From a virus, in the IMG/VR virus record IMGVR_UViG_3300027779_000213, positions 1 to 20,015 of that record: a stretch of DNA of 20,015 nt; one strand, 5' to 3'. Numbering within the stretch: position 1 is the stretch's first letter; each line of letters begins with the position of its first letter. The notes below the pieces were generated by a model. That model was not told the DNA's origin. It did no database searches and worked only from the letters and a program-made list of their open reading frames with translations. Below, piece after piece: positions 1 through 20,015 of the stretch. The position numbers were made by a program, and so were the translations under genes.

Positions 1-1274
1 ATTACTTCAGCTATTTTTTTTGATGAGCCACCATAGAGTAGACAATAGTAAAATCTTTTCGCAAGGTCTCTGCTTTCTAGCCCTGCAAGTTTTTGTGTTT
101 CTGTGTGTATGTCTCCATTAAGTGCAATTTTAGCATAAGCACCATTGTCAAACTTAGACATGAAATGGCAAAGAGCCATGACTTCTAAAGATGAAACATC
201 AATTCCTACTAATCGTTTACCTTCTGGTACTGTAAATAATTCTCTACATTCTTTACCAAACGGAACAGTTGTACTTGGAATTTGCCCCAAATTTGGAAAC
301 GAGTGGCTTGCTCTTTGAGTTACACAAGAATTTGTATTACATGTGCCATGAATTTTACCTTTACGTTCATGTTTTAACCATGCTTGTGTACCTGTTGCTA
401 ACTGTGCAATTCTTTTATCTAATAAAAAATGCTCACATAATATCTTAGCTTCAGGGTAATCAAGTTTAGATAATATATTGTCATCTAATTTAGGTTTACC
501 ATCAGGAGTAAATTCTTTTGCTTCCCATTTATATTTATCTTTTAATCTCTTGGCAATGTGATGTCTGCTTGATGGATTAAAAATAGTAATACTATCTTTC
601 AATCTCTTGCCTGTTTTAGTAGACCATCTTTCTTCTGTAATAGGTAAGAATATAGTTTGTAATTCTTCTGCTAACTCAATACGTCTGCTGTTTAATTTTG
701 TATATAATTCCTGTGCTTTATTTTTATCAAAAGTAAAACCATATCTCTCTTGTTTAAATATTATTTGTGCTACTTCATGCTCTAACTCCATAGCTTGTGC
801 TGAATAACCTTTTTTATGTATGACGTTGTATAAAGAATGCGTTACTTCCACATCTTGCACACAATAATCTAGCATTTCAGGTGTAAATGTTTTCCAATCA
901 GTATCTATTTGTTCTTTGTACTTACCAATACGATTACCCCATGCTTTTAATGAGTGTCTGCCTATGCAATCTCTTGGAAAGTCTTTTCTTGAAAAGTCAG
1001 TTTCTCTGATGTCTGAAAAAAGTAATCTTGTTGCTACGATTGTATCAAAAATTTTACCCTTAAATGTAGCGGAAAATAATTTCTCTAAACAAGGAATATC
1101 AAATTTGATAATATTATGACCAATGATTAATTCTGCTTCTTCTAGTTTTTTAACAGCTTCTTTATTGCCTAACTTGTGTATTTCATTTGTATCTATATCT
1201 TTTAATACAATGCAATGTGCAGTGTTGCATTCATCAAGAAATCCATTTGTTTCTATATCAAAGACGTATCTCAA
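1..1274 (-). CDS. T7-like family A DNA polymerase, partial (C-terminus beyond window)
   Basis: Replicative DNA polymerase with a 3'-5' exonuclease domain; 424 codons are visible of the roughly 600-700 usual for the family. Seen: exonuclease motif I FDIET (D6, E8), motif II GHNIIKFD (D59), motif III YCVQD (D141), polymerase motif A GIDVSSLEV (D359), and motif B with R402, K406 and Y410 in SRDLAKRFYYCLLYGG. These match the T7 gp5 pattern (D475; R518, K522, Y526). Motif C (the HD catalytic pair) should lie beyond base 1. The start is read as TTG at 1274, 6-7 bases after AAGAAGG. Its TTGA overlaps the TGA of the upstream gene, so translation is probably coupled. No ATG occurs before motif I, so TTG is the most economical choice. 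It is the last gene visible in the replication operon. Confidence 0.96.
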   Translation of the reverse strand, partial: MRYVFDIETNGFLDECNTAHCIVLKDIDTNEIHKLGNKEAVKKLEEAELIIGHNIIKFDIPCLEKLFSATFKGKIFDTIVATRLLFSDIRETDFSRKDFPRDCIGRHSLKAWGNRIGKYKEQIDTDWKTFTPEMLDYCVQDVEVTHSLYNVIHKKGYSAQAMELEHEVAQIIFKQERYGFTFDKNKAQELYTKLNSRRIELAEELQTIFLPITEERWSTKTGKRLKDSITIFNPSSRHHIAKRLKDKYKWEAKEFTPDGKPKLDDNILSKLDYPEAKILCEHFLLDKRIAQLATGTQAWLKHERKGKIHGTCNTNSCVTQRASHSFPNLGQIPSTTVPFGKECRELFTVPEGKRLVGIDVSSLEVMALCHFMSKFDNGAYAKIALNGDIHTETQKLAGLESRDLAKRFYYCLLYGGSSKKIAEV

Positions 1275-1552
1275 AGTGAGACCTTCTTAATCTTTAATAC
1301 GTTTACTGTAGGTATAGTAGTTACACCTCCCACATCACCTAATGTACCATCAGCATTAAAATTTACATCTGCGGCAACTATATGAACTTCTTTATCTGCT
1401 CTAATAAGCCAACCATTTGAAATACAAATAATAACTTTACTGTTTATCGCTTCTTTTAAACTTAACCACTCTGCTGTACCTGAAATATCTTTCCAGTGTA
1501 AAGAAACAAATGGTGCGTTTAATATCTTTTTATTTATTGTTGGTAATTTCAT
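1271..1552 (-). CDS. small conserved phage protein of unknown function (93 aa)
   Basis: The protein shows the pattern W-K-D near its N-terminus and S-N-G-W-L-I in the middle, followed by a short beta-rich segment (HIVAADV). Proteins with a similar WxD...SxGWLI layout occur in many tailed phages near replication genes, but no function is known to me. The reading frame extends 13 codons upstream, but the ATG at 1552 begins 2 bases after the previous stop and fits the packing of this operon. The 3' end overlaps the TTG start of DNA polymerase. Codon use and AT content resemble the neighbours. Function cannot be assigned. Confidence 0.75.
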   Translation of the reverse strand: MKLPTINKKILNAPFVSLHWKDISGTAEWLSLKEAINSKVIICISNGWLIRADKEVHIVAADVNFNADGTLGDVGGVTTIPTVNVLKIKKVSL

Positions 1553-1554
1553 AA

Positions 1555-1779
1555 TTAATGTAATGTGTTGAGTTGTACTTCGACATTCCAAGCGGCTTCC
1601 TCACCTTTTAATGCCATTGTTGTTAATGTGTCTTGCAACATGTAAGCGGTTTTTAATTTACCCACATGTATGACGACAACTTTGTGTGTTGTTTTGGCTC
1701 TTGATACTGCGTCAGTAACTAAGCCTGTCCAAATCAAAGCATCTTTCTTTTGCTTTGCAGTTGGTTGTTTAAAAATCAT
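1555..1779 (-). CDS. hypothetical protein (74 aa) between helicase and polymerase
   Basis: Begins with ATG inside the last codons of the primase-helicase gene (11-base overlap) and ends 2 bases before the next start, so it is embedded in the replication operon and probably translationally coupled. It is a mixed-charge, soluble-looking protein with a basic N-terminal segment (KQPTAKQKK), a central hydrophobic strand (KVVVIHVG) and a helix rich in alanine and threonine. No signal peptide or membrane segment is present. I do not recognise a family. Position suggests a replication accessory role, which is inference only. Confidence 0.7.
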   Translation of the reverse strand: MIFKQPTAKQKKDALIWTGLVTDAVSRAKTTHKVVVIHVGKLKTAYMLQDTLTTMALKGEEAAWNVEVQLNTLH

Positions 1780-3367
1780 CTAAGACTTCTGCCTTAACTT
1801 CAGTGAGACACCCTGTGTCTAAGTCATACTGTAAAGTACATGCACTGCCTGTTTCACCTGAATAACGATTTTTAAGAATTGTTACTTTAGCTAATTTCTT
1901 ATCTGACTTAATGTCTCTGCTGACAGAAAGTAACATGTCTGAAAGTTGACCAATACTTGCCGACCCTCTAAGAGCATTCATAGTAACTTCTTTACCGTCT
2001 TCGTAGCCTTTATCTCCTTCACTACGTCTAAGGTGAGAAACTAAAATAACTCCTATGCCTGTTTCTTCTACTAATGTTCTTAATTTACTTACAAAATAAT
2101 CTATAAGTTTTCTTTCATCATTTGTGTGTTCATCTCCTAATGCTGACAACGCCATATGTAAGTGGTCTAATATTACAAAGTCCACGTCACATGATTTAGC
2201 CATGTATCTTATTTTAGAGAGCAGGTTATCTGCAACTGTACTGCCAAAGTGATTATACAAATAGAACTTACCACTGCCCACAGTATCGTTAAATGTCTTA
2301 CGTAATTCTTCTTCACTAATGCCCTCTCTAGTTAAGTGTAATGGTTTTTTTAATTCAACTCCCATAATGCCTAAAGCACTACGCTTGATACTTTCTTCTA
2401 ATGCAATGTAGCCAACAGAAAACTTTTGCTTAATTAAATCTAAAGCTACATGACGACAGAAAGAACTTTTACCAACACCACTACCTGCGGTGATAGTTAC
2501 TAACTCTCCTTTTCGTAAACCATGCGTCTTAACATTTAGACATTCAAAAGGGTATTGTGCTGTAACATGTTTTTCTTCTTTCACTACATCATTCCAAATG
2601 TCAGTACCTAAAACTATTCCATCAGGTCTGTAAGGTTTAGCGTCCCACATTGCTCGTGTTAGTTCTGCACTACGTCCTGCAATGTGCATTTCGTTAGCAT
2701 CTTTTAATGGCAGAGTTGCAATCTTGGCTTTATTAGGTGAGAGAAGTTTTGCACATTCTACTGCACTTTTTTTGCCATGTTCGTCTTGGTCAAACATAAA
2801 GACGCAACTCTCATATCCTTCCAAGAATTCGAGAGACTTTTGAATATCTTTTTTTGCACCTGCCGCACCTGATTTAATAGATACTACAGGGAAACGATTT
2901 TGGTTAAGCATGGACATTGTTAATGCGTCCAATTCACCTTCTGTAATGACTAAAATTTTACCTTTGCCACTCCACAAGTGTTGTCCAAATAATCCTGATT
3001 GTTTTGCGTCACCTAACCATTGAAATTCTTTGCTAGGGTATCTTAATTTTTGTGCTACTAAGTTTTTGTCTTTATCATAATAGTTTGCTATTTGACATGG
3101 TCTGCCAAACCAAGAGCCTACTTGATAATTAAATTTCTGTGTTGTTGCTAAATCTATTTTTCTTTTTGGTAACGGAGCAATCTCTCCTGTAATAAAATTT
3201 GTAACTTTATCTGTCTGTGTTTGTGTAGGTGGTGTCAATGTGTTTCCTTTTGTGTGTTTGTTACATGAAAAACAATAAGAATGAGTATCGTACACAGCGT
3301 TTGCGTCACTGCTTCCACAGCTTTCACATGGACTGTGATATAAAAATTCACTTTCAGTTTGGTTCAT
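1769..3367 (-). CDS. T7 gp4-like primase-helicase
   Basis: Bifunctional primase and hexameric replicative helicase, 532 aa, close to T7 gp4 (566 aa). Domains in order: an N-terminal zinc finger with C14, C17, C32 and C35 that recognises the priming site; a TOPRIM primase core with ITEGELDALT (E143) and MFDQDEHGKK (D193, D195); and a RecA-like helicase with Walker A AGSGVGKS (294-301), Walker B FVILD (397-401), ILVSH (441-445), the RGSASIGQLSD segment (467-477) and KNRYSGETG (499-507). The presence of the zinc finger means this is the full-length primase form. T7 also makes a short helicase-only form from an internal start; no clear equivalent was identified. The start ATG at 3367 lies just past the divergent tRNA-Cys. 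Confidence 0.97.
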   Translation of the reverse strand: MNQTESEFLYHSPCESCGSSDANAVYDTHSYCFSCNKHTKGNTLTPPTQTQTDKVTNFITGEIAPLPKRKIDLATTQKFNYQVGSWFGRPCQIANYYDKDKNLVAQKLRYPSKEFQWLGDAKQSGLFGQHLWSGKGKILVITEGELDALTMSMLNQNRFPVVSIKSGAAGAKKDIQKSLEFLEGYESCVFMFDQDEHGKKSAVECAKLLSPNKAKIATLPLKDANEMHIAGRSAELTRAMWDAKPYRPDGIVLGTDIWNDVVKEEKHVTAQYPFECLNVKTHGLRKGELVTITAGSGVGKSSFCRHVALDLIKQKFSVGYIALEESIKRSALGIMGVELKKPLHLTREGISEEELRKTFNDTVGSGKFYLYNHFGSTVADNLLSKIRYMAKSCDVDFVILDHLHMALSALGDEHTNDERKLIDYFVSKLRTLVEETGIGVILVSHLRRSEGDKGYEDGKEVTMNALRGSASIGQLSDMLLSVSRDIKSDKKLAKVTILKNRYSGETGSACTLQYDLDTGCLTEVKAEVLDDF

Positions 3368-3403
3368 AATGTAATAATTTGGGTTTTTAATTTTAGAAAT
3401 TTT

Positions 3404-3477
3404 GGCATTGTGGCGGAATGGTTACGCAGTGGATTGCAAATCTACCTATCCCAGTTCGATTCTGGGCAATGCCTCCA
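3404..3477 (+). tRNA. tRNA-Cys (GCA) with encoded CCA
   Basis: Folds into a complete cloverleaf: acceptor stem GGCATTG with CAATGCC (7/7 pairs), D stem GCG/CGC, anticodon stem GTGGA/TCTAC (one G-T pair) around the loop TTGCAAA with anticodon GCA (3436-3438), a 4-base variable loop, and T stem CCCAG/CTGGG around TTCGATT. The discriminator is T3474 and CCA is encoded at 3475-3477. It is the only convincing plus-strand gene in the window and lies between primase-helicase and amidase, both minus. No strong host promoter is visible upstream; a weak TAATAAT occurs at 3372. Its anticodon arm closely matches the candidate attP at 7865-7880. Confidence 0.95.
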
Positions 3478-3570
3478 ATAGGTTTGAGGTAACTTCAGTC
3501 TCCCTCCATTACCCCATATCAGGGCAGAGCAAGGCTACTATGTGATTTCTCTTGATGCCCATAAACGACA

Positions 3571-3600
3571 AAGCCCTCAACTATTTCTAGCAAAGGGCTT
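3571..3600 (-). terminator. hairpin after amidase gene, possible terminator
   Basis: AAGCCCT (3571-3577) and AGGGCTT (3594-3600) form a perfect 7-bp stem with a 16-base loop, 12 bases beyond the amidase stop. In the minus direction it is followed only by TTTGTC, so as a terminator it is weak. It could reduce rather than block read-through into primase-helicase, or separate it from plus-strand transcription of the tRNA. Confidence 0.45.
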
Positions 3601-3612
3601 CATCTACAAACA

Positions 3613-4038
3613 CTATGTCAACAACTCTGAAACATCAAAGTTGGGACACAGAATGGAGTTTGCCACATCTCTGTGACCCACAACGCTGACTGTATACTTC
3701 TGTTTCAACTCTTTTACAAGATTTACCAACGAGGTATATTGTTTGAACGTGTAGTTACAGTCAGGTTTATTTTCTATGGACTTGCCTCCTATAAGACAAA
3801 CACCAATAGAATTTTTGTTAGTAATGTCAGGATTACCTTCAACATGAACTCCTGATAAAAGAATGTCTCTACCTTCTTGAACTGTGCCGTCACGTTTAAT
3901 AACATAATGGAACGCACAAGAAAATAATCCTTTTTTTCTATGTTCTGTATCTAAATCCTTAACATCTAAATTCTCTTTTGGAGCAGTGTGACTTGCATGT
4001 ATTATAACGTAAGAAGTTTCTTTTCTTTGATTACTCAT
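3613..4038 (-). CDS. T7 gp3.5-like N-acetylmuramoyl-L-alanine amidase
   Basis: Zinc amidase that cuts the bond between N-acetylmuramic acid and L-alanine in peptidoglycan. Counting residues from the GTG at 4044 (two codons upstream), the expected zinc ligands are H16 (VIIHASHT), H124 (VVGHRDV) and C133 (ILCPNFDV), with Y47 in the FHYVIKRDG strand. All match the T7 lysozyme pattern, and the 141-aa length is close to T7's 151. I prefer ATG at 4038, because GGAG lies about 6 bases upstream and it makes an ATGA overlap with the endonuclease stop. In T7 the same protein also binds and inhibits the phage RNA polymerase; whether it does here is unknown. There is no signal peptide, as in T7, so export would need a holin. 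Confidence 0.95.
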   Translation of the reverse strand: MSNQRKETSYVIIHASHTAPKENLDVKDLDTEHRKKGLFSCAFHYVIKRDGTVQEGRDILLSGVHVEGNPDITNKNSIGVCLIGGKSIENKPDCNYTFKQYTSLVNLVKELKQKYTVSVVGHRDVANSILCPNFDVSELLT

Positions 4039-4445
4039 ATCCACTCCAGTGGTATGTGTTTATCCGCATGTTTAAATCCATACTTATCGCACCACATGGC
4101 GTAAGTCGTTGCAGATTTTTTAGATATTCTACTTCTTGAATTACTAAATATAAATCTAATGTCTAATTTTGGGTGTTGCTCTTTTACTAATCTCATCTTC
4201 TGTCTATCAGCAGAAGTAAACAAACCTTTTGTTTCTATGAAAATGTCTTTGTCTGTTAAATGAAAGTCAGGGGTGTAAGTATGTGATTTCTCAGGTTTAG
4301 TATATTTCAACTTAACCTTTTCATACTCATACTTTACACTATTAGCTTTTAACTCTTGTGAGATTGCTATTTCTAGCCCTGACCTGAAGCCATATTTCAA
4401 ACCAACTTTATTAAAAGTCTGTGTTTGTTTGTGACTGTACTTCAT
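4035..4445 (-). CDS. T7 endonuclease I-like Holliday junction resolvase
   Basis: Structure-specific endonuclease (T7 gp3 family) that cleaves branched DNA and helps degrade host DNA. The fold signature is present in order: FRSGLE near the N-terminus (catalytic E), YTPDFHL (catalytic D), FIETKGLF (catalytic E-x-K), then the basic tail segment IRFIFSNSRSRISKKS and a C-terminal KYGFKHADKHIPLEW. The 136-aa length from ATG 4445 is close to T7's 149. The frame stays open another 29 codons upstream, but those codons lie inside the SSB gene and have no counterpart in the family. The overlap with the SSB 3' end is therefore 35 bases, and the downstream overlap with the amidase is ATGA. Confidence 0.95.
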   Translation of the reverse strand: MKYSHKQTQTFNKVGLKYGFRSGLEIAISQELKANSVKYEYEKVKLKYTKPEKSHTYTPDFHLTDKDIFIETKGLFTSADRQKMRLVKEQHPKLDIRFIFSNSRSRISKKSATTYAMWCDKYGFKHADKHIPLEWI

Positions 4446-5028
4446 TTTCAAATGACTTGTCTTCTGGTGCAACGTAACCATCTTCAACTTTATCAAAGCC
4501 ATGTCCTGCTGAATTTGCATTTCCACCTTCAACTAATTTAGTTATTTGCACTGCTCTTAATCTTAATGAAACTCCTGCACCTGCCATTGCCGTAAAGTAC
4601 GGTATCAACTCAGCAGATACTTTCATCTCACTCCCAGACCAAATATTAATATCTGTCATGGGCTTACCTTGACTGTCAAAGATTGCAACTTTGTTTGGAA
4701 TAACTTTTCCATCTTTAGTTATAATTTTTGCTTTAGTTTTGAATTTAAAGATTACATTTCCAGTTGGTTTTCCTTCAATATATTCTTCTTCAAAAGGTAA
4801 GTTTGCTTTCTTAACTTCTTTGCCTTTAGATTTCTCTGCACCTAAAGCCATAGCTTTCTTAACTTCTTCATTAATGCTGTTAGTGATTTCTAATCCCTCT
4901 TTTGCATTAACAATTAAGTTTGTCTTATAATGTCCTGTCTCATCAAATTTTGTGTCAGGGACATTTAACCAACAAAATTGAGATACACCTACTGGTGTCA
5001 CAATTTTTGCATAGTTCATTTTACTCAT
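4411..5028 (-). CDS. gp2.5-like single-stranded DNA-binding protein
   Basis: A 205-aa protein with the character of the T7 gp2.5 family: a beta-rich OB-fold core with conserved aromatic and glycine positions (for example GNVIFKFKTKA and VSLRLRAVQITKL) and an acidic, disordered C-terminal tail ending in aspartate-phenylalanine (TNTDF). In T7 the acidic tail with terminal F contacts the polymerase and helicase. Order and neighbours (SSB, endonuclease I, amidase, primase-helicase, polymerase) follow T7. ATG 5028 overlaps the stop of the small upstream gene. A second in-frame ATG at 5019, two bases after that stop, is an equally possible start. Confidence 0.88.
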   Translation of the reverse strand: MSKMNYAKIVTPVGVSQFCWLNVPDTKFDETGHYKTNLIVNAKEGLEITNSINEEVKKAMALGAEKSKGKEVKKANLPFEEEYIEGKPTGNVIFKFKTKAKIITKDGKVIPNKVAIFDSQGKPMTDINIWSGSEMKVSAELIPYFTAMAGAGVSLRLRAVQITKLVEGGNANSAGHGFDKVEDGYVAPEDKSFENEVQSQTNTDF

Positions 5029-5143
5029 CTTCTTCGTCCTTTGTTATTGGTTCTATTATCTCTCCGTCAATTACTCGTGCCACTAGAACGTCTAATGGTT
5101 GGTAATCGGCAGGATAATCTTTGTCGTACTTACGTCTATCCAT
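5021..5143 (-). CDS. small acidic protein (40 aa) upstream of SSB
   Basis: An open frame of 40 codons begins with ATG at 5143, seven bases after a good ribosome site (AGGAG), and ends at TAA overlapping the SSB start. The protein begins with a basic tyrosine-rich segment (MDRRKYDKDYP) and ends in a run of acidic residues (TKDEEDE). It has no membrane segment. It is the first gene after the phage-promoter candidate at 5170, so it would be the first product of that transcript. Family and function are not recognised. Confidence 0.7.
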   Translation of the reverse strand: MDRRKYDKDYPADYQPLDVLVARVIDGEIIEPITKDEEDE

Positions 5144-5169
5144 TCGTATCTCCTGTGTGTTTGTTATTT

Positions 5170-5195
5170 ACTATGATGGGTACTTTATTAAACTA
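5170..5195 (-). promoter_or_regulatory. candidate phage RNA polymerase promoter (replication genes)
   Basis: On the minus strand this reads AATAAAGTACCCATCATAG, sharing AAAGTWCCCWTYATAG with sites at 7715 and 12272. The end ATAG resembles the initiation end of T7-family promoters (CTATAG). It lies between the RNA polymerase terminator and the SSB operon, where a T7 phage has class II promoters. Assignment rests on repetition and placement only. Confidence 0.6.
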
Positions 5196-5210
5196 TCCGC
5201 AAACGGATAG
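5193..5210 (-). terminator. terminator hairpin after RNA polymerase gene
   Basis: CTATCCG and CGGATAG form a perfect 7-bp stem with a 4-base loop, starting 2-3 bases past the RNA polymerase stop. It is followed on the minus strand by TTTAAT. It would separate RNA polymerase transcription from the replication operon, whose own promoter candidate begins immediately downstream. Confidence 0.65.
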
Positions 5211-5212
5211 GT

Positions 5213-7669
5213 TTAGGCAAAGAAAAACTTAGCTTTTTCTAGTAAACTAATATCCAATGAACCCTTTTCAGGCACATCAGGTAGAGTTTTCCTTAACTTC
5301 TCAGGTAATTGTTTTTCAACATCATCTTTAAAGTCTTGCAGTACGTCATGTTTAGTAAAGATATTCATAAAAGCCTTTCTTATGCTTATGTTAAGTTTAT
5401 CAATGTCACACGCATTCGTAGCGTAACTATCATGCACATTACAAAAGTTTTCTATTCCTGCTTCTTTTGCAATATTTACAGTTTCAACCATACAAGCACT
5501 GTCGATTGAGTGAACAAGGTTTGGTGCTACCGCATTACGCATTCTAAGTTTATCTGTTAAGTCAGTCTCAGTATTAATACGAGGTTTGATAACTTCTCCC
5601 ATCAACATTGCTTTAACTCTTTTAGATTTCATTTCAGGATAACTTTGAAATACAGGAAATCCAACAGGTGTAACCCAAGTGATTGGCAGTTGTTCTTTAG
5701 ACACAATTTTAGCTATGTCTTGAAGATACTTCATACCACTTCTAGCAGACGTTAAATTGTCTCCTATACTGTCCCAAATAACACTAGATAGATAACTTGC
5801 AGGTTTGAACATGTCATTTTCAAATGGGTGCATTTCTCCTTTATCTTTTCTTTTAGTTAAATCTTCCACCACAAAATCTGTGCAAGAAAATCTAGTAGAG
5901 CCATAACAGATAGTCATAATACTTCTTTTAGTAGTAGTACGTTTAACTCCATAGTCTAACCATGCTTGTGCATAAGGCTTACCTTCGGCTACATCTAATT
6001 TAAGTTTTTTATTAACTGTGTTTGCTACTAATTGGTAGATGTCTTGTGGTTTTTCTACTGGCAATAAATTAACCATCTCTCCTGCTTTAGCGTCTTTTAA
6101 CATTAAAGAATAAATTTGAAGACCATTACAAGAGCCATCAACATTAATAGGTATATAAGAAATAAAGCCTTCACCTTCTTTAAGGTATCTAGCCCATTCA
6201 TCACAAAATGCTAAAAATTGAAAAGCATTCCCTGCGTCTTCCCATTGTCTATTAGTTAATGGGTCTTCCGCACAAGCTACAATCATAGCTTCATTATCTT
6301 TAGTCCACTTTTCTCTAGCTTCAAATGTTATCTTATCTTCTCCATACATATTAGCACCATGCACAGCTAACCAAAAGATACCTCTATTCTCTGTAGTGAT
6401 AGGCTTACCTTTAGCAAAATTTAATAATGCTTTAGCACCATTGATAGATTGATAATTAAGAAACGCAGGAACACAATAGGCTCTTCCTCTAAAGTCTAAT
6501 TGTATTGGAAAGAATAAAGTAGCAAAGTTTTTAAACTTATCTGCTAACCAAATTATTTTTGCAAACAATAACCTTTTAGAAAACATACGGTTATTCTCTG
6601 TGTGAATAATTACAGCTTCCTTCTTCCATGATTTTCTACTGATGTCATTAGTATCAATATCATGTGGTTTATTGGGTATCTCTTTGTTCTTAGTTGAGGG
6701 CATTCCCCCCATAGACATTCCTCTATCCCACGCTTGTTTCATCACATCTAAGATAAAATGATTAATTTTATAAGCTGTGGATTGCATAGCATTAACCGCA
6801 TTATAAACCTGTGGCATTTCAAAGTTTTGCAACTCCTTTTGGAACAGTTTTTTGCCTAAACCATGTTGTTTAACAAGGTTTAATTCAGGTAGTTCCTTAG
6901 TCCAATAACCGCCTCCTACAGTGCTGTCCCACGACTTACAGGGCATTACAGTGGGCATATACTCAGGGTTTAGGAGTTCATTAAAGGTATTTCTCTCTTT
7001 AATCCAATCTCTAGTTTTTTGTGTCTGTTTGATAACTTTAGTCTTTTTATGCTTAACAGTTTCAGTCTTAATTTCAATCATACCTGTGGCATATATCATT
7101 AGTTCAATCAAACGTAGTCCAACGTGTAATTTCTCTGGTGTAGTCCATTCTTCCCATTTCATTACTTCGTCTCGTTTAGCACTCTCTTTTAGTTTTCTTC
7201 TTTTATAAGTATAGTTCCAACTTCTTCTATCTAAATCTTGACGTACTGTTTGGTATAACTCTGGGTTTAATAGCTTGAAATTTTTCAGTGCTATTTCAGT
7301 TTCTACTTTACCACCTAATGTTATGCAGGTAGCAGTTAACGGTCTATTTTGGGTGATTGTATTTATGATTGATTTGGCTGTGATAAGTGCCAGAATTTCT
7401 GGTTCAACTTCACAAATTTTAATGAATGCTAAAGGTGGCTTTTTAACAATATTTTTTGAGGTGTCTTCTATCCATTGGGCTATCTCCATAGCTAAAGGTC
7501 TAATGGTATTAGCAACCATTACTTTACCATAAGAGGTAACACTTTCTTCTTCTCGGATTATATGAGATTGTAACCTAGTGTTAGTCCTATGGACACCGGA
7601 GGCAGACATATCTTTTTCGTTGGCTTGTTGGTCTTTGAACGTAGGTAGGGCTTCTATTAATTTAGACAT
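5213..7669 (-). CDS. T7-like single-subunit RNA polymerase
   Basis: DNA-dependent RNA polymerase of the T7 family, 818 aa (T7: 883), which transcribes middle and late phage genes from phage-specific promoters. Key residues are visible: DFRGRAY (392-398, T7 DWRGRVY); motif A VDGSCNGLQ with catalytic D511; motif B RTTTKRSIMTICYG with K581 and Y589; and motif C NVHDSY with catalytic D747. The C-terminus ends FFFA, reminiscent of the FAFA end of T7 RNAP, where the C-terminal carboxylate lies near the active site. ATG 7669 follows AGGAGT at about 7 bases. A candidate phage promoter sits 46 bases upstream, suggesting autogenous transcription, and a hairpin terminator follows the stop. Adjacency to an integrase gene is typical of temperate T7-like marine phages. 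Confidence 0.97.
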   Translation of the reverse strand: MSKLIEALPTFKDQQANEKDMSASGVHRTNTRLQSHIIREEESVTSYGKVMVANTIRPLAMEIAQWIEDTSKNIVKKPPLAFIKICEVEPEILALITAKSIINTITQNRPLTATCITLGGKVETEIALKNFKLLNPELYQTVRQDLDRRSWNYTYKRRKLKESAKRDEVMKWEEWTTPEKLHVGLRLIELMIYATGMIEIKTETVKHKKTKVIKQTQKTRDWIKERNTFNELLNPEYMPTVMPCKSWDSTVGGGYWTKELPELNLVKQHGLGKKLFQKELQNFEMPQVYNAVNAMQSTAYKINHFILDVMKQAWDRGMSMGGMPSTKNKEIPNKPHDIDTNDISRKSWKKEAVIIHTENNRMFSKRLLFAKIIWLADKFKNFATLFFPIQLDFRGRAYCVPAFLNYQSINGAKALLNFAKGKPITTENRGIFWLAVHGANMYGEDKITFEAREKWTKDNEAMIVACAEDPLTNRQWEDAGNAFQFLAFCDEWARYLKEGEGFISYIPINVDGSCNGLQIYSLMLKDAKAGEMVNLLPVEKPQDIYQLVANTVNKKLKLDVAEGKPYAQAWLDYGVKRTTTKRSIMTICYGSTRFSCTDFVVEDLTKRKDKGEMHPFENDMFKPASYLSSVIWDSIGDNLTSARSGMKYLQDIAKIVSKEQLPITWVTPVGFPVFQSYPEMKSKRVKAMLMGEVIKPRINTETDLTDKLRMRNAVAPNLVHSIDSACMVETVNIAKEAGIENFCNVHDSYATNACDIDKLNISIRKAFMNIFTKHDVLQDFKDDVEKQLPEKLRKTLPDVPEKGSLDISLLEKAKFFFA

Positions 7670-7714
7670 ATTTATAACTCCTGTTTATGTGTGTTATGTT
7701 TTTGGGATTGGGTA

Positions 7715-7740
7715 TCTATAAAGGGTACTTTTATAATTAT
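7715..7740 (-). promoter_or_regulatory. candidate phage RNA polymerase promoter upstream of RNAP gene
   Basis: Minus-strand reading contains TTATAAAAGTACCCTTTATAG; it matches the 12272 site at about 23 of 26 positions and the 5170 site more weakly. It lies about 45 bases upstream of the RNA polymerase start. It is also within 130 bases of the candidate attP, so in a prophage it would stay next to its gene. Confidence 0.6.
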
Positions 7741-7852
7741 GTAACCGTAGGATTGGTGTACAATTTAGGGTTCGTCCTTTGGCACATTTTTTGAACAGTG
7801 CTAAAGAATAGTTGAGTGTTTACGTATCTTATTGACGATAATACATGCAGTG

Positions 7853-7897
7853 ACGGATTAATTACAGAGGATTGCAAATCCCATTGTATCAATCCGT
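7853..7897. other. candidate phage attachment site (attP) with tRNA-Cys anticodon-arm core
   Basis: A symmetric site centred on C7875: outer arms ACGGATT (7853-7859) and AATCCGT (7891-7897), inner arms GGATT (7869-7873) and AATCC (7877-7881) around GCA. The core CAGAGGATTGCAAATC (7865-7880) matches 15 of 16 bases of the window's tRNA-Cys anticodon arm (3427-3442). It lies about 80 bases beyond the integrase stop, the usual place for attP. There is no T-arm-like or acceptor sequence on either side. Lying in the 307-base gene-free stretch 7670-7976, it is best read as a tyrosine-recombinase crossover site aimed at a host tRNA-Cys gene. Confidence 0.7.
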
Positions 7898-7919
7898 AGC
7901 AGAATACGTCTATTCTACT
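7898..7919. repeat. imperfect palindrome beside attP
   Basis: AGCAGAATA (7898-7906) and TATTCTACT (7911-7919) pair at 8 of 9 positions around CGTC. It directly abuts the right arm of the candidate attP on the integrase side. It may be an integrase arm-type or accessory-factor site; this is inferred from position only. Confidence 0.35.
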
Positions 7920-7976
7920 ATCTTTACTGTGTAACACTAAACAACTATCCTTTAACATTTATTATTCCTCTATCGG

Positions 7977-8852
7977 TTAAGTATTTTTGTTAATCGAATT
8001 AAGAACATTTACTGCACCCATCAAATTATTTGGTATCAAATGGGCATATCTTTTTATCATCTTCCACGACTTGTGACCTAGCATTGCTCCTATCATGTGA
8101 AGTTCAACTTTACCTGATTGAGCCAAACGAGTTGCACAAGTGTGTCTTAAACAATGAATAACAAACTCTTTGTCTTCAGTAAGGTTCATTGCTTTTCTCA
8201 GTCTTCTCCAAGTATTCTCACAAGTCCAATACTTCAACTGTGAAAACACTAGGTCGTTTCTCTCCGCTTTAGTTAACAACTTATCAACGATTGCTTTAGC
8301 ACGATATGTTAATGGTATTCCTCTAGCTTCACCATTCTTAGTGAGACTAGCAGGTAAGTTAACAACAGAGTGTCCGTTGTTATTGTGTACCATCAACTTC
8401 TTAATAGATAGTGCTTCCCCCAAACGCATTCCAGTATCAATTAAAAATAAAAAGAACTCTAAATAATTAACCATATTCCATTCAGTTAATAATTTAATAA
8501 TTTCCTTTTCTTCTGGAGGTTCAAGGTATCGTTGTCTTCCATTGTTTTCGCTTTGCCATTCAATATGAGGCATTCTATCTAAATGATAAATAGATTGTCT
8601 TTGATTGGCATAACGTAACATCTTAGAGATTGAGGACATGTAACGATTTATAGTAGCAGGAGCATAATTCCTGTCTTCTAAAGTATCCACGAGTTGTGCT
8701 ATGTGGGTATCGTTAACTTCAGTCACAAGCATTCCACGACCAAGCATTTCAATTACTTTTTCGCCTCGCTTAGACTGCATTTTTTCCCAACCTTTGTCTG
8801 TTAACTTGCGGTGTATCTCCGATAGCAACTTTGCATTCTTTTGTTGCAACAT
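7977..8852 (-). CDS. tyrosine site-specific recombinase (phage integrase)
   Basis: Integrase of the tyrosine recombinase family, 291 aa. An N-terminal SAM-like core-binding region (about 1-105) precedes the catalytic domain with R143 (DTGMRLGEAL), K172 (SLTKNGEARGIPL), the box IHCLRHTCATRL (H233, R236), H260 (MLGHKSW) and the nucleophile Y269 (KRYAHL). All catalytic residues are intact, so the enzyme is likely active. ATG 8852 follows CGGAGG at a good distance, 24 bases after the regulator gene, so both are probably cotranscribed. It would integrate the phage at the site matching attP 7853-7897. Its presence makes this phage temperate, at least by gene content. Confidence 0.96.
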   Translation of the reverse strand: MLQQKNAKLLSEIHRKLTDKGWEKMQSKRGEKVIEMLGRGMLVTEVNDTHIAQLVDTLEDRNYAPATINRYMSSISKMLRYANQRQSIYHLDRMPHIEWQSENNGRQRYLEPPEEKEIIKLLTEWNMVNYLEFFLFLIDTGMRLGEALSIKKLMVHNNNGHSVVNLPASLTKNGEARGIPLTYRAKAIVDKLLTKAERNDLVFSQLKYWTCENTWRRLRKAMNLTEDKEFVIHCLRHTCATRLAQSGKVELHMIGAMLGHKSWKMIKRYAHLIPNNLMGAVNVLNSINKNT

Positions 8853-8876
8853 ATTTACCTCCGCTTGTTGTCATTG

Positions 8877-9203
8877 TTATCTGACCATTTCAGAAAGAGT
8901 GTTAAACACCCTTCTGCCTTTTGCAGTTAAACGTACAAGTTTTCTTCTACGTTCTTCTGGGTCTTCAAAAGATTGTAATAAACCTATTCCAATTCCTTTT
9001 CCAGTCTTGTCACCTAATTTGTAACAATTCCTAGAAATAGTTGATTGGGCTAGGTCTAAGTTCTCAGATATGGATTGCATACTAATTCCGTCTGCACCTC
9101 CATAGTGACAAACATAAAAGAAAACCGCTATACTCTGGCTTTCCATATGAGGGTCAAACTTACGCATTTCTTCTATTATCTTCAGCAGGTTTAAGGTCTG
9201 CAT
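8877..9203 (-). CDS. MarR-like winged-helix regulator
   Basis: A 108-aa protein with a winged helix-turn-helix layout: helix ESQSIAVFFYVCHYGG, helix-turn-helix ISMQSISENLDLAQSTISR (recognition helix around AQSTISRNCYKLG), then a charged beta wing QSFEDPEERRRKLVRLTAKG and a final helix. The LTAKG ending of the wing is typical of MarR family proteins. MarR proteins usually have longer flanking dimerisation helices, so this is a minimal form. It lies directly upstream of integrase and may control lysogeny or integration. Two inverted repeats upstream (9265-9288 and 9298-9316) are possible operators. ATG 9203 follows AAGGTGAG. Confidence 0.8.
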   Translation of the reverse strand: MQTLNLLKIIEEMRKFDPHMESQSIAVFFYVCHYGGADGISMQSISENLDLAQSTISRNCYKLGDKTGKGIGIGLLQSFEDPEERRRKLVRLTAKGRRVFNTLSEMVR

Positions 9204-9264
9204 TTTCTCACCTTTCCTTTGTTGTGGTTAGTGTCTTTTTCAGAGTTTAGTCACTGACAAACTC

Positions 9265-9288
9265 CCACTATCCTGACTTGTATAGTGG
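9265..9288. promoter_or_regulatory. inverted repeat upstream of regulator
   Basis: CCACTAT (9265-9271) and ATAGTGG (9282-9288) form a perfect 7-bp inverted repeat with a 10-base spacer, about 60 bases upstream of the regulator start. It could be an operator for autoregulation or an attenuating hairpin. There is no T run after it in the minus direction, so a terminator is less likely. Confidence 0.45.
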
Positions 9289-9291
9289 ATA

Positions 9292-9426
9292 TTAAGATAA
9301 ATACAATCTGTATTTACCTAAATCTATCACAATTTCATGCTTATCTTTAGTCACTTTGAAAGGACTGTAACGGCTATATTTTTCTATATATAACTTAAAT
9401 AAAATAAAATTTATATTCAAATTCAT
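9292..9426 (-). CDS. small basic protein (44 aa) upstream of regulator
   Basis: An open frame from ATG 9426 to TAA 9292. The product starts with a hydrophobic, asparagine-rich segment (MNLNINFILFKLYIEKY) and continues with a charged, strand-like half ending GKYRLYLS. AGAAAGGA touches the ATG directly; a TTG two codons later sits at a better distance, so the true start may be TTG and the protein 42 aa. Amino-acid composition is protein-like rather than random. Not recognised; possibly spurious. Confidence 0.5.
   Translation of the reverse strand: MNLNINFILFKLYIEKYSRYSPFKVTKDKHEIVIDLGKYRLYLS
9298..9316. promoter_or_regulatory. palindrome, candidate operator
   Basis: TAAATACA and TGTATTTA flank ATC, giving perfect 8-bp arms with a 3-base centre. 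The size and symmetry fit a dimeric winged-helix repressor site. It lies inside the 3' end of the small gene at 9292-9426 and about 95 bases upstream of the regulator gene. Confidence 0.45.
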
Positions 9427-9455
9427 TCCTTTCTTTTTGCTTTTTGCAAAATACA

Positions 9456-9474
9456 CCGTCTAGTCCTTAGACGG
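9456..9474 (-). terminator. hairpin made from the CCGTCTAGTC repeat, terminator-like
   Basis: CCGTCTA (9456-9462) and TAGACGG (9468-9474) form a 7-bp stem with a 5-base loop over the last codons of the 65-aa gene. It is followed on the minus strand by TGTATTTTGC. One arm is a copy of the element repeated through 9456-10118. Confidence 0.5.
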
Positions 9475-9657
9475 CATTTCATGGATTAACCAATCGTCAG
9501 TTTTGCTTTTTTTAGTGAGGATTGAAAAAAACTCACCGTCTAGTCCTTTGGTTGGTTTTTTAGATTTCTTACCGAAGATACCTTCCCAATTCTCTTTGTA
9601 TTTCTCTGAGGGAAGGTGAACACCGTCTCGTATTTTATATGATTTAAACCCTGACAT
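9460..9657 (-). CDS. small early protein of unknown function (65 aa)
   Basis: A lysine-rich soluble protein with segments GFKSYKIRDGVHLPSEKY, FGKKSKKPTKGLDGEFFS and DDWLIHEMPSKD. Part of it (GLDGEFF) is encoded by a copy of the GGACTAGACGG repeat that is otherwise intergenic, so either the gene captured the element or the element derives from the gene. ATG 9657 overlaps the end of the upstream gene by 14 bases. Its N-terminal GFKSY resembles GFKSF in the gene at 10160. No known family. Confidence 0.65.
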   Translation of the reverse strand: MSGFKSYKIRDGVHLPSEKYKENWEGIFGKKSKKPTKGLDGEFFSILTKKSKTDDWLIHEMPSKD

Positions 9658-9880
9658 ATTCGTGACCGTTCCAAGTTCCTAGCCCTTCGTTAGGCTGTTT
9701 GTCATCACTGCTTTTGTGACCTTCCCAACTATTAATAATTTCAAAATGGTCTCTTTCCATTATTTCGTCATTACTAAAATTGCCTTCTTCTACTTTTTTT
9801 CTAGCTTCAGCTTCAGTTTTTGCTTTAACTTCCACTTGTGATGTAACTTCTTCTGTGAACTCAAATGTATAAGTTTTCAT
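9644..9880 (-). CDS. small acidic early protein, DpnD/PcfM-like pattern (78 aa)
   Basis: The N-terminal 50 residues show alternating strands and a helix: YTFEFTEEVTSQVEVKAKTE followed by EAEARKKVEEGNF, then HFEII. This strand-strand-(x)EAxxKVxxG-strand layout resembles the small DpnD/PcfM-type domain found in mobile elements and phages; the resemblance is by eye. ATG 9880 follows AGAAGG at about 7 bases. The leader upstream contains three copies of the CCGTCTAGTC element. Function unknown. Confidence 0.7.
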   Translation of the reverse strand: MKTYTFEFTEEVTSQVEVKAKTEAEARKKVEEGNFSNDEIMERDHFEIINSWEGHKSSDDKQPNEGLGTWNGHEYVRV

Positions 9881-9910
9881 AGTGTTTTCCTTCTGTTGTG
9901 GTTAATTGAA

Positions 9911-9990
9911 ATAAACTCGCCGTCTAGTCCTGAACTCACCGTCTAGTCATAAGCACAAGTGCGTATAAATAAACTCGCCGTCTAGTCATT
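9911..9990. repeat. cluster of three CCGTCTAGTC elements in an 80-base leader
   Basis: Copies at 9920-9929, 9939-9948 and 9978-9987, each preceded by ACTCR. On the minus strand each reads GACTAGACGGYGAGTT. Three more copies occur at 9456, 9536 and 10109 (the last with one change). They lie in the 5' leader of the 78-aa gene at 9644. The rest of the gene-free stretch 9881-10159 holds two hairpins (10013, 10098) and no convincing gene. Confidence 0.75.
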
Positions 9991-10012
9991 TAAGAAAGTT
10001 TTTAGTATTGGT

Positions 10013-10041
10013 GAACGCTACCTAGTGAATAGATAGCGTTC
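10013..10041 (-). terminator. strong hairpin in early region
   Basis: GAACGCTA (10013-10020) and TAGCGTTC (10034-10041) give a perfect 8-bp stem. The loop shares AGTGAATAG with the hairpin loop at 10619-10643. In the minus direction it is followed by ACCAATACTAAAAAC, so it is a poor intrinsic terminator and may instead be a processing or protein-binding site. Confidence 0.45.
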
Positions 10042-10097
10042 TCTGTGTGTGTGGTGGTTTTTTAATTATTCATTGTTTGCCCTTCCGTTTGATTGAT

Positions 10098-10136
10098 AAA
10101 AAAATACACCGTCCAGTCATAAGACCAAACGGTGTA
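10098..10136 (-). terminator. rho-independent terminator
   Basis: TACACCGT (10105-10112) and ACGGTGTA (10129-10136) form a perfect 8-bp stem, followed on the minus strand by seven T residues (10104-10098). It lies 24 bases past the stop of the gene at 10160. The 3' arm overlaps a CCGTCCAGTC copy of the local repeat family. Confidence 0.8.
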
Positions 10137-10159
10137 CGCTGTGTATGCTTTGTTAGTTT

Positions 10160-10396
10160 TTAACTAGCTTTTTTTAATGGTGTATAAAATTGAATTTTCT
10201 TAATACCTTTAAAATCTTTGTAAGGCTCAACTTTAAATTGACCGTAGCAGGATTTAAAAACGTCTTTTAGATATAAAGCCCAGTCAGTCGCAGGAGTTTT
10301 TTTCTTAATTTTAACAACTCCGTCAATTACTGAGTAGCTTTTGCATTTAAAAGATTTAAAGCCATGCGTTAGCGGTACGCTGTAGCTGTCTCTCAT
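10160..10396 (-). CDS. small basic early protein of unknown function (78 aa)
   Basis: A lysine- and tyrosine-rich protein with segments LTHGFKSFKCKSYSV, VVKIKKKTPATDWALYLKDV and GIKKIQFYTPLKKAS. The frame can be extended four codons to a TTG, but ATG 10396 overlaps the upstream stop as TAATG and has GAAGG about ten bases before it, so it is preferred. The next downstream feature is a clear terminator. No membrane segment. Not recognised; by position it is an early gene, a class that often redirects host functions. Confidence 0.65.
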   Translation of the reverse strand: MRDSYSVPLTHGFKSFKCKSYSVIDGVVKIKKKTPATDWALYLKDVFKSCYGQFKVEPYKDFKGIKKIQFYTPLKKAS

Positions 10397-10560
10397 TATG
10401 AAATCCAACCTTCAGCAATAGCAGAATGAAACAATTTTAATTTCTCCGCTTTGGTTGCTTTCTGGTAGTCCTCAAAGTGTCTTTTTTTCTCGGTCTCGTC
10501 TTTATACTTTGAGAGTGTTTCGGCTCTCTGTATAGCTTGAACACATCTAGCAATCTGCAT
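10396..10560 (-). CDS. small charged helical early protein (54 aa)
   Basis: ATG 10560 follows an excellent ribosome site (GAAGGAGT, 7 bases). The product is mostly charged helix: MQIARCVQAIQRAETLSKYK, then KDETEKKRHFEDYQKATKA and KLKLFHSAIAEGW. It ends at TAA 10396 with a TAATG overlap to the next gene, implying coupling. No family recognised. The start signal, composition and coupling make it a probable gene despite its length. Confidence 0.7.
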   Translation of the reverse strand: MQIARCVQAIQRAETLSKYKDETEKKRHFEDYQKATKAEKLKLFHSAIAEGWIS

Positions 10561-10598
10561 GTGTGGTACTCCTTCTGTTTGTGTGTTTGTGTTTGTAT

Positions 10599-10650
10599 GA
10601 CTTTATATAAAAAGTCTCTAAGCCTACTCAGTGAATAGGCTTAAAGTCTG
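10599..10650 (-). repeat. intergenic hairpin module, copy 1
   Basis: Contains GACTTTATATAAAAAGTC (10599-10616) and the hairpin TAAGCCTA/TAGGCTTA (10619-10626, 10636-10643), then AAGTCTG. A second copy lies at 10890-10941 in the same position relative to a gene start. In the minus direction the GC-containing hairpin comes first, then the AGACTTTTT run, so it may act as a leaky terminator or RNA-processing site between early genes. Confidence 0.65.
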
Positions 10651-10651
10651 T

Positions 10652-10861
10652 TTATTTTTGTAATTGTAATAATTCACTTTTAGTAAACATTTTTTTTAAT
10701 TCGTCTATTCTATTGGGTGTCAATTCCATTTGATTGGTGGAGTTACCCTCGCCATCAAATATTTTTATACTGAAACCGTATTTAGTTGTTTTAAGTTTTT
10801 CAAACTGTCCCTGTAAATAGTCAGCACTGTTTTTAAAACCTAAGTCATCTTGATTAGACAT
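10652..10861 (-). CDS. small early protein of unknown function (69 aa)
   Basis: A soluble mixed-charge protein: MSNQDDLGFKNSADYLQGQF, a strand pair KYGFSIKIFDGEGN, and a C-terminal helix LTPNRIDELKKMF followed by TKSELLQLQK. ATG 10861 follows GGAG at about 7 bases, in an AC-rich leader (ACACACAAACAAAC). It is bounded on both sides by the paired hairpin modules, so it may be expressed as a single-gene unit. Not recognised. Confidence 0.7.
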   Translation of the reverse strand: MSNQDDLGFKNSADYLQGQFEKLKTTKYGFSIKIFDGEGNSTNQMELTPNRIDELKKMFTKSELLQLQK

Positions 10862-10889
10862 TTAGAACTCCATTTGTTTGTTTGTGTGT

Positions 10890-10941
10890 GACTTTATAAA
10901 AAAAGTCTCAAAGCCTACTTAATAAATAGGCTTCAAGTCTG
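10890..10941 (-). repeat. intergenic hairpin module, copy 2
   Basis: Contains GACTTTATAAAAAAAGTC (10890-10907) and AAGCCTA/TAGGCTT (10911-10917, 10927-10933), then CAAGTCTG. It parallels the 10599 module element by element, with stems conserved and loops changed, as expected if RNA structure is selected. Confidence 0.65.
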
Positions 10942-10944
10942 TTT

Positions 10945-11067
10945 TTAATTTAAGATATTCAAAGGGTCATATTTAACAATTAATCTGACTTGCTTTTCAT
11001 AATCTCTCTTAGCAGTAAAAATTAAATGAAAATTATATAACAACCTTCTGATTGATAATTTAAGCAT
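10945..11067 (-). CDS. small basic protein (40 aa), overlapping upstream gene
   Basis: Frame from ATG 11067, which lies inside the last codons of the upstream gene just after a GGGGGG run, to TAA 10945. The product is basic with a hydrophobic first half (MLKLSIRRLLYNFHLIFTAK) and a charged second half (RDYEKQVRLIVKY). The overlap pattern matches other coupled genes here, but there is no independent evidence of expression. It could be chance. Confidence 0.45.
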   Translation of the reverse strand: MLKLSIRRLLYNFHLIFTAKRDYEKQVRLIVKYDPLNILN

Positions 11068-11338
11068 ACGCCCCCCATTCAGTAACATCTTTTTTTTTAC
11101 AATCATTCTCCACTACGCAATGAATTTCTAAAAAATCCAAACCTTTTAGACCTTTTGAAATCCACCCTTTTTTTAGCATTACATTACTAGCCGATTGTAT
11201 AAATTGGTCTCCATAACCATATTGAAATGGTGCTAAAATCAATTCATTGTTAGCAGTGTTTAATACTTGTGCGGAGTGGTATGTGTTGCCGTTTGCTTTG
11301 TCTCTCCATTTTTTAGCATGGATTATATATTTAATCAT
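11060..11338 (-). CDS. conserved early phage protein of unknown function (92 aa)
   Basis: A compact protein with KKWRDKANGNTYHSAQV near the N-terminus, then FQYGYGDQFIQSA and KKGWI. The NGNTYHSxxV...YGYGDQ(F/Y)xQxA arrangement is one I associate with small conserved proteins in many tailed phages; no function is known to me. The start is ATG 11338 with GGAGG five bases upstream rather than the in-frame TTG four codons earlier. It overlaps the upstream stop as TAATG. Confidence 0.75.
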   Translation of the reverse strand: MIKYIIHAKKWRDKANGNTYHSAQVLNTANNELILAPFQYGYGDQFIQSASNVMLKKGWISKGLKGLDFLEIHCVVENDCKKKDVTEWGAYA

Positions 11339-11655
11339 TAAGACCTCCAAGTGTTTGGATTGTCATTCGTAGTCTCATAAGAAATATTATCACTGTTTAA
11401 ATCTTCAAGTTTATATAAACCGCAATCAATCTTTTTTAATGTTTCTTTTTTAGTCTCATTTAGAAACTCATTACGATACTTACTAGTCGTTGTTGAGTAA
11501 TCCCAAAATTTACTATCAAGAAATGTTCCGTCAAAATTAACTTTACAAATTATTGAATTATAACTTTGAAAAAACGTGTTTCCTAAGTCGTCATCAATAA
11601 CAAATTGATTGGCTATCTTGTTACCCTTTCGGCTTGTCATGTTTTTTACTTTCAT
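11338..11655 (-). CDS. first early gene: conserved phage protein of unknown function (105 aa)
   Basis: The central segment NTFFQSYNSIICKVNFDG followed by DSKFWDYSTTTSKYRNEF has the pattern of small phage proteins with FQSYxSxI...WDYSxTTxxYRxxFL, seen in varied phages; function unknown. As the first gene after the structured leader and host-promoter candidate, it should be among the first proteins made on infection. ATG 11655 has GGAG about 8 bases upstream. It is coupled to the next gene by TAATG. Confidence 0.75.
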   Translation of the reverse strand: MKVKNMTSRKGNKIANQFVIDDDLGNTFFQSYNSIICKVNFDGTFLDSKFWDYSTTTSKYRNEFLNETKKETLKKIDCGLYKLEDLNSDNISYETTNDNPNTWRS

Positions 11656-11697
11656 AGTTTACTCCATGTGTTTGTTTGTTTCGGACTGAAATTCTAT

Positions 11698-11849
11698 GTC
11701 CTCGTCAGTGACGTATTCAACGCCATACAAACAAGCTGTCCGTAACATCACACAAAGTGACCGCTTACAGCTTCGGAGGACTTTCCACACACCTTTTAGA
11801 CAACTAGCCCAGATATGGAAAAACTCGAAATTCTCCTGCCTGTGTGTGG
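11698..11849 (-). ncRNA. structured leader RNA candidate of the early operon
   Basis: On the minus strand, several perfect pairings nest or follow one another: CCACACAC (11849-11842) with GTGTGTGG (11792-11785); GTCCTC (11781-11776) with GAGGAC (11703-11698); AAGCTGT with ACAGCTT inside the latter; a smaller TCAC/GTGA; and GGAGAA/TTTTTCC inside the first. No frame of coding quality crosses it. It ends about 40 bases before the first early gene. It could be an RNase III processing site like those of T7, or a regulatory leader. Confidence 0.5.
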
Positions 11850-11900
11850 CTCTAAGTTTTTGTATGTAGATAAAAACCAGTAAAAATAATTAACTATTTA

Positions 11901-11930
11901 TCTATATAGCTATGATAGTACGGATTACAA
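11901..11930 (-). promoter_or_regulatory. possible host sigma-70 promoter for early genes
   Basis: Minus strand: TTGTAA (11930-11925) and, after 18 bases, TATAGA (or TATATA after 16). It lies upstream of the structured leader and all early genes, where host RNA polymerase must start before the phage enzyme is made. The -35 match is only 4 of 6 and the region is very AT-rich, so this is tentative. Confidence 0.35.
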
Positions 11931-11995
11931 GAACTAAATTAATAATAATTAATAATAATTTAAAGAAAGTTAAATAAGCCTTATTTTATGCTATT

Positions 11996-12042
11996 TATGG
12001 GATAATATAGGATATTATATTAATATATAGGATTATCCCATA
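11996..12042. repeat. 11-bp-arm palindrome in AT-rich region
   Basis: TATGGGATAAT (11996-12006) and ATTATCCCATA (12032-12042) are perfect inverted arms. The 25-base centre contains a second near-palindrome (ATATTATATTAATATAT) and two ATAGGAT copies. Flanked by very AT-rich sequence (11936-11970), it could be a replication origin, operator or bidirectional terminator. Confidence 0.55.
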
Positions 12043-12180
12043 CAGAATTGCTGTAGATGTACGGATAGTTGACTACTGTTATTGTTTGTCTTTGGTGTGT
12101 CTTCTATGGAGGTATTACTAATGTAGTAATAACAATGAATGCTTATGAGGTGGGCTTGTGGTGTGCGTGTGGTTACTTTA

Positions 12181-12252
12181 AGAGATACCCAGAGAGATAC
12201 CCAGAGAGATACCCAGAGAGATACCCAGAGAGATACCCAGAGAGATACACAG
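12181..12252. repeat. tandem array A: six 12-bp units
   Basis: Five perfect copies of agagatacccag (12181-12240) and a sixth with one change (12241-12252). Unit sequence differs from array B on the other side. T7 has short repeat arrays immediately inside each terminal repeat; the placement here, between packaging genes and early genes, is equivalent. Open frames across it are artefacts of the period. Confidence 0.85.
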
Positions 12253-12383
12253 TGGTTTTCTTTTTGTTTTCTCTATGATGGGAACTTTTATAATTATAAT
12301 TACAATGACCTTGTGTGTGCGTTCAGTCTTTGGTGTGGCTGTGCGTGGCTGTGTGTGGCTCTATGTGTGGGCTGTGCGTGTGT
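12253..12383. other. candidate direct terminal repeat / genome-end junction
   Basis: The 131 bases between two different 12-bp arrays. In T7 the circle junction order is right-end repeats, terminal repeat, left-end repeats; here array B, this segment and array A occupy those places, between lysozyme/terminase and the first early genes. It contains a phage-promoter-like site. Boundaries are inferred; the repeat would appear only once in a circularised assembly. Confidence 0.4.
12272..12300 (-). promoter_or_regulatory. candidate phage RNA polymerase promoter near genome end
   Basis: Minus strand contains TTATAAAAGTTCCCATCATAG, nearly identical to the site at 7715. It is upstream of the early genes in the likely end region. 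In T7, promoters near the ends (phi-OL and phi-OR) serve replication; an equivalent role is possible here. Confidence 0.55.
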
Positions 12384-12521
12384 CTGTGCGTGATACTTAA
12401 AGAATGCCTGTGCGTTGGCCTGTGCGTGATACTTAAAGAATGCCTGTGCGTTGGCCTGTGCGTTGGCCTGTGCGTTGGCCTGTGCGTTGGCCTGTGCGTT
12501 GGCCTGTGCGTTGGCCTGTGC
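12384..12521. repeat. tandem array B: 12-bp and 36-bp repeats
   Basis: Six perfect tandem copies of gcctgtgcgttg at 12442-12513, a partial copy after them, another copy at 12406-12417 and a variant at 12418-12429. The first 72 bases (12384-12455) are two perfect copies of a 36-bp unit, each holding the insert gatacttaaagaat. The insert recalls tactttaaga just before array A. Frames translating as four-residue repeats are artefacts. Confidence 0.85.
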
Positions 12522-12842
12522 ATTCTCTCTTACTACCGGAAACCAGTTCAAGTAAAAAAACAGACTAGCAGAAGCATACGCATAAATTAAAAGAATACGC
12601 CCACACCACGCATAAACAAAGGATATACTATCCTATGCTGTGAAAAAATCCGCTTAGCGTCTATCTTTTTGGCTTTCTGTGGTGTTTTTTGTGTGGTCTA
12701 TGGGGGAAACTCATCTTCTCGTAGAGACGAATACCCTTTCATATTTTTTCTTCAAACAAATCGCTATTTCAAACTTACCCTGCTCTCGGCATCTCTTAAT
12801 GATACTCTTTAGTCTAAACACAAAGGCAGTTTTCCTATCCAA
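12522..12842. other. gene-free stretch between lysozyme gene and array B
   Basis: No convincing gene on either strand. It holds a small palindrome AGGATATACTATCCT near 12619, a short CGCTAAGCG hairpin followed by TTTTTT on the minus strand near 12643-12660 (weak terminator), and a degenerate promoter-like GAGTTTCCCCCATAG near 12690-12710. It probably belongs to the right end of the linear genome. Confidence 0.5.
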
Positions 12843-13262
12843 CTAGAGACTTCCCATACGTTCACTCATACGCATAGCCCTCTTTGGTGTCTGCGTTGCC
12901 CATCTACTGTCTAACATTTCCTCACTAGCAACCTTATAGTCACTCTCTTGGAGTGCTTTAAGCATACCTTTGAACTTGGAAACACCATAACTACCCATCT
13001 GATAACACATCTCAACTACTATATTTCTAGCATTATCATTTATGTTGGGACATAATATTAATAATTCATCTGCACCACTTACTGCTTTAGCAAAGTCTCT
13101 CTCAAATAACTTAGTCCACCCTGCCATGTCTGTAGGTGCATCTTCACCTTCTAACATTTTGTGACCATAGCCACCTGTAGAAAATCCTAGAGTGTCTTTG
13201 TAGACTTCCATTCTGAAGCCTTCTTCTTTTTTAATCTCAGCTTTAGTTTGTTCTATATCCAT
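12843..13262 (-). CDS. T4-type lysozyme (muramidase) endolysin
   Basis: Glycoside hydrolase of the T4 lysozyme/GH24 type, 139 aa, cutting the MurNAc-GlcNAc bond. The catalytic triad spacing E-8-D-5-T is exact: E14 (EEGFRMEVYKD), D23 and T29 (LGFSTGGYGH). The C-terminal SRWATQTPKRAMRM block also fits the family. No signal peptide or membrane segment, so a holin should be required for export. ATG 13262 overlaps the end of the terminase gene by 10 bases, so packaging and lysis genes are coupled. With the gp3.5-like amidase, the phage has two different peptidoglycan hydrolases. Confidence 0.93.
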   Translation of the reverse strand: MDIEQTKAEIKKEEGFRMEVYKDTLGFSTGGYGHKMLEGEDAPTDMAGWTKLFERDFAKAVSGADELLILCPNINDNARNIVVEMCYQMGSYGVSKFKGMLKALQESDYKVASEEMLDSRWATQTPKRAMRMSERMGSL

Positions 13263-14884
13263 CTTTCCTTCTTCTGTTGTCTTCCAGTTGTATGTTCCAT
13301 AAAATGTTCTAAATCTTTACTTAACAAGTCATCTTTGTGTTGACTGTAAGATAACTGTTGGTCTCTATCTAATCGTGTTACCCAATAGTTTGCACAGATA
13401 GCTAATGCGTCTATGGCATCATCATGTCTTAGTGAACCTCTATCTCTAGTTAACCTTGTCATCTGTCTAAACAACTGATGGTCAGGTTCATTCTTGAAAT
13501 CTTCATTAATTAATAAATCATCTATGACTAATCTGTGACTATTCATTAAAGGCTCTAAGGTATCTATGATACGTTTCTCCTTTTGGATATTGTGTCTAAC
13601 TTCCTCTATCTCACAGGGGTGTATCTTAGCCATGATAGGTTTAAGTAATTGTGTAGCCATACCATCACCAAAGTTACTCTCGATAACCACATAGTTGACG
13701 TTATGTTTTCTAGCAATGTGTGATAGTTGAGACATAGTATTGTCTGAATATCCACCTTCTAGTGAACCCACAGCAGTTAAATATAATACTCCATGAAGCA
13801 TTTTTAATACTGCATAAGCTGTCTTGTCTTCCCCTCTACCTGATGGGTCAATAGACATACACGTGCCTTCAAATTTTGTAAATTCCTCAGACATATACAT
13901 AGGGGCTACAAAGTAATCTCCTTTAAGTCCTACGTTAGGTATATCTGGGTCTATAGCTTTTATTTGTTCTGGTGATGAAGCCCACTGTATTTTAGCAGGT
14001 GCTTCTGTCCAAGTTGAACAACCTGAAGCTACTATTAAATCATTTAGTTTAAGAGGGTATCTATTTGCATCAGACAAACTTGTATCTAACATAAATTGTA
14101 AGTTAAAGCCTGAACGACCATAAGAAGATAATCTTTCCATTAAATCTACTCCATCAAATCTTTGTGGGTCTGTGGGGTCTCCTTCTTTACCTACAATGAT
14201 GTCAGCAAGTTTATCTCCGTAACCTACTGCTTGTGTTTTAGTAGGTACTAATGCTGTCCATATCTTTGTCTTAAATCCTCTTTCTTCTAAAGTATTATAT
14301 AATGACATCTCATTTTGAGGTGTACCTAGAAATATAATTCTTCCTACATCTGGTTTAATAATTGCATCAAATTCTTTTACAGTTTCACTTAATCTATCTC
14401 TCATAAGTTGCGTTTGGGAGTTATTGGCACTCTCAACGTCATCAGCAATAATTAAATCTGCTCTACTACCTGTCATCTGTCCTGAGATACCCATAGATTT
14501 AACTGAGGGTGCATGTGATGCAAACGCAGGGGCTACATCAAAACTTATCTTTGAATGTCTCTGGTTATCTCTAGGTATTAGATGAGATAATAAAGGCATC
14601 TCTCCAATTAGTCTCTGTGTAAATGTACTGAAATCATCAGCCCTACTTTTAGAGGCAGAGACAACTAAAATGTTTCTCTGTGGATTTAATAATAATTGGT
14701 GTACGACAAACGCAGACGTAATCCAAGATTTACCTACACCTCTGAATGCTTCAATAACTAATCTCTTATGAGGAGTTTGTAAGTAATCTGCTATATCATA
14801 CTGTATTGGTGTTGGTTCAGGTAAGTTTAAATGCTTCCAACATAAAAATAAAAAGTTTTTAAAGTTCTTTAATCTTGCGTCCAT
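13253..14884 (-). CDS. T7 gp19-like terminase large subunit
   Basis: DNA-packaging ATPase-nuclease, 543 aa (T7 gp19: 586). ATPase: Walker A AFRGVGKS (46-53), Walker B LIIADD (144-149), coupling motif FLGTPQ (185-190). Nuclease: MSIDPSGRGEDKTA (D346), YVVIESNFGDG (E402) and LRHDDAIDALA (D488, D489), the RNase H-like acidic triad. All motifs are intact. Packaging by this family usually makes linear genomes with direct terminal repeats, which agrees with the end-like region beyond 12842. ATG 14884 overlaps the upstream stop as TAATG. Confidence 0.97.
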   Translation of the reverse strand: MDARLKNFKNFLFLCWKHLNLPEPTPIQYDIADYLQTPHKRLVIEAFRGVGKSWITSAFVVHQLLLNPQRNILVVSASKSRADDFSTFTQRLIGEMPLLSHLIPRDNQRHSKISFDVAPAFASHAPSVKSMGISGQMTGSRADLIIADDVESANNSQTQLMRDRLSETVKEFDAIIKPDVGRIIFLGTPQNEMSLYNTLEERGFKTKIWTALVPTKTQAVGYGDKLADIIVGKEGDPTDPQRFDGVDLMERLSSYGRSGFNLQFMLDTSLSDANRYPLKLNDLIVASGCSTWTEAPAKIQWASSPEQIKAIDPDIPNVGLKGDYFVAPMYMSEEFTKFEGTCMSIDPSGRGEDKTAYAVLKMLHGVLYLTAVGSLEGGYSDNTMSQLSHIARKHNVNYVVIESNFGDGMATQLLKPIMAKIHPCEIEEVRHNIQKEKRIIDTLEPLMNSHRLVIDDLLINEDFKNEPDHQLFRQMTRLTRDRGSLRHDDAIDALAICANYWVTRLDRDQQLSYSQHKDDLLSKDLEHFMEHTTGRQQKKERWI

Positions 14885-15045
14885 TATTTATCCTTGAATT
14901 TTTTAATACTATCTTTTAAATCTTTACTAAAAGAAGCTAAAGGGTCAGTTGTTCTCTCTTTAGTCTGTCGTCTTGCTTCTTTATAAGAAGCGGCTAATTC
15001 ATCATTTTCTTTTTGACCAAATAACTTTTCTTTTTTATTGTCCAT
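14884..15045 (-). CDS. small charged protein before terminase large subunit (53 aa)
   Basis: Highly charged, helical-looking protein (KKEKLFGQKENDELAASYK, KEARRQTKERTTDPLASF, KDLKDSIKKFKDK). The start is placed at ATG 15045, inside the last codons of the upstream gene, rather than eight codons earlier. It ends with a TAATG overlap to the large terminase. Its location suggests a packaging-associated role, but no family is recognised. Confidence 0.65.
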   Translation of the reverse strand: MDNKKEKLFGQKENDELAASYKEARRQTKERTTDPLASFSKDLKDSIKKFKDK

Positions 15046-15244
15046 CTGTATCAAACGGTATGTCATCAAGAATGTTGTCTTCCTTCTTAGTCAAAGGTTC
15101 TGTGCTGTAAGTTTTACAAACTTCTAAACACACTTTCATTTCTGATGCTGTTAGTTCTTCACCTGATTTTAATTTGTTATATGCGTGAGTTACTAATAAC
15201 TCTGGTAACTCTTTTACAATGTCTTCTAGTTTAACATCTGGCAT
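15035..15244 (-). CDS. terminase small subunit candidate (69 aa)
   Basis: A small acidic helical protein: DVKLEDIVKELPELLVTHAY, KLKSGEELTASEMKVCLEVC and an acidic end ILDDIPFDTDG. Short proteins of the form (L)P-LL-xx-L/Y-xx-(K/R)(L/V)KSGE-TAxE-(L/M)xVxxxxxK...LPFD upstream of T7-type large terminases are commonly the small subunit (T7 gp18 is 89 aa). The assignment rests on position and pattern, not a found domain. ATG 15244 overlaps the preceding stop as TAATG. Confidence 0.6.
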   Translation of the reverse strand: MPDVKLEDIVKELPELLVTHAYNKLKSGEELTASEMKVCLEVCKTYSTEPLTKKEDNILDDIPFDTDGQ

Positions 15245-15369
15245 TATTTACCTTGACTGTTGTATTTTTTGAAACTTCTCTTCTCGTCTTTGTTTAATTT
15301 CTTTTTGTGCCGCCCAATGCTTTTCTTCGTAATTTTCTGATAATCACTTGTCGTCTGTTTCTTTGCCAT
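15244..15369 (-). CDS. very basic small protein before small terminase (41 aa)
   Basis: Starts at ATG 15369 (MAKKQTTSDYQKITKKSIGR) and ends with KRSFKKYNSQGK at TAA 15246-15244, overlapping the next start as TAATG. A basic C-terminal KKYxxQGK motif is one I recall in tiny proteins beside phage packaging genes; this is memory, not a search. It could bind nucleic acid. It overlaps a second frame (15294-15434) by 76 bases. Confidence 0.6.
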   Translation of the reverse strand: MAKKQTTSDYQKITKKSIGRHKKKLNKDEKRSFKKYNSQGK

Positions 15370-15434
15370 TGTTTTTGATATCCTGAAAAAGCCCAATCAA
15401 TATATTTATTGAAGAGCCACTTAAATGGGTTCAT
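15294..15434 (-). CDS. overlapping small basic protein (46 aa)
   Basis: Starts at ATG 15434 with AGAGG eight bases upstream. The N-terminal half is aromatic and amphipathic (MNPFKWLFNKYIDWAFSGYQ), the rest very basic (QRNRRQVIIRKLRRKALGG). Its 3' half is read in another frame by the 41-aa gene. The ribosome site and non-random N-terminus favour a real gene; the basic end may partly reflect the overlap. Confidence 0.5.
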   Translation of the reverse strand: MNPFKWLFNKYIDWAFSGYQKQWQRNRRQVIIRKLRRKALGGTKRN

Positions 15435-15458
15435 AGGGAAACCTCTGGTTAATGTTTA

Positions 15459-15542
15459 TTAATAGGTAATAGTAGCAGTAATTAAAGTTAGCCAAAAAAT
15501 GACTAAAAGTCCGTAAACTACTGATTTTATTATATTATTCAC
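15459..15542 (-). CDS. tiny single-membrane-span peptide (27 aa)
   Basis: GTG 15542 to TAA 15459: NNIIKSVVYGLLVIFWLTL and a short threonine-rich end. Residues 7-25 form one clear membrane segment. The start lies just past the stop of the previous gene; no strong ribosome site is seen, only GAAG further upstream. It fits the surrounding run of small membrane proteins. Possibly a lysis accessory; low certainty. Confidence 0.4.
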   Translation of the reverse strand: MNNIIKSVVYGLLVIFWLTLITATITY

Positions 15543-15544
15543 GA

Positions 15545-15757
15545 TTACACTTGTTCAACTTCTTGACATATAAATTTAGTTGCTACTTTGTTATCGTTAA
15601 CAAATTTATCTTCTTGTGACATCACTAATTGCCTAGATATTTCTAATGCCGCAATGGTACATGCTTTCCATGAATTGTATTGTTGTTTTATTTCTTTTGG
15701 AGGTAAGCATTCATTATTAATAAAAGAACATAAAAATATTATTAATGTAAATTTCAT
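15545..15757 (-). CDS. small secreted-type protein with cysteines (70 aa)
   Basis: The N-terminus MKFTLIIFLCSFINNECLPP is a hydrophobic signal or membrane anchor with two cysteines. The rest is soluble (KQQYNSWKACTIAALEIS, then a C-terminal FICQEV). The LIIFLCSF...CLPP start and the (F/Y)xCQ end resemble a small protein I recall from many marine phage genomes, function unknown. ATGA overlap with the upstream gene. It may act in the envelope during lysis or superinfection exclusion; both are guesses. Confidence 0.75.
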   Translation of the reverse strand: MKFTLIIFLCSFINNECLPPKEIKQQYNSWKACTIAALEISRQLVMSQEDKFVNDNKVATKFICQEVEQV

Positions 15758-15864
15758 TTCTTTTTTCTATTTTTACATTTACATCTGGGTGCAAATAGAT
15801 TGCCTATCCATGCAAAAGTATTATCTATTCTTCCAAAGAAACTTAATAAAATTTTATCAATCAT
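15754..15864 (-). CDS. small amphipathic, cysteine-tailed protein (36 aa)
   Basis: ATG 15864 to TGA 15754, overlapping the next gene as ATGA. The first 28 residues are hydrophobic-amphipathic (MIDKILLSFFGRIDNTFAWI, GNLFAP), followed by a cysteine-lysine tail (RCKCKNRKKK). The positive tail would stay cytoplasmic if the N-terminal part inserts in the membrane. Such size and layout can occur in pinholins or membrane anchors. Not recognised. Confidence 0.6.
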   Translation of the reverse strand: MIDKILLSFFGRIDNTFAWIGNLFAPRCKCKNRKKK

Positions 15865-16073
15865 TATTCTAATATTAATTTCTTAATTGATTTTTCGCCT
15901 AAATAAATTTCTGTTTCTGCTTTAGATTTAATACATTGATACTGTACGTTAGCATTATAAACCCTACTAGCCACTCTTTTTCCTTTAAGACATTCACTCA
16001 TTGATGGTTGTATTCTGTGTTCTTTGATTTCGTTATTAACTATCATCAACAAAGCTACTACTACTTCAATCAT
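15864..16073 (-). CDS. small membrane-anchored protein (69 aa)
   Basis: A hydrophobic N-terminus (MIEVVVALLMIVN) is followed by a soluble domain EHRIQPSMSECLKGKRVASR, VQYQCIKSKAETEIYLG and a C-terminal KSIKKLILE. Two conserved-looking cysteines (SECLKGKR and YQCIK) suggest a disulphide in the periplasm. It resembles a small protein frequent next to the 70-aa gene's relatives in marine phages, again by memory. It overlaps the 3' end of the upstream coiled-coil gene by 8 bases. Confidence 0.7.
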   Translation of the reverse strand: MIEVVVALLMIVNNEIKEHRIQPSMSECLKGKRVASRVYNANVQYQCIKSKAETEIYLGEKSIKKLILE

Positions 16074-16467
16074 GGCTACTATTACCGTTACTTCTTACTT
16101 TATCTTTAAGTATTTCAATTTGTGCTAAAATTTTATCTACATCTTTTTGTAGTCTATTTATATTAACTGCGTTGTGTCGGCTTTCTTTAATTTCTAATTG
16201 AATGTACTCAACATCTCCCAATAAACTTTCAATTAATAAAAATTGTTCACTGTCAGCAGGTAAACTACCAAGTTCTCCTCTCGGCCACTTAATAGAAAAC
16301 TCAACTGCTTTATCTAAATCTTTTTTAATTAATGTACTATCAGTTTCTAAAAGATTAATTCTTTCTATAACTCCGAAGTAAGCCCACACACCTACTGCAA
16401 CAGAACACACTATGCCTATTAAATTTTTAAGTGGCATGTCTACTGATGTATTTGAATTTACTTTCAT
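16066..16467 (-). CDS. membrane-anchored coiled-coil protein (133 aa), spanin-like candidate
   Basis: One membrane segment near the N-terminus (LIGIVCSVAVGVWAYFGVI, about residues 15-33) is followed by a mostly helical region with heptad-like spacing (RINLLETDSTLIKKDLDKAV; LQKDVDKILAQIEILKDKV). The layout (short cytoplasmic tail, one span, long periplasmic coiled coil) is that of inner-membrane spanin components such as T7 gp18.5 and lambda Rz. A KWPRGELGSLPADSEQF linker interrupts the coil. The preceding gene is a holin candidate. ATGA overlap with it. Confidence 0.65.
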   Translation of the reverse strand: MKVNSNTSVDMPLKNLIGIVCSVAVGVWAYFGVIERINLLETDSTLIKKDLDKAVEFSIKWPRGELGSLPADSEQFLLIESLLGDVEYIQLEIKESRHNAVNINRLQKDVDKILAQIEILKDKVRSNGNSSHD

Positions 16468-16817
16468 TTCTTTTTCATCTTGTTCATTGTAGTTACACCG
16501 AAAGATGCACCAACGATTGTCAATATGATGTACCAGAACATAGGGTCAGCAAATGCTAAAATCTCCCACCCTCTTTGCATTGTGTCTTGAGTGTATGGAA
16601 TGAAATGGAATGCCATAAGGCATGTGAAAAAAACAACTAACCACTCATCTTTCCACGAATGTTCTTGTTGTTTAATTTGTTCTATTGAAATTTGTGAAGC
16701 CGCATCTAATTCTTTTTCTCTAATGATTTTATCTTTTTGTAGTTTGTGAGTTATTGCTCCGAATGTTTTTTCTGCTATAATTCTTGTAAGTGGATTTTTA
16801 AGTAACGCAAACCACAT
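16464..16817 (-). CDS. holin candidate (117 aa)
   Basis: A charged N-terminal helical region (KLQKDKIIREKELDAASQ) precedes two membrane segments, about 59-74 (EWLVVFFTCLMAFHFIP) and 90-108 (MFWYIILTIVGASFGV), then a short basic tail NKMKKK. The WKDEWLVVFF...GASFG arrangement is one seen in phage membrane proteins annotated as holins. It sits with the spanin-like gene and upstream of the endolysin. The orientation and number of spans fit a class II holin. No experimental basis. Confidence 0.65.
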   Translation of the reverse strand: MWFALLKNPLTRIIAEKTFGAITHKLQKDKIIREKELDAASQISIEQIKQQEHSWKDEWLVVFFTCLMAFHFIPYTQDTMQRGWEILAFADPMFWYIILTIVGASFGVTTMNKMKKK

Positions 16818-16818
16818 G

Positions 16819-16941
16819 TTACACTAAAAACAATCCGATAGACCAAATTGCAAATAAAGCAAAAGCAAATTTATTAGTATTATTCCAATAAATTTCTGCT
16901 TTGTCTTTCCAAGTTTTTAATGTGTATCCATATATTATCAT
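16819..16941 (-). CDS. small membrane protein (40 aa)
   Basis: ATG 16941 follows AAAGGGGA at six bases. A short polar, aromatic N-terminal half (GYTLKTWKDKAEIYWNN) leads to a C-terminal membrane segment KFAFALFAIWSIGLFLV. The stop TAA is two bases before the holin candidate start. The two are likely cotranscribed and may act together, for example as holin and antiholin; that pairing is inference from position. Confidence 0.6.
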   Translation of the reverse strand: MIIYGYTLKTWKDKAEIYWNNTNKFAFALFAIWSIGLFLV

Positions 16942-16956
16942 ATTGTTTCCCCTTTA

Positions 16957-17130
16957 TTATTTTAAAAAATTATAAGTGCCTGTAACGATACTACCAATGA
17001 TTAACAATACCCATAATGCACCTTTTCCTTTATTGATGTCTGCTCTTAAACCTTTAGTTTCACTTCGAAGTTCTCTTATCTCTTTAACTAAAAAGTCAAT
17101 TTTTACTTCAGTAGATGATTTTCTAGGCAT
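16957..17130 (-). CDS. coiled-coil protein with C-terminal membrane anchor (57 aa)
   Basis: Starts MPRKSSTEVKIDFLVKEIRE, a charged helix with heptad-like pattern through about residue 30, then a C-terminal membrane segment ALWVLLIIGSIVTG. Its first residues MPRK repeat those of the gene immediately upstream, suggesting either local duplication of the start or convergence. TAATG overlap with that gene. This resembles small phage XhlA-type hemolysin/holin-associated proteins (coiled coil plus C-terminal span). Confidence 0.65.
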   Translation of the reverse strand: MPRKSSTEVKIDFLVKEIRELRSETKGLRADINKGKGALWVLLIIGSIVTGTYNFLK

Positions 17131-17249
17131 TAGATTGTATCTTGAAGTTGCTTCATGCGTTCAGCACAAAGTTTTTCATGTGAAGAAAGTCTGACCCCAG
17201 TTGCTTGTTCAGCAAACTGCTTACTTATCAGAACTTTTTTTCTAGGCAT
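17130..17249 (-). CDS. small basic protein (39 aa)
   Basis: ATG 17249 to TAA 17130. The product (MPRKKVLISKQFAEQATGVR, then SSHEKLCAERMKQLQ) is soluble and basic, with a C-terminal helix. It lies four bases after the stop of the tail fibre gene and overlaps the next gene as TAATG. The segment up to ATG lacks a clear ribosome site, so expression may depend on coupling to the fibre gene. Not recognised. Confidence 0.55.
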   Translation of the reverse strand: MPRKKVLISKQFAEQATGVRLSSHEKLCAERMKQLQDTI

Positions 17250-17253
17250 TTAA

Positions 17254-18810
17254 TTAATAATTAAGACCTATTCCATAGATGTGAGCTTCTTTTGAAGCTG
17301 ATTGATTTGCATAAACAACTTTCCAACGAACATCACTTCCACTTGTGCAAGTTGTCTTACCAAGTTTAATCATTTTAATTCCTGTTGAGAAAGTTCCTGC
17401 ATCTGCGTATGAAGTCGCTTCTGTCCAAGCAGAATTATTAGCTGTGAAATAAACTTTTACATCTGTACCTAAAGTATTTGTTCCTGCATTATTTTTTAGA
17501 AGCATTACTCCTGAAACATCTGTAACTGCACTTGTTGGAACATTAGTAGTTCCTAAAGCTGTTCCTGTTGCAGGAATTGAAGCAACAGTTGTTACTGCAT
17601 ATCCTTTATCTGCATCTGCTACACTTGCCATAGTAGTTGAATACCAATTACTTGTTGATGAACCACCACTACCACCTGCAAATATAAATCTTCCTGTTTC
17701 TGGTACATTACTATAAGTCGTATAATTACTGCCAAAAGTAGTAAATGCTGTATTAGTTGGGCATTTAATTGTAATTGTATTTGCAGTTCTGTCATACTCA
17801 ACTAGCCAACCATAACTATTTTGTGCATAAGCATAACATCTTTGCATATGAATTGAACCAGAAGCACAATTTATTTGTTGATGTCCAAATGATGCGTTTT
17901 CATAATTGTCAGTAGCACCATCTGTACCAATAGTTGTTCCGTAAGCCGAAGTAATCGTACTTGTTTTCCATTCAGTAGGTTCAAGTGTATAATCACTACT
18001 ACCAGAACTAGCATCTTTTTGTCTAAATACTCTACCATCTACTGTATCGGTAGCTGTATCTGCACCTGACGCAACCGAAGTATCTGTTGTAACAATAGTA
18101 TTCCAAGTTTGATAATTTTCATAAGTCTGAGCTCCATTAGTCTTATCAACTATAAATATTTTTATTTTCCAATCTGTAGCTAAATCATAAATCCAATTAG
18201 CATAATAAGATGGATAATCTAACTGTCCACCTGAACCTAATGCTCTTGAAATACTGTCATTAGTAATTGCATTAGTCCAGCCACCTGTGTGTTGTGTTAC
18301 AACCGACCTAGTTTTAGATAATGTTTGGTCATAATCTGTTGCTGTAGATGTAGAATAAGCACTTATATATTCACTCGCATTTCTAGCAACTGTTGTTGAA
18401 CCTGCTAAATTAAAATCGGCATCTGCTTCAAATTTTGTAATAGCAGAATTAGTTAAATTAAATTTTGTAGAATTTTCATTAACTGCTTGTTTAAGCCCAA
18501 GAGTTAAAATATCTTGTCTTACTGGTGTTAAATCTGTTGCTGTAACGTGTTGTGTAACTGCTGATGCAGGTACTCTAGCATCTGCAATACTACCAGTTAA
18601 TTTTGTTGCTGATAAATCTGCAATTCTTGCATCAGATAAAGTACCTGAAGTTAATTTGTCTGTAGATAAATTAGGTATTCTAGCATCTGCAAAAGCACCT
18701 GTTGTAACTTTTGCTGTATCTAAATTTGGTATCTCATTGGCATCTAAAGTTATTAAACTGTTAGGTACTCCAGTTGATATTATATTTGCTAAGTCTCTTG
18801 CTTTTGTCAT
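17254..18810 (-). CDS. tail fibre / appendage protein (518 aa)
   Basis: Long structural protein. The N-terminus begins MTKARDLANI, then has short repeats of the form L(S/D)xxK(L/V)TxGxxxDARI at about residues 28-80 (IPNLDTAKVTTGAFADARI, LSTDKLTSGTLSDARI, LSATKLTGSIADARV), a pattern typical of trimeric tail fibre shafts. The rest is Gly/Ser/Thr-rich beta-type sequence including a receptor-tip-like region (GRFIFAGGSGGSSTSNWYS) and a C-terminal beta domain ending in aromatic residues. ATG 18810 follows AGGAAA. Likely a receptor-binding part of the virion. Confidence 0.8.
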   Translation of the reverse strand: MTKARDLANIISTGVPNSLITLDANEIPNLDTAKVTTGAFADARIPNLSTDKLTSGTLSDARIADLSATKLTGSIADARVPASAVTQHVTATDLTPVRQDILTLGLKQAVNENSTKFNLTNSAITKFEADADFNLAGSTTVARNASEYISAYSTSTATDYDQTLSKTRSVVTQHTGGWTNAITNDSISRALGSGGQLDYPSYYANWIYDLATDWKIKIFIVDKTNGAQTYENYQTWNTIVTTDTSVASGADTATDTVDGRVFRQKDASSGSSDYTLEPTEWKTSTITSAYGTTIGTDGATDNYENASFGHQQINCASGSIHMQRCYAYAQNSYGWLVEYDRTANTITIKCPTNTAFTTFGSNYTTYSNVPETGRFIFAGGSGGSSTSNWYSTTMASVADADKGYAVTTVASIPATGTALGTTNVPTSAVTDVSGVMLLKNNAGTNTLGTDVKVYFTANNSAWTEATSYADAGTFSTGIKMIKLGKTTCTSGSDVRWKVVYANQSASKEAHIYGIGLNY

Positions 18811-18845
18811 TAATGTAATTTCCTGTTATTTGTTGTGAATTTTGT

Positions 18846-18869
18846 AGGCTAGATATTTCTACCTAGCCT
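18846..18869 (-). terminator. intergenic hairpin between tail genes
   Basis: AGGCTAG (18846-18852) and CTAGCCT (18863-18869) form a perfect 7-bp stem just past the stop of the 90-aa gene. It is followed on the minus strand by ACAAAATT, so it is a weak terminator or a message-stabilising structure. Confidence 0.45.
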
Positions 18870-18876
18870 TTAAGTA

Positions 18877-19149
18877 TTATTCTGGTTTATAACCAGTCAT
18901 CGCTGTAGCTTCTGCTTGTGTTAAGCCCAAGTCTAATAGCTTTTGATTGCCATTAGTTTTGTCAGTAGCTTTTTGTGCTACTGCTGTATCTTCTACTGCT
19001 TGAAGTTCAATTATCTTTGCTTCAATGTCAGCTTTAGCAATCGGTGTAGTTCCTTCAGTCCAAGTTATTCTATCTATATCGTCTTTTGGTATGACAACCA
19101 TAGCACTTGGATTAAGTGCGTGTATTGCTTCAATTGTTCCTATTATCAT
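18877..19149 (-). CDS. small tail-associated protein, XkdW-like pattern (90 aa)
   Basis: A strand-rich N-terminus (MIIGTIEAIHALNPSAMVVI, then DIDRITWTEGTTPI) followed by two helices (KADIEAKIIELQAVEDTAV and QKLLDLGLTQAEATAMTGYK). This layout resembles small XkdW-type proteins found beside tail fibre genes, often annotated as fibre or chaperone accessory proteins. The assignment is by pattern. ATG 19149 follows AAGGAGAA closely. It lies between two fibre-type genes. Confidence 0.65.
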   Translation of the reverse strand: MIIGTIEAIHALNPSAMVVIPKDDIDRITWTEGTTPIAKADIEAKIIELQAVEDTAVAQKATDKTNGNQKLLDLGLTQAEATAMTGYKPE

Positions 19150-19171
19150 TATATTTTCTCCTTATTATTTA

Positions 19172-20015
19172 TTATGCGTATTCTTGAACCCACATAGTGC
19201 TTAAACCTGTGTTGTTATATCCTGCCGCATTTGTATTTGCGTGTTCAGCATCATATCCAAAGTAACAAGTATTAGTTGCTGAGTGAGAACCTTGTTGTAA
19301 AGTATAAGTAATAGCACTTGCAGTTGCAGGAGCATCAAATATTTGCATGGTAGCTCCTTTTTCATAACCTACTGCGTGTTTAGCATTATTAAATGTTCCT
19401 CTAAATCTACTTCCATCTGCATCACCAACTATATCAGTTGTTGCACCACCACTAATTGCTCTTTCTACAAGAAAGTAACCACCCATACCACCACTAGTCG
19501 CAGTTATATTAACGTGTGAAAAACTAGCACCAATTATAAATTTAGATGATGAACTATCTGGTGTCACTACAATGTTAAATGCAACTGTTCCATCAGTAAT
19601 AGCTGTACCTGTGTTAGCACAAGTTTGTGACCACGCATCAGTAGACTGTTTATAATGTATTGATTTAATTACACCACTAGCAGGAGCTATCCAAGATGGT
19701 GTACCCCCTGAAGTCATTTGTAAATTCATTGTAGAAGCAGGTTTAGCTAATCTTTGTAAACCACTTCCATCTCTGTAAAGTAAATCGCCTTGTGTTGTTA
19801 TTGTTGTTCCTACGTCAGTACCATTTGTACCATTTGTACCATTCGTTCCTGTCTGAGCCATTACTGACCAATAAGTTGCGTTTGATACTGCGTTGCCTGT
19901 TGATGCTAAAATACAAACATAACTAGAACCACCAGATGAAACTACATCATCTACTGTGTAAGCTGTGCCACCTGCGTATGCACCTCTCCAGTTAAATTTA
20001 ATAGCACCTAGATTG
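19172..20015 (-). CDS. tail fibre/appendage protein, partial (N-terminus beyond window)
   Basis: The frame is open to the window edge, 281 codons. The internal ATG at 19861 is not taken as the start, because the same frame upstream encodes a convincing binding-module pattern: WRGAYAGGTAYTVDDVVSSG followed by SSYVCILAS and ATYWSVMAQ (as in small carbohydrate-binding repeats of phage fibres). After it come a short GTNGTNGTNG collagen-like linker, a GDLLYRDGSGLQRL shaft element common in fibres, and a C-terminal Gly/Ser/Thr-rich beta domain. Probable host-recognition structure. Confidence 0.8.
   Translation of the reverse strand, partial: NLGAIKFNWRGAYAGGTAYTVDDVVSSGGSSYVCILASTGNAVSNATYWSVMAQTGTNGTNGTNGTDVGTTITTQGDLLYRDGSGLQRLAKPASTMNLQMTSGGTPSWIAPASGVIKSIHYKQSTDAWSQTCANTGTAITDGTVAFNIVVTPDSSSSKFIIGASFSHVNITATSGGMGGYFLVERAISGGATTDIVGDADGSRFRGTFNNAKHAVGYEKGATMQIFDAPATASAITYTLQQGSHSATNTCYFGYDAEHANTNAAGYNNTGLSTMWVQEYA

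Follow-up and report, generated by a model that had tools for sequence, protein, structure and literature searches.

A complete tRNA-Cys accompanies core-only attP sites in HTVC019P-type pelagiphages and probably replaces the host tRNA-Cys gene disrupted by integration

The 20,015-base stretch of phage DNA analysed here (record IMGVR_UViG_3300027779_000213 in IMG/VR; "the window") very probably carries a module for tRNA-dependent lysogeny, in which an attP reduced to its core would disrupt the host tRNA-Cys gene and a complete tRNA-Cys encoded by the phage would replace it. At the level of sequence, the anatomy of this module, the mutual exclusion of two attP forms, repeated switching between them, a conserved attP frame and covariation of the tRNA stems are directly apparent. 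By gene order and sequence the window is an HTVC019P-type pelagiphage (Pelagivirus, Autographiviridae; T7-like SAR11 phage), and its best DNA matches, mostly phages isolated on Candidatus Pelagibacter, have 68-75% identity over the primase-integrase region. The features that make up the module and its surroundings are as follows.

1769-3367, minus strand: primase; the tRNA-Cys sits between this gene and the amidase/lysozyme gene
3404-3477, plus strand: complete tRNA-Cys(GCA) with encoded CCA, the proposed replacement tRNA (ARAGORN and Rfam, 59 bits)
3613-4044, minus strand: amidase/lysozyme, the other neighbour of the tRNA-Cys
5213-7669, minus strand: T7-like RNA polymerase (domain match and isolate annotation), between the tRNA and attP
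7799-7814, plus strand: left arm-type inverted repeat TGCTAAAGAATAGTTG, a probable integrase arm site, at the same core distance in both attP forms
7842-7869, plus strand: stretch corresponding in position to the 28-nt tRNA-Cys 5' half of relatives, matching it here at 8/28 nt
7865-7881, plus strand: attP core CAGAGGATTGCAAATCC, 17 nt identical to the chromosomal tRNA-Cys of the SAR11-phage attB type
7942-7957, plus strand: right arm-type inverted repeat CAACTATCCTTTAACA, at +72 from the core
7977-8852, minus strand: intact tyrosine integrase of 291 aa (PF00589, E=5e-23)

ARAGORN and Rfam both confirmed the complete, CCA-encoding tRNA-Cys(GCA) that a first-pass annotation had reported, and identified it as the sole tRNA of the window. 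The annotated genes around it, as judged by comparison with isolates, all lie on the minus strand, so that its orientation opposite to the phage genes was also described correctly. In HTVC019P and in many metagenomic relatives a tRNA-Cys likewise lies between primase and lysozyme. When the host gene was compared with seven phage sequences, 99.4% of the stem cells were paired and 8 pairs showed double changes, a covariation that exceeded all 500 shuffles. The shared position and the covarying stems argue against a chance tRNA-like sequence, and this pattern of substitution indicates that the replacement tRNA is kept under selection as a tRNA. No sigma-70-like or consensus promoter was detected upstream of the window tRNA-Cys, and promoter and terminator scans nearby were empty.

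Two further elements of the window were observed. A two-hairpin element at 3487-3600, between tRNA/primase and the lysozyme gene, consists of a hairpin with a TTCAGTCTCCCT loop followed by a second hairpin; it is kept in the compared relatives with or without a tRNA, three of its pairs have changed on both sides, no Rfam family matched it, and the window copy contains an insertion of ~45 bp. At 12181-12521, in a region without a recognised gene, lie two perfect or near-perfect 12-bp tandem arrays (AGAGATACCCAG x6 and GCCTGTGCGTTG x6.7) and a 36-bp repeat.

A second copy of the anticodon-arm core was found at 7865-7881, between the RNA polymerase and integrase genes, 4.4 kb from the tRNA-Cys and in the same orientation, which bears out the earlier assignment of an attP core with the same tRNA-Cys specificity. 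As only 8/28 nt of the tRNA 5' half are matched in the window attP, integration cannot rebuild the host tRNA. The core is flanked by the two arm repeats, which are 88% complementary in the window. In both attP forms the left repeat begins 63-65 bp before the core, and in every contig of either form that reaches it the right repeat lies at exactly +72. This common spacing makes the core-only attP look functional, and the constancy of the arm frame suggests that the 28-nt tRNA half has been replaced where it stood, with no change to the recombination frame. The integrase of the window is 81-87% identical to integrases of isolates with a tRNA-Cys or tRNA-Leu attP, and the catalytic residues are invariant in the alignment. 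Thus, the window combines features of tRNA-dependent lysogeny, namely an attP with arm-type sites adjacent to a phage tyrosine integrase and a complete phage tRNA of the same isotype. We also noted a 21-nt imperfect inverted repeat (ACGGATT...AATCCGT) at 7853-7897, with the anticodon GCA of the attP core at its centre, and similar inverted repeats flank the core in some other core-only attPs.

The strongest evidence for the replacement function comes from the relatives. IMG/VR integrase relatives, the results of two pattern scans and isolates were dereplicated by shared 1500-mers and then classified, an attP being assigned to the 5'-half class at ≥25/28 nt and to the core-only class at 5-17/28 nt. 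The isolates HTVC201P, HTVC021P, HTVC304P, Ran, HTVC121P, HTVC131P and HTVC022P have a 5'-half attP, in which the tRNA-Cys half reads GGCAACGTGGCGGAATGGTTACGCAGAGGATTGCAAATCC with one substitution in HTVC131P, and all are without a complete tRNA, whereas the window and HTVC019P have an attP made of the anticodon-arm core alone plus a complete tRNA. Among the 34 contigs of the 5'-half class the tRNA site is visible in 25, none of which has a complete tRNA-Cys; among the 15 core-only contigs it is visible in 11, all of which have one. The difference gives a Fisher p=1.7e-9, a value that overstates independence because the contigs are related. Among these phages a complete tRNA-Cys thus occurs in just those whose attP is unable to rebuild the host gene, the tie between tRNA-Cys and attP type that the first-pass annotation had put forward as a check, and its disrupt-and-replace reading is supported by this comparison. 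Searches of whole records agreed: none of 13 near-full-length 5'-half phages had a tRNA that passed the Rfam cut-off, weak matches being the most that was seen; three core-only phages gave one tRNA each, and four phages without an integrase gave none. Two apparent exceptions with a tRNA and no core (L240 and L191) were rejected, as both contigs break off within the RNA polymerase gene and do not extend to attP.

Phages with other attachment sites were likewise expected to lack tRNA-Cys, and indeed rebuilding attPs in other tRNAs carry no tRNA, as was found for 5'-half attPs of tRNA-Leu(TAA) and tRNA-Arg. A tRNA-Phe pair follows the same rule, with a 5' half and no tRNA in L091, and a core only together with a tRNA-Phe in L078. 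HTVC011P has a core-type tRNA-Leu(TAG) attP with a complete tRNA-Leu adjoining it, in agreement with PMC6811365. One group counts against the main reading: L079, L085 and L086, whose integrases are 45-47% identical and which have ~45-50 bp between RNA polymerase and integrase, have a different tRNA-Cys on the far side of the integrase, and a recognisable attP was not seen in them. In two other contigs, L033 and L048, the integrase is kept, the attP region is gone (~33 bp are left between RNA polymerase and integrase) and there is no tRNA; judged by this arrangement, they probably cannot integrate at tRNA-Cys.

In many lytic phages tRNAs serve translation, and the tRNA-Cys might accordingly support lytic growth through Cys decoding, unrelated to integration. 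We regard this as very unlikely, since the presence of the tRNA tracks the attP form and not gene content and the integrase-free sister phages have no tRNA. Moreover, Cys accounts for only 1.3% of the codons in the main genes of the window (6 TGC and 44 TGT in 3809 codons), which makes a need of lytic translation an improbable reason for the tRNA.

The integrase tree requires at least four changes of attP form and contains three independent pairs, two of which have strong branch support. Wherever the branches are supported, each pair shows the tRNA matching the attP form; with only about three independent pairs, a phylogenetically corrected test has little power alone. L029 and L030 have identical integrases and different attP forms. 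L072 has a decayed 5' half with 17/28 matches (chance P about 7e-5 to 7e-4) and already carries the tRNA. Taken with the rebuilding form of both outgroup integrases, L012 and L091, L072 suggests that this form is ancestral and that the 5' half would have decayed after the tRNA was gained. In a separate case, L046 and L054 are identical over a stretch of 1.5 kb or more but have different attPs (tRNA-Cys versus tRNA-Leu 5' half), which suggests exchange of an int-att module.

These data can be combined into a mechanism. The tyrosine integrase would recombine the attP core at 7865-7881 with the anticodon-arm region of the host tRNA-Cys gene, with strand exchange within the core. Given the attP orientation, the phage 5' half of the rebuilding relatives would join the host 3' half by recombination inside the core and restore the tRNA, whereas the window attP, being without the 5' half, would leave broken tRNA halves at both junctions. 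A lysogen without a spare tRNA-Cys would be expected to die, and the phage tRNA-Cys, encoded opposite to the lytic genes, would supply the lost function. A search for host 3'-half junctions gave only two intact tRNA genes and no lysogen of a core-only phage, and the integrase search of genome contigs returned one contig, from a Marinimicrobia MAG. The loss of the 5' half and the lack of a known lysogen for the core-only contigs would also fit a decayed, non-functional site with the tRNA as an unrelated leftover. This is the least probable of the alternatives considered here, as core, arm repeats and spacing are kept in all core-only phages, the integrase is intact, the tRNA stems covary, and the tRNA is never missing where its site is visible.

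A replacement tRNA that resembles the attP core raises the question of how it avoids its own integrase. Recombination between the tRNA and attP would delete the segment with the amidase/lysozyme, endonuclease, SSB and RNA polymerase genes, the last two of which the first-pass annotation had named. The differences from attP listed in the first-pass annotation are correct: the anticodon stem of the window tRNA-Cys is GTGGA/TCTAC, with T3430 for an A in attP and TCTAC for TCCCA. As host reference we used the tRNA-Cys of a chromosomal contig (L270) that carries valS, tRNA-Cys and a partial tRNA-Asn; the 5' half of this tRNA-Cys is identical to the attP half. Core-only attPs have 15-18 bp in common with the host tRNA-Cys and 11-12 bp with their own phage tRNA. 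All replacement tRNAs depart from the attP sequence immediately beyond the central 11 bp of the core, and T41 takes the place of the C41 of host and attP in each of the four anticodon-stem types of replacement tRNA-Cys; for comparison, C41 occurs in 81% of 52 distinct tRNA-Cys from unrelated phages collected in a broad tRNA-Cys pattern scan. A G-C to A-T exchange of the same kind is seen in the tRNA-Phe of L078. The earlier proposal that these changes shield the tRNA from the integrase thereby gains support without being proven, and the changed stem pairs beside the core, few as the examples are, probably stop the integrase from using the replacement tRNA. The replacement tRNAs may, however, have differed already when they were acquired.

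Altered anticodon arms are also known to let phage tRNAs escape tRNA nucleases, and the phage tRNA might counter a host nuclease that cuts tRNA-Cys, with the stem changes evading it. This possibility, raised for phages of this kind in PMC10865867, appears even less likely than a role in lytic growth, since the anticodon loop TTGCAAA is unchanged in the replacement tRNA-Cys, the differences being confined to stem pairs, and since mutual exclusion with the 5'-half attP is not predicted by it. Protection from the integrase also finds a parallel in the tRNA-Lys of mycobacteriophage LeBron, which has only the loop in common with an attP-like sequence near int; LeBron is described as a tRNA-dependent phage with a published attP-attB core of 17 bp (PMC10865867).

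More tentatively, the replacement tRNA could have been selected for escape from its own integrase, comparable to a recoded antidote, an idea that we consider less likely than not. The lysogen would then be closed to competitors for the same site, because the only good attB of the host would be destroyed and the remaining tRNA-Cys unusable. If true, the excluded competitors would include 5'-half pelagiphages and a 9-kb element found in our search (L214). This circular element of ~9.1 kb with a 127-bp terminal repeat, to which L219 and L226 are similar, encodes a putative tyrosine integrase of 510 aa together with primase/helicase-like and SSB-like proteins; its attP carries the same tRNA-Cys 5' half. 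From its gene content it looks like a SAR11 phage satellite or another integrating element competing for the same attB. On the host reference contig a further prophage-like element (L270:1515-8142) starts inside the tRNA-Asn gene, beside valS and the intact tRNA-Cys; with this element in the neighbouring gene, the tRNA-Cys/tRNA-Asn pair may be an integration hot spot.

The disrupt-and-replace arrangement had been called unusual, which needs qualifying, as precedents exist (PMC10865867, PMC6811365). Like the window, the actinobacteriophages described by Guerrero-Bustamante and Hatfull (2024, PMC10865867) combine a tyrosine integrase and a short attP core in the anticodon region with a phage tRNA of the same isotype and no rebuilding, and like the pelagiphages they have rebuilding relatives without a tRNA and switching on the integrase tree. 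They differ in that the window is a T7-like podovirus of SAR11 with a tRNA-Cys, in the tRNA part carried by rebuilding relatives (5' half in pelagiphages, 3' half in actinobacteriophages) and in core length (15-18 bp versus 8-17 bp). Neither the Results on the Fionnbharth tRNA and on further phages nor the Discussion of that paper takes up why the phage tRNA is not itself an att site; its authors left two points unsettled, the frequency of the system beyond their own phages and the order in which the two forms arose.

Closer to the window, Group III HTVC019P-type pelagiphages and uv-Fonsiphage-EPL are stated to make good the loss of the host tRNA-Leu at integration with a tRNA-Leu(TAG) of their own (Chen et al. 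2019, PMC6811365). The replacement is as proposed here, with an 11-bp core and a real prophage known; a complete genome of Fonsibacter (SAR11 order) has 31 tRNAs (PMC6811365). Unlike in the window, where tRNA and attP are 4.4 kb apart, the tRNA gene of HTVC011P adjoins attP, the tRNA is another one, and the integrase, about 26% identical to that of the window, belongs to another group. HTVC022P is reported to integrate at the host tRNA-Cys (PMC12753301, citing Zhao et al. 2019); its record (L010) encodes an integrase 87% identical to that of the window, and contains an attP with the 5' half and no complete tRNA. It thus resembles the window in integrase position, target tRNA and attP frame and differs from it in carrying the tRNA 5' half, by which the host gene is rebuilt. 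T7-like cyanophages integrating at tRNA-Leu (PMC8776855) have the same integrase position, a 5'-half attP and a rebuilt host gene.

Against this background, the occurrence of a tRNA-Cys case in T7-like SAR11 phages and the exact mutual exclusion within one integrase family seem to be new, as do the in-place overwriting of the tRNA half, the repeated switching and the repeated convergent stem changes beside the core; part of these features, including the HTVC019P tRNA-Cys, may already be known, the comparison having been made without Zhao 2019 and Morris 2020. With this finding tRNA-dependent lysogeny, described for actinobacteriophages, reaches the T7-like phages of SAR11, which outnumber all other bacteria of the sea; it also explains the single tRNA in some otherwise tRNA-free pelagiphages. 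It provides a clean natural comparison in which one integrase family and one attP frame go with two ways of keeping the host tRNA. Because the stem changes recur, it also becomes possible to test directly whether the replacement tRNA is self-immune.
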